Source of the DNA: Flavobacteriales bacterium
GTDB lineage: Bacteria > Bacteroidota > Bacteroidia > Flavobacteriales_E > Vicingaceae
Length of the DNA: 64,000 bases
Assembly: GCA_013359255.1 (NCBI GenBank)
Contig: JABWCF010000003.1
Span: 124,001-188,000, forward strand
Reading direction: 5' to 3'
Shown here: positions 1 through 64,000 of the stretch, piece after piece
Position numbering within the stretch: position 1 is the first letter of the stretch
Layout of the letters: every line of letters starts with the position of its first letter
Notes under the pieces: generated by a model
What the model was told of the DNA's origin: nothing
What the model saw: only the letters and a program-made list of their open reading frames with translations
Databases searched by the model: none
Position numbers and translations under genes: made by a program

Positions 1-403
1 GCTTTATTGTAAACACTTCTAACACCTTACCCATCATGTCTATTAATTCAACCTTCTCATTAAACCCCATCTTATGCTCTATAATAAATTCTCCATGGTT
101 TGGGTTAGGATAAATTTTAAACTCATCGGAATGCTGGCTATGCTGATCAAAAGAATTAGTACCTGAAATATCTAACTTTGTTACAATCGCTTCCCATGTT
201 AACCCATTAGTTGTAGTTTTAAATGCACCTACTGTTACAGGATAGCTTGTAGATTGTGTATAGCCTGTAATATAAGCGTTTCCATTGCCATCTATCGCTA
301 TGCCAGTATTTCTATCATTAGAACTTCCTCCTATATAAGTAGAATACACTAAACTTGTACCCACTATATTTAACTTTGTAATAAAAATACCATGAAAAAC
401 ATT
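1..403 (-). pseudogene. 3' part of an SBBP-repeat protein with T9SS sorting domain, 5'-truncated
   Basis: On the minus strand one frame is open from 403 to 1 and runs off the left edge. It encodes a typical SBBP beta-propeller repeat (ITKLN, LVYSTYIGGSSNDRN, GIAIDGNGNAYITG) followed by the start of a T9SS type A sorting domain (FKIYPNPNHGEF). Such proteins are secreted by the type IX system and the tail is cleaved or anchors them at the surface. The frame hits a stop (TAA) at 404-406, has no credible start codon, and begins in the middle of a repeat. The N-terminal bulk of the protein is therefore missing. The broken end falls inside the first codons of the plus-strand gene at 392, so a rearrangement or an assembly join is likely. 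Confidence 0.75.
371..378 (+). promoter_or_regulatory. Possible -7 element (TAACTTTG)
   Basis: TAACTTTG matches the Bacteroidota -7 consensus TAnnTTTG and ends 13 nt before the ATG at 392. On the other strand the same bases encode the conserved ITKLN of the broken SBBP repeat, so the promoter may be fortuitous. No clear -33 TTTG is seen at the usual distance. Confidence 0.35.
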
Positions 404-1051
404 TTAATCATTCATGCACACCCCGAAGAAAATTCGTTTTGTACCGCACTAAAAACTACTGCCCATACCTGTTTTAAAGCACAAGGTTGCGAAGTAAAAG
501 TAAGTGATTTATACCGCATAAACTTTAATCCAGTAGGAGGAAAAACCGATTTCCTGCAATTAAACGATGCCACTTTTTTTAAATATCAAATGGAGCAGGT
601 TAATGCTGTAACAAATCATTTATTTATTGAAGAAGTAAAAACAGAAATGGAAAAATTACAATGGTGTGATGTATTAATTTTTAATTTCCCACTTTGGTGG
701 TTTGGGTTACCCGCTATTTTAAAAGGCTGGGTAGACAGAGTATTTGCTATGGGTTTTGTTTATGGAAATGGCAAAGGAGTTTACGAAAATGGTAGTTTTA
801 AAAACAAAACCGCACTACTTACTTTAACTACCGGTGGACCTGAAATAGCCTACAACGGAGGAAAAAATGGAAATTTAGAAACCATCCTTTTTCCCATTAA
901 TCATGGTATGTTTTATTTTGCAGGCATGCGTGTTTTACCTCCCTTTGTAAGTTATTGCCCGGCCCGAAAAACAGAAGAAGAACGCAAAAACGAATTGAAC
1001 CGATACCTAACCTATCTGAATAACATAGACCAATTAAAACCTATTTACTAA
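392..1051 (+). CDS. NAD(P)H:quinone-type flavodoxin-fold oxidoreductase
   Basis: This is a 219-residue cytoplasmic flavoprotein of the Flavodoxin_2 family (NQO1/MdaB-like), which transfers two electrons from NAD(P)H to quinones or similar acceptors. The N-terminus MKNILIIHAHPEENSFC is the phosphate-binding loop typical of the family. The segment NFPLWWFGLPAILKGWVDRV (about residues 98-117) matches the conserved flavin and dimer region. The length is normal. The ATG at 392 is the only sensible start. It overlaps the truncated minus-strand SBBP fragment by 12 nt, so the upstream promoter region may not be the original one. The substrate cannot be told from the sequence. Confidence 0.85.
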   Translation: MKNILIIHAHPEENSFCTALKTTAHTCFKAQGCEVKVSDLYRINFNPVGGKTDFLQLNDATFFKYQMEQVNAVTNHLFIEEVKTEMEKLQWCDVLIFNFPLWWFGLPAILKGWVDRVFAMGFVYGNGKGVYENGSFKNKTALLTLTTGGPEIAYNGGKNGNLETILFPINHGMFYFAGMRVLPPFVSYCPARKTEEERKNELNRYLTYLNNIDQLKPIY

Positions 1052-1071
1052 ACAACTACAAATCGGATAAT

Positions 1072-1452
1072 TTATTTTCTGCTTTTATATGCAACAAACA
1101 TGTTGAGCCAAATACTGCGAGACAACCTAAAAACAAGAGGAAACACCACCACCAAAATTCCTCCGAAAATAAGAAGCGAAAGCACAAAATCGTTGATATT
1201 TAAAACATAAATAAGTAGTAAAAAAGCCACAACCAGTACAATCGTCAAGGCATAACTTACATACATAGCCCCATAAAAAAAACCCGTTTCTATCTCGTAC
1301 TTCAAATGGCAGTGCTCGCATCTTTCGGGCATATCACTTATTTCCGACAGATTGTACGGATTGGAATTGTTAAACAAATGGCCCTCGTGGCAATTGGGGC
1401 ATTTCATTTTAATAATACTGTACAATTTGGTTCCTTTTTTAATGAGGTTCAT
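1072..1452 (-). CDS. DUF983 family membrane protein
   Basis: This 126-residue protein has two zinc-ribbon-like cysteine pairs, C18-x2-C21 (CPNCHEGHLF) and C45-x2-C48 (CEHCHLKYE), followed by the family signature ETGFFYGAMYVSYAL and two hydrophobic segments. That is the DUF983 pattern. The molecular function is not established. The gene is convergent with the flavodoxin-fold gene, with 20 nt between the stops, and is divergent from the ABC-F gene. Confidence 0.85.
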   Translation of the reverse strand: MNLIKKGTKLYSIIKMKCPNCHEGHLFNNSNPYNLSEISDMPERCEHCHLKYEIETGFFYGAMYVSYALTIVLVVAFLLLIYVLNINDFVLSLLIFGGILVVVFPLVFRLSRSIWLNMFVAYKSRK

Positions 1453-1533
1453 CTTTTTTCGGGCAAAAGTATTCCTATTAATCTGTTTTTAAAATATAAA
1501 TTACTGTATGAATAAACTTTAACAAGTGATTCG

Positions 1534-1541
1534 TAATTTCG
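1534..1541 (+). promoter_or_regulatory. -7 element of the ABC-F gene (TAATTTCG)
   Basis: TAATTTCG is a one-mismatch TAnnTTTG element ending 7 nt before the ATG at 1549. If transcription starts about 5 nt after the element, the leader would be only a few bases long. Confidence 0.4.
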
Positions 1542-1548
1542 CAGCCCT

Positions 1549-3504
1549 ATGATTGGAGTGAACAACTTAACCGTAAATTTTGGAGAGCGTTTTTTATTTA
1601 ACGATGTAACCCTTATTATTAATACGCAAGACCGTATTGGCCTAGTAGGTCGCAACGGAGCAGGAAAATCAACCTTGTTAAAAATACTAGCGGGGGTGTA
1701 CACCTCTCATTCGGGTTCCGTTTCCTATCCTTCCGGAACCAACATTGGTTATCTTCCGCAAGATATGGACTTTGTTTCTGGAAAAACGGTATTAGACGAA
1801 ACCCGCTCGGCATTTACCGAAGTGCAGGAACTGGAAAAACAACTCGAAAAAACAAACACCGAACTCGAAACCCGCACCGATTATGAATCGGATACCTACA
1901 TGGAACTGATAGAGAAACTAACCTCTATCAACGAACGACTTACTTTGTTGGGAGCTTTTTCTCTCGATGCCGATATCGAAAAAGTTTTAATGGGATTAGG
2001 TTTCAGCAAATCCGATTTTTTTCGCCTTACCGATGAGTTTAGCGGAGGCTGGCGAATGCGAATAGAACTTGCCAAAATTCTTTTGAAACGTGCCGATTTA
2101 ATTTTACTCGATGAGCCTACCAATCACTTAGATATTGAGTCTATTCTTTGGCTCGAAGATTTTTTAAAAACTTTTGAAGGTGCCGTGGTGCTTATTTCGC
2201 ACGATAAAACCTTTTTAGATAATGTAACCAAACGCACCATAGAAATTTCTTTAGGTAAAATATACGACTACAAAGCCCCCTACAGCAAGTATGTAGAAAT
2301 GCGTAAAGAACGCAGAATACAACAGATGGCAGCATACACCAATCAGCAAAAAATGATTCAGGATACCGAAAAATTTATTGAACGATTTAGGGCAAAAGCT
2401 ACCAAGGCGGTACAGGTACAATCTCGCATTAAACAACTCGATAAGGTTGAACGCATTGAAATTGAAGAGGAAGATACCAGCGATATGCATTTTTATTTTC
2501 CGCCCGCCCCCCGCTCCGGAAAAGTAGTAGTTGAAGCTCATAACGTTTCCAAAACATACGGCAATCATACCGTATTTAATCATGTAAATTTTTATATAGA
2601 AAAAGGAGAACGCATTGCTTTTGTAGGAAAAAACGGGGAAGGAAAATCTACTCTTGCCAAGATGATTGTAGGCGATGAATCCGGTAATGGAGAATTAAAA
2701 ATTGGATACAACGTAAACATCGGGTATTACGCACAAAACCAAGGCGAAGTACTGGAAGGAAACAGCACATTACTTAGTACCATTGAAGATGCTGCTCCCG
2801 ATGAAATGAGACCCAGGGTTAGAAACTTGCTAGGTGCTTTTATGTTTACCGGTGAAGATGCCGAAAAAAAAGTAAAAGTACTTTCAGGTGGAGAAAGAGC
2901 CAGACTGGCACTTTGTAAACTTTTACTTCAACCTATTAATTTGCTGGTAATGGACGAACCCACTAACCACCTCGATTTGCGTTCGAAAGAAACCCTTAAA
3001 GAAGCCCTTAAAAAGTACGATGGTACTCTAATAGTAATATCGCACGACCGCGATTTTCTTGATGGATTGACCGAAAAAGTTTTTGAATTTAAAGACGGTA
3101 ACGTAAAAGAATATATCGGAGACATCTCTGAATTCCTAAAAGTACGAAGCTTAGAAAACTTCAGAGAACTGGAAGCCGCTAAACAAGAAAAAAAGAATGG
3201 AATAAAAGAAGTTGCTCCTGTAAGCAAAGACCAAAACAAAGAAAAATTTGAGGAAAAAAAACAAATAGAAAAAAATATTCGTCAACTGGAAAATGCCAGT
3301 AAAAAAATAGAAGTTACCATATCCCAAACCGAAGAAAAAATACGTTTACTGAACGAAAAACTGCAAAATCCTGAAACCTTTACAAACGAGATGCTTCCAG
3401 AATTCGATAGGCTAAACCAAGAACTGCACATACACATGCAGGAATGGGAAAATGCCCAGTTAAAACTGGAAGATGAAAAACAAAAACTTCAGCAACTTAC
3501 ATAA
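1549..3504 (+). CDS. ABC-F family ATPase (ribosome-associated, EttA/Uup type)
   Basis: This 651-residue soluble protein has two ABC ATPase domains and no membrane segment. Domain 1 has Walker A GRNGAGKST (34-42), signature FSGGWRMR and Walker B LILLDEPTNHLD. Domain 2 has Walker A GKNGEGKST, signature LSGGERARLALCKLLL and LLVMDEPTNHLD. Between them lies the charged P-site interaction linker, and the C-terminus is a long charged coiled coil (about 540-651). These are the hallmarks of ABC-F translation factors, which act in the ribosomal E site. The family also includes antibiotic-resistance proteins, but nothing here separates housekeeping from resistance. The start is supported by the -7 element just upstream. 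Confidence 0.93.
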   Translation: MIGVNNLTVNFGERFLFNDVTLIINTQDRIGLVGRNGAGKSTLLKILAGVYTSHSGSVSYPSGTNIGYLPQDMDFVSGKTVLDETRSAFTEVQELEKQLEKTNTELETRTDYESDTYMELIEKLTSINERLTLLGAFSLDADIEKVLMGLGFSKSDFFRLTDEFSGGWRMRIELAKILLKRADLILLDEPTNHLDIESILWLEDFLKTFEGAVVLISHDKTFLDNVTKRTIEISLGKIYDYKAPYSKYVEMRKERRIQQMAAYTNQQKMIQDTEKFIERFRAKATKAVQVQSRIKQLDKVERIEIEEEDTSDMHFYFPPAPRSGKVVVEAHNVSKTYGNHTVFNHVNFYIEKGERIAFVGKNGEGKSTLAKMIVGDESGNGELKIGYNVNIGYYAQNQGEVLEGNSTLLSTIEDAAPDEMRPRVRNLLGAFMFTGEDAEKKVKVLSGGERARLALCKLLLQPINLLVMDEPTNHLDLRSKETLKEALKKYDGTLIVISHDRDFLDGLTEKVFEFKDGNVKEYIGDISEFLKVRSLENFRELEAAKQEKKNGIKEVAPVSKDQNKEKFEEKKQIEKNIRQLENASKKIEVTISQTEEKIRLLNEKLQNPETFTNEMLPEFDRLNQELHIHMQEWENAQLKLEDEKQKLQQLT

Positions 3505-3577
3505 AAATTATTTTTTTTCGCTTTTAAAATAATTTTAATACGCTAAATATTAGCTGTTTACAATTATTTTAAGAAAC

Positions 3578-3612
3578 GATGGAAACATTTTATGCAACTA
3601 AATGTTTCCATC
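3578..3612. promoter_or_regulatory. Palindromic operator upstream of the tetR-efflux operon
   Basis: This is a perfect 13-bp inverted repeat, GATGGAAACATTT (3578-3590) and AAATGTTTCCATC (3600-3612), separated by 9 bp. Its centre is 38 nt upstream of the end of the TACATTTG element, so it covers the -33 region of the tetR promoter. A TetR dimer bound here would block the polymerase. It is the obvious autoregulatory operator for the repressor at 3638. That role is inferred from position and symmetry. Confidence 0.75.
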
Positions 3613-3625
3613 TCGAAAATCTTTT

Positions 3626-3633
3626 TACATTTG
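3626..3633 (+). promoter_or_regulatory. -7 element of the tetR-efflux operon (TACATTTG)
   Basis: This is an exact TAnnTTTG match. It ends only 4 nt before the ATG at 3638, which argues for that start over the upstream in-frame ATG at 3602 (inside the operator) and predicts an almost leaderless transcript. Confidence 0.6.
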
Positions 3634-3637
3634 CCGC

Positions 3638-4255
3638 ATGAAAAAAACAGACCCTAAAGAAACCGAACTACTCATTCGTGCTTTACAGGTTTTTCTTCGT
3701 TGTGGCATACGCAGTGTGACTATGGACGATATTGCCAGCGAACTGAAAATATCAAAAAAAACACTTTACCGCTACGTATCTGACAAAAACGACCTTGTGC
3801 AAAAGGTTATGAATCTCAACTGTGCCGATGATACTCTCGTTTGCGAAAACATTAAAAAAAATAGCGAAAATGCCATTGATGAACTACTAAGCATTAGTAA
3901 ACACGTAAGCCTTAAACTTCAATCTATACATCCTTCTTTGCATTTCGATTTAGAAAAATACTACCATGAAGCATGGAAAAAAATGCAACAACACCATGCG
4001 GGTTATGTACTAAAAAGCATAGAAACCAATATTAACAGAGGAAAAAAAGAAGGCTTATACCGCAAAGAGGTACATGCAGGGATTATTGCCCGAATATACA
4101 TATCAAAAATTGATATTATTTTTAATTCTGAAATATTTCCTCCGGGAGAGTATAATTTTTTAGACGTGTATAAAGAAATGCTTCACTACCATTTACAAGG
4201 CATATTAAGCGAAAAAGGAAAAAAATATTTGCAACAAAAAATGAAAAAATTATAA
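3638..4255 (+). CDS. TetR/AcrR family transcriptional repressor of the efflux operon
   Basis: This 205-residue protein has an N-terminal TetR helix-turn-helix (SVTMDDIASELKISKKTLYR, about 23-42) and a variable ligand-binding C-terminal domain. It is the first gene of a four-gene run with the outer-membrane, adaptor and pump genes of an RND system, the next gene starting 7 nt after its stop. Local repression of efflux until an inducer binds is the standard arrangement. An in-frame ATG at 3602 would add 12 residues, but it lies within the palindromic operator and upstream of the -7 element, so 3638 is preferred. The inducer is unknown. Confidence 0.9.
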   Translation: MKKTDPKETELLIRALQVFLRCGIRSVTMDDIASELKISKKTLYRYVSDKNDLVQKVMNLNCADDTLVCENIKKNSENAIDELLSISKHVSLKLQSIHPSLHFDLEKYYHEAWKKMQQHHAGYVLKSIETNINRGKKEGLYRKEVHAGIIARIYISKIDIIFNSEIFPPGEYNFLDVYKEMLHYHLQGILSEKGKKYLQQKMKKL

Positions 4256-4262
4256 ACGAAGA

Positions 4263-5588
4263 ATGAAAAAAAATTCACTGCTTATACTTTGTAGCATATT
4301 CATAAATATTCATGCACAAGAATCATTTACGCTGAAACAAGCTATTTCTTTTGCCCTAGAAAATGCCTATACTGCAAAAAATGCAAAAGCCGATGTTGTT
4401 TCTGCCAAGAAAAAAGTGAACGAAACAACTTCTATTGGTTTACCACAAGTAAATGCCGAAGGGAATTTTCAAAATTTTATTGATATCCCCACACAAGTCA
4501 TTCCGGCCAATGCCTTCAACCCAATGGCCGACCCCTCTCTGTTGGTTCCTGTTCAGTTTGGCACCAAATACAATACATCGGCAGCAATTACCGCTTCTCA
4601 ATTATTATTCGATGGCTCTTACATTGTAGGTTTACAAGCGGCAAAAACATACAAAGAACTTTCGGAAAAAGCAGCAGCCAAAAACGAAAATGAAATTAAA
4701 GAATTGGTTACCCAAGCCTATTTTACCGTATTAATAGCCGAAGAAAATTTAAGAATAATAGACAGCAGTTTATTAAATATTAAAAAAAATTATTCCGATG
4801 CACAACAATTTAATGCCTTAGGTTTTAACGAAGAACAAGATGTTGACCAGTTAAAATTAACTCTTAATAATTTACAAAATCTTAGAAACAGATCGCATAA
4901 TCAGGTAGAAATTACGTACCGCATGCTAAAATTTCAGATGGGATACGAATTAGAAAAACAACTAAAAATTGTCGATAATCTAAACACTATACTAGCAGAA
5001 CTGAATGCAGAAAACACCTTAAACAAAGAACTAAATATAACACAGAATACCGATTATTCTTTACTGGAAACACAGCGAAAATTAATGCAACTCAATTTAA
5101 AAAAAGAACGGTTTGGGTATTTACCCAGTTTGGCTGCATTTTTTACGCATCAGCAATCGGCTTTTCGAAACGAGTTTAATTTTTTCGAAAACAAACCATG
5201 GTACCCTTCAACCATTTGGGGACTAAAACTAAAAATTCCCATATTCGACAGCGGAATAAAAATGTCTAAAACCGCACAAGCAAAAATAGATTTAGAAAAA
5301 ATTGAAACACAGCAAAAGCAATTAGAACAAGCATTAAAATTAAAAGCCTATGCAAATCAATCGGATTTTTTACTGGCTGTGGAAAAATTCAACAACGAAA
5401 AAGAAAACGTAATGCTAGCCGAAAAAATATATAATAAAACCCTCATAAAATACAAAGAAGGGATTGCATCTAGCCTAGAGCTAACACAAGCACATACACA
5501 ATGGCTCAATGCACAAGGCAACTATATTTCTTCTATGTATGAATTACTGAATGCAAAAAACCAACTCGATAAAATTTTGAATAATTAA
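4263..5588 (+). CDS. TolC-like outer-membrane efflux protein
   Basis: This 441-residue protein has a short signal peptide (MKKNSLLILCSIFINIHA, cut before QESFTLKQAI) and two outer-membrane-factor repeats rich in long helices. It begins with the usual FTLKQAISFALENAY segment and ends with the repeat YKEGIASSLELTQAHTQWL. It forms the trimeric exit duct of a tripartite pump. It sits between tetR and the adaptor gene; the adaptor ATG follows the TAA directly. Length and repeat pattern fit the family. Substrate specificity cannot be read from it. Confidence 0.92.
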   Translation: MKKNSLLILCSIFINIHAQESFTLKQAISFALENAYTAKNAKADVVSAKKKVNETTSIGLPQVNAEGNFQNFIDIPTQVIPANAFNPMADPSLLVPVQFGTKYNTSAAITASQLLFDGSYIVGLQAAKTYKELSEKAAAKNENEIKELVTQAYFTVLIAEENLRIIDSSLLNIKKNYSDAQQFNALGFNEEQDVDQLKLTLNNLQNLRNRSHNQVEITYRMLKFQMGYELEKQLKIVDNLNTILAELNAENTLNKELNITQNTDYSLLETQRKLMQLNLKKERFGYLPSLAAFFTHQQSAFRNEFNFFENKPWYPSTIWGLKLKIPIFDSGIKMSKTAQAKIDLEKIETQQKQLEQALKLKAYANQSDFLLAVEKFNNEKENVMLAEKIYNKTLIKYKEGIASSLELTQAHTQWLNAQGNYISSMYELLNAKNQLDKILNN

Positions 5589-6794
5589 ATGACAAATTGT
5601 ACCATGCAAACCCTTACCCAAAAAGTAGAAATTAAAAAACAAATAAGCGAAAAGATAATTAATACCACTGGTATATTAATCATTGGCATCCTGCTTTTTT
5701 CATGTGCAAGTAAATCTAATACTTCGTTAGAAAAGATGATTCAGGAAAGAGATTCATTGAAAGCAGAACACGAAAAAATAAATCTCAGAATACAGGAGTT
5801 GAACGATGCTATTGCCTTAATCGATACTTCAAAATCATCAAGCTATACAAGTGTTAAAACACAACTCATTATTCCCGAAACTTTTGAACATTACATCGAG
5901 GTGCAAGGTAATTTGCAATCGGATAAAAACATTACCCTCAATGCCGAAGTGCCCGGAATAATAAAAAATATAACCATAAACGAAGGAGACTATGTAACCA
6001 AAGGGCAAACATTAGCTCTCATCGATGCTGAAATTATACGTAAAAATTTAGAAGAAGTAAAAACATCTTACGCTCTTTCCAAAACATTATTCGAAAAACA
6101 AGAAAGTTTGTGGAAACAAAAAATAGGTTCTGAAGTACAATATCTGCAAGCCAAAACACAAAAAGAATCACTGGAACAAAGAGTAGAAGCCCTACAAGCA
6201 CAACTCGATAAAACAGTGATTAAAGCCCCCTTTGATGGAGTAATCGATCAGATTTTTACCCGCGAAGGAGAAATAGCCAATGGTATGTTGCCCCTCATGC
6301 GCATTGTAAATATAAGCACTGTTTACGTAAGTGCCGATGTGCCGGAAAATTATATTTTAAATGTAAAAAGAGGCTCAGAAGCAAAACTGGAATTCCCCTC
6401 ATTAAACGAAGTAATAAACACAAAAGTAACGCAGGTAGCCAGTTACATCAATCCGGGAAACCGAACTTTTAAAGTGCGTTTTGACATCCCAAACCAAAAT
6501 GAAATTCTAAAACCAAACCTTATATCGGTTGTTAAAATTAACGACCTAAAAATAGATTCCAGTATCGTAATTAGCAACGATATCATTCAACAAGATGCGA
6601 AGGGAAACAAATTTGTATTTGTTATTGATACCGAAGGAAACAACAAGAAAGTTCAAAAGAAACAAATAGTACTAGGTGAAATGTATAATAACAATGTTCG
6701 TATAAAAGAGGGTTTATCTTTTGGCGATGAAGTGGTGATATTAGGCGGAAATACGGTAAGAGCAGGAGAACTAGTTCAAATAAAAAATAACTAA
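5589..6794 (+). CDS. RND efflux periplasmic adaptor (membrane fusion protein), lipoprotein
   Basis: This 401-residue adaptor has an N-terminal signal ending in a lipobox-like LLFSC. A coiled-coil start (SLEKMIQERDSLKAEHEKIN) comes next, then the lipoyl-like domain (GIIKNITINEGDYVTKGQTL), an alpha-hairpin and the second lipoyl half (VIKAPFDGVIDQIFTREGE). The beta-barrel and membrane-proximal domains follow. It links the inner-membrane pump to the TolC-like duct. The ATG at 5589 abuts the previous stop; MQTLTQ at 5604 would be an alternative start with a more usual signal length. The extra coiled coil before the lipoyl domain is common in Bacteroidota adaptors. Confidence 0.9.
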   Translation: MTNCTMQTLTQKVEIKKQISEKIINTTGILIIGILLFSCASKSNTSLEKMIQERDSLKAEHEKINLRIQELNDAIALIDTSKSSSYTSVKTQLIIPETFEHYIEVQGNLQSDKNITLNAEVPGIIKNITINEGDYVTKGQTLALIDAEIIRKNLEEVKTSYALSKTLFEKQESLWKQKIGSEVQYLQAKTQKESLEQRVEALQAQLDKTVIKAPFDGVIDQIFTREGEIANGMLPLMRIVNISTVYVSADVPENYILNVKRGSEAKLEFPSLNEVINTKVTQVASYINPGNRTFKVRFDIPNQNEILKPNLISVVKINDLKIDSSIVISNDIIQQDAKGNKFVFVIDTEGNNKKVQKKQIVLGEMYNNNVRIKEGLSFGDEVVILGGNTVRAGELVQIKNN

Positions 6795-6808
6795 AGCAAT
6801 ACGGTTTC

Positions 6809-9800
6809 ATGGAGAAAATGAAAAATATGATTCGCGAGTTTGCTGTTTCTACTTGGTCTGTTGATAACAGAAAAACAGTATTTGTAATTACCGCCATTAT
6901 TTTATTAGGAGGATTACTTTCTTATACCTCTATGCCAAAAGAAAATTTTCCGGAGATGATAATTCCTCAAATTTATGTAGGAACAGCATACCCGGGCAAT
7001 TCACCTTCTGATATAGAAAAATTAATAACCCGCCCACTGGAAAAAGAAATTAAATCTATAAACGGAGCCGATAAAATTACATCTACTTCCATTCAGGGAT
7101 ACTCTACGATTTTGGTTGAATTTGATTTTGATGTAAGTCCTACCGAAGCGCTACGCAAAGTAAAAGACGCAGTAGATAAGGCTACCAGCGATAAAGATTT
7201 TCCGAAAGATTTGCCCATGGAACCCAATATTTTTGAACTCAATTTTTCGGAATTTCCCATTATGAACATTAATTTATCGGGCGATTTTTCGATAGACCAA
7301 CTTAAAAAATATGCCGAATACCTAGAAGACGAAATTGAAAACCTGCCCGAAATATCGAAAGTAGAAATACGAGGTGTAGAAGAAAAAGAGGTGAAAATTG
7401 AAGTAGATATGCATAAAATGGAAGCCATGCAAATTAGCTTTCAGGATATTGAAAATGCGGTGACTTCAGAGAATCTTACTATATCCGGAGGAGAAATTTT
7501 AACCGAAAACCAACGAAGAACCGTTCGCGTTTCGGGCGATTTTACTTCGATAGACGAATTAAAAAATGTAATTATTAAACAAGAGCATTTTAATATCGTG
7601 TATTTAAAAGACATTGCAGATGTTAAATTCGAAGGGGCCGAAGTAAAAAGTTATGCCCGCGAGTATTCTCAGCCGGTTGTGATGTTAGATGTGGTAAAAA
7701 GAGGAGGCGAAAATTTACTGGAAGCTTCAACCAAAATAAATCAAATAATAGAAAAATCAAAAAAAATAGTTTTCCCCGACAACCTTATTGTTTCTGTAAC
7801 AAACGACCAAAGTAATAAAACCCGTAACCAAGTTGATAATTTAGAAAACAGCATTATTTCGGGTGTAATTTTAGTAGTGCTGGTATTATTATTTTTTCTT
7901 GGTCTTCGAAATGCCTTGTTTGTGGGCATTGCCATTCCATTATCAATGTTTATGGCCTTTATGATTTTAGGGGCAATGGGAGTAACACTAAACCTTATCG
8001 TATTATTTTCTCTCATTCTTGCATTGGGTATGTTGGTAGATAATGGCATTGTGGTAATCGAAAATATTTATCGTATGCGAAGTGAGGGATTGCCAATATT
8101 AGAAGCCGCCAAACAAGGGGTTGGAGAAGTAGCGTGGCCTATTATTTCCTCCACAGCCACAACATTGGCTGCATTTTTACCATTAGCCTTTTGGCCCGGA
8201 ATGATGGGAGAATTTATGCAGTATCTACCCATTACTTTAATTACCGTATTAGGCTCTTCTCTTTTTGTTGGCTTGGTTATTAATCCGGCTTTTGCAGCCT
8301 CTTTTATGAAAACAGAAGAAACCAAACCCAACTCAAAAAGTGTACTGAAAAGAAGTGCCATTTTTGCAGGATTGGGGGTTCTCTTTTTATTGCTAAAACT
8401 TTTTGTTTTAGGAAATTTATTTTTCGTGGCCTCAATTTTTGGAATCTTAAATCTGTACGCGTTATATCCCGCATCTATTTCCTTTCAAAACAAATGGTTG
8501 CCTCGTTTAGAAGCAAAATATGAGCAAACACTACAATTTGTCCTTAGAGGCAAAAACGCACGCAACTTTTTTATAGGCACTTTTGGTTTACTTTTCTTTT
8601 CGTTTTTTTTAATGATCGTATTTACTCCTAAAGTAGAATTTTTTCCGGAAAACGAGCCGGCATACATTAATATCTTTATCGAAAAACCCATAGGAACCGA
8701 CATTAACACCACAAATAAAGCAGCTCAAAAAGTTGAAAAGATGGTGGAAGAAGTAATTTCTAAATACAACGAAAAAGTAATGGAAAACGGAAAAGAAGTA
8801 ACTCGCAACTTTTTAGCCAATTCTTTCATTGCACAAGTGGGCGAAGGAACTAGCGACCCCGCTCAGGGGGCTTCTATGGGCAACACGCCACACAAAGCCC
8901 GAATAACCATTTCTTTTGTTGAATACGAATTTAGAAGAGGCGTAAATACCAGTGATGTAATGGAAGAAATTCGTAAAAAAATAACCGGAATACCGGGGGT
9001 TACCATAACTGTAGATAAAAATCAAAACGGTCCTCCAAGAAAAAAACCCATCAATATAGAAATTACCGGAAACGACTATGATTCTATTATTACCTATGCC
9101 GTAGCCATTAAAAACCATATTGACCTAAACAATGTAAAAGGTGTAGAAGATTTAAAGTTAGATATTGAAACAGGATTGCCCGAACTTCTTGTAGATGTGG
9201 ATCGCAGCAAAGCTCGCAGGTTTAATGTTTCTACCTTTCAGGTTGCCTCTACCATACGTACGGCATTATTTGGAAAAGAAATTTCTACATACAAAGATGG
9301 GGAAGATGATTACCCTATCCAACTCCGGTTAAAAGATAATTTCAGGTATAGCCAGGATTTATTACTAAACCAAAGAATTACCTTTCGCGACCAAAGCAAT
9401 GGGCAAATACGTCAAATTCCACTTAGCACCATTACCAGTCCGGTTTACACTTCTACGTATAGTGCAGTAAAAAGAAAAAATTTCAATCGCATAGTTTCTA
9501 TTTCTTCTAATATTTCCGAAGGAAGAAATCCAAACGAAGTGGTTTCTGAACTTAAAAAAATAATGAAAGATTACACATTGCCCGAAGGCTACTCCTTTAA
9601 ATTTACAGGAGAACAAGAAGATCAGGAAAAGGAAATGGCCTTTCTAAGTAAAGCACTTTTAATTGCCGTGTTTCTTATCTTTTTAATTATTGTAGCACAA
9701 TTTAATTCGGTTTCCGCACCGCTCATTATTGTAAGTTCGGTAGTACTAAGTTTAATTGGCGTATTACTTGGTTTGGTAGTTTTTCGTATGGATTTTATTG

Positions 9801-10246
9801 TGATAATGACCATGATTGGTATCATTTCATTAGCCGGGGTGGTTGTAAATAATGCTATTGTATTAATTGATTACACCAATCTATTAATCAGCAAAAGAAA
9901 GAGCGAGCTTCATTTAGACGAGAGCCAAAAACTAAGTATCGAAGACACCATGAATTGTATTGTGGCTGCCGGTAAAACACGATTAAGACCTGTTTTACTT
10001 ACTGCTATTACTACTGTACTAGGATTAATTCCGCTGGCAACCGGTATGAATATTAATTTCTTTACGCTGCTTTCGGATTATAATCCCAACATTTATTTTG
10101 GAGGCGATAATGTTTTATTTTGGGGGCCTATGTCGTGGACGGTAATTTTTGGGTTAAGTTTTGCCACCTTTCTTACCCTCATTATTGTGCCGGTAATGTT
10201 CTTTTTACTAATGAAGGTAAAGTATAGATTTTATAAAAACAAATAG
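6809..10246 (+). CDS. RND efflux pump, inner-membrane permease (HAE1/AcrB-like)
   Basis: This 1145-residue permease has the two-fold RND repeat: one N-terminal TM helix, a large periplasmic loop and a TM bundle, then the same again. TM4 carries LGMLVDNGIVVIENIYRMR. The proton-relay pair is Asp-Asn rather than the Asp-Asp of AcrB, as in many HAE1 pumps of this subgroup. The protein is about 100 residues longer than AcrB, partly because of an extra hydrophobic stretch near 500-560 (about 8340-8490). It exports drugs or other amphiphiles by proton antiport together with the two preceding products. The start (14 nt after the adaptor stop) may also be the second Met, giving MKNMIREFAV. Confidence 0.93.
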   Translation: MEKMKNMIREFAVSTWSVDNRKTVFVITAIILLGGLLSYTSMPKENFPEMIIPQIYVGTAYPGNSPSDIEKLITRPLEKEIKSINGADKITSTSIQGYSTILVEFDFDVSPTEALRKVKDAVDKATSDKDFPKDLPMEPNIFELNFSEFPIMNINLSGDFSIDQLKKYAEYLEDEIENLPEISKVEIRGVEEKEVKIEVDMHKMEAMQISFQDIENAVTSENLTISGGEILTENQRRTVRVSGDFTSIDELKNVIIKQEHFNIVYLKDIADVKFEGAEVKSYAREYSQPVVMLDVVKRGGENLLEASTKINQIIEKSKKIVFPDNLIVSVTNDQSNKTRNQVDNLENSIISGVILVVLVLLFFLGLRNALFVGIAIPLSMFMAFMILGAMGVTLNLIVLFSLILALGMLVDNGIVVIENIYRMRSEGLPILEAAKQGVGEVAWPIISSTATTLAAFLPLAFWPGMMGEFMQYLPITLITVLGSSLFVGLVINPAFAASFMKTEETKPNSKSVLKRSAIFAGLGVLFLLLKLFVLGNLFFVASIFGILNLYALYPASISFQNKWLPRLEAKYEQTLQFVLRGKNARNFFIGTFGLLFFSFFLMIVFTPKVEFFPENEPAYINIFIEKPIGTDINTTNKAAQKVEKMVEEVISKYNEKVMENGKEVTRNFLANSFIAQVGEGTSDPAQGASMGNTPHKARITISFVEYEFRRGVNTSDVMEEIRKKITGIPGVTITVDKNQNGPPRKKPINIEITGNDYDSIITYAVAIKNHIDLNNVKGVEDLKLDIETGLPELLVDVDRSKARRFNVSTFQVASTIRTALFGKEISTYKDGEDDYPIQLRLKDNFRYSQDLLLNQRITFRDQSNGQIRQIPLSTITSPVYTSTYSAVKRKNFNRIVSISSNISEGRNPNEVVSELKKIMKDYTLPEGYSFKFTGEQEDQEKEMAFLSKALLIAVFLIFLIIVAQFNSVSAPLIIVSSVVLSLIGVLLGLVVFRMDFIVIMTMIGIISLAGVVVNNAIVLIDYTNLLISKRKSELHLDESQKLSIEDTMNCIVAAGKTRLRPVLLTAITTVLGLIPLATGMNINFFTLLSDYNPNIYFGGDNVLFWGPMSWTVIFGLSFATFLTLIIVPVMFFLLMKVKYRFYKNK

Positions 10247-10314
10247 GTATCACAAAGAAGTACCGACAAAAACCGGAGAAAAAATAAAATGTAAATCTAA
10301 AAAAAGTAAAATTT

Positions 10315-11520
10315 TTATTTTTCAAGCAACTTTAGTGCAATCCAGGTGAAAAGACCAACTCCGGTGTTTATAGCCGATTCATCAATATTAAAGGTAGGTG
10401 TATGCAACCCCGAATTTTTAGAATTTTTAGTTGCCACACCAAGGCGGTAAAAGCAAGATGGATATAGCTGGGTATAAAATGCAAAATCTTCCGATGTCAT
10501 GCGTAAATCTAAGTCTACCACATTTTCCTTTCCTAAAAATTCTTCGGCAGCCTCTATGGCCACTTCGGTAATGGTAGTATCGTTTATCAAAAAGGGATAA
10601 CCCACTTCAATGTTAAAATCGCAATCTCCACCCATTTCCGTGGCAATTTTATGGGCGGTATTTTTTAAAATTTGGTGTGCTTCTTTTCTCCATTCTTCAT
10701 TAAAAGTTCGAAATGTTCCTTCTATCTTTACTTCACCGGGTATCACATTCGTTGCTCCCTTTCCTTCTATTTTTCCAAAAGCCAATACCGTAGGAATATT
10801 ATTTGGTACTATACGTTTTTGAGGATTCATAAAAAGCTCATTTAACCGAATAAGAATTTCTGAAGCAATGAGCAAAGGATTTATGTAGTCTGAAGGCAGA
10901 GCCGCATGCCCCCCTTTTCCTTTCACGGCAAGATATAGTTCATCGGCCGATGCCATGTACATTCCTTTTTTAAAACCCACTTTTCCGACTTCTAACTGCG
11001 GGTAAACATGTTGACCTAATACCGAAGCGGGAGCCTTGTTGGCAAACACTCCTTCTTTAATTACTAATGATGCACCTCCCGGCAATTTTTCTTCGCCCGG
11101 CTGAAAAAGCAGTTGAACGCTACCTTCAAATTGTTCTTTATGGTTGAATAAAATTTTTGCTGCTCCCAATAGGCAGGCAGCATGTACATCATGCCCACAA
11201 GCGTGCATAACGCCATGATTCTTAGAACAAAAATCAATATTATTTTCTTCCTGTATGGGCAACGCATCTATATCGGCTCGCAGGGTAATTGTTTTTTTAG
11301 AAGGATTACGTCCTTCTATGGTGGCTAAAATGCCCGTTTCAGCAATGCCTGCTATAAAAGGGATTTCCCATTCGGTAAGTTTTTTTTGTATGTAGGCCGC
11401 AGTATTGTATTCCTTAAAAGACAGCTCTGGATGTTGATGCAGGTACCTGCGTATGGCTACCACTTCATTGATAATTTCTTCGGTTTGTTTTTTTATATGT
11501 TGGGGGGTAATACTCGACAT
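10315..11520 (-). CDS. M20 family metallo-amidohydrolase (N-acyl-amino-acid hydrolase type)
   Basis: This 401-residue cytosolic enzyme belongs to the amidohydrolase branch of peptidase family M20 (HipO/AbgB/IAA-amino acid hydrolase type). It carries the metal-binding motifs LRADIDALPIQEENN and HACGHDVHAACLLGAA, plus FQPGEEKLPGGASLVIKEG. The last part (HTPTFNIDESAI) is the usual C-terminal motif. It is predicted to release acyl groups from N-acyl amino acids or peptides. It lies 5 nt downstream of gldC on the same strand, so it may be co-transcribed with gldBC. The true substrate is unknown. Confidence 0.88.
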   Translation of the reverse strand: MSSITPQHIKKQTEEIINEVVAIRRYLHQHPELSFKEYNTAAYIQKKLTEWEIPFIAGIAETGILATIEGRNPSKKTITLRADIDALPIQEENNIDFCSKNHGVMHACGHDVHAACLLGAAKILFNHKEQFEGSVQLLFQPGEEKLPGGASLVIKEGVFANKAPASVLGQHVYPQLEVGKVGFKKGMYMASADELYLAVKGKGGHAALPSDYINPLLIASEILIRLNELFMNPQKRIVPNNIPTVLAFGKIEGKGATNVIPGEVKIEGTFRTFNEEWRKEAHQILKNTAHKIATEMGGDCDFNIEVGYPFLINDTTITEVAIEAAEEFLGKENVVDLDLRMTSEDFAFYTQLYPSCFYRLGVATKNSKNSGLHTPTFNIDESAINTGVGLFTWIALKLLEK

Positions 11521-11525
11521 ACATT

Positions 11526-11858
11526 TTATTTTAGTACGCTTAATTTTTTAGCAAAATTTGCAGCAAACTCTTTTAGAACACTTGCATTCTCAGCATCTCC
11601 GGTAGCTCTCAAAAAAGTGTCGGACAAAGTGAGCATGGTTTGACAGCAAAAGAAACGCATCTCTTCTACTGTCATTTCTTTAGTCCATAAATCTATACGC
11701 AACGTATTATTCTCTTTTTTATCCCAAAGGGTAAGCATTACGCCTTTTGCTTCGGCAGGTTTGTCCGATGAGTCTTCGGCATACCAAGTAATTTTTTCGG
11801 GAACATTGTTTTCATCAAGCCCAACATTCAGTTTTATCTCGGAGTTCTTCATTGGCAT
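11526..11858 (-). CDS. gldC: Gliding motility protein GldC
   Basis: This 110-residue soluble protein matches GldC of gliding Bacteroidota along its full length: KNSEIKLNVGLDENNVPEKI, EAKGVMLTLWDKKENNTLRI, DLWTKEMTVEEMRFF. It has no signal peptide. GldC is associated with gliding motility, but its biochemical role is not known. Its start overlaps the last base of gldB, so the pair is translationally coupled. An alternative start is the next Met (MKNSEIK). Confidence 0.9.
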   Translation of the reverse strand: MPMKNSEIKLNVGLDENNVPEKITWYAEDSSDKPAEAKGVMLTLWDKKENNTLRIDLWTKEMTVEEMRFFCCQTMLTLSDTFLRATGDAENASVLKEFAANFAKKLSVLK

Positions 11859-12868
11859 TAAGGTTTATATTTCGACTGGTTGAATATTTTATGGTAATCG
11901 GTTTCTTTCATCAAATCCGAAAGGGATAAATTGGACTGTTGTTTCACATAATTTTTTACAATTTGCCAGCCTAGCCAATGCCCCACCCTACCAGGCGAGC
12001 CTTCAGGAAAACCGGGTGTAAAAGGAGCATCACCCATAAATTTTGTTATTACCGTTTGCTCCTGATTAAAAAATAAATTGTTGTTTACAAAATAAGCCCA
12101 TATTTCTTTTTCGTTGTTATGACACCACTCCAATTGTTTGGCGGTAAATCCGGTAAGTAGAGTATCATGCTTTTCGGGTAAAAGTTTTTTAAGTGCATAA
12201 TACAACTTGCCGAAATAAACCATTTTTCCTATTAAATCGTTAGCTGTTTGGGGTTCTTCAAATTCAACCGAAAGCCAACTAAACACCGCATCGGAAACAA
12301 TATATTGCTCCTGCATATTTTTAATTTTAAAACCGGGCAAACCTAGCAGCGGGTAATATTTGCAATCCTTTCCGAGATACATATCCAACCCAATAGCCAG
12401 TATGCTATCATCGGCAGCAATGGCATAATTGAAACCCGAAACAAAAGTGTAAGTGGCAGGTGTTACTGTTTCGGGTAAATAGTATTTGTGTAGTTTAAAA
12501 GCATCTTCCAATTCCTTTTCGTAACGGCTGAAATCATGGTATTTCTTTTCACAATCGGCATACACCTCATATACACTTTCATCGTTTACAAAAGATGTAA
12601 GGTAATATGCCAACGAAGGATCATCAGGCTTGCCCACACGTATAATACGTTGAACAAAACGGTCAAAAAACAAGCCGTATTTTTCTTTAAGCTGCTGCAC
12701 ATCGTTCTCGTTCATTTCCTTTCCCTTAAAAGCGAATAAATCATTTTCGAAACGCATTACTTTACTGTCAATCGAAATACCTGTAACATCAGGCCTTTCT
12801 GGTTTATTTACACATGAAAAAATAAAACCTACCCCCAATAAAAAAACACAAAACCAAGTGTTACGCAT
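11858..12868 (-). CDS. gldB: Gliding motility lipoprotein GldB
   Basis: This 336-residue lipoprotein has signal peptide and lipobox FIFSC, with the modified Cys at 19. It has the family segments MRFENDLFAF, LKEKYGLFFDRFVQRII and YLTSFVNDESVYEVY, and a C-terminal GRVGHWLGWQIVKNYV motif reminiscent of the DUF2268/zinc-metalloprotease-like fold. GldB is needed for gliding in Flavobacterium, and gldB-gldC adjacency is conserved. It is divergent from the barrel protein at 12914. Most other gld/spr genes are not in this window, so actual gliding is not proven; gldB and gldC also occur in non-gliders. Confidence 0.9.
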   Translation of the reverse strand: MRNTWFCVFLLGVGFIFSCVNKPERPDVTGISIDSKVMRFENDLFAFKGKEMNENDVQQLKEKYGLFFDRFVQRIIRVGKPDDPSLAYYLTSFVNDESVYEVYADCEKKYHDFSRYEKELEDAFKLHKYYLPETVTPATYTFVSGFNYAIAADDSILAIGLDMYLGKDCKYYPLLGLPGFKIKNMQEQYIVSDAVFSWLSVEFEEPQTANDLIGKMVYFGKLYYALKKLLPEKHDTLLTGFTAKQLEWCHNNEKEIWAYFVNNNLFFNQEQTVITKFMGDAPFTPGFPEGSPGRVGHWLGWQIVKNYVKQQSNLSLSDLMKETDYHKIFNQSKYKP

Positions 12869-12913
12869 ACCTAAAAATACTAATATTGTAATAAAATAAA
12901 TTTCTTCAAAAGT

Positions 12914-13684
12914 ATGAAAAAGTTAACGGCTGTAATTTTCTTTTCGTTTTGCTTCCTTTTTGCATTTACCCAAGAAGAAGCAGATTCTTACCGACCTTTT
13001 AGATTTGGAATAAAAGCCGAACCCAATATGGGTTGGTTAAAACCGGAAACCAGTACATTTAAATATAAAAAACCATCGCTTGGTTTTGCATATGGCATTA
13101 TGATGGATATTGGGCTGGGCAGCAATAATTACGCTCTTGCAACTGGTTTAGAAGTGGTTTATTTAGGCGGAACCATTGAATATCCCAACTATATTAAGGT
13201 TGATAACATTGGATATATTGGCATTACCGAAGCAAAATACAGTATGCAATATGTAAATATTCCACTTCACCTTAAACTTAAAACAAATGAAATTGGCTAT
13301 TTAACTTACTTTGCCCACATGGGAATTGATGCAGGTGTTAAATTAAAAGCAAATGCAAATGTTAACAATCTATTGGCCGGTGTAAGTTCTCAGTTTGAGT
13401 ACTCCGAGAAAAAAATTGATGTATCTAAAGAAACTAAACTCTTTCGCCCGGCAATGTGTATTGGCATTGGAGCAGAATATAATATTTCCGGAAACACCTC
13501 CATCGTTTTTGGAGCGTCTTTTCATAATGGGTTTACCAATGTTTTTTCTAAAAACAAAGTAGTGTATAAAGTAGATAATAAGGGCAATGTACTTACCCAC
13601 CCTTCGGGAGAACCGCTGAAAGACGATAAAAAAGCGCATGCATTAACCAACTATATCGCCCTTACAATGGGCATATTTTTCTAA
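12914..13684 (+). CDS. Outer-membrane beta-barrel protein (PorT-like family)
   Basis: This 256-residue protein has a signal peptide (MKKLTAVIFFSFCFLFAFTQ) and alternating beta strands, ending in the aromatic-terminated strand TNYIALTMGIFF. It belongs to the broad outer-membrane beta-barrel family (OMP_b-brl_2) that includes PorT. Features such as RFGIKAEPNMGWL, AYGIMMDIGL and YVNIPLHLKLK are typical. The specific role is unknown. It starts an apparent operon with nadE (11 nt downstream), aroB and aroA and is divergent from gldB. Confidence 0.8.
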   Translation: MKKLTAVIFFSFCFLFAFTQEEADSYRPFRFGIKAEPNMGWLKPETSTFKYKKPSLGFAYGIMMDIGLGSNNYALATGLEVVYLGGTIEYPNYIKVDNIGYIGITEAKYSMQYVNIPLHLKLKTNEIGYLTYFAHMGIDAGVKLKANANVNNLLAGVSSQFEYSEKKIDVSKETKLFRPAMCIGIGAEYNISGNTSIVFGASFHNGFTNVFSKNKVVYKVDNKGNVLTHPSGEPLKDDKKAHALTNYIALTMGIFF

Positions 13685-13695
13685 GATGCAAGCAA

Positions 13696-15315
13696 ATGAA
13701 AATTGCTCTTGCCCAAATAAATTCAATAATTGGTGATATAAAAGGAAATTCAGATAAAATAATTTCCTACATAAAAGCAGCAAAAGAAAAGGAAGCCGAA
13801 TTAATAATATTTCCTGAATTAAGCATTTGCGGATATCCCCCCGATGACTTGCTCTTGCAAAACAACTTTGTGGCAAATTGCAACCAAGCCTTACATTCCA
13901 TTGCCAAACACTGCAATTTCATTTCAGCTATTGTTGGATGTCCCTCGCTAAATAAAAATGTATTTGGTAAACCCTTTTTTAATTCGGCCTACTTTTTAAA
14001 CGAGGGTAAAATACAAACTCAAATTCATAAAACACTATTACCCGATTACGATGTTTTCGATGAATGTCGCTACTTTGAACCTAACAACGAGTTTAAATTA
14101 ATTACTTTTAAAAACACCCGCATAGCCCTTAGCGTGTGCGAAGATATTTGGTTTGAGCAGGAAAAATACTACAGACATAACCCGATTCATGAGTTGAAAA
14201 AACTAAATCCTGATTTAATCATTAATATAGCGGCCTCGCCATTTCATAGCCAACAACCACAGATACGTTTCTCTCTCTTTTCTGAAATAGCAAAAAAAAA
14301 TAATGCCCCCCTTGTGTATGTTAATGCCGTAGGAGCCAATACCGATTTAGTGTTTGATGGGAACTCCTGTGTTTACAATACAAAAGGAGAAATTCATTTG
14401 CTCTGCAAATCATTTGAAGAAGATTTACAGTTTATCTACACAAAAAATTTAAACACCACTAACTACACGGTATTTCCCTCTGAAATAGAAAACAGATATA
14501 AAGCGTTAAAAGCAGGAGTTAAAGATTTTTTTTCAAAAAACAATTTTCGTCAAGCCATTTTGGGCCTTTCCGGAGGAATTGATTCGGCATTAACACTAGC
14601 AATTGCAGCCGATGCATTAGGTGCTGAAAACATTACCGCAGTTCTTATGCCATCGAAATACAGCAGTGAACATTCTCTTTCCGACTCGGAAAAGCTATTG
14701 CAACACATTCCCTGTAAAAAAATAATATTACCCATACAAACTACCGTAAATAGTGCAGAAACCCTCTTATTTCCTTTTTTCGAAAACAAAAAAACCGATG
14801 TTACCGAAGAAAATATTCAGGCTCGCATACGTGGTTTACTCCTTATGGCATTAGCCAATAAACACGGATATATTTTGCTCAATACTTCTAACAAAAGTGA
14901 ATTGGCCGTAGGGTACGGAACCTTGTATGGAGACCTATGCGGAGCCCTTTCCGTATTAGGTGATGTTTATAAAACACAGGTGTACGAACTGGCAAACTAT
15001 GTAAACCGAAACAAAGAAATTATTCCACAACATATTATTACTAAAGCTCCTTCGGCCGAATTACGACTAGATCAAAAAGACAGCGACTCGCTGCCTGATT
15101 ACTCTGTTTTAGATAAAATTCTATTTCTTTATATAGAAGAGAAAAAAAACGTAGAACAAATCATTGCCGAAGGATACGATGAAAACACCGTAATTCGCAC
15201 TATCAGAATGCTTAACTCATCCGAATATAAGAGATTTCAAGCTCCTCCGGTTATTAGAGTTTCCAAAAAAGCATTTGGAAGAGGCCGAAAAATTCCACTG
15301 GTAGCTAAATTTTAA
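13696..15315 (+). CDS. nadE: Glutamine-dependent NAD+ synthetase
   Basis: This 539-residue two-domain enzyme makes NAD+ from deamido-NAD+, ATP and glutamine. The N-terminal nitrilase-type glutaminase (about 1-265) shows the Glu-Lys-Cys triad in FPELSICGYPPDDLL, HKTLLPDYDVFDE and ALSVCEDIWFE. The C-terminal synthetase (about 275-539) has the PP-loop LSGGIDSALTLAIAADALGA and the NAD-site stretch LLNTSNKSELAVGYGTLYGD. Length and domain order are normal. It lies between the barrel gene and aroB (4 nt gap to aroB). Confidence 0.96.
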   Translation: MKIALAQINSIIGDIKGNSDKIISYIKAAKEKEAELIIFPELSICGYPPDDLLLQNNFVANCNQALHSIAKHCNFISAIVGCPSLNKNVFGKPFFNSAYFLNEGKIQTQIHKTLLPDYDVFDECRYFEPNNEFKLITFKNTRIALSVCEDIWFEQEKYYRHNPIHELKKLNPDLIINIAASPFHSQQPQIRFSLFSEIAKKNNAPLVYVNAVGANTDLVFDGNSCVYNTKGEIHLLCKSFEEDLQFIYTKNLNTTNYTVFPSEIENRYKALKAGVKDFFSKNNFRQAILGLSGGIDSALTLAIAADALGAENITAVLMPSKYSSEHSLSDSEKLLQHIPCKKIILPIQTTVNSAETLLFPFFENKKTDVTEENIQARIRGLLLMALANKHGYILLNTSNKSELAVGYGTLYGDLCGALSVLGDVYKTQVYELANYVNRNKEIIPQHIITKAPSAELRLDQKDSDSLPDYSVLDKILFLYIEEKKNVEQIIAEGYDENTVIRTIRMLNSSEYKRFQAPPVIRVSKKAFGRGRKIPLVAKF

Positions 15316-15319
15316 AAAA

Positions 15320-16411
15320 ATGTTACACGAAAATACTTTACCCTCGCCTCATATCGTAATCGGAAATCACTCTCTCGGTTCATTATCAGAATTTATTGAG
15401 TTTTCTTCATTCAGTAAAATAATTTTATTGTGCGATGAACACACTTGTGAACAATGTTTACCGGTTCTTTTACACCATGTGCCTGCTTTAGAAAACACGG
15501 AAATACTAGAGATTGAAAGCGGAGAGGAAAATAAAACCATCCACTCTTGCATAAACCTATGGGAAATGCTTTGCAAAAAAGAAACAGACAGGCATTCTTT
15601 GCTCATTAATTTAGGAGGAGGTGTAATTTGCGATTTAGGAGGCTTCATTGCTTCTACATACAAAAGAGGTATTTCGTTTATAAACATTCCCACCACCTTG
15701 TTGGCACAATGCGATGCTGCTATTGGCGGCAAAACAGGAATTGATTTTGCAAACCTAAAAAACAGTATCGGCACTTTTTCTCAACCCTTAGCTACTTATA
15801 TTTTTCCGGGATTTATACGAACACAAAGCAAAAAACAATTGCTTTCCGGATATGCCGAAATCATAAAACATGCTTTAATAGCCGATAAAAATCTTTGGGA
15901 AAAAATAAAAAAATGCACCCTGTCCGATTTAAATGAAATTGAAAAAATACTTCCCGCCTCAATACAAATAAAACTTCAGATTATACATTCCGATCCTTTA
16001 GAAAAGAACGAAAGAAAACTGCTCAATTTCGGCCATACCATTGGCCATGCTATCGAGAGTCTTTCGCTAGAATGGGGACTCCTATCGGTGCTGCACGGAG
16101 AAGCCGTAGCAATGGGAATAATCTGCGAAAGTTTTCTTTCATACAAATCGGGGCGTTTACCTCACCAGGAATTAGACGAAATATGCAACTTTATTTTTTC
16201 GCTTTATAAACCCATAGAAATAAACGATAACTATTATAGCAGATTGATTGAAATAATGCGAAACGATAAAAAAAATCGGAATGGCTACATTTATTTTACC
16301 CTGCTAAATACTATAGGCGATGGAATTGTTGATGTACAAGTAGCCGAAGAAATGATTGCACAAGCTTTACATTTTTATTCCTCAAAATCGGCATTGCAAA
16401 AATTTTCGTAA
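15320..16411 (+). CDS. aroB: 3-dehydroquinate synthase
   Basis: This 363-residue NAD+-dependent enzyme is the second of the shikimate pathway, converting DAHP to 3-dehydroquinate. It shows NLGGGVICDLGGFIASTYKR and INIPTTLLAQCDAAIGGKTG, which bind NAD and substrate, and the metal ligands in SGYAEIIKHALIAD, NFGHTIGHAIESLS and VLHGEAVAMGI. It sits 4 nt after nadE and 3 nt before aroA, so two shikimate genes are paired here. Confidence 0.96.
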   Translation: MLHENTLPSPHIVIGNHSLGSLSEFIEFSSFSKIILLCDEHTCEQCLPVLLHHVPALENTEILEIESGEENKTIHSCINLWEMLCKKETDRHSLLINLGGGVICDLGGFIASTYKRGISFINIPTTLLAQCDAAIGGKTGIDFANLKNSIGTFSQPLATYIFPGFIRTQSKKQLLSGYAEIIKHALIADKNLWEKIKKCTLSDLNEIEKILPASIQIKLQIIHSDPLEKNERKLLNFGHTIGHAIESLSLEWGLLSVLHGEAVAMGIICESFLSYKSGRLPHQELDEICNFIFSLYKPIEINDNYYSRLIEIMRNDKKNRNGYIYFTLLNTIGDGIVDVQVAEEMIAQALHFYSSKSALQKFS

Positions 16412-16414
16412 AAA

Positions 16415-17647
16415 GTGAATATTCGTTTACTCCACCCAAATAAAAAAGTATTTCCATTTTCTGTAGAACTCGTTTCTTCAAAAAGCGAAAGCAACAGAGT
16501 GCTCATTATACAAGCTCTTTGTAAAGAGCTTTTCTCTATAGAAAATTTATCGATGGCCGAAGATACTATTGTTTTAAAGCATTTACTCGAAAACAAAAAC
16601 AAAGAAAAAAATTGTGGGCAGGGAGGCACTACCCTTAGGTTTTTAACCGCTTTTTTTGCAAGTACTCCTTGCGATGTATTTTTAACCGGCAGTAATCGCA
16701 TGAAAGAACGCCCTGTAAAAATACTAGTAGATGCTCTTTATACTTTGGGTGCAAACATTACATACAAAGAAAAACAAGGGTTTCCGCCCATGCACATTGT
16801 AGGAAAAAAATTAAAAGGAGGAAAAATCACGATTGATTCATCGGTAAGCAGCCAGTACATTTCGGCACTTTTGCTCGTTGCTCCTACACTAGAAAATGGT
16901 TTAGAAATCAGATTCTCCGGCAAAAGAGTTTCTGCTCCCTATATACAAATGACTTTAGAAATAATGCGGTATTTCGGAATTGAATATTCTATTTCTGAAA
17001 ACACCCTTTCAATAAATCAGCAAAACTACAAGGCTAAAAACATCTGTATTGAAAACGACTGGACAGCGGCTTCATATTGGTACAGTTTTGTAGCCATTGC
17101 AGAAGATGCCGTCATCCACATACCTAACCTGAAAAAAAACAGCCTACAGGGCGATGTTGTTCTCTCAAATATTTACAAAACATTTGGCGTTGAAACAACT
17201 TTTCATCAAACTGGTATTTCTATAAAAAAGAACAAAAACATTTGTTTACCTGAATTCTTTCAGTGCGATTTTTCCGATTGCCCCGATTTGGCACAAACAG
17301 TGGCGATTACCTGTGCCGCACTGAATATACCGGCTCTCCTAACAGGACTAGAAACACTGCACATAAAAGAAACCAATCGATTGGAGGCAGTTTGCAAAGA
17401 GTTAGACAAGTTTGAGGCTACTACTAAAAAAGAAAATAACACTTTACACATTACAAGTGGCTGTAAAAAACATTCCAAAAATGTTTTAATTAATACGTAC
17501 CACGACCATCGAATGGCTATGGCATTTGCTCCACTTATCCTTTTATACCCTCAAATAGAAATTGAGAACGATAAAGTTATCGATAAATCGTATCCTTCAT
17601 TTTGGAACGATTTAACAAAAGCGGGCATAGAAGTTTTAAGGGTGTAA
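16415..17647 (+). CDS. aroA: 3-phosphoshikimate 1-carboxyvinyltransferase (EPSP synthase), GTG start
   Basis: This 410-residue protein is predicted to join shikimate-3-phosphate and phosphoenolpyruvate. The substrate-binding SSKSESNRVLI, the loop GQGGTTLRFLTAF, the central SSVSSQYISALLL, KETNRLEAVCKELDKF and the terminal YHDHRMAMAFA are all present. The sequence is divergent: the usual NAGTAMR loop reads GQGGTTLR. It starts with GTG at 16415, 3 nt after aroB. The first in-frame ATG (16552, MAEDTI) would delete the conserved KSESNR segment. Its last 12 nt overlap the convergent gene at 17636. Confidence 0.93.
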   Translation: MNIRLLHPNKKVFPFSVELVSSKSESNRVLIIQALCKELFSIENLSMAEDTIVLKHLLENKNKEKNCGQGGTTLRFLTAFFASTPCDVFLTGSNRMKERPVKILVDALYTLGANITYKEKQGFPPMHIVGKKLKGGKITIDSSVSSQYISALLLVAPTLENGLEIRFSGKRVSAPYIQMTLEIMRYFGIEYSISENTLSINQQNYKAKNICIENDWTAASYWYSFVAIAEDAVIHIPNLKKNSLQGDVVLSNIYKTFGVETTFHQTGISIKKNKNICLPEFFQCDFSDCPDLAQTVAITCAALNIPALLTGLETLHIKETNRLEAVCKELDKFEATTKKENNTLHITSGCKKHSKNVLINTYHDHRMAMAFAPLILLYPQIEIENDKVIDKSYPSFWNDLTKAGIEVLRV

Positions 17648-18361
17648 TCCTAGTTCCAAACCAACGGTAATTCGGGGTAATTCGGAATAAATAAACTGCG
17701 ATTTAAAATTATCCGATAAACGATATTTTGCAACTATTCGATAAAAATTTCGGCCAAATCCGGCTGTTATACCATATTGATAATCCTCAACAAAAACAAG
17801 TCCTCTGTGATAAGTTTGTGTTTTGGTAGCATTGGCCCCATTCGCAATAATATGCTCGTTTTGAGTAAAATTAATGCTCGTATGCGTCCAGCCTGCAAAA
17901 CCTCCTACATCTATAAAAGTTCCCATTCCTTTAGTGGCTTTGCCAATAGTTAAGCGGTGTACAAATGTTACATTCAAATTATTGATTACGATTTTTTCAC
18001 GATTGTGCAGTTGAGTATTAGGTAATAGTTTTGTTGAGTCTTGCTTCAATCTGTACGAATACCCATCGTGTCCTAAATCAACACCCATACGGTAAAACTT
18101 GCTGAAACGGTGAAAAAATCGCAAACCCATTGCAAAATTTGTAGAATGCCCGTATAAAATATCACTCCCAATTCCTTCCGATTTCCCAACAATCATTCCT
18201 ATTCCCATATACAAATACATAAAATTTTTACCGGAAACACCCTTAGAAGTATCTGCTGTTCTTTCTTCTTTCACTTCTGGAAAAGGCAAAGGGAACTCCT
18301 GAGCAGCAATATGATTTATTATAGACAAAAACAGAAAAATGATGGTTGCTATTTTTTTCAT
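17636..18361 (-). CDS. Secreted/outer-membrane beta-barrel-like protein, unknown
   Basis: This 241-residue protein has an N-terminal signal peptide (KKIATIIFLFLSIINHIAAQ) and a proline-rich linker (FPLPFPEVKEE). Alternating strands with glycine/aromatic turns follow (YLYMGIGMIVGKSEGIG, IVAKYRLSDNFKSQFIY, ITVGLELGLHP). It looks like a small outer-membrane barrel of Bacteroidota, but I do not recognise a named family. It overlaps the aroA 3' end by 12 nt (convergent) and is divergent from ltaE. Confidence 0.75.
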   Translation of the reverse strand: MKKIATIIFLFLSIINHIAAQEFPLPFPEVKEERTADTSKGVSGKNFMYLYMGIGMIVGKSEGIGSDILYGHSTNFAMGLRFFHRFSKFYRMGVDLGHDGYSYRLKQDSTKLLPNTQLHNREKIVINNLNVTFVHRLTIGKATKGMGTFIDVGGFAGWTHTSINFTQNEHIIANGANATKTQTYHRGLVFVEDYQYGITAGFGRNFYRIVAKYRLSDNFKSQFIYSELPRITVGLELGLHP

Positions 18362-18413
18362 TGCTTTTTATTTACCTTTAACACTCTGTAAAAATAACAA
18401 ATAGAATTTACTT

Positions 18414-19436
18414 ATGTACATAGACCTTAGAAGCGACACGGTAACACAGCCTACCCAAGGCATGCTCAATGCTATGCTCAATGCCAAGGTAGGTGATGAT
18501 GTGTTTGGAGAAGATGAAACGGTAGTTACACTAGAACAAAAATGTGCAAATTTATTTGGCAAAGAGGCCGGTTTATTTTGTCCTTCAGGCACTATGAGCA
18601 ACCAAATAGCCATAAAAATTTTAAGTCATTCGCCCGGAGAAATGATATGTGAACGATTTGCTCATGTATACAACTACGAAGGAGGTGGAGCAAGTTTCAA
18701 CTCAGGTATTTCAGCCAAACTAATTAAAGGTAACAGAGGAAGGATATCGGCCCAACAACTGCTTGAAAATATTAATCCAGATGATGTGCATTTTCCGAAA
18801 ACACAATTGCTTTGCATTGAAAATACCTGTAATAAAGGTGGGGGAAGTTACTACCACTTAGAAGAAATAAAAGAAATGGCAAGGGTGTGCCACGAATATG
18901 GATTACATATGCACCTAGATGGTGCACGAATTTTTAATGCACTTACCGAAACCGAAGAATCCCCTTCAGAATGGGGAAATTGCTTCGATACTCTTTCGGT
19001 TTGTTTATCTAAAGGACTTGGAGCCCCCGTAGGTTCTGTCCTTTTGTCGAACAAAGAGTTCATTAAAAAAGCCCGCAGAATTCGTAAGGTGTTAGGAGGC
19101 GGTATGCGACAAGCAGGACATTTGGCTGCGGCAGGCATTTACGCCTTGGAAAATAATGTTATTCGTTTAAAAGAAGATCATCGCCTTGCTAAACAATTAG
19201 GAAACGCACTAGAACAAACAAAATGGGTAGAAAAAGTGTGGCCGGTTGAAACAAATATTGTAGTTTATTCTCTAAAAAAAGAAATCCATCTGCAAAAACA
19301 TCTGCAATTATTAGCCAGTAAAAATATAAAAGCAATTGCATTTGGGCCACAAGAAGTTCGCATGGTTACACATTTGAACGTAAACGAAGAAATGATTAGG
19401 AATGTCTGTAAAATTATATCGGACTTGCCTTACTAA
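18414..19436 (+). CDS. ltaE: Low-specificity L-threonine aldolase
   Basis: This 340-residue PLP enzyme (beta-eliminating lyase family, fold type I) cleaves L-threonine or allo-threonine to glycine and acetaldehyde. It starts with the diagnostic DLRSDTVTQPTQGM and contains FCPSGTMSNQIAI, the aspartate motif HMHLDGARIFNAL and the PLP lysine in LSVCLSKGLGAPVGSVL. The length is typical. It is single and is followed by a strong bidirectional terminator. Confidence 0.95.
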   Translation: MYIDLRSDTVTQPTQGMLNAMLNAKVGDDVFGEDETVVTLEQKCANLFGKEAGLFCPSGTMSNQIAIKILSHSPGEMICERFAHVYNYEGGGASFNSGISAKLIKGNRGRISAQQLLENINPDDVHFPKTQLLCIENTCNKGGGSYYHLEEIKEMARVCHEYGLHMHLDGARIFNALTETEESPSEWGNCFDTLSVCLSKGLGAPVGSVLLSNKEFIKKARRIRKVLGGGMRQAGHLAAAGIYALENNVIRLKEDHRLAKQLGNALEQTKWVEKVWPVETNIVVYSLKKEIHLQKHLQLLASKNIKAIAFGPQEVRMVTHLNVNEEMIRNVCKIISDLPY

Positions 19437-19524
19437 AGTTAGCCTGCTATTCAATTTTATTCTGTATAAATAGAGCGTATCGCAACCTAATAAGATAATG
19501 GTTGAGATTTTTCTAAATTGAATA

Positions 19525-19574
19525 AAGTAGAACAAAAATGCCAATTGGAAACAGTTGGCATTTTTGTTCTACTT
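19525..19574. terminator. Bidirectional terminator between ltaE and the nuo-ferredoxin operon
   Basis: Perfect 20-bp arms (19525-19544 and 19555-19574) flank a 10-nt loop and include AACAAAAATGCCAA / TTGGCATTTTTGTT. The A/T runs inside the stem give a U-tract in either direction, so it can end both ltaE and the complex I operon. Confidence 0.85.
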
Positions 19575-19591
19575 ATAAATAATAGCAGGAC

Positions 19592-19939
19592 TTATCCGTG
19601 CATCCAAGATTTTTTAGCAAGCAGTTGGGTTTCGTCTTCTTTATTGTTTTCATCTACGATAATACAATCTACCGGACATTCCGAAACGCATTGCGGCTCA
19701 TCATGAAAGCCTTTGCACTCGGTACATTTATCGGTAACAATAAAATAAAAGTCATCGCTTACCGCATTTTGTTCAGCATCGGCATCAAAAGAGTTGCCGT
19801 TAGGAGTTGAAACACTTCCTGATAAATTGGTTTTATCGGAAAAACGCCATGCTGCTCCACCTTCATATATTGCATTGTTTGGACAAACCGGTTCGCATGC
19901 CCCGCAGTTAATACAATCTTCTGTAATCGTTAGTGCCAT
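19592..19939 (-). CDS. 2[4Fe-4S] ferredoxin, Alvin-like, last gene of the nuo operon
   Basis: This 115-residue ferredoxin has first cluster motif C9-x2-C12-x2-C15-x3-C19-P and second motif C72-x2-C75-x8-C84-x3-C88-P, plus C92. The eight-residue insertion in the second motif is the mark of Allochromatium-type ferredoxins, which carry very low-potential clusters. A spacer of about 50 residues (about 22-70) between the two motifs is longer than in classical clostridial ferredoxins. It is the last gene after nuoN and an unknown ORF on the same strand, so it is probably co-expressed with complex I. It may serve as that enzyme's electron donor and as acceptor for KorAB; this role is inferred. Confidence 0.92.
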   Translation of the reverse strand: MALTITEDCINCGACEPVCPNNAIYEGGAAWRFSDKTNLSGSVSTPNGNSFDADAEQNAVSDDFYFIVTDKCTECKGFHDEPQCVSECPVDCIIVDENNKEDETQLLAKKSWMHG

Positions 19940-19959
19940 AATTTTTCTTTTTTAGGTTA

Positions 19960-20277
19960 TTATTTAGTTGAGTTTAATTGTTGCAACCAGTAGATTTCAT
20001 CGGCCAATTTATTGCCCATTGGTATTTTTAGTTTACGAAAATACAAGGCTATAGGAAGCATAAAAGTAACATCGGTAACGCCTACTTTAAATGTAAGAGG
20101 GGCGTCTTCCGGATCTTTTGGTTTACGGGCATTCTCTTCCGATAAAACCGTATATCCATTGTATTCTAATATGTTTTTTAAAAAGCTAACGCGTTGGGCA
20201 CTTGCCAATTTATCGATTACGGAACAACGAATTCCGCTAATTTCTTCTACGCTATGTTTTCCGCTAATGGCTTCCAT
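19960..20277 (-). CDS. Conserved-looking small protein between nuoN and ferredoxin, unknown
   Basis: This 105-residue soluble protein starts MEAISGKHSVEEISGIRCSV. I do not recognise a family. Its single Cys lies near residue 18, and the centre has a Lys/Pro/Glu-rich stretch (ENARKPKDPEDAPLTFKVGV). There is no signal peptide or membrane segment. The ATG at 20277 begins 1 nt after the nuoN stop; a TTG start at 20289 would overlap nuoN. The ferredoxin gene follows 20 nt later. Tight packing between nuoN and the ferredoxin suggests a role with complex I or ferredoxin. Confidence 0.75.
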   Translation of the reverse strand: MEAISGKHSVEEISGIRCSVIDKLASAQRVSFLKNILEYNGYTVLSEENARKPKDPEDAPLTFKVGVTDVTFMLPIALYFRKLKIPMGNKLADEIYWLQQLNSTK

Positions 20278-20278
20278 T

Positions 20279-21694
20279 TTATATTCCAAAACTTAGTGAT
20301 GTGATATAATCGAATAAAACACCTGCAAAGCCTGTAAGCAATAGCCCCACTACACAAATAATAAGTGCCGTTTTAGCTGTAGGGTTCGACTGAATATGTT
20401 CTATCGGTGTATCATTTTTATTTATAAACATTGCTTTCACAGGCAGTAAATAATAATATAGCGAAACGGTTGCATTAATGGCTGCTATAAATAATAACCA
20501 ATAATAACCTGCTGAGGCAACAGAAGAAAATAAGAAAAATTTTCCAAAAAATCCGGCTACCGGAGGGATTCCCGCTAATGAAAATAATCCCAACATTAGC
20601 ACTAAACTAAGTTTGGGATTGGTTCGGTAAAAACCGTTATAATCTTCTATGGTTTCTTTACTGGTTTTTTCCGAAACAACAGATACTACCCCAAATGCTG
20701 CTAAATTCGAGAAAATATAAATCAACACAAAATAGACTACCGATGCCATTCCGGTTTGTTCTGTGCCAATAATCCCTAATAAAATAAAACCCGCTTGTGC
20801 GATTGATGAGAACGCCAAAAATCTTTTCAAGTTTTGTTGCCTAAGAGCAAAAAGATTTCCTACACTCATAGTTAAAACGGCCAGTAAATAAATGATAGGC
20901 TGCCATTGCGAAATCAAATTTTTAAATACGGTAAATAATAAAATGATAAATATAAAAACTGCAGCCCCTTTAGAAATTACAGAATAATAAGAGGTAACGG
21001 TAGTTGGTGCTCCTTCGTAAACATCGGGTGTCCAAAAATGAAACGGTACTAAAGAAATTTTAAAGGCAAGACCTGAGATAAAGAAAACAAATGCGAGTAT
21101 TTGCAATATATTTCCGTTTATCTGTGGTGATATTTCACTAAAGTACAGTGTACCGCAGGTTCCGTACAACAAGGAAATACCAAATAACATCACTGCTGAT
21201 GAAAATGCAGCAGATAAAATCATCTTAATACCTGCTTCCGATGATTTAGTGCGATACTTATCGTATGCCGCTAGCGCTGCAAGTGGTATAGAAGCAATTT
21301 CCAATCCTAAATAAAACATCAGAAAATCTCCGGCCGAAATCATAAAATTCATGCCAATAAGAGTACTGATTAGGATTAAATAAAACTCATATCTCTTGCC
21401 TTCGTTATGAGGTTTTGATATCCATTCGCCCGATTGAAAAAGCACAATAAGAACACCTATATTTAAAATGTTTTTCATTAAAACACGAAGCGAATCGGTG
21501 ATGTACATGTTTCCAAAAATTTCTCCTTTTTCAGAAGGCACAAAGCCAAACACCGTTATAATAAAAAACAAGGCCATTGCAAAATAAGAGGCGTTGTAAT
21601 CATTCGAAGTAAAAATTTGAATCAACAGCATAATCAATACCATTGCTGTTAGCAGTAATTCGTGTCGCATTAGCAAAAAGTCGGTAATATTCAT
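20279..21694 (-). CDS. nuoN: NADH-quinone oxidoreductase-type complex I subunit N
   Basis: This 471-residue antiporter-like subunit has about 14 TM helices and the signature HFWTPDVYEGAPTTVTSYYS. The conserved Glu/Lys residues of the proton channel are present (FYLGLEIASIPLAALAAYDK). It forms one of the three proton-pumping modules of complex I in the inner membrane. It follows nuoM by 10 nt and is followed by the unknown small gene and ferredoxin. Confidence 0.95.
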   Translation of the reverse strand: MNITDFLLMRHELLLTAMVLIMLLIQIFTSNDYNASYFAMALFFIITVFGFVPSEKGEIFGNMYITDSLRVLMKNILNIGVLIVLFQSGEWISKPHNEGKRYEFYLILISTLIGMNFMISAGDFLMFYLGLEIASIPLAALAAYDKYRTKSSEAGIKMILSAAFSSAVMLFGISLLYGTCGTLYFSEISPQINGNILQILAFVFFISGLAFKISLVPFHFWTPDVYEGAPTTVTSYYSVISKGAAVFIFIILLFTVFKNLISQWQPIIYLLAVLTMSVGNLFALRQQNLKRFLAFSSIAQAGFILLGIIGTEQTGMASVVYFVLIYIFSNLAAFGVVSVVSEKTSKETIEDYNGFYRTNPKLSLVLMLGLFSLAGIPPVAGFFGKFFLFSSVASAGYYWLLFIAAINATVSLYYYLLPVKAMFINKNDTPIEHIQSNPTAKTALIICVVGLLLTGFAGVLFDYITSLSFGI

Positions 21695-21704
21695 GTCTGT
21701 TGCA

Positions 21705-23204
21705 CTATTTTATTGATGTTAACTTTTGCATAATTGGTTCTAAGCTGTCCATAATCATATCTGAAAGCCAAAGCGGAGCCATTCCAATAATGGCAATAGC
21801 AATAATTAAAACTACTCCCGTCAATTTTTCATGCCATTCAGCGTCTTTCAAACTGAGGTATTCTTTGTTTTTTACAGGGCCCAGTAAAAGTAAACCCACC
21901 ACTCGTAATATATAAACAGCCGTTACTACTATGGATGAAATAGCAAGAATGGTAAATATTCTGTGGTATAAACTTTCGTTTTGAAATGCTCCAACAAAGA
22001 TGGTCATTTCGGCAACAAACCCACTTAGTCCGGGCAATCCTAGCGAAGCCAAACCGGCAATTACATAGCAAACAGAAAGAAAAGGAAGAATTTTCATTAA
22101 GCCTCCCATTTTATATACATCGCGAGTATGCGTTCTTCCGTAAATCATTCCTATTAAGGCAAAGAAAAGGGCGGTCATTAAACCATGCGAGAGCATTTGC
22201 AAAATGGCTCCGTTAAATGCCGTTTTATTGAGCATTAAAACTGCAAATAATACTAATCCGCAGTGGCTTACCGAAGAATAGGCATTTATATATTTTAAAT
22301 CCGTTTGCATAATGGCTCCTAAAGCTCCATAAATTACACTGGTTCCTGTCATAAAAATAAATATTGTACTTAATTCAGTAGCCGCATCAGGCAACAGAAA
22401 GGTAGCAATTCGCAAACAACCGTATCCCCCTAACTTCATTAGTACTCCGGCATGTAACATAGATACAGCTGTTGGAGCAGAAGCGTGACCATCTGGCGAC
22501 CATGTGTGAAAAGGAAATAAAGCACCTAAAACTCCGAAACCTATAAACGTAAAGGGAAATAGAAATAGTTGAACATTAACTGGAATATCGATTTTAGAAA
22601 TTTCTAAAATATTAAACGTGAGAGGTCCGCCACCGGGTGCCGAATGAAAGTATATGCCCAACAAACCAACCAAAAGTAATGCCGAGCCTCCCATCAGCAT
22701 TAAGGTTAGTTTCATGGCTGAGTATTCTTTTTTTCCAGAACCCCATATTCCTATGAGCAAATACATAGGAATAACAGCTATTTCATAAAACAGAAACATG
22801 GTAAATAAATCTAATGAAATAAAAAATCCAAAAACGCCCATTGAAAGTAGAATGAGAGAAATAAAAAACTCTTTCGATAAATCTTTTATATTCCAAGAAG
22901 CAAAAATTCCTGTAAAAATAACAACACCGGTAAGAGCAATCATTGCTGCCGAAATACCGTCTATGCCAATTGCATAATGAATATTCCAGGTTTCAAACCA
23001 TATGTAGTTTTTTGTAAATACCATTTCGGCTGTATTACCTAAAGCTCTTTCTTTTAGGTATGCCCATACCACATATAAAGACTGAAGGAGCTGTATGCTC
23101 ATTCCAATGGCTGCAATAATTCTTGTCTGCTTTTGCGTTTGACAAAACACAATTCCAATTATTGTGAGAATTGGAATGATTACAAGCAGACTTAAAATAT
23201 CCAT
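21705..23204 (-). CDS. nuoM: Complex I subunit M
   Basis: This 499-residue antiporter-like proton-pumping subunit has about 14 TM helices. It carries the channel glutamate motif MFLFYEIAVIPMYLLIGIWG and the signature HTWSPDGHASAPTAVSMLHA. Length and motifs are normal for NuoM. It lies between nuoL and nuoN with 10-nt gaps. Confidence 0.95.
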   Translation of the reverse strand: MDILSLLVIIPILTIIGIVFCQTQKQTRIIAAIGMSIQLLQSLYVVWAYLKERALGNTAEMVFTKNYIWFETWNIHYAIGIDGISAAMIALTGVVIFTGIFASWNIKDLSKEFFISLILLSMGVFGFFISLDLFTMFLFYEIAVIPMYLLIGIWGSGKKEYSAMKLTLMLMGGSALLLVGLLGIYFHSAPGGGPLTFNILEISKIDIPVNVQLFLFPFTFIGFGVLGALFPFHTWSPDGHASAPTAVSMLHAGVLMKLGGYGCLRIATFLLPDAATELSTIFIFMTGTSVIYGALGAIMQTDLKYINAYSSVSHCGLVLFAVLMLNKTAFNGAILQMLSHGLMTALFFALIGMIYGRTHTRDVYKMGGLMKILPFLSVCYVIAGLASLGLPGLSGFVAEMTIFVGAFQNESLYHRIFTILAISSIVVTAVYILRVVGLLLLGPVKNKEYLSLKDAEWHEKLTGVVLIIAIAIIGMAPLWLSDMIMDSLEPIMQKLTSIK

Positions 23205-23214
23205 ACTTAACTAT

Positions 23215-25140
23215 TTATTTAATCATTAAAAAATATAAAACAAAAATTACAATACCTATAGACCCTGCCATATACCACCATGTATATTGCTGCACACTAC
23301 CTGATTGTGCTCCTTTTATTTTATCTGAAAAATAATTTGTAACTAAAGCCATACCATCCATTGAGGCATCAATGATGTTTTTATCGAACCACGCAATACT
23401 TTTCGATATACCGTTAAAAATAATATTTTTGGTAACAAACAAATACACCTCATCTAAATAGAATTTTTTATATGCCCATTTATAAACAGCTCCTAAAGCG
23501 TTAGTTATGTCTGTAGAGGCATTTGTTTCTTTTTTGTAAAAAGCCATTGCTGTAAAAATTCCGGTTAATGCAAATCCAATTGCCGGCAACGCAATGTTCC
23601 AATGTGTATGCACAAGCAATTCCCTACCGTCTGAAGAAACAAATTTTCCAAATGGAATGAAGCCTGTTAAACAAGAGGCTACCGCAAGAAGTATAAGAGG
23701 CAAAATCATAATAAATGGCGACTCGTGAGGAGCATGATGATATGCTTGTTTCTTACCCCAAAATACACGAAAGTATAAGCGAAACATATAAAAAGCGGTT
23801 AATCCGGCAACAAAAAAGGCTATTGAAAAAAGCAATTTATTATGCTCAAATGCTGCTACCAAAATCTCGTCTTTACTAAAAAAACCTGCAAACGGTGGTA
23901 TGCCGGCAATAGCTAAACAGGCAATTAGAAAAGTGATGTGGGTAATGGGCATGTATTTTTTAAGATTACCCATATCTCCGATTAGGTTAGAGTGTACTGC
24001 ATGTATAACCGACCCTGCTCCTAAAAATAACAGTGCTTTAAACATGGCGTGTGTAAATAAATGGAACATAGAAGCCATATATCCCAATCCTTTTTCGCCT
24101 CCATATCCGGAAACTCCTAGTGCTAGCATCATGTACCCTATTTGCGACATAGTAGAAAATGCTAAAATTCTTTTAATATCGTGCTGTGTGCAGGCAATAA
24201 CAGCGGCAAACAAGGCCGTAAACCCTCCTGTATAAGCGACTATTTCCAAGGCATCGGGAGCCACCATTAAGTATACCGGAAACATTCGGGCCACAAGATA
24301 CACACCGGCTACCACCATGGTAGCAGCATGTATTAAAGCCGAAACGGGGGTTGGCCCCTCCATTGCATCGGGCAACCAAATGTGCAGCGGAAACATAGCC
24401 GATTTACCTGCACCACCAATAAAAATTAATCCCATTGCCCACGTTAAAACCGATGCTCCCATAAAGGTTGCCGCTACAGGATTAGTAATCAGAGTGCCAT
24501 TGGTATCGGTTAGAGTTATAAAATCAAATGTGTTTGTATAATATGCAAGCAGTAATATACCTAGCAGAAAACCAAAATCGGCAAAACGTGTTACAATAAA
24601 TGCTTTTTTGGAAGCCGCAATGGCAGAAGGTTTTTCGTAATAAAATCCGATGAGCAAAAAGGAAGACACACCAACCAATTCCCAAAAAATATACATCTGA
24701 AAGAGATTTGTGGCAAGGACTAATCCTAGCATTGAAAAGGTAAATAAAGAAAGAAAAGCGTAATATCTGGCAAAACCTGTTTCTCCATGCATGTAACTCC
24801 AACTATAAATGTGCACCATTAAGGAAATGGTAGAAATAACTACTAACATCATAACCGAAATAGGATCTAACAAACCTCCAATATCTATCTGCAAAACTTC
24901 AGAAAAACGCACCCAGACATAATTGAATGCAATTATTTTTTGAAACACCCCATCAATTTTTCCTGAAACAAAAAAATAAGAATATGCAGTGATATACGAT
25001 AAAATAGCTACTGATAATATGGAGGCGATACCCACTAAACCCGACACAGACGATTTTAATTTAGTGCCAGGCAATGCAGCAAAAAGAAAAGAAAGAAAAG
25101 GTATAATTAAAATCCAAATGATGTAGCTCCAGTTTTCCAT
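23215..25140 (-). CDS. nuoL: Complex I subunit L
   Basis: This 641-residue distal antiporter-like subunit has MYIFWELVGVSSFLLIGFYY and the signature HIWLPDAMEGPTPVSALIHA. Its C-terminal extension (about 480-641, with a final TM segment) corresponds to the lateral helix that braces the membrane arm. It sits 3 nt after nuoK. Confidence 0.96.
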   Translation of the reverse strand: MENWSYIIWILIIPFLSFLFAALPGTKLKSSVSGLVGIASILSVAILSYITAYSYFFVSGKIDGVFQKIIAFNYVWVRFSEVLQIDIGGLLDPISVMMLVVISTISLMVHIYSWSYMHGETGFARYYAFLSLFTFSMLGLVLATNLFQMYIFWELVGVSSFLLIGFYYEKPSAIAASKKAFIVTRFADFGFLLGILLLAYYTNTFDFITLTDTNGTLITNPVAATFMGASVLTWAMGLIFIGGAGKSAMFPLHIWLPDAMEGPTPVSALIHAATMVVAGVYLVARMFPVYLMVAPDALEIVAYTGGFTALFAAVIACTQHDIKRILAFSTMSQIGYMMLALGVSGYGGEKGLGYMASMFHLFTHAMFKALLFLGAGSVIHAVHSNLIGDMGNLKKYMPITHITFLIACLAIAGIPPFAGFFSKDEILVAAFEHNKLLFSIAFFVAGLTAFYMFRLYFRVFWGKKQAYHHAPHESPFIMILPLILLAVASCLTGFIPFGKFVSSDGRELLVHTHWNIALPAIGFALTGIFTAMAFYKKETNASTDITNALGAVYKWAYKKFYLDEVYLFVTKNIIFNGISKSIAWFDKNIIDASMDGMALVTNYFSDKIKGAQSGSVQQYTWWYMAGSIGIVIFVLYFLMIK

Positions 25141-25143
25141 ACG

Positions 25144-25461
25144 TTAGTGCTTCATTTCGTTTATTCGCTCCGCATTTACCGTGCGAATGTTTCTATATAC
25201 ATTTACTATAATTGCAATGGCCACGGCAGCTTCTGCAGCGGCTATGCTAACAATAAAAATGGTAAAAAAATGCCCTTGTAAATTTTCAGGAAACAAATAA
25301 GCATTGAATACTACAAAATTTATGGCCACCGCATTCAGCATTAACTCTACCGACATGAGCATGGTAAATAAATTTTTGCGTGTAATAAATCCATATACTC
25401 CAATAAAAAAAAGCAATGTGGTTAGCAGAAGTATATGTTGCAGTGGCACTCCCTGTATCAT
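25144..25461 (-). CDS. nuoK: Complex I subunit K
   Basis: This 105-residue, three-TM subunit has the conserved channel glutamates in MLMSVELMLNAVAINFV and AAAEAAVAIAIIVN. The length is typical. Its start overlaps the nuoJ stop by 4 nt. Confidence 0.95.
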   Translation of the reverse strand: MIQGVPLQHILLLTTLLFFIGVYGFITRKNLFTMLMSVELMLNAVAINFVVFNAYLFPENLQGHFFTIFIVSIAAAEAAVAIAIIVNVYRNIRTVNAERINEMKH

Positions 25462-25973
25462 TGTTCTTTATTTTTTAGTTCGCGTTTAGCCATTATAATA
25501 GCGGCCACCATAGCTGCTAATAATAATACACTAATGACTTCGAAGGGCAGAGCATATCCGTTTTTTTGATAACTGATTAAACTCAATGCCACTTCTTTAA
25601 CATTGTATATTTTTTCGGAATACTGTGTTATAAAGGTACTGTGATTTAAAATTACAAATAGCACTAACCCTACTCCAACCACTGAAGTTACACTTGCCAA
25701 TACCACTTGTAAATCGTTCGGTTTTTCTAATTTATTGTTCATTTGACTGGTAAGCATGATTGAGAAGATAATGAGGACAATAATTCCTCCGGCATAGAGG
25801 GTAAGTTGTAAGGCAGCTAAGAAGTTATATCGAAGTAAAAAATAAATAGCCGCAGTTCCAATGAGCACAAAAAGTAAATAAACCGCAGCCCGCAATATTC
25901 TACGTGTGGTTACCGAGAGGAACGCAAACAATAAAATAGCAACAGCGGTTATATAAAATAGTATTACACTCAT
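25458..25973 (-). CDS. nuoJ: Complex I subunit J
   Basis: This 171-residue, five-TM membrane-arm subunit has the typical N-terminal TRRILRAAVYLLFVLIGTAA and QLTLYAGGIIVLIIFSIML. The latter is the pi-bulge helix region. It overlaps nuoI by 4 nt and nuoK by 4 nt. Confidence 0.93.
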   Translation of the reverse strand: MSVILFYITAVAILLFAFLSVTTRRILRAAVYLLFVLIGTAAIYFLLRYNFLAALQLTLYAGGIIVLIIFSIMLTSQMNNKLEKPNDLQVVLASVTSVVGVGLVLFVILNHSTFITQYSEKIYNVKEVALSLISYQKNGYALPFEVISVLLLAAMVAAIIMAKRELKNKEQ

Positions 25974-26452
25974 TCTTCTATTCCTTCCAATACTTTAGAA
26001 CCCGGTTGGTTTAATATTTTTATTAACTCTCCTCGATCGTAAGTAGCATGTTCAAAATCATTCGACATTACTATGGCATCTGTAGGGCAAGCTCGTACGC
26101 ACAAGTTGCAAAAAGTACACATGGCTAAATTGTACACATGTTTATCTATAACTTTTTTCTTTTTCCCTTCAGGAGTTTCAACACGGTCACTTACTATAAT
26201 AATGGAACCATTTGGACAAGCTAACTGGCAAGCCGAACAGCCCGTGCAACGATGTTGGTTATCTGCGGTATGAGGCATTACCAACTCTCCTCTGAAGCGT
26301 TCCGGAACTTTTAATACATCTCGGTTTTCGGGGTATTGCTGGGTAATAATTTCTTTGGGATGAAGAAAGTAATACCCGGTAACAGACATACCTTTTAGAA
26401 GAGAGCGAACTCCCTTAAAAATATCGCTGAAATATTCGGTTACTTCATTCAT
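25970..26452 (-). CDS. nuoI: Complex I subunit I (2[4Fe-4S] subunit)
   Basis: This 160-residue subunit carries clusters N6a and N6b in CTGCSACQLACPNGSI and CTFCNLCVRACPTDAI. It passes electrons to NuoB. In an EFG-less complex this is the outermost iron-sulfur subunit and so a plausible docking point for reduced ferredoxin (inference). The gene lies between nuoH (10-nt gap) and nuoJ (4-nt overlap). Confidence 0.96.
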   Translation of the reverse strand: MNEVTEYFSDIFKGVRSLLKGMSVTGYYFLHPKEIITQQYPENRDVLKVPERFRGELVMPHTADNQHRCTGCSACQLACPNGSIIIVSDRVETPEGKKKKVIDKHVYNLAMCTFCNLCVRACPTDAIVMSNDFEHATYDRGELIKILNQPGSKVLEGIEE

Positions 26453-26462
26453 GTTTTTTTAT

Positions 26463-27554
26463 TTAAAAATGCCAACCCATTAGTGATAAAAATGCCATTA
26501 ATAAAATATTCATTAAACTTAGTGGTAATAAATATTTCCATTCTAAAGTGAGTAATTGGTCAATCCGCAAACGAGGAAAAGTCCATCGAAACCACATCAT
26601 TAAAAAGATAATAGCCGATACTTTCATAAAAAACCAAACCACCGAAGGAATGTAATCCATAATGTTGTTGAATGCTTCAAAATTTCCAACATGTAATGGC
26701 ATCCATCCGCCAAAAAATACAGTGGCTCCAATGGCTGCTATAATGAACATATTTACATATTCGGCTAAAAAGAAAAAGGCAAATTTAATTCCCGAATACT
26801 CGGTGTGAAAACCTGCCGTTAATTCCGATTCGGCTTCGGCCATATCAAAAGGGCCACGATTGGTTTCGGCTGTTCCTGCTATAATAAAAATAACAAAAGC
26901 AATAATTGAAGAGACATGTCCTTTCCATATCCACCAACCATCGGCCTGACTTTCTACAATTTCAGAAAGTTGTAAACTTCCTGTTAAGATAACGATAGTG
27001 AGCAGGGATAAGCCTGCCGAAAGTTCGTAACTTAAAATTTGAGCACCACTGCGTATAGCTCCAATCAGTGAGTATTTGCTGTTACTAGCCCAACCGGCTA
27101 CTAGAATACTGGTAACGCCAATAGACGATACGGCTGATATGTAAAATAATCCTATATCAAAATCCATTGCCTGTAAACCTTTTGCAAAAGGCATTACAGC
27201 TACGGCCATAAATGATGCAATGATAATTATAAACGGAGCTAGATTAAATAAAAACTTATCGGCATCGCGGGTAATTAATGGCTCTTTAAACACTAGTTTT
27301 ATAAAATCGGCCAAGGTTTGTGCAGTACCCCATTTTCCCACTCTCATAGGGCCCAAGCGAACTTGTATTATGGCACATACTTTTCTTTCGGCATACACCA
27401 GCACTAAACCTAACACAGCAAAAAACAATAGAAAAACAGTTCCTACCAAAATCATTTCAACTACCTGCGTTGAAACAACCGACATTTTTCCGGAAAGCCA
27501 GGTGTGTATGGCTTGCGTTAGGTTCGAAAAATCGTATATACTAAGTATTTTCAA
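26463..27554 (-). CDS. nuoH: Complex I subunit H
   Basis: This 363-residue, eight-TM subunit forms the quinone chamber entry. Family signatures are [20 protein letters not shown] and [20 protein letters not shown], the latter with the acidic loop that couples quinone reduction to pumping. Its start follows the nuoD stop by only 10 nt, so there is no room for nuoE, nuoF and nuoG at their usual place. Confidence 0.96.
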
Positions 27555-27564
27555 TGTTTTATTG

Positions 27565-28683
27565 TTATCGGTCTATATCAGGTATTACTAAATCTAATGT
27601 TGACATTATAGCTACCAAATCGGCAATTTTACAACCTTGTGCTATTTTGTTTAAGGCTGAAAGATTTGCAAATCCGGGCGATCGGAATTTTACTCGATAA
27701 GGATTTTTCTTGTTATCGCTTACTATGTATACGCCAAACTCGCCTCTTGCACTTTCTACACTCTGATAATACTCGCCTACAGGCAATTTTATAACCGCTT
27801 TTGTTTTTACAAAATAATCGCCTTCGGGTATATTATCAATTAATTGTTCTATGATTGAAACAGATTCCCACATTTCGTCAATTCTAGCTTTGTATCTTGC
27901 AAAGCAATCGCCTTCGGTAAAAATAATTTCTTTAAAATTTACTTTATGATAGGCACTGTATGGTTTAAGTTTTCTCACATCACAAGCAAAACCAGACGCC
28001 CGTGCAGACGGACCTGTTACGCCAAAAGCAATGGCATTTTCTTTGCTAAGGTAGCCAATCCCTTTAGTGCGTTCTGTAAAAATAATATTGTTGGAAAGCA
28101 GGGTGTCGTACTCGGGCAATTTCTTTTTGAAATGAAAAAGAAAATCTTTTACCATTTTCTGAAAATTTGGGGGAATATCAAACATCAATCCCCCGGGCAC
28201 ATTGTAACTCATTGTTAAGCGTGCTCCACAAGTTTCTTCAAAAATTTCGGTAATCATTTCATGTTCTCGAAATCCGTACAAAAAGGAAGTGATGGCTCCC
28301 ATATCCATGCCCATTACTCCCCACCAAAGCGTATGTGATGAAATGCGATTTAACTCATCAATAATAGTGCGTATTACTTTTACTCTTTCTGGCACGTCCA
28401 TTTCCAAGCCTTGTTCCACGGCTAAACATACGGCTTCGTTGTTCATGTGGCAAGAGAGGTAGTCTAATCTATCTGTTAAGTGTATAATTTGCTGGAATGA
28501 ACTTTTTTCGCACATTTTTTCAATAGCACGATGAACGTACCCTATGTGGGGCTCAACATTTTTAATAATTTCTCCTTCTAACGTAAGTAATAAACGAAGC
28601 ACACCATGAGTAGAGGGGTGCTGCGGCCCCATGTTAATGAAGTACTCTTTTGTTTCGCTTGTATCTATTGCTTCTATTTTCAT
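27565..28683 (-). CDS. nuoD: Complex I subunit D
   Basis: This 372-residue, 49-kDa-type subunit lines the quinone site. [20 protein letters not shown] contains the quinone-binding histidine, and [15 protein letters not shown] and the terminal [12 protein letters not shown] are characteristic. NuoC and NuoD are separate proteins here. The nuoD ATG overlaps the nuoC stop by one base. Confidence 0.96.
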
Positions 28684-29144
28684 TATTCGAGTTCAACAAT
28701 ATGAATGGGGTCGTAATAATCTTTTCTCATCGGAAATCCTTCCCACTCATCGGGCAATAACAACTTACGTAAATCGGGATGATGAAGGAAATGGATTCCA
28801 TACATTTCAAAAATTTCTCTTTCGTTTAGTTCGGCTGTAGAGTATAAATGAGAAAGTGTTTCTATTTCGGGTTTTTCCCTATTTTCAATTTTTGCTTTTA
28901 ATACCAGTTCATGCCCAAGATGTGTAGATCGTAAATGATAAGTAATTATGAAATAATTTAACCAGTCTTCTCCAGTTATACAAAACATATAGTCGAACCT
29001 AAAATCGATATTATTTTTAAGTGTTTCTACCACTTCGGTAATTTTATCCGAGGTAGTTGTAAGTATAATAAACTGCTTGTTTTCCGAAAAGGAAGCATTT
29101 GGAAAAACTTCAATCAATTTATTTTTTAATGCCTCTCTATCCAT
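28683..29144 (-). CDS. nuoC: Complex I subunit C
   Basis: This 153-residue, 30-kDa-type peripheral subunit has the family signature [20 protein letters not shown] and [16 protein letters not shown] at the C-terminus. It overlaps nuoB by 8 nt. Confidence 0.94.
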
Positions 29145-29703
29145 TGTTTGGAATTTTATCGATGATGATGGGTGTTGAGGGTTTGTCTTTCAATAATTTT
29201 TTATCTCTTATTTTTTCTTGTAACTTAATAATGCCATACAAGAGGGCTTCAGGGCGAGGGGGACAACCCGGCACATATACATCAACCGGAATAATATGGT
29301 CAACACCCTTTACCACCGAATAAGAATTATAAAAAAATGGCCCTCCAGATACAGAACAAGCACCCATAGCTATCACATATTTTGGTTCGGCCATTTGTTC
29401 GTAAAGGCGTTTTAATACCGGAGCCATTTTATGCACAATGGTTCCTGCCACCACAATTAAATCGGCTTGGCGAGGAGTAGCTCTAGCTACTTCGGTTCCA
29501 AACCTAGACCAATCGTGCTTCGATGAACCTGCAGCCATCATTTCTATTGCACAACAACTCGTTCCAAATACTAAAGGCCATAAAGAATTTGCTCTCGACC
29601 AATTTACAATTCCATCTAAAGAAGTAACTATAATATTTGAATTGCCGGCACTATGAATTTCGCCCGGAAAATTTTGCAAATTGTTTTGTTCTTTTAATCC
29701 CAT
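29137..29703 (-). CDS. nuoB: Complex I subunit B (cluster N2)
   Basis: This 188-residue subunit carries cluster N2, the direct reductant of quinone. Ligands are the adjacent cysteines in [13 protein letters not shown], the Cys in [13 protein letters not shown] and the one in [16 protein letters not shown] take the ATG at 29703 ([12 protein letters not shown]). The frame is open 37 codons further upstream, but that would run deep into nuoA. The accepted start still overlaps the nuoA end by 10 nt. Confidence 0.95.
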
Positions 29704-30044
29704 TTTAAGGCTCCTTTTTTCCAAGCATAAAGTAAACCAATTCCTAATATAAAAAAGAAAATAAGAATCTCGATAAAGGCTAACATACCTAGAGTTTTCA
29801 TAGTTAATGCCCATAAAAACACAAACACCGTTTCAATTTCAAAGATTAAGAATAATATAGCAAATAAATAGTACCCTGATTTAAACTGCATCCATGCAGC
29901 CCCTTCAGTTGGAATACCACACTCGTAAGCATCTTCCTTTGTTTTGTTTTTTAATTTTGGAGCCAACAACTGTGAGGCTAGTATTCCTCCTCCCACCAAC
30001 ACAAGTCCTGCAATAAAAAATAATATTAAACTTTCGGCTTCCAT
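29694..30044 (-). CDS. nuoA: Complex I subunit A
   Basis: This 116-residue, three-TM subunit ([20 protein letters not shown]) has the conserved loop [20 protein letters not shown] next to the quinone site. The ATG at 30044 is preferred over a TTG six codons upstream. It opens the 13-gene operon nuoABCDHIJKLMN-orf-fdx. The upstream region holds a Crp/Fnr-type palindrome spaced for activation. Confidence 0.94.
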
Positions 30045-30064
30045 AATTATTACTAAAGGCAAGC

Positions 30065-30138
30065 CAAAATAAAATATAGCGTTATTACTAAAGTATGATA
30101 CTTGTCATATTTTAATGAACAGTTTTGGAATTAATTTG
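30065..30138. promoter_or_regulatory. Divergent nuo/kor promoter region with a central Crp/Fnr-type box
   Basis: A perfect palindrome TATGA-TACTTG-TCATA (30094-30109, core TGA-N6-TCA, centre 30101.5) lies between the two operons. On the plus strand a TTTG (30135-30138, in TTAATTTG) ends exactly 36.5 nt from the centre. On the minus strand a TTTG (30068 to 30065, in TTATTTTG) ends exactly 36.5 nt on the other side. With start sites about 5 nt beyond TTTG, the box would sit near -41.5 of both promoters, the class II activator position. Function is inferred from geometry. Confidence 0.7.
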
Positions 30139-30175
30139 TTGATTAAAATAAGTTACACATTATTCAAAAAACATT

Positions 30176-32056
30176 ATGGATACAGCACAAGAACAAGTTG
30201 CGGGTAACAAAGTAAATTTTATTGATACAGAAAATGTAGTAATAAGATTTTCGGGTGACTCTGGCGATGGAATGCAACTTACCGGAACACAGTTTTCGGA
30301 CACATCGGCTTTTTTTGGAAATGATATTTGTACATTCCCCGATTACCCATCTGAAATACGTGCTCCAGCCGGCACTATTGCCGGGGTTTCCGGTTTTCAA
30401 ATTCAATTTGGGAGTAAGGAAATAAACACTCCGGGCGATTCGTACGATGTGTTGGTAGCTATGAATGCCGCTGCATTAAAAGTAGAATTGAAAAATGTAA
30501 AAAAAGGAGGTGTAATAATTGCCAACATAGCCGGATTCGATAAAAAAAGTTTGCGTTTAGCTCAATATTCCGATGAAGCAGATCCGCTTAAAGACGGGTC
30601 TCTATCTGATTATAAGGTTTTAGAAATAGACATTACAAAGCACACTAAAGAAAGTTTAAGCGGCACCAATCTTGGTAACAAGGAAGTGGAGCGTGCAAAA
30701 AACATGTTTATATTGGGCTTAATTTATTGGATGTTTGACAGACCCACTGAGCATACTGAAACCTTTATAAAAGAAAAATTTGGCAAGAAGCCCGATATTG
30801 CCGAGGGAAATATTTTAGCCTTACAAGCCGGATGGAATTATGGCGAGAACACTGAGGTATTTACCAGTCGTTACCGGGTAGCCTCAGCCGAATTGGCAAA
30901 AGGCGATTACAGAAGTATTACAGGAAACCATGCCGCAGCTATTGCATTAATTGCCGCAGCTAAAAAAGCAGGTATTCCATTATTTTTAGGCTCATACCCG
31001 ATAACACCTGCAACCGACATTTTACACGATCTTTCTAAATATAAAGCACACGGAGTAAAAACATTTCAGGCCGAAGATGAAATTGGAGGAATTTGCTCTT
31101 CTATTGGAGCCTCTTACACAGGGCATTTAGCCGCAACTACTACATCCGGACCCGGGCTTTCTTTAAAAATTGAAGCCCTAGGTTTAGCTACTATTTTAGA
31201 AATTCCGTTGGTGGTTATTAATGTGCAAAGAGGAGGACCTTCTACCGGTTTGCCCACCAAAACAGAACAAGCCGATTTATTACAAGCCATGTATTGCCGA
31301 CACGGAGAAGCACCGCTACCAGTAATTGCAGCAGCCTCTCCCTCCGATTGTTTCGATACTGTATTTGAGGCAGCTCGTATAGCACTGGAACACATGACTC
31401 CTATTATTTGCCTTACCGATGGATATATTGCAAATGGCTCTGAGCCTTGGAGATACCCTACAGAAGCAGCTTTGCCAACTATTAAAGTACATTTTGCTTC
31501 GAAAGAAGAATGGAAAGAGGGGCCTTATTTACCCTATAAACGAGATGAAAAACTTTCTCGTCCTTGGGCAATACCAGGCACACCAGGCTTAGAACACAGA
31601 ATAGGGGGACTAGAACGCAAACACGAAACGGGTCATCCGAGCCACGACCCCGAAAACCATGAATTTATGGTAAAACTAAGACAGCAAAAAATAGATAAAA
31701 TTGCAGATTATATCCCCGAACAAAAAGTGAACTTCGGAAAAGAATCTGGAAAATTGGCTGTTTTAACATGGGGTTCAACCTATGGCACCGTGCGTAACTC
31801 TCTAATTGAAATGAGTAAAGAAGGGAAAGAAGTTTCACATATCCATTTACGTTATTTAAACCCTTTTCCAAAAAATTTAGAAGCCGTACTAAGAAAATTT
31901 GATAAAATTCTTATTCCCGAAATGAACAACGGACAACTATCCGTTTTAATACGTTCTAAGTACCTTATTCCTGCCATCTCATTAAACAAAATTAAAGGAG
32001 TACCATTTTCTGCCGATGAAATAAAAGCAAAAGTAAACGAACTATTAAACAACTAA
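30176..32056 (+). CDS. korA: 2-oxoacid:ferredoxin oxidoreductase, alpha subunit (fused gamma-alpha)
   Basis: This 626-residue subunit has an N-terminal gamma domain (about 15-195, starting VIRFSGDSGDGMQLTGTQFS). The alpha pyrimidine-binding domain follows (FLGSYPITPATDILHDLSK, TTSGPGLSLKIEALGLA, NVQRGGPSTGLPTKTEQADL), then the C-terminal transketolase-like domain. With KorB it oxidises 2-oxoglutarate (most likely) or a related 2-oxoacid to the acyl-CoA and reduces ferredoxin. It is divergent from nuoA across a shared regulatory region. KorB follows 4 nt downstream. Substrate assignment to 2-oxoglutarate rests on family resemblance. Confidence 0.92.
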   Translation: MDTAQEQVAGNKVNFIDTENVVIRFSGDSGDGMQLTGTQFSDTSAFFGNDICTFPDYPSEIRAPAGTIAGVSGFQIQFGSKEINTPGDSYDVLVAMNAAALKVELKNVKKGGVIIANIAGFDKKSLRLAQYSDEADPLKDGSLSDYKVLEIDITKHTKESLSGTNLGNKEVERAKNMFILGLIYWMFDRPTEHTETFIKEKFGKKPDIAEGNILALQAGWNYGENTEVFTSRYRVASAELAKGDYRSITGNHAAAIALIAAAKKAGIPLFLGSYPITPATDILHDLSKYKAHGVKTFQAEDEIGGICSSIGASYTGHLAATTTSGPGLSLKIEALGLATILEIPLVVINVQRGGPSTGLPTKTEQADLLQAMYCRHGEAPLPVIAAASPSDCFDTVFEAARIALEHMTPIICLTDGYIANGSEPWRYPTEAALPTIKVHFASKEEWKEGPYLPYKRDEKLSRPWAIPGTPGLEHRIGGLERKHETGHPSHDPENHEFMVKLRQQKIDKIADYIPEQKVNFGKESGKLAVLTWGSTYGTVRNSLIEMSKEGKEVSHIHLRYLNPFPKNLEAVLRKFDKILIPEMNNGQLSVLIRSKYLIPAISLNKIKGVPFSADEIKAKVNELLNN

Positions 32057-32060
32057 TCCC

Positions 32061-33092
32061 ATGATAACAACCAGCGAAAATAAATTAACCGCTAAAGATT
32101 TTGTTCCCGACCAAGATGTAAAATGGTGCCCCGGGTGCGGTGATTATTCTATATTGAAACAAGTGCAAACTATTTTTCCTGATTTAGGTATTCCTCGCGA
32201 AAATTTTGTATTCATCTCCGGAATAGGATGCTCTTCTCGTTTTACTTACTATATGGAAACATATGGAATGCACAGTATTCACGGAAGAGCCGGAATCATT
32301 GCATCAGGTGTAAAATCGGCCAACCCTAATTTAAGCGTTTGGGTTGTTTCGGGCGATGGAGATTCAACCGCCATAGGTGGCAATCATTTTATCCATTTAA
32401 TGCGAAGAAATTTAGATTTAAATTACCTGATGTTTAACAACCAAATTTATTCGCTTACCAAAGGACAATATTCACCCACTTCCGAAAAAGGAAAAATCAC
32501 AAAATCTACCCCTTTTGGCACTATTGAAGCTCCTTTCAATCCGGCCGAGTTAGCTTTAGGAGCAAATGCAAGTTTTGTTTCCAGAACCTTGGACAGAGAC
32601 CCAAAACATATGCAGGCTATCTTAAAAAAAGCCAACCAGCACAAAGGAACTTCATTTGTTGAAGTTTATCAAAACTGCCCCATCTTTAACGATGGAGCCT
32701 TCTTTGCATATTCCGATAAAGAAACCAAAAAAGAAGAAGCAATCTATGTTGAAAATGGCCAACCCTTAATTTATGGTGAAAACAACGGTAAAGGAATTAA
32801 ACTAAATGGCCTTACCCCTGAAATAGTTGATTTAACAGCATCTGGAATCAGTGCAAACGATCTTTGGATACACAACGAAAAAGACAAAACAAAAGCTAAT
32901 TTACTTGCCAGAATGTTTGATGCTGTTGTGCCTGATGTACATTTTCCGCGTCCATTTGGAGTGCTTTTTGCTGAGGAACGTCCTGTATACGAGGAAATGA
33001 TGCAATCTCAAATTGAAAATGCAAAAGCAAAAAAAGGAGAACCTAGTTTAGACTCTATTCTTTCGGGTGATAAAACCTGGACAATTAACTAA
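32061..33092 (+). CDS. korB: 2-oxoacid:ferredoxin oxidoreductase, beta subunit
   Basis: This 343-residue TPP-binding subunit has VKWCPGCGDYSILKQVQ, GIGCSSRFTYYMETYGMHS and the TPP/Mg motif GDGDSTAIGGNHFIHLMRRN. The Cys in VYQNCPIFNDGAFF completes, with the CxxC and GIGC cysteines, the ligands of the single [4Fe-4S] cluster. Reduced ferredoxin leaves this subunit. No separate delta (ferredoxin-like) subunit is encoded here, so an external ferredoxin is needed; one is encoded at the end of the divergent nuo operon. Confidence 0.93.
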   Translation: MITTSENKLTAKDFVPDQDVKWCPGCGDYSILKQVQTIFPDLGIPRENFVFISGIGCSSRFTYYMETYGMHSIHGRAGIIASGVKSANPNLSVWVVSGDGDSTAIGGNHFIHLMRRNLDLNYLMFNNQIYSLTKGQYSPTSEKGKITKSTPFGTIEAPFNPAELALGANASFVSRTLDRDPKHMQAILKKANQHKGTSFVEVYQNCPIFNDGAFFAYSDKETKKEEAIYVENGQPLIYGENNGKGIKLNGLTPEIVDLTASGISANDLWIHNEKDKTKANLLARMFDAVVPDVHFPRPFGVLFAEERPVYEEMMQSQIENAKAKKGEPSLDSILSGDKTWTIN

Positions 33093-33138
33093 ACAAAAGA
33101 ATGTTTTCGGGTGTTTGAGCTAAAGAAATTCTTCTAAA

Positions 33139-34086
33139 GTGGTAATACCCGGAACCGTTCCCTTTTATACCTATCATCAATATTTAAAGAAAGTTTTTGG
33201 CTCCCCTGCACAAAAACTTTCTATTAACACAGGTTTAACCTGCCCAAACCGTGATGGGACAAAAGGGTTAAATGGGTGTACGTACTGTAACAATAAATCA
33301 TTTAGCCCTTACTATACCGATGTAAAAAACAGTATAGCCAACCAATTAGAAAGGGGAATGAAAAAATTTGCTGCGAAGAAAAATACACCCTTGTTTCTCG
33401 CCTATTTTCAATCGTACAGCAATACATACAGCTATGTAAATAGCCTCAGAGAAATGTACTATGAAGCACTGAATTACCCCGGAATAAAAGGCATTGTAAT
33501 TTCTACTCGCCCCGATTGTTTAAACAACGAGATTCTGGATATGCTTTCTGAAATTGCTCAAAAATACTACATCTCAATAGAATTAGGAGTAGAATCAACC
33601 GAAGATGAAACCTTAAAAAAAATAAATCGCTGCCATACATATAATGATTCCATTATGGCTATTAAACAAGTTGCCTCTAGGGGCATACCCGTAGGAGCAC
33701 ATTTAATAATAGGCTTACCTGGCGAAAATCCTGAAACCTTTGTAAATCACGCCAAAAGACTTTCTCAATTACCCATAAGTATGATTAAAATGCACCATCT
33801 GCAAATTTTAAAACATACACAAATGGCAAACGATTACCTTCAAAAACCTTCTGAATACTCTCTTTTATACCCCAACGAGTATAAAGAAATTGTGATTAAT
33901 ATGTTGGAAGAAATACCTGAAAACATCGTAGTGCAACGTTTTTTAAACGAATCACCCGCCCACCTTCTCATTGCACCAAAATGGAACGGACTAAAAAATT
34001 ATCAATTTGTAAATACCCTCATTAACACCATGAATAAGCAAAACACATGGCAAGGAAAAAAAATAACAGAAGCTCATAAAGATTAA
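33139..34086 (+). CDS. Radical SAM protein, YhcC/TIGR01212 family
   Basis: This 315-residue protein has the family's unusual radical-SAM cysteine spacing LTCPNRDGTKGLNGCTYC (C-x11-C-x2-C) followed by NNKSFSP. Also seen are PLFLAYFQSYSNTY, ISIELGVESTEDETL and HLIIGLPGENPETFVNHAKR. The biochemical role of the family is poorly defined, with tRNA modification suspected. The start is probably GTG at 33139 (VIPGTVPFYTYHQYLKKVFG); the downstream Met residues lie beyond the cluster motif. It follows korB by 46 nt. Confidence 0.88.
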   Translation: MVIPGTVPFYTYHQYLKKVFGSPAQKLSINTGLTCPNRDGTKGLNGCTYCNNKSFSPYYTDVKNSIANQLERGMKKFAAKKNTPLFLAYFQSYSNTYSYVNSLREMYYEALNYPGIKGIVISTRPDCLNNEILDMLSEIAQKYYISIELGVESTEDETLKKINRCHTYNDSIMAIKQVASRGIPVGAHLIIGLPGENPETFVNHAKRLSQLPISMIKMHHLQILKHTQMANDYLQKPSEYSLLYPNEYKEIVINMLEEIPENIVVQRFLNESPAHLLIAPKWNGLKNYQFVNTLINTMNKQNTWQGKKITEAHKD

Positions 34087-34098
34087 GTAAATGAGCAT

Positions 34099-34106
34099 TA
34101 CATTTG
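34099..34106 (+). promoter_or_regulatory. -7 element of the Crp/Fnr regulator gene (TACATTTG)
   Basis: This is an exact TAnnTTTG match ending 22 nt before the ATG at 34129. The short upstream gap contains TGA-N6 followed by CAT rather than TCA, so there is no complete autoregulatory box. Confidence 0.5.
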
Positions 34107-34128
34107 TTGTGCAAGAAAAAAATATATC

Positions 34129-34833
34129 ATGAACCGACAAAGATTGCTATGTGCCGACTGTAAGGCCCCGTGCTTAATGAAAGGAATTAACGACCTAGAA
34201 GCCGTTAAAAAAGTGGAAGAAAAAAAAACTGTACTAGTTTGCTCCAAAAATCAAAAAATATTTCATGAAGATATGCCCGTAAATAGTATCAGCTTTATCA
34301 ATTCGGGTATCATAAAAGTGTATAAAACCGGGATAAACGGTAAAAATCATATTATCCGTTTCTCTAGAGCCGGGGATATACTTGGGCATAGAGGATTAAA
34401 CACAGAATATTATCCGGTATCAGCATCTTCCATCGAAGATTCTTCCATTTGCCTTTTCCCTAAGGATTTCTTCATCACTTTTTTGGGAAATCATTCACGC
34501 ATTGCATTTAAGTTATTAATGTTTTTTTCTAAAGAATTAGAGAACTCAGAAATAATGCAATTTAATTTGGCACAAATGAATGTGCGTGAAAAGGTGGCTG
34601 AAACTTTGTTATACCTAAATACTACTTTTGGTACAGATAAAAACAATCGATTAAATATTACTCTTTCAAGGCAGGATTTTTCCGATTACGCAGGTACCAC
34701 CAAAGAACAGGTGTCAAAAATTCTTTCAGAATTTCAATCAGAAAACCTGATTCTATTAGATAAAAAAGACATCATTATCAATGAACTTAACGAGTTGAAA
34801 AAAATAGCATCATTTGGCGTTCATCTTTCTTAA
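34129..34833 (+). CDS. Crp/Fnr family transcriptional regulator, likely controlling the denitrification island
   Basis: This 234-residue regulator has a cyclic-nucleotide-binding-type beta domain (about 35-150) and a C-terminal winged HTH. The recognition helix TTKEQVSKILSEF has Glu-x2-Ser-Lys where FNR has Glu-x2-Ser-Arg, the residues that read TGA half-sites. The N-terminus has C8-x2-C11-x3-C15 and a fourth Cys at 38. The spacing differs from E. coli FNR but could hold an iron-sulfur cluster or act as a redox sensor. It sits directly upstream of the NO-reductase operon. TGA-N6-TCA boxes occur at four promoters in this window. The signal sensed (O2, NO or redox) is unknown. Confidence 0.9.
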   Translation: MNRQRLLCADCKAPCLMKGINDLEAVKKVEEKKTVLVCSKNQKIFHEDMPVNSISFINSGIIKVYKTGINGKNHIIRFSRAGDILGHRGLNTEYYPVSASSIEDSSICLFPKDFFITFLGNHSRIAFKLLMFFSKELENSEIMQFNLAQMNVREKVAETLLYLNTTFGTDKNNRLNITLSRQDFSDYAGTTKEQVSKILSEFQSENLILLDKKDIIINELNELKKIASFGVHLS

Positions 34834-34880
34834 AAAATACGTTTTCGTAAAGAATTAAATACGATAATATATATTACTGA

Positions 34881-34924
34881 TTGATTACAATCATAAAGGT
34901 ATTTATTGCCAATAAACACCTTTG
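34881..34924 (+). promoter_or_regulatory. NO-reductase operon promoter with FNR-type box
   Basis: TTGATTACAATCAT (34881-34894) matches the FNR consensus TTGAT-N4-ATCAA except for the last base. A TTTG at 34921-34924 ends 36.5 nt from the box centre (34887.5), the same distance as at nirS, nuoA and korA. It drives the gene at 34948 and those behind it. Confidence 0.75.
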
Positions 34925-34947
34925 CTCGAAATGTAAAAATTATATTT

Positions 34948-35121
34948 ATGAGCGAAGAAAATCAATCAACCACTTTTCTTGAATCCTTGCTGAATAATAT
35001 GTGGCTGCTCCTCATTTTGGGAGTAGGCGTATATTTTGTTTCCTACATATTTTGGGGTTGGGCAGAAATTATACTCATAAAGGGTATTCCTGCAGAAATA
35101 AAAGATTTATTTACCAAATAA
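34948..35121 (+). CDS. Small single-TM protein, first gene of the NO-reductase/heme-copper operon
   Basis: This 57-residue protein has one hydrophobic segment (NMWLLLILGVGVYFVSYIFW, about 17-36) and a short charged tail. The ATG at 34948 (MSEENQSTTF) fits the operon better than the open frame from 34906, which would start too close to the promoter. I do not recognise a named family. Size and position resemble accessory subunits of B-type heme-copper enzymes (subunit IIa) or an assembly factor. The next gene starts 12 nt downstream. Confidence 0.75.
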   Translation: MSEENQSTTFLESLLNNMWLLLILGVGVYFVSYIFWGWAEIILIKGIPAEIKDLFTK

Positions 35122-35133
35122 AAAAATAGAGAT

Positions 35134-35694
35134 ATGAGTTTAGAAGCACCCCCTTCCGGATGGATACACAAGAAAATAGCTCGCGATGAAAAAGGTTGGA
35201 TTATTGCGGCAACCGTAGTGTGTATTGCTATGTTCTTTTGGATGATTTTGTGGCACGTATACGGAAAACAAAATCCATCGAGTGTTACTTATTACACTAC
35301 CCCAGAGGAGTTTACAACACTTACCAACTCGTTTATTGAACAAAATCAAATTGGCGAAGACAACGGAATACCGGTTGTTATGCCCAAACCTGAATCTGAT
35401 GTTTTTCTTCTGGCACAGATGTGGCGTTGGTCTTCGGTTATCGTATTAAAAAAAGATGAGTGGTATAAATTCCATATATCATCGAAAGATGTGATGCACG
35501 GATTTTCGGTACAGCCCATCAATATGAATTTTATGGTTTTTCCCAACTACGATTACGTGTTAGATTTTAAGCCCAATAAAACAGGTGAATACATGGTAGT
35601 GTGCAACGAATTCTGCGGCATAGGACACCATTTGATGATTGGAAAAATTGTAGTTATTGAAGATGAAAGCGAATTAGCTAATTACGGATATTAA
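35134..35694 (+). CDS. CuA-containing subunit II of a heme-copper oxidoreductase (putative NO reductase)
   Basis: This 186-residue protein has one N-terminal TM helix (about 22-43) and a periplasmic cupredoxin domain. All CuA ligands are visible: H122 in DVMHGFSVQ, then C157-x3-C161-x3-H165-x2-M168 with the bridging Glu159 (VVCNEFCGIGHHLMIG). It accepts electrons from a soluble or lipid-anchored cytochrome c or cupredoxin and passes them to subunit I. Only one TM helix is present, as in B-type (ba3-like) enzymes. It precedes subunit I by 11 nt. Confidence 0.9.
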   Translation: MSLEAPPSGWIHKKIARDEKGWIIAATVVCIAMFFWMILWHVYGKQNPSSVTYYTTPEEFTTLTNSFIEQNQIGEDNGIPVVMPKPESDVFLLAQMWRWSSVIVLKKDEWYKFHISSKDVMHGFSVQPINMNFMVFPNYDYVLDFKPNKTGEYMVVCNEFCGIGHHLMIGKIVVIEDESELANYGY

Positions 35695-35705
35695 TATTAT
35701 ATATT

Positions 35706-37385
35706 ATGAGCACTTTTAGAACATGTGATATAACAGGCTTTAAAGTAGATAATACTACTGAAAAATTGTTTCGATTAAATGCAGTTTTTGCTGTAGTTTC
35801 TTTACTTATTGCCGCATTAGGAGCTATACTCCTTGTATTTACACGTTGGCAAGATTTTCATGTATTATCCTCTCCTTGGTATTACAGAATAATTGGCTTA
35901 CACGGTGTAAACGCATTGGTATTTTGGATTGTGTTTTTTGAAATTGCGGGTCTTTACTTTGGTTCAACAGTGGTTTTAAATTCTAGGTTTTGTGCTCCCA
36001 AGTTAGGGTGGCTGTCGTTTATATTAATGGCCACCGGCTTTATTCTTACCGATGTAATGATACTAAGTGGTAACGCAGATGTAACAATGACATCGTATGT
36101 TCCGCTGAAAGCACACCCACTTTATTACCTAGGTATAATACTTTTTGCCGTTGGAGCTCTTATAGGTGTAGGTTTGTTTTTTGGCAATATTGCTCTGGCA
36201 AAAAAAGAAGGGAAAGTAGGAAAAACCCTACCCTTATTTACTTATGCACTAATGGCAGCAGCGATTATTGCTGTATTAACATTGCTTTCCGGAGCATTGG
36301 TTTATGTGCCTACTTTTTTATGGTCGTTGGGTTTGGTAGAAAGCATAGACCCCGCTTGGTATCGCTTGGTTTGGTGGGGCTTTGGGCACTCGGCACAACA
36401 AATAAATGTGTGTGCCATGGTAGGAATCTGGTATCTATCGGTACGTTTGGTTTTAGGCGGAAGTTCCATTAATGAAAAGGTTTCGAGGGTGGCGTTCTTA
36501 TTCTATATTCTTTTTATAAGTATTGCTTCGGCTCACCATCTATTAGTTGACCCTGCAGTAAGTTCAACTTGGAAAGTGTGGAATACCAGTTATGCCATGT
36601 ACCTTGCGGTGCTTGCTTCGATGATTCATGCCTTTGCCGTTCCCTCTTCTATGGAGGCTGCTCAAAGAAGGTTAGGACATAACAAAGGCTTGTTCGATTG
36701 GCTCATTAAATTACCATGGGGAAATCCTGCATTTAGTTCTATTACGCTTGCCATCATTGGTTTTGGTTTTATTGGCGGAATTACAGGCGTAATATATGGT
36801 ATGGAACAAACCAATATTATTGTGCATAATACATTGGCTATTGTGGGGCACTTTAAAGGAACCGTGGTAATTGGAACTACCTTAACCTTTATGGGTATTA
36901 CATACTATTTAGTTCCTCTAATGTTTCGAAGAAAGATTGTTGCCTTTAAACTGGCAAAAATTCAACCATGGATGTTCTTTTTTGGCATTGCATTATTAGC
37001 CATCGGAATGATTGCATTGGGAATGTTTGGCATTCCCAGAAGACATTATGATATTGCGTTTACCGGAGGTCCCTTTACATATGATTTTAATCTTGTTTCA
37101 GGTTTTATTTGGGTTCTATTTGGTTTGGGCGGAGTACTCTCTTTTTTATCCATGCTCATTTGGATATTAATTGTTGTTGTTTCGGTATTTTTTGGTCCTA
37201 GGGTAAACGGTCCGCAAGATATGCAACTTGCCATAGCTGCTCCTCTTGGAGAAGAAAGGACTCCACATAAACGCAAATATGAGGCTCCCGGAACATTGGT
37301 GCTAACTATTATTTTTCTTGTTACATTCTTGGTGTTTTATTTCTTGAATTGGAAGTGGCTTGCTGCGATTTGGGAAATTCAGTAG
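35706..37385 (+). CDS. Heme-copper oxidoreductase subunit I without the catalytic tyrosine; probable CuA-type nitric oxide reductase
   Basis: This 559-residue protein has about 14 TM helices. The high-spin heme and CuB histidines are present: H228 (WWGFGHSAQQ), H277/H278 (SIASAHHLLVDPA) and H382 (LAIVGHFKG). H66 in GLHGVN is the helix II low-spin heme ligand. Two key residues differ from oxygen reductases. The position four after H228, where the cross-linked Tyr of B-type oxidases lies, is Gln232. The second His of the helix X HxH pair is Lys384. Loss of the Tyr is known in heme-copper enzymes that reduce NO rather than O2. The FNR-like box and nearby nirS support an NO reductase. Its exact family (sNOR, eNOR, gNOR or other) cannot be fixed by eye. 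Confidence 0.85.
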   Translation: MSTFRTCDITGFKVDNTTEKLFRLNAVFAVVSLLIAALGAILLVFTRWQDFHVLSSPWYYRIIGLHGVNALVFWIVFFEIAGLYFGSTVVLNSRFCAPKLGWLSFILMATGFILTDVMILSGNADVTMTSYVPLKAHPLYYLGIILFAVGALIGVGLFFGNIALAKKEGKVGKTLPLFTYALMAAAIIAVLTLLSGALVYVPTFLWSLGLVESIDPAWYRLVWWGFGHSAQQINVCAMVGIWYLSVRLVLGGSSINEKVSRVAFLFYILFISIASAHHLLVDPAVSSTWKVWNTSYAMYLAVLASMIHAFAVPSSMEAAQRRLGHNKGLFDWLIKLPWGNPAFSSITLAIIGFGFIGGITGVIYGMEQTNIIVHNTLAIVGHFKGTVVIGTTLTFMGITYYLVPLMFRRKIVAFKLAKIQPWMFFFGIALLAIGMIALGMFGIPRRHYDIAFTGGPFTYDFNLVSGFIWVLFGLGGVLSFLSMLIWILIVVVSVFFGPRVNGPQDMQLAIAAPLGEERTPHKRKYEAPGTLVLTIIFLVTFLVFYFLNWKWLAAIWEIQ

Positions 37386-37394
37386 AAACAGAAA

Positions 37395-38282
37395 ATGTTT
37401 TCGTTAAATAATATGTTGAATAGATTGAGCGTAAAACTTCGGGATTACGCTCAATTAGTTAAATTTCGTTTGTCATTGCTTGTAGTGTTCTCTGCATCTA
37501 TGTCGTACTTGTGGGCAGTAAACAGAAATATTGATTTTGTAACGATATGGTTACTCTCGGTGGGCGGATTTTTTATTGCAGGAGCTTCTAATATTTTTAA
37601 CCAGATACTAGAAATAAAGTCAGATGCATTGATGCAACGTACCTCAGAAAGACCTCTCCCTTCCTCCAGATTAGAAATTAGAGAAGCGGTTATCCTTGGG
37701 ATGATATTTTCTGTTCTGGGTCTTTTGCTTTTATCGAAAATTAATTTGCTTTCGTTTGTATTGGGATGCTTAGCATTGTTGGTGTATGTGTGTATCTATA
37801 CACCTTTAAAAAAAATTACGTGGCTCACGGTAATCCCCGGAGCCTTTGCCGGTTCTTTGCCGGTATTAATTGGTTGTACAGCTGCTACAGGCTCTGTTTC
37901 CAATCATGCAGTACTTTTGTTTTTAGTGCAATTTGTTTGGCAGTTTCCACATACATGGTCTATTGCCTGGCTTCTGAATGATGATTATAATAGAGCCGGA
38001 TTTAAAATGTTGCCAACTCCCGGAATAAAATCCAAATACGCATCAATGTTAATTATGTTTTCCACTTTTTTAATTGTACCAACTGCTTTACTTTTGTACA
38101 TGTACGAGTCGATTGGAGTACACGTTTCGTGGATTATTTCTTTATTTGGAGGCCTATTGTTTCTTAGCTCAATTATTTTTTACAGAGCACGAACCGAAAA
38201 ATCGGCACTTGCATTAATGTTGGGTTGCATTATTTTTTTGCCGGTTTTATTTATTCTTTTAGTTGCAGAAAAATTTATATGA
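37395..38282 (+). CDS. ctaB: Protoheme IX farnesyltransferase (heme O synthase)
   Basis: This 295-residue UbiA-family prenyltransferase has about nine TM helices. The first Asp-rich motif region reads NIFNQILEIKSDALMQRTS followed by ERPLPS, and the second region AWLLNDDYNRAGFKMLPT. It adds a farnesyl tail to heme B to give heme O, and with CtaA (not seen here) heme A. Its place within the operon implies that subunit I uses a farnesylated heme, as expected for an oxidase-derived enzyme. The start could be ATG 37395 or MLNRLSVK a few codons later. The next gene overlaps its stop by 4 nt. Confidence 0.92.
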   Translation: MFSLNNMLNRLSVKLRDYAQLVKFRLSLLVVFSASMSYLWAVNRNIDFVTIWLLSVGGFFIAGASNIFNQILEIKSDALMQRTSERPLPSSRLEIREAVILGMIFSVLGLLLLSKINLLSFVLGCLALLVYVCIYTPLKKITWLTVIPGAFAGSLPVLIGCTAATGSVSNHAVLLFLVQFVWQFPHTWSIAWLLNDDYNRAGFKMLPTPGIKSKYASMLIMFSTFLIVPTALLLYMYESIGVHVSWIISLFGGLLFLSSIIFYRARTEKSALALMLGCIIFLPVLFILLVAEKFI

Positions 38283-39055
38283 GTTTGCACTTCCATCATA
38301 AAAAAATAAGATGTATCCTTTTGATGCCCTTTTTATGCTTGTTCTATAATTCATTATATTCACAACGAGACCCAAACGAGACCAAGTTTTTGGGAAAGCA
38401 ATTAGCAGATATAGAAGTGTTCGATTCCAAAAACAACAGAAATAAGCTATCTGAATTAATAAAAGATAGGCCTATCATTTTAAGTCCTATCTACACCAAA
38501 TGTCCCAGCTCATGCTCCATTATTACAGCCAACTTAAAAGAGGCCATCAAAAAAAGTAAAGGAATGGGAAAAGAGTATGAGGTGTTAACTTTTTCTTTCG
38601 ATTACTACGACACCCCTAAAGATTTAAAAACATTTACTAAACGATGGGATATTACCGGAGAAAGTTGGAAAGTGGTGGCTTCCGATAAAGAAAGCACTTC
38701 GCAACTTTTATCTTCAATAGATTTTGAAATTATAAAAGAAAAATCGGGCGATTATTTGCATCCGAATGTACTAGTAGTAATAACCCCTAAAATGAAAATA
38801 TCTCGCTTTGTGTACGGTGTTTTTCCAAGTGCCCGCGATATTGATATGGCCGTACTGGAAGCAAAAAAAGAAAAAACATCGCTTAGTTTTTACGAAGGCT
38901 TTTTGTTGAATTGTTTCAAGTTCGATGCAACATCAAAAAAATATATTATCGACTGGGCATTTATAATTCAAATTTGCGTAGGTATTTTTTTTATATCGGG
39001 ATTATTATTTTTTGTTATAAGAGATTTATTTTTTAAAGATTTGAGAACATTATAG
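38279..39055 (+). CDS. SCO1/SenC family copper-delivery protein with C-terminal anchor
   Basis: This 258-residue protein of the thioredoxin fold has the copper-binding CxxxC in YTKCPSSCSII and the distal His in YLHPNVLVV. It has an N-terminal signal peptide (about 1-30) and, unusually placed, a C-terminal TM helix (about 227-249, FIIQICVGIFFISGLLFFVI) with a basic tail. SCO proteins load the CuA centre of subunit II. The ATG at 38279 overlaps the ctaB stop (ATGA). The frame is open further upstream, but that part reads through the ctaB end. Confidence 0.88.
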   Translation: MSLHFHHKKIRCILLMPFLCLFYNSLYSQRDPNETKFLGKQLADIEVFDSKNNRNKLSELIKDRPIILSPIYTKCPSSCSIITANLKEAIKKSKGMGKEYEVLTFSFDYYDTPKDLKTFTKRWDITGESWKVVASDKESTSQLLSSIDFEIIKEKSGDYLHPNVLVVITPKMKISRFVYGVFPSARDIDMAVLEAKKEKTSLSFYEGFLLNCFKFDATSKKYIIDWAFIIQICVGIFFISGLLFFVIRDLFFKDLRTL

Positions 39056-39134
39056 TCCTATAAAGTGTTACTAAATACAACTCGATTTGCTTTTTATGAA
39101 TCTAAAAATATTGCAGGCTTAGTATAGAATCAGA

Positions 39135-41030
39135 ATGAGTGGACACAGCATTTTTTTAAAAATAGGAGCGTTTTTCAGCAGAATTTTCTCTACAAAGTAC
39201 AATCCAGTATACCATTTGGGCACCTTAGCCATTTACTTTTTTGCCATAGCATTTGTATCGGGCATTTATCTTTTCTTGTTTTATAAAGTAGATCCCACTC
39301 AATCGTACATATCTACTGTAGAACTTACCAATCAATGGGCTGGTAACCTAATGCGCAACCTACATCGTTACTCGTCTGATTTATTTGTAGTATTTGTTTT
39401 TTTTCATTTTTTACACATGCTTATTACAGGCAAATTTAAGCGAGTAAAATCGTGGTTATTTGGAATTGTATCGTTAATAATTACCATTTTTATAGGCTTA
39501 ACAGGATTTGTTTTGGTATGGGACCAAAAGGCAAAATTATTGGGCGTATTAACAGCAAAACTGTTAATCTATTTACCCTTTTTCGACCCTTCAATTGCCG
39601 GAGCCTTTTTAATAAACGATTTGGCATACCTTGGTGGCATTTTTAGAGTAACCCTTTTTGGGCATATTTTCTTTTGTGCATTTACCGCTATATTTCTATG
39701 GTTGCACGAAATTCATTTAAGTAAGCCGGGTATTTTCCCTCCTAAAAAAATAATGCTTTTTTCCGGCTTTTTCATTTTACTTATTTCTTTGTTTTTTGAT
39801 GCCTCATTAGATGCTCCGGCACAAGATACCGTATTACCAACAGAAACAGGATTTAACTGGTATTACTTTTTTGGGTATTTTTTTATGAAAATACTTTCCG
39901 TTGGCTGGAACTGGGTTTTGATTTTAATTGTTACTCTGTTTATTTTCTCTTTTCCATTCCTATTTAAGAAAAACAAAAATTACATTCCAGTTATCAATGC
40001 CGATTTATGCGATGGTTGCCAGCAGTGTGCCGAAGACTGCCCCTACGATTCCATTCTGATTAAACAAAACGAAAAAGGCGAAGATAAAGCTTGGTTAGAT
40101 AACGAGAAATGTGTTGGGTGTAATATCTGTGTTGGCTCATGTAAATCGATGGCCATAACCTCAGAAAAAATAGTACCCAATTTAATCAATAGTGCCGGAA
40201 ATACTCAGCACCACATTATTACTTGTAGCTATTTAAAAAGCAAGTTAAACGGATTGGATTTACAGAATACAAAAATATCGGAGGCAATTTGTGTAGGAAA
40301 TATTAATGCGAAAGCGTTTGATGAAACATTGGTTTCTGAAAAAAATAAATTGGTGATTTTGGGCTGTGAATCGTGCTATTATCGTTTCGGACCCGAGTGG
40401 GCTAAAAACCGATTAAACCATAAACGCAGGCCAGTAATAAAATCTTCGGTTAATTACAGTAACATACTTTTTGTAACATCGGGGCAGAATATTAAAAAAA
40501 CAATTTCCGATTTTATAAATAATGCAAATGTTAGCTCAAACAAAAAAGAACTTACCGTAAAAGATTTTTCAAAAGTCAATATAGCATTTGCCATTTTATT
40601 GAGTGCTTTATTCTTTGTCTCTATTCCATATTTTAGCAATCAAAAACTTTCTTTTTACTCTTCAAAAAGCAGAACGCTTGTTTTAAATTTGAAATATACA
40701 TCTTCTCCAATACACGAGTTGCAAAATAACTCATCACATCTTTCACACATGCAATCACCTGTACCCATTATCAGCGGAAGGTCGGAAATAAAAATAGAGG
40801 TATTCAACACAAAAAACAATGAATTGGTGTTTTCAAAAAACTACAGCCCGAGAGGTATTCGTAAAGATATTGCCGTGTATGTTTACGATGAAGTAGAAGT
40901 TCCCGAAAATATAAAAATTATTCTATCCGAAACAGAGTTTCCGGAAATTAAACACGAACTCTCAAACATTCAATTAATGAAAGGGGAAAGCAGAGTACTC
41001 CGCTTTCTTTCAGGTAAACTTACATTATAA
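39135..41030 (+). CDS. Cytochrome b / 2[4Fe-4S] ferredoxin / FlpD-like fusion membrane protein
   Basis: This 631-residue multidomain redox protein starts with an N-terminal cytochrome b core (about 20-275) whose bis-His pairs are H77-x13-H91 and H177-x13-H191. A cytoplasmic 2[4Fe-4S] domain follows (C292, C295, C298, C302; C326, C329, C332, C336). Residues 350-450 contain C364, C386 and C411-x2-C414 in LVILGCESCYYRFGPEWAKN and resemble the FlpD/MvhD hydrogenase iron-sulfur subunit domain. A further TM helix lies at about 481-500 and a C-terminal beta-rich periplasmic domain at about 505-631. It could move electrons between cytoplasmic ferredoxin-like donors and quinone or periplasmic acceptors. 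It lies between the NO-reductase operon and nirS; function is inferred only. Confidence 0.82.
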   Translation: MSGHSIFLKIGAFFSRIFSTKYNPVYHLGTLAIYFFAIAFVSGIYLFLFYKVDPTQSYISTVELTNQWAGNLMRNLHRYSSDLFVVFVFFHFLHMLITGKFKRVKSWLFGIVSLIITIFIGLTGFVLVWDQKAKLLGVLTAKLLIYLPFFDPSIAGAFLINDLAYLGGIFRVTLFGHIFFCAFTAIFLWLHEIHLSKPGIFPPKKIMLFSGFFILLISLFFDASLDAPAQDTVLPTETGFNWYYFFGYFFMKILSVGWNWVLILIVTLFIFSFPFLFKKNKNYIPVINADLCDGCQQCAEDCPYDSILIKQNEKGEDKAWLDNEKCVGCNICVGSCKSMAITSEKIVPNLINSAGNTQHHIITCSYLKSKLNGLDLQNTKISEAICVGNINAKAFDETLVSEKNKLVILGCESCYYRFGPEWAKNRLNHKRRPVIKSSVNYSNILFVTSGQNIKKTISDFINNANVSSNKKELTVKDFSKVNIAFAILLSALFFVSIPYFSNQKLSFYSSKSRTLVLNLKYTSSPIHELQNNSSHLSHMQSPVPIISGRSEIKIEVFNTKNNELVFSKNYSPRGIRKDIAVYVYDEVEVPENIKIILSETEFPEIKHELSNIQLMKGESRVLRFLSGKLTL

Positions 41031-41098
41031 TAATATGTTTTCGTAAATACTTGCATGATGCACCTCAATATTTATCATACGAAAAAACAACTTCTCAT

Positions 41099-41142
41099 TT
41101 GACACTAATCATTTCAATGCAGCAACGCATAGTAAATCTTTG
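41099..41142 (+). promoter_or_regulatory. nirS promoter with FNR-type box
   Basis: TTGACACTAATCAT (41099-41112) has the TGA-N6-TCA core centred at 41105.5. A TTTG at 41139-41142 ends exactly 36.5 nt away. Both box and spacing match the NO-reductase promoter (shared pattern TTGA-N5-ATCAT, TTTG 40 nt after the first T). The predicted leader to the ATG at 41176 is about 30 nt. Confidence 0.75.
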
Positions 41143-41175
41143 TAGCAAATACTAACAACACCTAAACATACAACT

Positions 41176-42837
41176 ATGAACACAAAATTTAAAACAAATC
41201 TTCACTACATGGCGGTAGCATCAATAGTGGTGCTCTCCTCTTGTGGTGGCTCTGGAGAAGAAAAAAAAGTTGAAACCGAACAACCAAAAACAGAAGGTAT
41301 TCTGCTAACAACAGCCGAAATGGAGAAAGCTTCTAATATTTATTTTGATAAATGTGCAGGTTGCCACGGATCTGCACGTAAAGGAGCAACAGGCCCACAC
41401 CTTTTACCCGAAGCACCCGAAGGCAGCCCTGCTCCAGGAACAAAAACATTGGGCGAAGCCGGTCTCAGAGCTTTTATAGAAAACGGAACACCAGGTGGTA
41501 TGCCCGAATGGAAAGGGATTATGACAGATGACGAGATTACTTTAATGACTAAATTTTTGCAACTAGACCCTCCTGCCATTCCTGCGTTCGGTTTGGAAGA
41601 GATGAAAGCCACTTGGAAAGTTTTTGTTCCTGTAGCTGATAGACCCGCCAAGCCTGTTCATAAGAGGAATATAGACAACTATTTTGGTGTTATTATGCGA
41701 GATGCCGGAAAAGTAGCCGTAATTGATGGCGATACCAAGGAAGCATTAGCCGTTTTACCAACAGGATTTGCCGTACATATTCTCCGCACATCAGCATCAG
41801 GAAGGTATATATACTCTGTAGGAAGAGACGGAAGAATTACTATGATTGATACTTACAGCGAAAAACCCACCATTGTTGCCGAGGTAAGAGGAGCCTACGA
41901 TGCCCGCTCAGTTGAAGTTTCTAAGTTTAAAGGGTACGAAGATAAATACCTTGTGTTTGGCGGTTACAATCCCGCCCATATAGCTATTTTCGATGCACAA
42001 ACGCTAGAACCTATCAGCGTTACCTCTACCTCCGGAAATGCTTGTGATGGAGAAAAAGAATTTGTAGAAGAAGCTCGTGTAGCTTCTATTGTAGCTTCGC
42101 ACACCGATCCCGTTTGGATTTGCAACATCAAAGAAAGAGGAATGGTAGATATTGTGGACTATTCTGATCCAAAAAATCCAAAAGTAACAGAAATTGCTTC
42201 TGCACGCTTTTTACACGATGGGGGCTGGGATGCTACCGGAAAATACTTCTTGGTTGCCGCCAACGCCAGTAACAAAGTAGTAGTAATTGATGTGCCTAAT
42301 AAAAAATTAGTTACTATGATTGAAACAGGCATTAAACCCCACCCCGGAAGAGGAGCAAACATTAAAAACAAACTCGGAAGTTTATGGATAACCAGCCACC
42401 TTGGTGAAAATAAAATTTCATTCATTAAAACGAATCCGGGCGAAGGACAGTGGACTGTTGTTAAAGAAATACAAGCCCCAGGAAATGGTGGTGGTGCTCT
42501 ATTTGTAAAAACACACCCAAAATCTAAACATCTTTGGGTAGATAGAACTCTTAATCCTGATGCTTCTTTACATTCTAAAATTGATGTTTTTAATGTAGAA
42601 ACTCTTGAACATAAAAAAACCATTGATATGCCTGAAGGGGTTGACGGAAGAATGGTACACATGGAATACAATAAAGCAGGTGATGAATTATGGGTATCCG
42701 TTTTTATGGGCAAAACAAGCGGTATTTTAATTTATAATGATAAAACATTAGAATTAAAACAAATCATTAAAGGAGATTGGGTACAAAACCCTACTGGCAA
42801 GTTTAATATTTACAATACTACACATGACATCTATTAG
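41176..42837 (+). CDS. nirS: Cytochrome cd1 nitrite reductase (NO-forming), lipoprotein form
   Basis: This 553-residue enzyme reduces nitrite to NO in the periplasm. The N-terminal domain holds heme c (C60-A-G-C63-H64, likely distal Met109 in GGMPEW). The eight-bladed propeller binds heme d1: proximal His201 (FAVHILRTSASGRYIYSVG) and active-site His347 (ARFLHDGGWDATGKYF) and His389 (KPHPGRGAN). Spacing is almost that of the Pseudomonas enzyme, and the end FNIYNTTHDIY is the NirS signature. Both active-site histidines and the C-terminus argue against NirN or NirF. The signal peptide ends in a lipobox (VVLSSC, Cys23), so it is probably membrane-anchored. No heme d1 synthesis gene is nearby. It has its own promoter and terminator. 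Confidence 0.95.
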   Translation: MNTKFKTNLHYMAVASIVVLSSCGGSGEEKKVETEQPKTEGILLTTAEMEKASNIYFDKCAGCHGSARKGATGPHLLPEAPEGSPAPGTKTLGEAGLRAFIENGTPGGMPEWKGIMTDDEITLMTKFLQLDPPAIPAFGLEEMKATWKVFVPVADRPAKPVHKRNIDNYFGVIMRDAGKVAVIDGDTKEALAVLPTGFAVHILRTSASGRYIYSVGRDGRITMIDTYSEKPTIVAEVRGAYDARSVEVSKFKGYEDKYLVFGGYNPAHIAIFDAQTLEPISVTSTSGNACDGEKEFVEEARVASIVASHTDPVWICNIKERGMVDIVDYSDPKNPKVTEIASARFLHDGGWDATGKYFLVAANASNKVVVIDVPNKKLVTMIETGIKPHPGRGANIKNKLGSLWITSHLGENKISFIKTNPGEGQWTVVKEIQAPGNGGGALFVKTHPKSKHLWVDRTLNPDASLHSKIDVFNVETLEHKKTIDMPEGVDGRMVHMEYNKAGDELWVSVFMGKTSGILIYNDKTLELKQIIKGDWVQNPTGKFNIYNTTHDIY

Positions 42838-42866
42838 TAAAATAGTGTTTTTTGTAGATTAAAGGT

Positions 42867-42901
42867 AAGCATACCACACAAAAGTGTGGTATGCTTTTTT
42901 T
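42867..42901 (+). terminator. Rho-independent terminator after nirS
   Basis: The 13-bp arms AAGCATACCACAC (42867-42879) and GTGTGGTATGCTT (42884-42896) flank an AAAA loop and are followed by a T-tract to 42901. It ends the nirS transcript 30-60 nt after the stop. The HmuY gene behind it has no obvious promoter of its own, so partial read-through is possible. Confidence 0.9.
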
Positions 42902-42920
42902 AAAACAAAACTAAACAGAT

Positions 42921-44177
42921 ATGAAAAAGCCAATCTTATTCCTTGTTTTAAGTTTCTTCCTTTCAACAGTTATAGGGCAAAATGCCGATACCGTTATAAC
43001 AGGAGCCAACTACACAAATAGAGTTTTCTATAGTTTAGATAATGACGATATTTTATCTACCCCTGTAAACGATTGGGATATTGCTCTTGCTTGTTATGGC
43101 CCTGGTGCAGCTGGAAGTGCCATTTTAATAAATGAAGCGGCCTGCTTTTTATATAATACTCCCTACGATACAGGAGCCTGGAGTACATTTGATACTATAG
43201 GAGCATACACATGGAAACAGCTTCTAAATTCAGATACATCATGGACAAACGGGGCTTTTAATACCTACAGAGGCACTGCCGGTTTATTCGATATGGGCTG
43301 GGGAATTTTAAACCCTAACAACAATCACTGGACATTCGGAGATTCTATTTATCTAGTAAAAACACACGATGGCTCTTTTAAGAAATTAGTAATTACTAGC
43401 CTTAAAACAGGAGTGTGGACTATTACTTACGCAAATTTAAATGGCACTAATCCACAAACCGTTAGTATAACAAAAGCCAACTACCCCAAACGAAATTTTA
43501 TTTACTACTCTTTAGTAAACCACCAAATAATAGATAAAGAACCCGATAATGACACCTGGGAGCTGCTTTTTCAAAAGCACCGCGATTGGGTTTCAAATAT
43601 GTACGTTTCCGTTTCTGGGGTACTCAAAAACCGAAATATTTGGAGTGCAAAAGCCCATTTGCCTTCATTTAACGATGCAATGAACACTACCGCAGCACAA
43701 ACTTCTTTTAATAAAAATGTGGTTGATATTGGTTACGAATGGAAAAAATACAATTCTCAAACCGGGTGGAAAGTGTACGATACCATTGCCTATTTTATTT
43801 ACAACATAGATAGCTCTATGTTTTATAGAATTGTTTTTACCGACTTTGGAGGCTCTGCAAACGGACACTTTATTTTTAATAAAACACTTATTAAAAACTT
43901 GGCTATAAATGAACCCAATAATACACTTAAAAACATAAGCACTTATCCAAATCCATCGAACGGACAATTTAACCTCTTGTATGAAGCCTTAGAAAATACT
44001 GTTGGAAACATTGCTGTTTACAGCATACAAGGAGTATTGGTTCACAGCGAAAAAATAAACTTTACAAAAGGCATATACATGCATGCAATAAATGCAGAGA
44101 ATTTATGTAAGGGTGTTTATCTGCTTGTATTAGAAACAACATATTCTAAACATACTTCAAAACTCATCATTGAATAA
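42921..44177 (+). CDS. Secreted HmuY-like (double-domain) protein with T9SS sorting domain
   Basis: This 418-residue protein has a signal peptide (MKKPILFLVLSFFLSTVIGQ). Two HmuY-like repeats follow: RVFYSLDNDDIL with NDWDIALACYG, and FIYYSLVNHQII with DTWELLFQKHRDW. The C-terminal T9SS type A sorting domain has ISTYPNPSNGQFNLLYE and ends in SKHTSKLIIE. HmuY proteins capture heme at the cell surface for a TonB-dependent receptor, and the receptor gene overlaps this one's 3' end. It would be exported by the type IX system. Heme as ligand is inferred from the family; the nirS neighbourhood raises the possibility of another tetrapyrrole. Confidence 0.8.
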   Translation: MKKPILFLVLSFFLSTVIGQNADTVITGANYTNRVFYSLDNDDILSTPVNDWDIALACYGPGAAGSAILINEAACFLYNTPYDTGAWSTFDTIGAYTWKQLLNSDTSWTNGAFNTYRGTAGLFDMGWGILNPNNNHWTFGDSIYLVKTHDGSFKKLVITSLKTGVWTITYANLNGTNPQTVSITKANYPKRNFIYYSLVNHQIIDKEPDNDTWELLFQKHRDWVSNMYVSVSGVLKNRNIWSAKAHLPSFNDAMNTTAAQTSFNKNVVDIGYEWKKYNSQTGWKVYDTIAYFIYNIDSSMFYRIVFTDFGGSANGHFIFNKTLIKNLAINEPNNTLKNISTYPNPSNGQFNLLYEALENTVGNIAVYSIQGVLVHSEKINFTKGIYMHAINAENLCKGVYLLVLETTYSKHTSKLIIE

Positions 44178-46407
44178 ATTGAAAAGGCGTTGGAAATATT
44201 GGTTTATTGTGCTGTTTTCTCTAACTTCTGTAAAGTTGCAGAGTCAAACCGTGCAAATAAATATTGCCCATTCGGAAACAAAGGAACCTATTGAAAATGC
44301 TCATATAAGTTTAGTATCGAAGCAAAATACAAAAGATCTTTTTTTTATAAGCGATAGCAATGGAAATATTTTTATCCCCTTATCGGATTCTGTTTCACTG
44401 ACTATCTCACATATTGCATACGTTACAAATAAAGTATTTATTGAGTATCTCCATACTGATTATACCGTATTTTTAAAACCTTTGGTATTTAACTTGTCAG
44501 AATTTGTAATTACGGCTCAACGCCACATTCAGCCACAGAAAGAAAGCGTCTACTCCATTAAAACAATTGATGCTGAAAAGATAAACAGTAAAGGAGCCAG
44601 CACAATTAACGAAGCCTTGAGTAACGAACTGAATATGCGATTTTCATATCGTCCATCATTTGGGAGTAATGTAAACTTGCAAGGCTTTTCGGGCGAACAA
44701 GTAAACATTATGATTGACGGTGTTCCGGTTACCGGAAGACTAAATGGCAACTTAGATTTACAACAAATTAATTTAAATAATACCGAAAGAGTGGAAGTAT
44801 TATATGGGCCGGTATCTGTCGTATACGGAAGCAATAGTTCCGGAGGAGCCATAAACCTAATTTCATCAAAGCATGGCAAAAAACCGTATTCACTAAAAAG
44901 CACTATTTATACTGAAAGTGTTGGGCAATACAACTTTTCAACTACTGCTTCGGCAGTAAATCGTTCTAAAAACATTTTTGCCGTTTCAGTAGGTAGAAAT
45001 TTTTTCGGGGGATATTCCCCCATGGATACATCAAGACATAAACTTTGGTTGCAACGTGAACAATATTTTTCCGACATCAGCTATACCCGCTTGTTTAAAA
45101 AGGGAGAAATCAGAACAGGCATTTCTTACTTTAATGAATTAATGAAAGACCGAGGAGAACTACGTCCACCCTACTATAAAACAGCTTTTGATACGTACTA
45201 TGGTACACAGCGGATTATAGCCAGAACACATGCAATTTGGAATTTCGGCAAGGCTCATCATTTAGATATTACTAGCGCTTTTTCTATTTATGAACGCAAC
45301 AGAAAAAAATTCTTTCGCGATTTGGTTTCACTAGAATATATTCCTGTAAATACTGTAGGAGAAAATGACACTTCACTTACTTACGAATATTTTATTCGTC
45401 CAATTTTTGCGTCAAAAAAGCAAAATGCATTTTTCAATTTTCAGGCCGGAACAGAATTTTTATATTCTGAATTAAATACTGCCCGAATTGTAAACAAGAA
45501 GGAAAATGTAACCGAATATGCAGTTTTTCTAAATACTTTTATATACCCCTTAAAAAATAATAAACTAACGGTAAATCCAGGAATTCGCTATATTCAAAAC
45601 AACCGATATAACGCCCCCTTGGCATATGCTCTTAATTTTAATTTGCAATTCGCTCATGATATTACTTTGAAAGGCTCTGTTGCAAAAGGCTATAGAGCCC
45701 CTAATATAAAAGAACTCTATTTAGATTTTTATTTCAGCGAGTCCATTCAAGTGTATGGAAATTCTCAATTAAAAGCAGAAACATCAAATCATTACCGACT
45801 TTCGGCAGAGTGGAATAAAAGCTACGAAAAGCAAGCTTGGTTTATTGAAGTGAGTGCCTTCTATAATCATTTAACCAACATGATTACTACGGCTCAAACA
45901 AATATTACGCAATGGAACTATATTAACATAGGGAATTTTTATTCGCAGGGATACAGCTTTTTATTACGTAATAAAAGTAAATATGTAGAGTTTATTGCAG
46001 GGTCTAATTATACAGGGTTTTTATTTTTACCTTCGACAGAATTACAAAATATAAACTACTATTTCTCGCCCGAATTTATTTGTAACCCTTCGATAAAATT
46101 ACCTAAATACAAACTATTCTTTGACATCAATTATAAGTACACCGGCAAATTGGCAAGCCAGTATTTAAGTCAAAACAATGAAGTGAAACAAAGTTATATT
46201 GCCGACTACCATACGGTTGACTGTTCTGTAAAAAGAAAATTATGGAAAGAAAAGTTAACCTTTGTGATAGGAGCCAAAAACATTTTAAACATTACAAATG
46301 TTCCCATACAAGGGCGTGTGTACGGGTATTCTTCAGCAAGAGATATTACATCTCTACCTATTATGTGGGGGCGAACGGGATTTATAAGTTTAATGTTAGA
46401 ATTATAA
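44170..46407 (+). CDS. TonB-dependent outer-membrane receptor (HmuR-like context), TTG start
   Basis: This 745-residue protein has a signal peptide and an N-terminal carboxypeptidase-regulatory-like domain (about 28-105). The plug domain (about 125-240) contains NINEALSNELNM-type helices, LQGFSGEQVNIMIDGVPVTG and VVYGSNSSGGAINLISS. A 22-strand barrel ends in an aromatic/Leu strand (TGFISLMLEL). It imports a ligand using TonB/ExbBD energy. No ATG fits: the start is TTG at 44170, overlapping the previous stop by 8 nt, or TTG at 44179. Flanking HmuY-like genes point to heme or a related compound. TonB itself is not in the window. Confidence 0.88.
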   Translation: MNKLKRRWKYWFIVLFSLTSVKLQSQTVQINIAHSETKEPIENAHISLVSKQNTKDLFFISDSNGNIFIPLSDSVSLTISHIAYVTNKVFIEYLHTDYTVFLKPLVFNLSEFVITAQRHIQPQKESVYSIKTIDAEKINSKGASTINEALSNELNMRFSYRPSFGSNVNLQGFSGEQVNIMIDGVPVTGRLNGNLDLQQINLNNTERVEVLYGPVSVVYGSNSSGGAINLISSKHGKKPYSLKSTIYTESVGQYNFSTTASAVNRSKNIFAVSVGRNFFGGYSPMDTSRHKLWLQREQYFSDISYTRLFKKGEIRTGISYFNELMKDRGELRPPYYKTAFDTYYGTQRIIARTHAIWNFGKAHHLDITSAFSIYERNRKKFFRDLVSLEYIPVNTVGENDTSLTYEYFIRPIFASKKQNAFFNFQAGTEFLYSELNTARIVNKKENVTEYAVFLNTFIYPLKNNKLTVNPGIRYIQNNRYNAPLAYALNFNLQFAHDITLKGSVAKGYRAPNIKELYLDFYFSESIQVYGNSQLKAETSNHYRLSAEWNKSYEKQAWFIEVSAFYNHLTNMITTAQTNITQWNYINIGNFYSQGYSFLLRNKSKYVEFIAGSNYTGFLFLPSTELQNINYYFSPEFICNPSIKLPKYKLFFDINYKYTGKLASQYLSQNNEVKQSYIADYHTVDCSVKRKLWKEKLTFVIGAKNILNITNVPIQGRVYGYSSARDITSLPIMWGRTGFISLMLEL

Positions 46408-46414
46408 ATTGAAA

Positions 46415-47398
46415 ATGAAAACAACATATTGGCTGGCTCTGATTTCGCTGTTTTTTGCATGCGAAAAAAAAGAAATTCCACTGCCGCCTCATCAACCGGG
46501 AGCATATGAAAGGGTGGTTATACCTATAGGTTATCCGTACAACAACCAAGTATTTTATAATTGCAATACCAACAAAATTGTAAGCAGTAATAAAAAATAT
46601 GATTGGGATTTGGCATTTGATTGTGCCGAAAACGGATATATTATTCGTTTAAACACAGCAAAAGGAATGTTGGCAGCTTCCACGAATTCTACATTATTTG
46701 ATTCCATTTATAATGTAAACAATTTGATTTGGCGTTGGGATCAATCTGATGGAGATAAAAATTACACAGCACTTGGTAATTGGTTTCATATTTCGAATGG
46801 AACACCTTCAAACATAGTGTATATTATAAACAGGCAGTTTGATGAAAATGGGAATTCGCTCGGATACAAAAAAGTAATTTTTACGGGGCTGCAAAATGAT
46901 CTGTATTCTTTCAAATATTCCGATTTAAACGGTCAAAACGAAAACTTTTTTCAAATAAAAAAAGACGAAAACTACAACCATGTTTATTTTAGTTTTAACA
47001 ACGGAGGAGAACAAGTAACCATAGAACCAAAAAAAAATGAATGGGATTTGCTTTTCACCAATTATCAACACAAATTTGCAGAGTTAGAAATGCCCTTTGT
47101 GATTACAGGTTGTTTGATTAATTCAAATAACGGAGTAGAGGCCGCCAAAGACAGTTTGAGAAATTTTTACGAAATTAAACTGAGCGATGTAAATCTATTT
47201 TCGTTTTCAAACGAATGGGATAAAATAGGCTACGACTGGAAAATCCGAAACAATCAGGACAATTCATTTACCATACACCCTAAATTATTTTATTTAGTAA
47301 AAAGCCACAATGGTATTTACTTTAAAATAAAGTTTATTGATTTCTATAATTCTTCCGGGGAAAAGGGCTATCCCACATTTGAAATACAGAAACTATGA
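46415..47398 (+). CDS. HmuY-like lipoprotein (double-domain)
   Basis: This 327-residue lipoprotein has a signal ending in lipobox LFFAC, followed by a Pro-rich linker (LPPHQPGAYE). Two HmuY-like repeats match those of the secreted partner at 42921: QVFYNCNTNKIV with YDWDLAFDCAENGYIIRLN, and HVYFSFNNGG with NEWDLLFTNYQHKFAELEM. It probably sits on the outer membrane next to the TonB receptor as a ligand-binding partner. ATG 46415 is preferred to the TTG at 46409. Its stop overlaps the next start (ATGA). Confidence 0.8.
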   Translation: MKTTYWLALISLFFACEKKEIPLPPHQPGAYERVVIPIGYPYNNQVFYNCNTNKIVSSNKKYDWDLAFDCAENGYIIRLNTAKGMLAASTNSTLFDSIYNVNNLIWRWDQSDGDKNYTALGNWFHISNGTPSNIVYIINRQFDENGNSLGYKKVIFTGLQNDLYSFKYSDLNGQNENFFQIKKDENYNHVYFSFNNGGEQVTIEPKKNEWDLLFTNYQHKFAELEMPFVITGCLINSNNGVEAAKDSLRNFYEIKLSDVNLFSFSNEWDKIGYDWKIRNNQDNSFTIHPKLFYLVKSHNGIYFKIKFIDFYNSSGEKGYPTFEIQKL

Positions 47399-47811
47399 AG
47401 ATGAAATTTTTCTTTGTTACTGCAATACTCGTTTTTTTGTTATTTAATTGTTCTACAAAAACAATCGAAACACTTGAAATTCCAAACTTTTATACCTCAC
47501 CCATTATTAACGACTCACTGGTAATGAATGGAAAAACGATTTTTGAAAGACATTGTCATTCCTGCCATTCTATGGAAATAAACACTAGTAAAGCTCCTGA
47601 TATTTCAGATGTTTTGCGTTACCATGAACCCTCTATGTTTTACCTATATTTATTGGGAGAGAAAAACCAAAAATTGCTGAGCACTTCTAGAGTATACCCC
47701 ACACCGTGTGTTATAAACGATTCTATTAATAAACAAGAAGCTATTGCTTTAACAGAGTATTTGAAGCAATATCAAAATTGGTTGCACGAAATCAATTCGA
47801 GGTTTAAATAA
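47395..47811 (+). CDS. Small c-type cytochrome lipoprotein
   Basis: This 138-residue protein has a lipobox LLFNC near residue 19 and a single heme-binding motif CHSCH (FERHCHSCHSMEINTSKAPD). The C-terminal helix is IALTEYLKQYQNWLHEINSR. A Met ligand is not certain. It is translationally coupled to the HmuY-like lipoprotein gene by an ATGA overlap, which ties a heme protein to this uptake operon. A second in-frame ATG at 47401 is an alternative start. It may donate electrons to NirS or the CuA enzyme (inference). Confidence 0.85.
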   Translation: MKMKFFFVTAILVFLLFNCSTKTIETLEIPNFYTSPIINDSLVMNGKTIFERHCHSCHSMEINTSKAPDISDVLRYHEPSMFYLYLLGEKNQKLLSTSRVYPTPCVINDSINKQEAIALTEYLKQYQNWLHEINSRFK

Positions 47812-47836
47812 AAAAGGGGCATTTTGCCCCTTTTTT
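47810..47836. terminator. Bidirectional terminator between two cytochrome c genes
   Basis: AAAAAAGGGGCA (47810-47821) and TGCCCCTTTTTT (47825-47836) form a 12-bp stem with a TTT loop and A/T ends usable from both strands. It lies between convergent genes. Confidence 0.9.
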
Positions 47837-47854
47837 ACTTAAACGAAAGTACTT

Positions 47855-48280
47855 TTATTTTGTACTAAGTATGTATGCCGCAATATCATTCAACTCTTGG
47901 TCGGACATGCTTTTTGTAATGGCTAAACTAGCTTGCATCACAGCGTATTGAGAAGGGTCAACAATGGCCTCCGATTCTTCTTTTAGGAATTTAACTATTT
48001 GCCCGGACTTATCAGTATATGCCGCAGCAATATCTTTTATTGCAGGTCCTACTACTTTGTTTTCCGGGTTGTGGCATGCAGTACAACCTTTGTCGGCAAA
48101 TAAGGCTTTTCCTTTTTCCGCATCACCCGCACCGGCAGCAGGTTCCTGAATGGCTTCGGCAGCAGGAGTGGTTTCGGTAGTAGTGGCTGTTTCTTCTTGT
48201 TTTTCTTCATTGCTTCCGCCACAAGCAAATACTAGGGCAGATGCAGTAATAATCAGTGCAAATTTTGTTCTATTTTTCAT
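47855..48280 (-). CDS. c-type cytochrome lipoprotein
   Basis: This 141-residue protein has signal peptide and lipobox LVFAC. A low-complexity Glu/Thr/Ala linker follows (about 23-55), then a class I cytochrome c domain with CTACH (KGCTACHNPENKVVGPAI) and a C-terminal helix (SMSDQELNDIAAYILSTK). The Met in YAVMQASLAITKSM may be the sixth ligand. It is a likely membrane-tethered electron carrier to NirS and/or the CuA subunit. It is monocistronic and convergent with the HmuY operon; its upstream region has no TGA-N6-TCA box. Confidence 0.9.
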   Translation of the reverse strand: MKNRTKFALIITASALVFACGGSNEEKQEETATTTETTPAAEAIQEPAAGAGDAEKGKALFADKGCTACHNPENKVVGPAIKDIAAAYTDKSGQIVKFLKEESEAIVDPSQYAVMQASLAITKSMSDQELNDIAAYILSTK

Positions 48281-48431
48281 AGTTTATGAGATTGTTTTTT
48301 ATTTAAAATTCAGCAACAAATATACTTCAAAATTATCTCTTATACACTACCAAATATTAAAAAATAATATACTTTCGTAGTCTGCATGCAAAATATTACC
48401 TCCATTGTAACATACTTTTAGCAACACTTAA

Positions 48432-49232
48432 ATGGAAACATTAATTGCATATTTTGCCGCTATTTTAATTGGTATACTGTTAGGGATTATGGGAGGAGGA
48501 GGTTCTATTTTAACCATCCCTGTTTTAGTTTATTTGCTTCAAATAGAACCGGTTTTAGCCACTTCATATTCGTTGTTTATTGTGGGGGTATCTGCTTTTG
48601 TTGCATCTGTGTATAATTATCGTAATAAGTTAATAGATTTTGAAGTTACCTTTGTATTTTCTATTCCTGCATTTATAGGTGTTTTTATTTCTAGAAAGTG
48701 GTTGCTCCCTGCTTTGCCTAATACTTTGTTTTTCTTTGACGAACAAGCTGTTTCCAAAGGAGTAGGAATTATGATTTTATTTTCTGTTATTATGTTTATG
48801 GCAGCAGTTTCTATGATAAGAAATAATGTACAAGAAAAACATCTAACTGTCTTAAAGTATAAGTATCCGCTCATTCTTATAGAGGGAGTATTAGTGGGTT
48901 TATTTACCGGAATAGTTGGTGCCGGAGGAGGTTTTTTAATAGTGCCTGCATTGGTTGTTTTAGCACAAATGCCAGTAAAAACTGCCATAGGCACTTCTTT
49001 GTTAATTATTGCTATAAAATCTCTTTTTGGCTTTTTTGGTGACTTTAGTTACTTACCAATAAATTGGTATTTTCTACTTTTGTTTTCGTTATTTACTGTA
49101 TTAGGAATACTATGTGGCGTTTATTTAAGCAGGTTCATTCCATCAAAAAACCTAAAACAGGCCTTTGGTTGGTTTATCCTAATAATATCCGTTTTGATAA
49201 TAACGAAAGAATTTATAGAGTTAAAAAAATAA
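48432..49232 (+). CDS. TauE/SafE family membrane transporter
   Basis: This 266-residue, about eight-TM protein has the two inverted-repeat Gly motifs GIMGGGGSILTIPVLVYL and GIVGAGGGFLIVPALVVL. Members move sulfite, sulfur-containing organic anions and related anions. The substrate here is unknown. Its position behind a nitrite/NO island suggests anion export but proves nothing. DUF6132 follows 11 nt later. Confidence 0.88.
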   Translation: METLIAYFAAILIGILLGIMGGGGSILTIPVLVYLLQIEPVLATSYSLFIVGVSAFVASVYNYRNKLIDFEVTFVFSIPAFIGVFISRKWLLPALPNTLFFFDEQAVSKGVGIMILFSVIMFMAAVSMIRNNVQEKHLTVLKYKYPLILIEGVLVGLFTGIVGAGGGFLIVPALVVLAQMPVKTAIGTSLLIIAIKSLFGFFGDFSYLPINWYFLLLFSLFTVLGILCGVYLSRFIPSKNLKQAFGWFILIISVLIITKEFIELKK

Positions 49233-49243
49233 AAATAAAGGTT

Positions 49244-49447
49244 ATGCAATGGGTTATAAAATATAAGTTGGGCGTGTTGGGTTTGGCACTTGGTTCGGTT
49301 TCCGGCTGGCTTTACTGGAAATTTGTAGGGTGTAGCAGCGGCTCGTGTGCTATTACCTCGGTATGGTATAACAGTACATTATATGGAGCTGTAATGGGTT
49401 GGCTAGTTTTCGATATGTTTAGAAAAACAGAAAAAAACCGCAAATGA
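49244..49447 (+). CDS. DUF6132 family small membrane protein
   Basis: This 67-residue protein has two hydrophobic segments and the motif GCSSGSCAITSVWYNSTLYG, typical of a short Bacteroidota membrane protein family of unknown function. The two Cys four residues apart could be redox-active or bind metal. The ATG at 49244 is 11 nt after the TauE stop. The longer open frame from 49064 overlaps TauE and is not credible. Confidence 0.8.
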   Translation: MQWVIKYKLGVLGLALGSVSGWLYWKFVGCSSGSCAITSVWYNSTLYGAVMGWLVFDMFRKTEKNRK

Positions 49448-49498
49448 CAAACCAACCGAAGAGTAATCTGTACGATATGTAATTACACCCGAAACGAA

Positions 49499-51241
49499 TT
49501 ATTTTTTTGCTGTTTTTCCTTCCGGAATAGGCGTTTTTAAATACGAATCGGCAAAGTATCGTAAATTCATAGGGTTAGAATAATAACTCTGTAAGTGCGA
49601 TTTTTGTAATGTATATTTTTCATCGTACCAAATAACCATAACAGGAGCCTCATTCATAGCTATTTGTTCTGCTTTATAAAAATACTCGTAACGTTCCTCT
49701 TCGTTTAGTGTTTGTTTCCCTTTTTCAAAAAGCTCATCATACTGCAAATTGATATATCTAGTAACATTTGGAAAAGAAGGTTGATCAAGTGAGCCTGGCA
49801 CGTTTTTACCATATAATAAAACCAAAAAAGTTTCGGGCGATGGATAATCAGCAATCCATGCTGAGCGGAATAAATCTGCTCTTCCGTATCTTGCATCTTC
49901 AATTTTTTGCTGAAGTGAAACAACTTCTAAGTCTATTTTTATTCCCAAAGTAGATTGCAATTGTTTTTGTATTTCAAACGCAACATTTACATTTTTAGAA
50001 CCTCCACTGTTTAGTTCTAGTTTAATAGTTGGAAATCCTTTACCATTTGGATATCCGGCCTCTGCTAATAATTTTTTAGCCTTTTCGGGGTCAAAAGTAT
50101 AGCCCGAAATTTTTGTTATATCGTACCCTTTAAATGTAGGTGGAGTAAGACCGTAAATACCAGGCCCATAGGCTTCTCCTTTTAGAATATCGTTTATTAT
50201 TTTATCCCTATCTATTGCATAATTGAATGCCTGCCTAACCTTAATTTTGCTGAAGTGCGGACGATTTAAATTAAACTCATAATACTGAGTGGCCATTTCG
50301 GGATTTCTAGATAGTACATATTTTGGTGGTCTGTTCTCGAAATTCGAAATTTGCTTTTCAACCATATCTTTTATCGATTCTGAGGGTAAACCCACTATCA
50401 AATCGAGTTTATCGTTTTCAAACCAGTCTAATTCTACTTTTTTCGATTCTATAAAGAAAATCATTAGAGTGTCAATAAATGGCAGTTTATTCCCTAGTTC
50501 ATCTACACCATGGTACTCCCCATTTTTAATGAGAGTTAATGAACCTTCATCGGTAGGTTTCTGATAAATAAAAGGCCCGGTTCCTACCGCATTTTTTTCT
50601 GCATACATTTCATCGGCTTCCTGAGCTATAATAGCCATGCTGGCACTTGCCAAAATATTCAGAAAAAGGGGATAGGATTTTGTGAGATTTATTTCAATCG
50701 TATATTCATCTATAATTTTTACCCCTTCCAATTCTGAAATAGGGTTATTTGAAGTAGATGCCGCATAAAAATCGTTAGCTCCTTGTAAAATATCTTTTAC
50801 AGTAAAATGAAAAGCCGAATTATGAGGTGTATTCGTGCATATTTTTTGAAGTGTATATTTTACATCATGAGCATTAAATTCCCTTCCTGTACCATTTTTA
50901 AAGCAGGGGTCGTTATGAAAAAGTGCCCCCTTTTTTAGATAAAAGGTGTATTTGGTTCCGCTTGGATCAATTTCCCACTTTTCAGCCAATAATGGCTCAA
51001 CAGACAAATCTTTTGGATTCAAACGAACCAATCCTTCAAAAATTTGAGACGATACATGGGAGGCAGAAAGTATGGTTAACGAATAAGGCACAATGGTTTT
51101 CACTACTTCAGCTTCGCTAATGTTCACTTTTCCACCATATATTTTACCGCCTTTTCCTTCGTTATTATTTACTGTATTTGTGCTATTATTACAAGAAATT
51201 AACACTATAATGAGAGAGGAATATACAATTAAATTTTTCAT
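49499..51241 (-). CDS. Peptide-type ABC transporter substrate-binding lipoprotein (SBP family 5)
   Basis: This 580-residue protein has a lipobox (IVLISC) and the OppA/DppA fold: IFEGLVRLNPKDLSVEPLLA, KWEIDPSGTKYTFYLKKGAL, FNAHDVKYTLQKI, VRQAFNYAIDRDKIINDILK and SAWIADYPSPETFL. It binds oligopeptides or similar ligands. No permease or ATPase gene adjoins it, which is common for this family in Bacteroidota. It is preceded by a TATGTTTG -7 element and a palindrome. It is convergent with DUF6132. Confidence 0.9.
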   Translation of the reverse strand: MKNLIVYSSLIIVLISCNNSTNTVNNNEGKGGKIYGGKVNISEAEVVKTIVPYSLTILSASHVSSQIFEGLVRLNPKDLSVEPLLAEKWEIDPSGTKYTFYLKKGALFHNDPCFKNGTGREFNAHDVKYTLQKICTNTPHNSAFHFTVKDILQGANDFYAASTSNNPISELEGVKIIDEYTIEINLTKSYPLFLNILASASMAIIAQEADEMYAEKNAVGTGPFIYQKPTDEGSLTLIKNGEYHGVDELGNKLPFIDTLMIFFIESKKVELDWFENDKLDLIVGLPSESIKDMVEKQISNFENRPPKYVLSRNPEMATQYYEFNLNRPHFSKIKVRQAFNYAIDRDKIINDILKGEAYGPGIYGLTPPTFKGYDITKISGYTFDPEKAKKLLAEAGYPNGKGFPTIKLELNSGGSKNVNVAFEIQKQLQSTLGIKIDLEVVSLQQKIEDARYGRADLFRSAWIADYPSPETFLVLLYGKNVPGSLDQPSFPNVTRYINLQYDELFEKGKQTLNEEERYEYFYKAEQIAMNEAPVMVIWYDEKYTLQKSHLQSYYSNPMNLRYFADSYLKTPIPEGKTAKK

Positions 51242-51269
51242 AATCCTTGTTTACTGAGAATTTAATCTG

Positions 51270-51277
51270 CAAACATA
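51270..51277 (-). promoter_or_regulatory. -7 element of the SBP gene (TATGTTTG on the minus strand)
   Basis: This is an exact TAnnTTTG match on the minus strand ending 28 nt before the ATG at 51241. The palindrome at 51301-51334 is centred about 47 nt further upstream. Confidence 0.5.
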
Positions 51278-51300
51278 CCATAATTTGGGCATTAATAAAA

Positions 51301-51334
51301 TAGTAATGATGTTTTTACGTAAAAATCATTACTA
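51301..51334. promoter_or_regulatory. Near-perfect palindrome in a divergent promoter region
   Basis: Arms TAGTAATGA-TG-TTTTTAC and GTAAAAATCATTACTA pair over 16 bp with a 2-nt bulge (TG) and no loop. It lies between divergent genes (SBP at 51241, secreted protein at 51498). A dimeric regulator site is more likely than a terminator because no transcript ends here. The rest of 51242-51497 is A+T-rich with a TACTTTCG at 51350-51357 and no ORF. Confidence 0.5.
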
Positions 51335-51497
51335 TAATATTTTTTTACTTACTTTCGCCCATTAAATTTTAATTGCTTTCGACAAAGAAGCTGTTAAAAT
51401 CGATTAAAATTAAGAAATATTTTGTTTTTTGTGAATTAGGTTTTAATATTGCACTTGGAAATAGAATAACCTAACACCATTTATAGGTTTGTTAATT

Positions 51498-52289
51498 ATG
51501 AAAAAAATTATAATATCAGTTGTTTTTAGCCTATTTTTCTTGGTTTCTGCTAATGCAGGAGTAATTGTGTTAGAAGGTCATTATCAGGGCAAAAATTTAT
51601 ATGTACAAAATCCGTTTGCCGGAGCTGGCGTTGGTTTTTGCGTGTTTGAAGTTACTGTAAATGGAGAAGTAACGACTGATGAGATTAACTCTAGTGCTTT
51701 TGAAATTGATTTCGGTAATTTCCAATTTCAGCTAGGCACTCCTCTTATTGTTAAGATTAAACATAAAGATGACTGCAAGCCTAAAGTACTAAACCCTGAA
51801 GTTTTAAAACCCAAAAGCACTTTCGATATAGTGAACATGAGTGCTACAAAAGAGGGTGATTTTAAATGGAAATCTACCAACGAAACAGGAAAACTCACTT
51901 ATGTTGTAGAACAATTTCGCTGGAATAAATGGGTAAAAGTGGGCGAAGTAGATGGCGTAGGTACAGCCGGAGAAAATGAATATACGTTCAAAGTAGATCC
52001 ACATTCTGGAGAAAATCAAGTTCGTGTTAAGCAAGTGGATTATAGCGGCAAGCCTCGCTACTCTCAATCGGTTAAATTCATGTCGGCCGCAGAAAAAATA
52101 ACATTCAGTCCAATAAAAGTTGCTACCGATATTAAGTTCACCGCTGAAACGCTTTTTGAAATATTCGATAGCTATGGTAATATAGTAAAAAAAGGGTATG
52201 GTAATTCCGTTGACGTTTCGAACCTATCGAAAGGGATTTACTACATCAACTATGACAATAGCACGGGGGAAACTTTCGTAAAAAAATAA
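51498..52289 (+). CDS. Secreted protein with T9SS-like C-terminus, unknown
   Basis: This 263-residue protein has a signal peptide (MKKIIISVVFSLFFLVSANA) and a beta-rich body with one disulfide-capable pair (Cys in VGFCVFEV and DDCKPK). The tail is like T9SS type A sorting domains (FEIFDSYGNIVKKGYGNSVD, LSKGIYYINYD, ending ETFVKK). I do not recognise a named family. The ATG at 51498 is preferred over an upstream TTG. It is monocistronic, with a long 5' region and its own terminator, which suggests substantial expression. Confidence 0.75.
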   Translation: MKKIIISVVFSLFFLVSANAGVIVLEGHYQGKNLYVQNPFAGAGVGFCVFEVTVNGEVTTDEINSSAFEIDFGNFQFQLGTPLIVKIKHKDDCKPKVLNPEVLKPKSTFDIVNMSATKEGDFKWKSTNETGKLTYVVEQFRWNKWVKVGEVDGVGTAGENEYTFKVDPHSGENQVRVKQVDYSGKPRYSQSVKFMSAAEKITFSPIKVATDIKFTAETLFEIFDSYGNIVKKGYGNSVDVSNLSKGIYYINYDNSTGETFVKK

Positions 52290-52309
52290 TTTATTACACA
52301 ATGTATCAT

Positions 52310-52347
52310 ATCCCGCTTTGAAGAAGAATCAAGCGGGATTTTTTTTT
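52310..52347 (+). terminator. Rho-independent terminator after the secreted protein
   Basis: ATCCCGCTT (52310-52318) and AAGCGGGAT (52331-52339) flank a 12-nt loop and are followed by eight T. The hairpin lies just upstream of the epimerase ATG (52357), so that gene needs another promoter or read-through. Confidence 0.85.
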
Positions 52348-52356
52348 GAAATCAAA

Positions 52357-52758
52357 ATGGAAAAGATTGAACACATTGGGATAGCCGTTCGAAATATTGA
52401 AATAGCCAAAAGCATTTATACAAAATTGTTGAGTTGTAAGGCCTACAAAACAGAAGAGGTAGAAGAAGAAGGGGTGCTTACTGCTTTTTTTTTGGTTGGA
52501 CAAACTAAAATCGAATTACTAGAATCAAAGAAAGAAGGCAGTGCTATTGCAAGATTTATTGAAAAAAGAGGAGAGGGAATTCATCATATAGCTTTTGAGG
52601 TAGATGATATTTATAATGAAATGAAACGCTTAAAAAAAGAAGGTTTTGTATTACTCAACGATACCCCAAAGAAAGGGGCTGATAATAAATTAATTTGCTT
52701 TATACACCCAAAATCAGCAAATGGGGTATTGATAGAACTTTGTCAAGAAATAAAATAG
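52357..52758 (+). CDS. mce: Methylmalonyl-CoA epimerase
   Basis: This 133-residue VOC-fold protein has EHIGIAVRNIEIAKSIYTKL, QTKIELLES, RGEGIHHIAFEVDDIYNEM and NGVLIELCQ. It contains the His and Glu metal ligands expected for the enzyme that interconverts the R and S forms of methylmalonyl-CoA in propionate/succinate metabolism. The ATG at 52357 gives the usual length. Mutase genes are not in the window. It is convergent with the HAD gene, with only 4 nt between stops. Confidence 0.9.
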   Translation: MEKIEHIGIAVRNIEIAKSIYTKLLSCKAYKTEEVEEEGVLTAFFLVGQTKIELLESKKEGSAIARFIEKRGEGIHHIAFEVDDIYNEMKRLKKEGFVLLNDTPKKGADNKLICFIHPKSANGVLIELCQEIK

Positions 52759-52762
52759 AATT

Positions 52763-53383
52763 TCAGATTTTTAATATCTCATTTACCGTTTCATTTTCTT
52801 TGAGGTAAATAGCATTTAATCCGCATTGTATAGCTCCTGCAACATGTTGCTCGGAGTCGTCAATAAACAGAGTTTCTATAGGATTTAATTGGTTTTGTTG
52901 AAGCACATATTCAAAACAATCGGCATTAGGTTTTCTTAAACCTATTATATTTGAATAGTAGTGCTTTTCGAAAATATATTCGAAAATATTTGAACCAAAA
53001 GAACGGATAACAATTTGTTCAAATGCATTTACATGTATTTCGTTGGTATTGCTGAGCAGAAATATTCGGTATTTATTTTTTAGTTGTCTAAGTAATTTTA
53101 CTCTCTCTGAAGGAAAGTCGAGCAACATGGCATTCCATGCAGTGTCAATTTCTTTATCAGAAACTTCTTTAGGCAAGTATTTTCTAAGTTCATTTCTAAA
53201 TAAATGAGCAGAAATTTTTCCAGTTTCAAAATGGTCGAACAAGGAACTTTGTTTCGCTTTTGAATACACCAAACGAAAATCTTTTATTCCAAGCTCCAAA
53301 AAGGCTTGCTCGGTAAGCAAGTAATTTATGTTTAGCAGCACTCCACCTAAATCGAAGATAATATTTTTAATATTTTTTTGCAT
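52763..53383 (-). CDS. HAD family phosphatase
   Basis: This 206-residue HAD hydrolase (subfamily IA) has motif I IIFDLGGVLLNINYL (variant DLGG, with Leu-Gly in place of the usual Asp-x-Asp acid), motif II LLSNTNEIH, the motif III lysine near GLRKPNADCFEYVL and motif IV TLFIDDSEQHVAGA. The loss of the second Asp of motif I (DxD) resembles the YihX/epoxide-hydrolase N-terminal type. The substrate is unknown. Confidence 0.88.
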   Translation of the reverse strand: MQKNIKNIIFDLGGVLLNINYLLTEQAFLELGIKDFRLVYSKAKQSSLFDHFETGKISAHLFRNELRKYLPKEVSDKEIDTAWNAMLLDFPSERVKLLRQLKNKYRIFLLSNTNEIHVNAFEQIVIRSFGSNIFEYIFEKHYYSNIIGLRKPNADCFEYVLQQNQLNPIETLFIDDSEQHVAGAIQCGLNAIYLKENETVNEILKI

Positions 53384-53419
53384 AAAAAAGTATTCGTTGC
53401 CAAAAATAGCTATATATAA

Positions 53420-53451
53420 TTTTGCAAATCCACTTGCTACTATTACATTTG
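53420..53451 (+). promoter_or_regulatory. tRNA promoter: -33 TTTTG and -7 TACATTTG
   Basis: TTTTG (53420-53424) and TACATTTG (53444-53451) are separated by 19 nt, the Bacteroidota consensus arrangement. The tRNA begins 25 nt downstream. It is the most complete promoter match in the window. Confidence 0.75.
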
Positions 53452-53475
53452 CAGCCCTCGAATTTTTAAAATTCA

Positions 53476-53549
53476 GGGCCCTTAGCTCAGCTGGTTAGAG
53501 CACCTGACTCATAATCAGGGGGTCGATGGTTCAAGCCCATCAGGGCCCA
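53476..53549 (+). tRNA. tRNA with CAU anticodon, probably tRNA-Ile2 (or elongator Met)
   Basis: The 74-nt cloverleaf has acceptor stem GGGCCCT/AGGGCCC, D-arm AGCTCAGCTGGTTAGAGC, anticodon arm CCTGA-CTCATAA-TCAGG, T-arm with GGTTCAAGCCC and discriminator A. No CCA is encoded. The C4-G69 and C5-G68 pairs of the acceptor stem are those recognised by TilS in tRNA-Ile2 and are absent from E. coli elongator tRNA-Met. The overall sequence also resembles E. coli ileX. If so, C34 is changed to lysidine and the tRNA reads AUA. Confidence 0.93.
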
Positions 53550-53553
53550 CAAG

Positions 53554-53588
53554 AAAAAAGGTTTCGGTTTTTACCCGAAACCTTTTTT
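53554..53588. terminator. Bidirectional terminator between tRNA and cysH
   Basis: The 14-bp arms AAAAAAGGTTTCGG (53554-53567) and CCGAAACCTTTTTT (53575-53588) flank a 7-nt loop. It ends the tRNA transcript on the plus strand and cysH on the minus strand. Confidence 0.9.
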
Positions 53589-53602
53589 GTATGATTCTTT
53601 TT

Positions 53603-54271
53603 TTACTTTCCGGCTAAATCGGTATGCAAGCCACACTCGGTTTTCTTTAAACCAAACCACCGGCTGTTCCGTTCGCTATCGCCCTCAATAAATTTTCTGG
53701 TACAAGGCTCGCAACCAATACTTACATATCCTTTTGCCTCTAAAGGGTGGGCAGGAAGATTATTATCGTGAATATACTGATAAATCATAGCGTTGCTCCA
53801 ATTCAGTACCGGATGATAACGAATACAACCAAAAGGAGCCGGTTGTTCTTCTTTCATTTGTTTTCGGTTTTCGTTCTGTGAAGCACGAATTCCATTTATC
53901 CAAACATCGAATTCTCCTAAAATGGGCTCTAAAGGCTGGATTTTGTTTAAGTAGCAACAATAATCAGGGTCGGATGTAAATAGCAAACTACCATTATTAT
54001 CTTTTTGCTGCGATTTGGACACCAAAGGATTTACTCCAACGAATTCTAACCCCAAGCATTCCGATAACTGATCTTTAAAGATTAATGTTTCGGGAAATAA
54101 AAATCCGGTATTCAAGTAATAAACAGGTATCGTTTTATCTATTCCGCTTAGCATGTGTAACAATGGAATGCTGTGGGTTTGAAACGATGAAGTGGCAAAT
54201 ATTTTTTTTCCCTCTTTGGTATATTGCTCTATCTTTTTTTTAATAGGTTCTATCGTGTACGAAGGTTTCAT
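53603..54271 (-). CDS. cysH: Phosphoadenylyl/adenylyl-sulfate reductase, 4Fe-4S type
   Basis: This 222-residue PAPS-reductase-family enzyme reduces activated sulfate to sulfite in assimilation. The cluster motif of adenylyl-sulfate (APS) reductases is complete: C105-C106 (DPDYCCYLNK) and C187-x2-C190 (SIGCEPCTRKF). The catalytic Cys213 lies in KKTECGLHTDLAGK. The four cluster cysteines favour APS as substrate over PAPS. The protein is slightly short at the N-terminus. No other cys genes adjoin it. Confidence 0.92.
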   Translation of the reverse strand: MKPSYTIEPIKKKIEQYTKEGKKIFATSSFQTHSIPLLHMLSGIDKTIPVYYLNTGFLFPETLIFKDQLSECLGLEFVGVNPLVSKSQQKDNNGSLLFTSDPDYCCYLNKIQPLEPILGEFDVWINGIRASQNENRKQMKEEQPAPFGCIRYHPVLNWSNAMIYQYIHDNNLPAHPLEAKGYVSIGCEPCTRKFIEGDSERNSRWFGLKKTECGLHTDLAGK

Positions 54272-54346
54272 GCAACAAATTTAGAACTTCCTTTTCAAGC
54301 ATTAAAAAAACCTTGTAAATTCTTACCTTCGCAGCAAGTAAAGAGT

Positions 54347-56068
54347 ATGCAAAAACGTTGGAAAATAAAAGAACTACCGCCCTTTGAGTCGATTAACCAA
54401 TTATCGAAAGCCTTAAACGGATTAAGCCCATCTTTGTGTACTCTTTTAATTCAACGAGGAATTGATAATTTTGAAAAAGCCCACCTTTTTTTCCGCCCTA
54501 AGCTAAACCAATTATATGATCCGTTTCTAATGAAAGATATGGAAAAGGCGGTTCTTCGACTTGAAAAAGCTATTTCGAACCAAGAAAAGATATTAATTTA
54601 TGGCGACTACGATGTAGATGGCACCACCTCGGTTGCTATGTTATACGCTTTTCTTTCTACATTTTATAATCAATTGGAATACTATATACCCGACAGATAC
54701 ACCGAAGGGTATGGTATTTCTTACAAAGGAATTGATTATGCTTTCGAAAATAATTTTTCACTGATTATTGCATTAGATTGCGGAATAAAAGCCAATGAAA
54801 AAATAGAATATGCAAATGGAAAAAACATCGATTTTATTATTTGCGACCATCACCGCCCGGGAGATACTCTTCCTGCTGCCTGTGCCGTATTAGACCCCAA
54901 GCGTTCCGATTGTGCTTATCCCTACAAAGAACTTTCCGGATGTGGGGTAGGTTTTAAACTACTACAGGCCTACGCTAGCAGAAATAATATCGATTTTCGA
55001 TATTTAGAAGAATGCTTGGACTTGTTAGCTATTAGTATTTGTGCCGACATTGTACCCATAACAGGAGAAAACCGAATTTTTACCTTTTTTGGATTACAAC
55101 AGCTTAATAAAACCCCAAGGCATGGAATAAAAGCACTCAAAGAGTTAAGTAAATCGAGAGGAGAACTTTCAGTATCTGATGTTGTGTTTCTTCTTGCACC
55201 ACGCATTAATGCAGCAGGCCGTATAGAAAAAGGCATTAGTGCCGTTAAAACCCTGTTAGCTAAAACCGAGGAAGAAGCCCGTAAAACAGGCGAATTAATC
55301 AATATTCAAAACAACGACCGGAGAGACCTTGATAAGTGCATTACTCTCGAAGCTACCGAGATGATTGAAAATTCTGAGGAGTATAAAAAGCGAAAAACTA
55401 CCGTTGTTTACAAAGAAAATTGGCATAAAGGAGTTGTAGGAATTGTGGCTTCTAGACTTATTGAAACCTATTATAAACCCACCATCGTATTAACTCAGGC
55501 TAATGGTGTAATTTCAGGATCGGCCCGCTCTGTAAAAGGGTTCGATGTGTATAATGCAATTGAAGCCTGCAGCGATTTATTAGAACAATTTGGAGGACAT
55601 ATGTATGCTGCCGGACTTACGCTTAAAAACGAAAATCTGGAAAAGTTTATTCACCGCTTTGAAAAAATCGTAGCCTCTTCAATAGAAGAGGAAATGCTTG
55701 TTCCTGAAGAAGAAATAGATGCCGAAATAAAATTTACGGAGATTACACAAAAATTTATTAACGTACTGAAACAATTTCAGCCTTTTGGTCCCGAAAATAT
55801 GAATCCTATTTTTATGGCTCGAAATGTTCTTTCTAAACCCTATGCTAAAGTGGTAGGTAAAAATCACCTGCAGTTCAATGCCTACCAAAGCAAATGTCCA
55901 GAAATGGAGTTTCATGTCATAGGTTTTGGAATGGGTCATTATCTTTCTCTTGTTACTTCCAAAAAACCATTTGACATCCTCTTTCATATTGATGAGAATT
56001 TTTGGAATAATAAAAAACAAATACAACTTAAATTAATTGATATACGAGCTTCTGAGAATAATTCATGA
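54347..56068 (+). CDS. recJ: Single-stranded-DNA exonuclease RecJ
   Basis: This 573-residue DHH-family 5'-3' exonuclease for recombination and mismatch repair has motif I LIYGDYDVDGTTSVAMLYAF, the DHH motif ICDHHRPGDTLP, PRINAAGRIEKGISAVKTLL and the DHHA1 domain SGSARSVKGFDVYNAIEA with FGGHMYAAGLTL. The C-terminal OB-like domain is present. ATG 54347 (MQKRWKIKEL) is chosen. The frame is open back to 54224, but that part overlaps cysH antisense and lies upstream of a TACCTTCG -7-like element (54324-54331). Confidence 0.95.
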   Translation: MQKRWKIKELPPFESINQLSKALNGLSPSLCTLLIQRGIDNFEKAHLFFRPKLNQLYDPFLMKDMEKAVLRLEKAISNQEKILIYGDYDVDGTTSVAMLYAFLSTFYNQLEYYIPDRYTEGYGISYKGIDYAFENNFSLIIALDCGIKANEKIEYANGKNIDFIICDHHRPGDTLPAACAVLDPKRSDCAYPYKELSGCGVGFKLLQAYASRNNIDFRYLEECLDLLAISICADIVPITGENRIFTFFGLQQLNKTPRHGIKALKELSKSRGELSVSDVVFLLAPRINAAGRIEKGISAVKTLLAKTEEEARKTGELINIQNNDRRDLDKCITLEATEMIENSEEYKKRKTTVVYKENWHKGVVGIVASRLIETYYKPTIVLTQANGVISGSARSVKGFDVYNAIEACSDLLEQFGGHMYAAGLTLKNENLEKFIHRFEKIVASSIEEEMLVPEEEIDAEIKFTEITQKFINVLKQFQPFGPENMNPIFMARNVLSKPYAKVVGKNHLQFNAYQSKCPEMEFHVIGFGMGHYLSLVTSKKPFDILFHIDENFWNNKKQIQLKLIDIRASENNS

Positions 56069-56080
56069 AAATAGGATTAG

Positions 56081-56088
56081 TACATTTG
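56081..56088 (+). promoter_or_regulatory. -7 element of gpmI (TACATTTG)
   Basis: This is an exact TAnnTTTG match ending 21 nt before the gpmI ATG at 56110. It suggests gpmI is transcribed independently of recJ. Confidence 0.5.
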
Positions 56089-56109
56089 TTGGCGTAATTA
56101 AAATGCAGA

Positions 56110-57627
56110 ATGAATAAAAAAATCGCACTCATTATATTAGATGGTTGGGGGAAAGGAAATTCTTCTCAAACAGATGCTATCTTTAATGCACAAACACCTT
56201 TCATAGATTCTTGTTATAAAAAATATCCAAATTCCGAATTGCTTACAAGCGGAGAAAATGTAGGACTTCCTGATGGGCAAATGGGAAACTCCGAAGTGGG
56301 ACACTTAAACATCGGAGCGGGAAGAGTAGTTTACCAAGATTTAGTTCGTATTAACAAAGCTGTTAAAGAGCATACTTTTGAAGAAAATAGCGTATTAAAA
56401 AATGCCTTTCAAAAAGCAAAGGAATTAAACTGTGGCATTCACTTTATTGGCCTTGTATCATCAGGCGGAATCCATTCTCACGATTCACATTTGTATGCAT
56501 TATGCAACATGGCCAAAGCATACCAACTACAAAATGTGTTCATACATGCTATTACCGATGGTCGCGATTGCGACCCTAAAAGCGGAATAAGACATATTAC
56601 CCATTTGCAAAACCATCTCTATCATTCGGCAGGCCAAATCGTATCAATGATTGGACGATACTATGCCATGGACAGAGACAACCGCTGGGACAGAATCAAA
56701 ACAGCCTACGACATGCTGCTCTTTGGAAAAGGAAATACCACAACGGATTTTGTAAAATCCATTCAACAATGCTACGAACAAAACGAAACAGACGAGTTTA
56801 TAAAACCTATTGTAAAAGTTGATACAAATGGAAATGCAATGGGCAGAATAAAACCCAACGATATAGTAATTTGCTTCAATTTTAGAACCGATAGGTGTCG
56901 CGAAATTACCAGCGTTCTTACCCAAAAAAATATGCCCGAATTTCAAATGCAAACCATACCCTTGCATTATGTTACAATGACCAATTATGATAGCACTTTT
57001 CAAAATATTTCCATCGTATTCAATAAAGATAATTTAAACAACACGCTTGGAGAAACCCTTGCCAAAGCAAGAAAAAAACAATTACGAATAGCCGAAACTG
57101 AAAAATATCCGCATGTAACTTTCTTTTTTTCCGGAGGCCGAGAAGTTCCTTTTGCCGGTGAAAGTCGCATTATGATTGATTCTCCAAAAATAGCCACCTA
57201 CGATTTACAACCCGAAATGAGCGCTGAACAAGTTACTCTTGCCGCCCTTAGCGAAATAGAAAAAAAAGAATTCGACTTTATTTGCCTCAACTTTGCCAAT
57301 GCCGATATGGTAGGGCATACCGGAGTATATCCGGCCATTATAAAAGCAGTAGAAAAAATAGATTCCTGCACCAACAGAATTGTTGAAGCAGGAATAAAAA
57401 ACGGGTACTCTTTTCTAATTATTGCCGATCACGGAAATGCCGATTGTGCCATCAATTCGGACGGTACACCCAACACTGCACACACCACCAATCCGGTTCC
57501 TTGCATATTAATTGATAACGATTTTAAAAATATTAAAAACGGGAAGTTAGCTGATTTAGCTCCCACTATTCTTAAAATGATGAATATTCCCATTCCGCAG
57601 GAAATGACAGGAGAAATTCTAATTTAA
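56110..57627 (+). CDS. gpmI: 2,3-bisphosphoglycerate-independent phosphoglycerate mutase
   Basis: This 505-residue glycolytic enzyme of the alkaline phosphatase superfamily needs two Mn. It has LIILDGWGKG at the N-terminus and the phosphoserine nucleophile in QMGNSEVGHLNIGAGRVVYQ. GRYYAMDRDNRWDRIKTAYD, NFANADMVGHTGVYPA and IADHGNADCAI supply metal and substrate ligands. The length is standard. The M20 dipeptidase gene follows 13 nt later. Confidence 0.97.
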   Translation: MNKKIALIILDGWGKGNSSQTDAIFNAQTPFIDSCYKKYPNSELLTSGENVGLPDGQMGNSEVGHLNIGAGRVVYQDLVRINKAVKEHTFEENSVLKNAFQKAKELNCGIHFIGLVSSGGIHSHDSHLYALCNMAKAYQLQNVFIHAITDGRDCDPKSGIRHITHLQNHLYHSAGQIVSMIGRYYAMDRDNRWDRIKTAYDMLLFGKGNTTTDFVKSIQQCYEQNETDEFIKPIVKVDTNGNAMGRIKPNDIVICFNFRTDRCREITSVLTQKNMPEFQMQTIPLHYVTMTNYDSTFQNISIVFNKDNLNNTLGETLAKARKKQLRIAETEKYPHVTFFFSGGREVPFAGESRIMIDSPKIATYDLQPEMSAEQVTLAALSEIEKKEFDFICLNFANADMVGHTGVYPAIIKAVEKIDSCTNRIVEAGIKNGYSFLIIADHGNADCAINSDGTPNTAHTTNPVPCILIDNDFKNIKNGKLADLAPTILKMMNIPIPQEMTGEILI

Positions 57628-57640
57628 AAAAAATAAACCC

Positions 57641-59038
57641 ATGAATAAAGAAATGATCAACCAATACATTCAAAACAACAAAGAGCGTTTTGTTGAAGAA
57701 TTACTGGACTTATTACGCATTCCATCTATAAGTGCCGACCCTGCCTATAAAGCCGATGTGCAACGTACAGCCGAAAAAGTAAAACAACGCCTGCTAGAAG
57801 CCGGGGCCGAACAGGTGGAGGTATGTGCCACTGCTGGGCATCCCATAGTTTATGGCGAAAAAATGATAAGTCAGGATTTGCCGACCGTGTTGGTTTACGG
57901 ACATTATGATGTGCAACCGGTTGACCCCATTGAATTGTGGCATTCTCAACCCTTTGAGCCCATTATTAAAAAAACTCCTCTTCACCCTGAAGGTGCCATT
58001 TTTGCTCGTGGTTCGGCAGATGATAAAGGTCAAGCGTATATGCACATTAAAGCATTGGAATTAATGCTAAAAACCAATACACTTCCCTGCAATATAAAAC
58101 TTATGATTGAAGGCGAAGAAGAGGTCGGCTCCGATAACCTTGGAGTTTTTGTTGCAGAAAATAAAGAAAAACTAAAAGCAGATATTATTCTTATTTCTGA
58201 CACAGCCATACTTGCAAACGATACTCCTTCTATTACTGTTGGGCTAAGGGGCTTAAGCTATGTGGAAGTGGACGTTACCGGGCCAAATCGCGATTTACAT
58301 TCCGGAATTTATGGTGGTGCCGTTGCAAATCCAATCAATATTCTTTGCGAAATGATTGCTTCATTAAAAGATAAGAATAACAAAATAACTATTCCTGGAT
58401 TTTACGATGACGTGTCGACACTTAACGATAGCGAAAAAGCAGAACTGGCTAAAGCCCCCTTTAACGAAGAAGAGTATAAAAAACATCTTGATATTAATGC
58501 GGTGTATGGTGAAAAAGATTTTTCTACTATGGAAAGATCTTCCATTCGCCCTACACTAGATGTAAACGGAATTTGGGGAGGCTATATCGGAGAGGGAGCT
58601 AAAACTGTTCTGCCATCAAAAGCATTTGCAAAAATTTCTATGCGTTTAGTACCCAATCAATCATCGAAAAAAATTACTGAATTATTTAAAAACTATTTTG
58701 AAAGCATTGCTCCTGCTGGTGTTAAAGTGCAGGTAAAACCACACCACGGAGGAGACCCTGTAGTTACTCCCTCTAACAACCCTGGATACCTTGCGGCCGA
58801 AAAGGCCATGCACGAAACATTTGGAAAAAAACCTGTGCCTGTTCGTGGTGGTGGCAGTATTCCTATAGTTGCACTTTTCGAGAAAGAACTTGGCATAAAA
58901 TCTGTGCTAATGGGATTTTCGCTAGATACCGATGCTATACACTCGCCTAATGAACACTATGGGATTTTCAACTACATCAAAGGAATTGAAACAATTCCGT
59001 TATTCTTTTACCATTATGCACAACTTTTTAAAAAATAA
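57641..59038 (+). CDS. M20 family dipeptidase
   Basis: This 465-residue metallopeptidase of the CNDP/DapE-ArgE type has VLVYGHYDVQPVDP, the Asp-Glu pair in FARGSADDKGQAYMHIKALE and IEGEEEVGSDNLG, and RGGGSIPIVALFEKELG and SPNEHYGIFNYIKGIE near the end. It probably cleaves dipeptides in the cytosol. It follows gpmI and overlaps the lipoprotein gene by 23 nt. Confidence 0.92.
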   Translation: MNKEMINQYIQNNKERFVEELLDLLRIPSISADPAYKADVQRTAEKVKQRLLEAGAEQVEVCATAGHPIVYGEKMISQDLPTVLVYGHYDVQPVDPIELWHSQPFEPIIKKTPLHPEGAIFARGSADDKGQAYMHIKALELMLKTNTLPCNIKLMIEGEEEVGSDNLGVFVAENKEKLKADIILISDTAILANDTPSITVGLRGLSYVEVDVTGPNRDLHSGIYGGAVANPINILCEMIASLKDKNNKITIPGFYDDVSTLNDSEKAELAKAPFNEEEYKKHLDINAVYGEKDFSTMERSSIRPTLDVNGIWGGYIGEGAKTVLPSKAFAKISMRLVPNQSSKKITELFKNYFESIAPAGVKVQVKPHHGGDPVVTPSNNPGYLAAEKAMHETFGKKPVPVRGGGSIPIVALFEKELGIKSVLMGFSLDTDAIHSPNEHYGIFNYIKGIETIPLFFYHYAQLFKK

Positions 59039-59510
59039 AACAACACTTGTATTAATACTCTTTTTGTCGATTCTTCTAAGTTCATGCATAAAATATAAAG
59101 ATGTGAATGTGCTTGGGGTTACCGATGTTAAGTTGCAAAATGTTTCTTTAGAAAAAGTAGACGTATTAATTACACTGCAAGTTCAGAATCCAAATAACTA
59201 CAAGATTAGCATTGTTGATGGCGATATGCAGGTGTATGTTAAAGGCATAAAATTGGGTAATGCGGTAATTAAAAACAATGTGGTGCTTCCTAAAAAATCC
59301 GATATGAAGCATGACATCTTAATTAGCGGAACGCCTTCACAAATGAGCATAGCAGCTATTCCGACTCTTATGGGTTTAATGGGAAAAAATAAGGCTGTTC
59401 CTATTAAAGTAAAAGGCGAAATCAAAGCTAGAGCAAAAGGTATTTCTAAAAAATTTCCGGTAGATTTTTCGGATAATGTAAGTGTAGGCGAATTAAAAGA
59501 AATGAAATAA
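59016..59510 (+). CDS. LEA type 2 (WHy domain) lipoprotein
   Basis: This 164-residue protein has signal peptide and lipobox LLSSC, then a LEA14-like WHy domain (VKLQNVSLEKVDVLITLQVQ, NPNNYKISIVDGDMQVYV, VKGEIKARAKGISKKFPVDF). Such lipoproteins occur widely in Bacteroidota; their role is unknown. ATG 59016 (MHNFLKNKTT) is chosen, inside the dipeptidase 3' end. The open frame upstream would give an implausible leader. Confidence 0.85.
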   Translation: MHNFLKNKTTLVLILFLSILLSSCIKYKDVNVLGVTDVKLQNVSLEKVDVLITLQVQNPNNYKISIVDGDMQVYVKGIKLGNAVIKNNVVLPKKSDMKHDILISGTPSQMSIAAIPTLMGLMGKNKAVPIKVKGEIKARAKGISKKFPVDFSDNVSVGELKEMK

Positions 59511-59569
59511 AGAAACTCTTCTTCAATGGATTTTTTTCATTATCAATAGGAATTTTCTCTCTTTTTTAT

Positions 59570-59962
59570 CTATAAATTATTCTTAATTCTTTCGGCTATT
59601 TCTTCAAACTCTTTTTTAGATAATTGAAGTTTAGGATTTGCAAAATTCATATCACTCATCGAATGGATAGGAATTAAATGAATGTGTGCATGAGGAACCT
59701 CTAATCCTATTACGGTTATTCCTACTTTTTGACAAGGAAATGATTTTTTAATTCCCGAAGCAAGCGTCTTTGAGGTTTGCCATAGTCCGCTAAAAATAGG
59801 CTCATGTATATCAAATATATCGTCTATTTCTATTTTCGGAATAAGCAATGTATGCCCCTTTACCAAAGGAAATATATCTAAAAATGCTAAATAGTTTTCA
59901 TCCTCAAACACCTTATAACAAGGTATTTCTTTATTAACTATTCTAGTAAAAAGACTTGCCAT
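59570..59962 (-). CDS. HIT family nucleotide hydrolase/transferase
   Basis: This 130-residue histidine-triad protein (HINT/Fhit-like) has the active-site motif PHAHIHLIPI and the N-terminal signature SLFTRIVNKEIPCYKVFEDE with LAFLDIFPLVKGHTLLIPK. It hydrolyses nucleoside phosphoramidates or similar dinucleotides. It overlaps the greA stop by one base; the pair is conserved in Bacteroidota. Confidence 0.93.
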   Translation of the reverse strand: MASLFTRIVNKEIPCYKVFEDENYLAFLDIFPLVKGHTLLIPKIEIDDIFDIHEPIFSGLWQTSKTLASGIKKSFPCQKVGITVIGLEVPHAHIHLIPIHSMSDMNFANPKLQLSKKEFEEIAERIKNNL

Positions 59963-60435
59963 TATCTTTTAATGTCTAATATTTCGAACTTAATAATTCC
60001 GGAAGGCGTTTTTACTTCAGCTATCTCTCCTACCGATTTTCCAAGCAACCCTTTTCCGATAGGCGAATCGATAGAAATTTTCTTTTCTTTTAAATCGGCT
60101 TCATTTTCTGAAACAATAGTGTATTCCATTTCAGCCTTATTCATCATGTTCTTTATTTTAACCCTTGTTAAAATAGAAACCCGATGCGTATCTAATTGCG
60201 ACTCGTCTAAAACACGGGCATTACTGATAATATCCTCTAATTTAGATATTTTAAGCTCCAGTAACCCTTGTGCCTCTTTTGCTGCATCGTATTCTGCATT
60301 TTCCGATAAGTCGCCTTTATCTCTTGCTTCTGCAATTTGTTTTGAAATTTTTGGTCTTTCCACCGTTTTCAGTTGCTTCAATTCTTCTTGTAACTTTTTA
60401 AGTCCCTCTGAAGTGTAATAGTTAGTTTGTGACAT
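59962..60435 (-). CDS. greA: Transcription elongation factor GreA
   Basis: This 157-residue protein has an N-terminal coiled coil with the acidic tip ARDKGDLSENAEYDAAKEAQ, which inserts into the RNA polymerase secondary channel. Its C-terminal FKBP-like domain has SIDSPIGKGLLGKSVGEIAE. It rescues backtracked polymerase by stimulating RNA cleavage. Length and start are normal. Confidence 0.96.
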   Translation of the reverse strand: MSQTNYYTSEGLKKLQEELKQLKTVERPKISKQIAEARDKGDLSENAEYDAAKEAQGLLELKISKLEDIISNARVLDESQLDTHRVSILTRVKIKNMMNKAEMEYTIVSENEADLKEKKISIDSPIGKGLLGKSVGEIAEVKTPSGIIKFEILDIKR

Positions 60436-60456
60436 AAGCCATGAATTTTAAAAACC

Positions 60457-60488
60457 AAAGAGAATTCTGAAGTATCAGAATTCTCTTT
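60457..60488 (-). terminator. Terminator-like hairpin after porV
   Basis: The 14-bp arms AAAGAGAATTCTGA (60457-60470) and TCAGAATTCTCTTT (60475-60488) flank an AGTA loop. On the minus strand it is followed by GGTTTTTAAAA. It lies between the porV stop (60513) and the greA start. Confidence 0.75.
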
Positions 60489-60512
60489 AGGATAAGGTTA
60501 TTATTTATTTAA

Positions 60513-61604
60513 TTATAAGTTTATTCTAGCACCAATGCTATGGGTTCCCTGAAAAGGATTTGTAAAACGATACGAATAATCGAAACTGATAGTGCTTCCA
60601 TTCTTATTAAATGGTAAATCGAAAGAAAATCCTGCACTCGGTCCCGCGTGGGCCTCAGGTACAATTCCTTTATACACTTCTTTTTTAGATGCTCTGTCAA
60701 TTACATAACCTGCTCTGAAAGTTAACATCGACTTAAAGGAGTATTCTAACCCCAAACGATATTGGTCTCTGGTAAATGAATTAGATGTAAATGTACCGCT
60801 GGCTGTTAATTTATGATCAGATGTTATTTTGTCTCCTGTTGAATCTGTTTTAGGCACCAAGAAAAAATCATACGATGCTCCTATATTTAACAAAGAGGGT
60901 AGTTCAAATTGAGCCGAACGATGTTCTTCTGTACTGTTTACCCCCGTGTTAGGGTTTGTATTTCTAAATGATAATCCATCTCCTGCGTAACGCATAGGAG
61001 GTCCTACATTTTTTAGTGCAATACCAAATTTTATTTGATCATTTTCTCCTGTTACATATCTAACAGCGGCATCTAAAGCCATTCCCTGCGTTCGTATATT
61101 AGAGATTGCTTCGTTTACCATTTTCAATGTTAATCCACCGGAAATACTATTAGAAAATTCTTTTGCATAGGATAAGCCTAAATTCATATAGGATGGCGAG
61201 AATTTACCTAATCCGCCCTCTGGATTGTTTACGGTGGTAATATCTATATCTCCAAAATTCATGGATACAACAGAAAAACCCAATACACTTCCTTCTCCCA
61301 CTCTTTGGCTTAAACCAAATGCATTTATTCCAATTCCTGAACCCACCAAATATCTGGTGTGAGTGAACATTAACTCGGTTTTACGAGTATACGCCATGCC
61401 TGCAACATTTAGATACATCGCTTCTAATCCTGTAACACTTGCAGTGTTGGCCCCACCTAAGCCAGAACTTCTTGCCCAAGGATTAATAAGTAACTCCGTA
61501 GCTCCGGCCTCACCCGACCTATCTTCATTCCCTGCTTTAACTCCGCTTATAGGAAAAAGTATAAGAGCCAATAATACTGTTGTTATTTTTCTTTTGTTCA
61601 TCAT
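60513..61604 (-). CDS. porV: Type IX secretion outer-membrane protein PorV family
   Basis: This 363-residue outer-membrane barrel of the PorV/PorQ (UPF0164) family has a signal peptide (TTVLLALILFPISGVKA). AGATELLINPWARSSGLGGA, YLNVAGMAYTRKTELMFTHT and GLSYAKEFSNSISGGLTLK follow, and the last strand is THSIGARINL. PorV receives T9SS cargo at the translocon and hands it to the sortase PorU. Paralogues exist in many Bacteroidota, so this copy may serve the large secreted protein encoded upstream rather than the core machine. It follows that gene by 31 nt on the same strand. Confidence 0.85.
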   Translation of the reverse strand: MMNKRKITTVLLALILFPISGVKAGNEDRSGEAGATELLINPWARSSGLGGANTASVTGLEAMYLNVAGMAYTRKTELMFTHTRYLVGSGIGINAFGLSQRVGEGSVLGFSVVSMNFGDIDITTVNNPEGGLGKFSPSYMNLGLSYAKEFSNSISGGLTLKMVNEAISNIRTQGMALDAAVRYVTGENDQIKFGIALKNVGPPMRYAGDGLSFRNTNPNTGVNSTEEHRSAQFELPSLLNIGASYDFFLVPKTDSTGDKITSDHKLTASGTFTSNSFTRDQYRLGLEYSFKSMLTFRAGYVIDRASKKEVYKGIVPEAHAGPSAGFSFDLPFNKNGSTISFDYSYRFTNPFQGTHSIGARINL

Positions 61605-61635
61605 ATCTATTGTTTATATAGAACTTTTTTCTTTT

Positions 61636-64000
61636 TTAAAACGTATTCAAGTCAGTAGGTCTAAGTACCCCAAACCATTTGATTACTTTTTCGCCTACTC
61701 CGGGTACATTTACATGTATAAGGTATACGCCGATACTTGTTTTGGGATCGGCTTTGTTGTACTGCTTTATCAGCGTGCCACTCATGTTGTATATCGTTAC
61801 CACACACTCTTCAGGCAGGTTGATTATCTTTACGCGGTTATCTAACTGGCTCTCTTCATACTCCGAATACGCATAATAGGGGTTGGGTACTACGCCTATC
61901 AATGCCAGGGCATCTTCTGCGGCCAGTTTTATCCCTTTTTCGGTGGCTAAGCCATCTAAGTTAAACCGGTACATCGGCAACGTGGCGTTGGCATTCGTGC
62001 CGGCATCATACATTCTGTACGGACGGTTTACGCGTATCTTTATCCGTGTTTCGGTGGGTATTATTCCATCCTTTATCGGTAACAACTTCTTACCTTCCTG
62101 CAACATCGGCATTCCTACATAAGAACAAGCACGCCATACTCTACGCAAGGCGTTGGCACTGCCATCTTCTAAGTTGCTCTTTATAAAGGTGCCTCCATCG
62201 TAAGCCGGCATTTTGTCGGTAGGTTGTAGGTTCTCTTCTTCTAAACTTTCTCTAAATACATACAGATAATGCTTGCCTCCCCATCGGGTTTCCTGCACTA
62301 ACTGTCCACCTTGAAACACCCAACCGTCTTCTAACACTTCACTAGGGTTCCATAGCATATCTCTTCCGTTCTCTCCGGCTAACCAACTGTCTTCGCCAAA
62401 GGCCATGTTTAACCTTGTTCCGCTTACTACATCTATAGCATAGCCCGGAAACCAGCCCATGCCTTGTCCACTTCCGTCCGACTGTCCGTTAATATCTACA
62501 CTGGGCGATTTGCGGGGAGCTAATCGTTTGGCTCCGCCTTCGGATAACACTGTGCTCTCCTGGGTCTCTAACACCACACAGCGGGTCCACTTACTTTTAT
62601 CGGGGGTAAATACAATATCTATATTGGGTAAATAATCTAGTTTGGATAATTGCACGGTAATGTTATCGTATCCCGGGGTGTGTTTAGCCTGCCCTTGTGG
62701 ATACGAAACCAAACGATAGGGGGCAAATGTACGACTGAGCATCTTCTCAAAGTCTTCATTCGGATCAATGCTCAAATAGTCATCGTAGGCTGCACAGGGA
62801 TCGCTATTGTCGGCTGTTTTGGTGCCTCCGGAGCGTATCCAGTTGTAATTGCTGCAGCCGTCTTTATCTTCTACTCCACTCAGCCATTTTTGCGTACTGT
62901 CGGTATATTCTATCTCGGTAGAAATATAACCACTGCCTTCGTTCTTCTCTTTGCCGGGTACTGCTACCTGAGAAATGTTTACGGATATGCCTAACTCGGG
63001 AATAAGCTGCTCATACCCCACTTTGATAAACTTATCGCTCTTAATCGTTACATTATCGCCTATCACTTCCCAACTCATCGTGTCGGGGTGGTTTGTGGTG
63101 CCTTCCTGCTTAAATTTAATGGTAAACTCGCCTCCAGGTACATTAAGGGGGTCTACTACTTTTATATTTAAAGGACCTTTGCCGGATTGGTAGGTAATCT
63201 CGCCTACTTTGGTCTGGCTTACTATAGCCTCTTCGCTTTCACGCGTTAAAGCTACCGATATACCTCCATTTCCGCGTCCATCTACGCGAGTTATCTGTGG
63301 CTGATCGCCATACTGGGCATGCTGAACTGTGCCGCCTGCCTCGGGGGTGGGTTTATGGGGGATGGCACTGTAACTCCTGATAGATCCTACGGCTGCCTTT
63401 CTGCTTGCTATATAAGGCTTCTTTTGTCCGTCTAGTTTTAATGGGTCGTTCGGATCGTATTTCTTATAGTTGTTGTACGCATATGCTATAGCGATATAAT
63501 AATAGGTCTTATGGTTTACCATGCGCTTGTTCCCGGTGGCAAACTCATCGTTTACAATCCTAAAACTGTGACGTACGCCCTTGTCTTCTCCGTTAACCAT
63601 CATCTGAGGAATATTGGCGTTCATCTCTTCGCTGTACGAAAAGTTTATTAATTTACTTACTCCGTCTTTTACATCGCATTGGGCTACTAAACGAGCCTTG
63701 TCGGGGTTGTTAATGTCGGTAATCGATACCGAAGCATCTTTTACCTGATAAATCTGATACCCCTGAAAGGTATATTTTTTTAACTCTTGCTTTTGTTGGG
63801 GGGTCAACACTACGCCATCTAAGGTATCGGGTAATTGGATAAAAGGGTCTATCTCTACGTACTCGTCTTTAAAGTTGTTTGATATCGTCCGGTTGCTTAA
63901 GTAGATAATTACCTCTCGGTCTAACTCTTGTATCGTTACATCGGGAGCATCGGGACCGTCTAGTACTTTAAAACAGTTATCAAATAATGCCTGGGCCTTA
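61636..64000 (-). CDS. Large secreted protein with T9SS-type C-terminus, 5' end beyond the window
   Basis: The frame is open from the stop at 61636 to the right edge, at least 787 codons with no start codon context, so the N-terminus lies outside. Visible parts include DAPDVTIQELDREVIIYLSN near the edge and repeated beta-rich segments. The C-terminal FlgD/T9SS-like module has GVVPNPYYAYSEYEESQLDN, VVTIYNMSGTLIKQYNK and IGVYLIHVNVPGVGEKVIKW. Proteins of this layout next to PorV-family genes are common in Bacteroidota and are presumed surface or matrix proteins. The stretch is visibly richer in G+C than the rest of the window. The function is unknown. Confidence 0.85.
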   Translation of the reverse strand, partial: KAQALFDNCFKVLDGPDAPDVTIQELDREVIIYLSNRTISNNFKDEYVEIDPFIQLPDTLDGVVLTPQQKQELKKYTFQGYQIYQVKDASVSITDINNPDKARLVAQCDVKDGVSKLINFSYSEEMNANIPQMMVNGEDKGVRHSFRIVNDEFATGNKRMVNHKTYYYIAIAYAYNNYKKYDPNDPLKLDGQKKPYIASRKAAVGSIRSYSAIPHKPTPEAGGTVQHAQYGDQPQITRVDGRGNGGISVALTRESEEAIVSQTKVGEITYQSGKGPLNIKVVDPLNVPGGEFTIKFKQEGTTNHPDTMSWEVIGDNVTIKSDKFIKVGYEQLIPELGISVNISQVAVPGKEKNEGSGYISTEIEYTDSTQKWLSGVEDKDGCSNYNWIRSGGTKTADNSDPCAAYDDYLSIDPNEDFEKMLSRTFAPYRLVSYPQGQAKHTPGYDNITVQLSKLDYLPNIDIVFTPDKSKWTRCVVLETQESTVLSEGGAKRLAPRKSPSVDINGQSDGSGQGMGWFPGYAIDVVSGTRLNMAFGEDSWLAGENGRDMLWNPSEVLEDGWVFQGGQLVQETRWGGKHYLYVFRESLEEENLQPTDKMPAYDGGTFIKSNLEDGSANALRRVWRACSYVGMPMLQEGKKLLPIKDGIIPTETRIKIRVNRPYRMYDAGTNANATLPMYRFNLDGLATEKGIKLAAEDALALIGVVPNPYYAYSEYEESQLDNRVKIINLPEECVVTIYNMSGTLIKQYNKADPKTSIGVYLIHVNVPGVGEKVIKWFGVLRPTDLNTF

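Follow-up and report, generated by a model that had tools for sequence, protein, structure and literature searches.

A cytochrome b–ferredoxin–FlpD fusion protein as a near-constant accessory of one eNOR clade

The eNOR operon and the domains of the fusion protein

The window, by which we mean the whole 64,000-nucleotide stretch of Flavobacteriales DNA analysed here, carries a run of genes on its forward strand in the order CuA subunit, eNOR subunit I, heme o synthase, SCO, fusion protein and nirS. A regulator of the Crp/Fnr family (34129–34833; PF00027 and PF13545) lies upstream of the operon, as a Crp-like gene does in many Bacteroidota loci, and is followed by an ORF of 57 aa with a single transmembrane helix (34948–35121, picked out by script), a candidate small subunit of the enzyme. 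Subunit II (35134–35694) is a CuA cupredoxin with the ligand motif CNEFCGIGHHLM, as judged by PF00116 (1.3e-6) and alignment. Subunit I (35706–37385) belongs to the heme-copper family (PF00115, 2.5e-63) and contains the motif GHSAQQ, with Gln in place of Tyr; the same site reads GHPEVY in the oxidase-type COX1 of the window genome. Replacement of the cross-linking Tyr by Gln in subunit I is described as the mark of eNOR (PMC8756737), and on the basis of this Gln and the cupredoxin subunit II encoded upstream, the partner enzyme is read from sequence as an eNOR. Next come a CtaB/CyoE heme o synthase (37395–38282; TIGR01473, 219.5 bits against a cut-off of 210.3), an SCO1/SenC family protein (38279–39055; PF02630, 9.7e-7) and, from an ATG start, the 631-aa fusion protein (39135–41030). 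The nirS gene for cytochrome cd1 nitrite reductase (41176–42837; PF02239, 2.5e-111) is a neighbour outside the conserved unit. The preliminary description had placed the fusion gene between an NO reductase operon and nirS, which is correct, the operon being of the eNOR type.

Short ORFs similar to the 57-aa ORF precede the CuA gene at four other loci (L024, L027, L039 and L042), and a 60-aa "hypothetical protein" before the CuA gene on a Defluviimonas plasmid resembles it as well. When a loose script rule was applied, which chance ORFs also pass, some short ORF turned up before the CuA gene at 44 of 67 loci. A search of the whole window for Fnr-type boxes gave 49 matches against 55 expected by chance, i.e., no enrichment, and an Fnr-type box before the operon was discarded as evidence on this ground. 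Further upstream (30176–33092, forward strand), two genes read by eye like a 2-oxoacid:ferredoxin oxidoreductase pair, which might be a source of reduced ferredoxin.

The fusion protein begins with a cytochrome b core (residues 17–203; 39183–39743) recognised by Pfam, PDB search and alignment. Pfam Cytochrome_B matched residues 17–133 (1.9e-13), the closest PDB relatives are cytochrome b6 (4.3e-18), and the alignment with some PDB cytochrome b chains reaches residue 281. Conservation was assessed in alignment A2, which holds the window protein and its relatives from 58 of 80 named loci (59 rows). The four His residues predicted as heme ligands, H77, H91, H177 and H191, are invariant in all 59 rows, in agreement with the bis-His core proposed at the outset. 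Residues 204–276 (39744–39962) form two further transmembrane helices, by alignment and hydropathy, and bear a PEWY-like motif, which reads D-W-[FY]-Y in almost all family members and N241-W-Y-Y in the window; position 241 is Asp in 58 of the 59 rows and Asn in the window protein. W129, D130 and Y244 occur in every row.

A 2[4Fe-4S] ferredoxin follows (residues 284–340; 39984–40154), with C292, C295, C298 and C302 for one motif and C326, C329, C332 and C336 for the other. Pfam places the 4Fe-4S motifs at residues 285–338, and the eight cluster Cys residues noted earlier are retained in 59/59 rows. Residues 343–462 (40161–40520) were assigned as a FlpD/MvhD domain on PF02662, profile and alignment evidence. 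The window protein alone gave no match to PF02662 at E 0.1, so this check failed for the single sequence, but 57 of the 59 family members matched at 0.01 (best 8.7e-18), which bears out the FlpD/MvhD-like module that had been suggested. Likewise, a two-sequence alignment of the domain found no match in the PDB, whereas a 21-row profile of residues 343–462 matched six MvhD-type PDB chains (5.9e-12 to 1.3e-4), most strongly 9sw2_D (5.9e-12) and 5odc_D (2.3e-10). The NCBIfam model of HdrA2 aligned, through its ferredoxin and C-terminal part, to residues 282–464. The putative ligand pair C411-x2-C414 proved only partly constant, as C411 is found in 59/59 rows and C414 in 53/59; the set also includes C364 and C386, both present in every row.

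A single transmembrane helix near residues 483–501 (40581–40637), predicted from hydropathy in agreement with the preliminary description, leads to a tail domain (residues 502–631; 40638–41027; tail profile and alignment) that is presumably periplasmic. By hydropathy and by analogy with cytochrome b, the ferredoxin and FlpD domains would face the cytosol and the tail the periplasm. None of the 25 best NCBIfam models listed for the window protein reached its cut-off, nor did any listed for three other family members scanned. The single fusion ORF is real: a full-length relative with 42% identity was found in another family, and others in other phyla, and since the domain order recurs in this way, it is not a chance arrangement.

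The tail is an independent protein. It is present at all 80 loci, fused at 57 and encoded at the other 23 by a separate gene, of about 167 aa wherever its start could be placed clearly, directly after a shortened main gene; the tail profile used comprised 25 sequences, 24 of them from the loci then searched. In an alignment of the window tail with those of 33 of the 80 loci (A3, 34 rows), no Pfam family matched consistently (20 families, each in a single row), and the PDB offered nothing better than E 0.079. Comparison by hhalign with six FixG_C sequences (probability 1.2, 18 columns; profile only) and with ten CtaG sequences (probability 0.1, 11 columns) led us to reject FixG_C and CtaG/Cox11 as identities of the tail. 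A Met residue, M539 in the window, is conserved in 30/34 rows and preceded by His in 16 and Asn in 14, and half of the tails (17/34) have at least two Cys residues. This Met/His/Cys pattern would be compatible with a metal site and makes a weak case for copper binding.

Association with one clade of eNOR

As the 80 named loci were chosen as the best of 335 relatives from named genomes, the sample is biased towards close relatives. Taxon names were taken over from the records, most of them MAGs, which cover Bacteroidota, Kapaibacterium, several Pseudomonadota, Balneolaceae, Verrucomicrobia, Planctomycetota, Calditrichota, Aquificota and archaea. We looked for neighbours in the flanks, i.e., within the fetched stretch of up to 10 kb per side. 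Among these best 80 of 335, eNOR subunit I was found in the flank at 72 loci, at 70 of which it lies upstream, on the same strand and no more than 5 kb from the fusion gene, and the CuA gene at 71. All 72 subunits I have the motif GH..QQ. SCO was detected at 76/80 loci (73 by phmmer and three by a CxxxCP motif rule) and CtaB at 15/80. The expectation that the gene is linked to nitrogen-oxide genes elsewhere thus held for eNOR and SCO but not for nirS, which lies in the flank of only 9/80 loci and was rejected as a functional partner on that count. On the Defluviimonas plasmid, from the cultured environmental denitrifier Defluviimonas sp. SAOS-178_SWC, the eNOR set and the fusion gene form one compact block, annotated as hypothetical protein, oxidase subunit I, heme o synthase, SCO, "cytochrome b N-terminal domain-containing protein", hypothetical protein and hemerythrin.

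The upstream sequence is shorter than 2 kb at seven of the eight loci without subunit I in the flank, and at the eighth (L085) the gene is unlinked; a whole-genome search recovered eNOR in five of the eight, L085 included, and not in the other three. Tree distances of the fusion protein, subunit I, CuA subunit and SCO correlated at 0.95–0.98 over 66 loci, and those of the fusion protein with the other three at 0.97–0.98, a comparison made with no control gene.

The gene clusters contain several further recurrent features. A second COX1-like protein, mostly of 420–500 aa, recurs in eNOR clusters (L016 4357–5811, L019 4218–5639, L064 6145–7428, L087, L212 938–2338 and L214 11740–13077), and a motif script returned ten weak COX1-like hits in the 80 loci, nine without the scanned GH motif and one with GHVTFS. 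In proteobacterial eNOR clusters, a hemerythrin-family gene follows the tail gene (L084, L088, L089, L097, L098 and L150); the one in L150 (16089–16493) is annotated as hemerythrin family, and the other five merely read like hemerythrin. In an Aquificota MAG (L064, 2052–19449), the fusion gene stands between a block of eNOR, SCO and two nirS-like genes and a run resembling nosZ-D-F-Y-L. A contig labelled Bathyarchaeota (L065) has the gene run of this Aquificota contig, probably through a binning error.

We found a close correspondence at the level of whole genomes, for which thresholds differed between searches (1e-20, 1e-30 and 1e-60). In 395 genomes of the window's phylum, searched at 1e-20 for the fusion protein and 1e-60 for eNOR subunit I, nine carried the fusion protein and 16 carried subunit I. 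Nine eNORs share 50% identity or more with the window's subunit I, and they come from exactly the nine genomes that have the fusion protein. The remainder belong to a second clade, also of the Gln type, with 42–44% identity, and the fusion protein occurs in none of its seven genomes. Four second-clade eNORs whose CuA subunit was read retain the CuA ligands. Neither SCO nor CtaB was found in the surroundings of four of the seven, which were searched by tblastn with the window's own sequences as the only queries. Three second-clade loci (L131 10619–11437, L132 11660–12460 and L134 8081–8851) have a third gene, encoding about 256–272 aa with several hydrophobic stretches, that was not seen in a fourth (L133).

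A similar pattern was obtained in 369 gammaproteobacterial genomes, where 32 had both proteins, one eNOR only, two the fusion protein only and 334 neither (Fisher test, 1.4e-42, not corrected for relatedness). Thus, 32 of the 33 genomes with eNOR (47–51% identity to the window's) have the fusion protein, and 32 of the 34 with the fusion protein have eNOR; three hits near 1e-31 that covered only cytochrome b were left out of the 34. The three misfits are all at contig ends: one contig stops 24 bases after subunit I (G751), one ends inside SCO (G702) and one inside subunit I (G746). In 26 of the 32 genomes with both, the genes share a contig within about 5 kb, and in the other six they are on different contigs or 13–16 kb apart. 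The second hits of two genomes (G692 and G755) resemble parts of a single gene split over two contigs. Taken together, these data identify the fusion protein as a near-constant accessory of one eNOR clade, and the interpretation shifts accordingly from nitrite respiration, as proposed in the preliminary description, to this role.

Electron input and the proposed function

Two gammaproteobacterial paralogs retain the cytochrome b core and carry NAD(P)H flavin-reductase modules in place of ferredoxin–FlpD: a flavodoxin–FAD–NADPH reductase (diflavin) module in one (L211, genome G643), and a Fer2–FAD–NAD reductase module in the other (L213, genome G569). The PEWY-like motif D-W-[FY]-Y could also be read in both. 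The diflavin paralog sits inside the eNOR cluster of its genome, and the eNOR cluster of another genome (G829) contains a third cytochrome b truncated by the contig end. Close to the Fer2–FAD paralog (16095–18677 of L213) are genes resembling those of a [NiFe] hydrogenase. Modules of the flavin-reductase kind usually serve as entry points for electrons from NAD(P)H. Because the paralogs carry such modules and every Fe-S domain of the fusion protein comes after the final cytochrome b helix, the simplest explanation is that the shared core passes cytosolic electrons outwards, and entry from the cytosol is probable. The family shows one cytochrome b scaffold with exchangeable cytosolic input modules, namely ferredoxin–FlpD, NADPH diflavin and Fer2–FAD–NAD.

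The host genomes appear to have other routes by which electrons could reach eNOR. An NrfD-family protein was detected in 11/11 genomes tested that carry the fusion gene, and the window genome has a gene run reading as a full Alternative Complex III (ACIII) operon. A quinol-to-cytochrome c route independent of the fusion protein is therefore probably present. Furthermore, of the 71 CuA subunits, 40 are longer than 280 aa, and a CxxCH heme c motif is found in every one of these 40, so that cytochrome c input is built into them. CxxCH is absent from all 59 main rows and 34 tail rows of the fusion family, which thus has no heme c exit of the kind usual in quinol:cytochrome c reductases. No Rieske match was obtained in five of the 11 genomes (G000, G001, G072, G246 and G210, with the window genome among them), and the matches in the other six are on other contigs or far away. 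Besides the fusion protein, seven of the 11 genomes encode FixG_C proteins above the cut-off, probably CcoG. Since a norC–norB pair (cNOR) seems to be present beside eNOR, the window genome may hold two NO reductases; the apparent cNOR (L135 4810–6572) and the ACIII operon adjoining narI/narJ-like genes (L137 2375–10492) were noted on other stretches of this genome. The roles first offered for the fusion protein, quinone reductase or direct electron entry into nitrite respiration, are not supported as they were stated, in view of the NrfD proteins and the ACIII-like operon.

We tentatively prefer, at somewhat less than even confidence, the hypothesis that the fusion protein is an eNOR-dedicated reductase operating from cytosol to periplasm, most likely for metal loading. 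On this view, electrons would be taken up in the cytosol by a [2Fe-2S] site in FlpD and by the pair of [4Fe-4S] clusters, pass through the membrane by way of both b hemes and emerge on the periplasmic side, where an acceptor would be held or docked by the tail. The most likely acceptor would be the metal being loaded into eNOR: Cu(II), reduced to Cu(I) for SCO and the CuA site, or the active-site metal. The mode of action would resemble that of the cupric reductase CcoG and, in part, that of NosR. SCO and CtaB are assembly factors. Their recurrence as neighbours, together with the precedents of CcoG, NosR and CrpH compared below, favours metal loading, as does the probable supply of eNOR by cytochrome c without the fusion protein.

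Several observations speak against metal loading. The near-invariant Asp of D-W-[FY]-Y suggests a quinone site. The tail lacks profile similarity to FixG_C or CtaG/Cox11, as far as such comparisons can tell, and the adjacency of SCO also fits simple co-transcription with a copper enzyme. The second COX1-like protein and the hemerythrin, likewise recurrent neighbours, are not assembly factors. The FixG_C proteins coexist with the fusion protein in 7/11 genomes, and eNOR and the gene are on different contigs or 13–16 kb apart in 6/32 gammaproteobacterial genomes. Copper loading does not always depend on the gene, because the four second-clade eNORs whose CuA subunit was read keep the CuA ligands without it.

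The chief rival, which we consider possible and clearly less probable than metal loading, is catalytic electron supply: electrons from a cytosolic ferredoxin or flavoprotein would pass through FlpD, ferredoxin and b hemes to the CuA subunit during NO reduction, as a NosR-like bypass of the cytochrome c pool. Its constant association with both eNOR subunits, the paralogs with NAD(P)H reductase modules and the description of NosR, in the parts of the literature drawn on here, as an electron donor to the CuA enzyme NosZ are all consistent with it. The CxxCH motifs of the long CuA subunits, the NrfD-family genes in every genome tested and the second eNOR clade, which does without the fusion protein, argue against such a donor.

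A third and rather unlikely explanation is a quinol dehydrogenase or quinone reductase, in which a P-side Qo-like site would link the menaquinone pool with eNOR or a cytosolic ferredoxin. The cytochrome b6 chains as best PDB relatives and the conservation of W129, D130, Y244 and D241 agree with this role; the missing or distant Rieske proteins, the lack of CxxCH, the change of the PEWY Glu to Asp (Asn in the window) and the probable presence of other quinol routes do not. Far less probable still is an NO-driven, electron-bifurcating quinol oxidase, in which menaquinol would be oxidised at the P-side D-W-[FY]-Y site and its electrons split, one going to the CuA subunit and the second being driven across the two b hemes as far as FlpD and the [4Fe-4S] clusters in the cytosol. 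The family possesses the sites that this would require, with Asn at the key position of the window copy, and if this were true, NO reduction would yield a low-potential reductant. Lastly, an ordinary hydrogenase- or Hdr-type electron input, placed beside NOR genes by chance in a few genomes, is hardly credible: its FlpD and ferredoxin domains are those of MvhD/HdrA and one paralog is near hydrogenase-like genes, but chance is contradicted by the near-complete co-occurrence with eNOR and disfavoured by the correlated tree distances, albeit with no control gene.

eNOR has been described as a two-subunit enzyme (PMC8756737) and, in the literature drawn on here, is regarded as capable of energy conservation through a proton channel. 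The fusion protein, as a third membrane redox component that is near-constant in one clade and has a tail partner of its own, alters the set of proteins whose expression may be required for an active enzyme. The fusion gene is also a marker separating the two eNOR clades, and the supply of copper or electrons to eNOR is now open to direct test.

Comparison with known systems

The two bis-His sites in helices B and D of cytochrome b in bc1 and b6f complexes are present in the fusion protein; the Glu of PEWY in the ef loop is not, no Rieske partner is encoded nearby in the 11 genomes, and this assignment was rejected. Of the MvhD/FlpD and HdrA2 proteins, HdrA2 shows in its C-terminal part both the FlpD domain and its placing behind a two-cluster ferredoxin; the fusion protein differs in that it shows no match to the remaining HdrA2, its FlpD part being attached to a cytochrome b. 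Of the b-type cytochrome proteins ExtP and ExtQ, ExtP (NCBIfam NF040969) aligns to the first helices of the family and ExtQ (NF040970) to the next two, but these models, of 205 and 134 positions, leave no room for ferredoxin and FlpD, and the window protein, at 86.8 bits against a cut-off of 290, was rejected as an ExtP equivalog.

In the literature covered, which leaves aside the 2024 PNAS survey of the NOR family, the only mention of such an operon partner is a table entry in PMC8756737. This entry, RME88945.1 in Table A3, describes one ORF with cytochrome b6, DMSOR-beta-like and FlpD domains (PMC8756737). As known here from the table, it differs from the fusion protein in being listed for an additional C1 cytochrome c domain.

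The closest parallels to the proposed function are membrane electron-transfer proteins that serve heme-copper and CuA enzymes. Membership of the CcoG/NosR/NapH family itself was rejected, as the membrane part of the fusion protein is Cytochrome_B and NapH models match only the ferredoxin (residues 283–344; 25–27 bits against cut-offs of 213–234). CcoG, the cupric reductase of cbb3 oxidase assembly, has been described as a membrane protein that has two clusters, ends in a domain on the periplasmic side and is encoded in the cbb3 cluster (PMC7558416). CcoG/RdxA/FixG proteins resemble the fusion protein, according to the descriptions used here, in being membrane proteins with two tetranuclear Fe-S clusters encoded in the gene cluster of a heme-copper enzyme, and their C-terminal periplasmic Ig-like domain would be the counterpart of its tail. 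Unlike CcoG, the fusion protein has a cytochrome b core with two b hemes and an extra FlpD domain, and its tail is unrelated to FixG_C by profile comparison. NosR is reported as electron donor and activator of the N2O reductase NosZ (PMC8951191, PMC5928378); as described there, it is likewise a polytopic membrane protein with a cytoplasmic ferredoxin-like domain and two [4Fe-4S] clusters, and it serves a periplasmic CuA enzyme of denitrification. NosR differs in its periplasmic FMN domain, and the fusion protein in its b hemes, FlpD domain and unnamed tail. A further precedent is CrpH, presented as a heme-bearing candidate copper reductase for heme-copper enzymes (PMC13038864).
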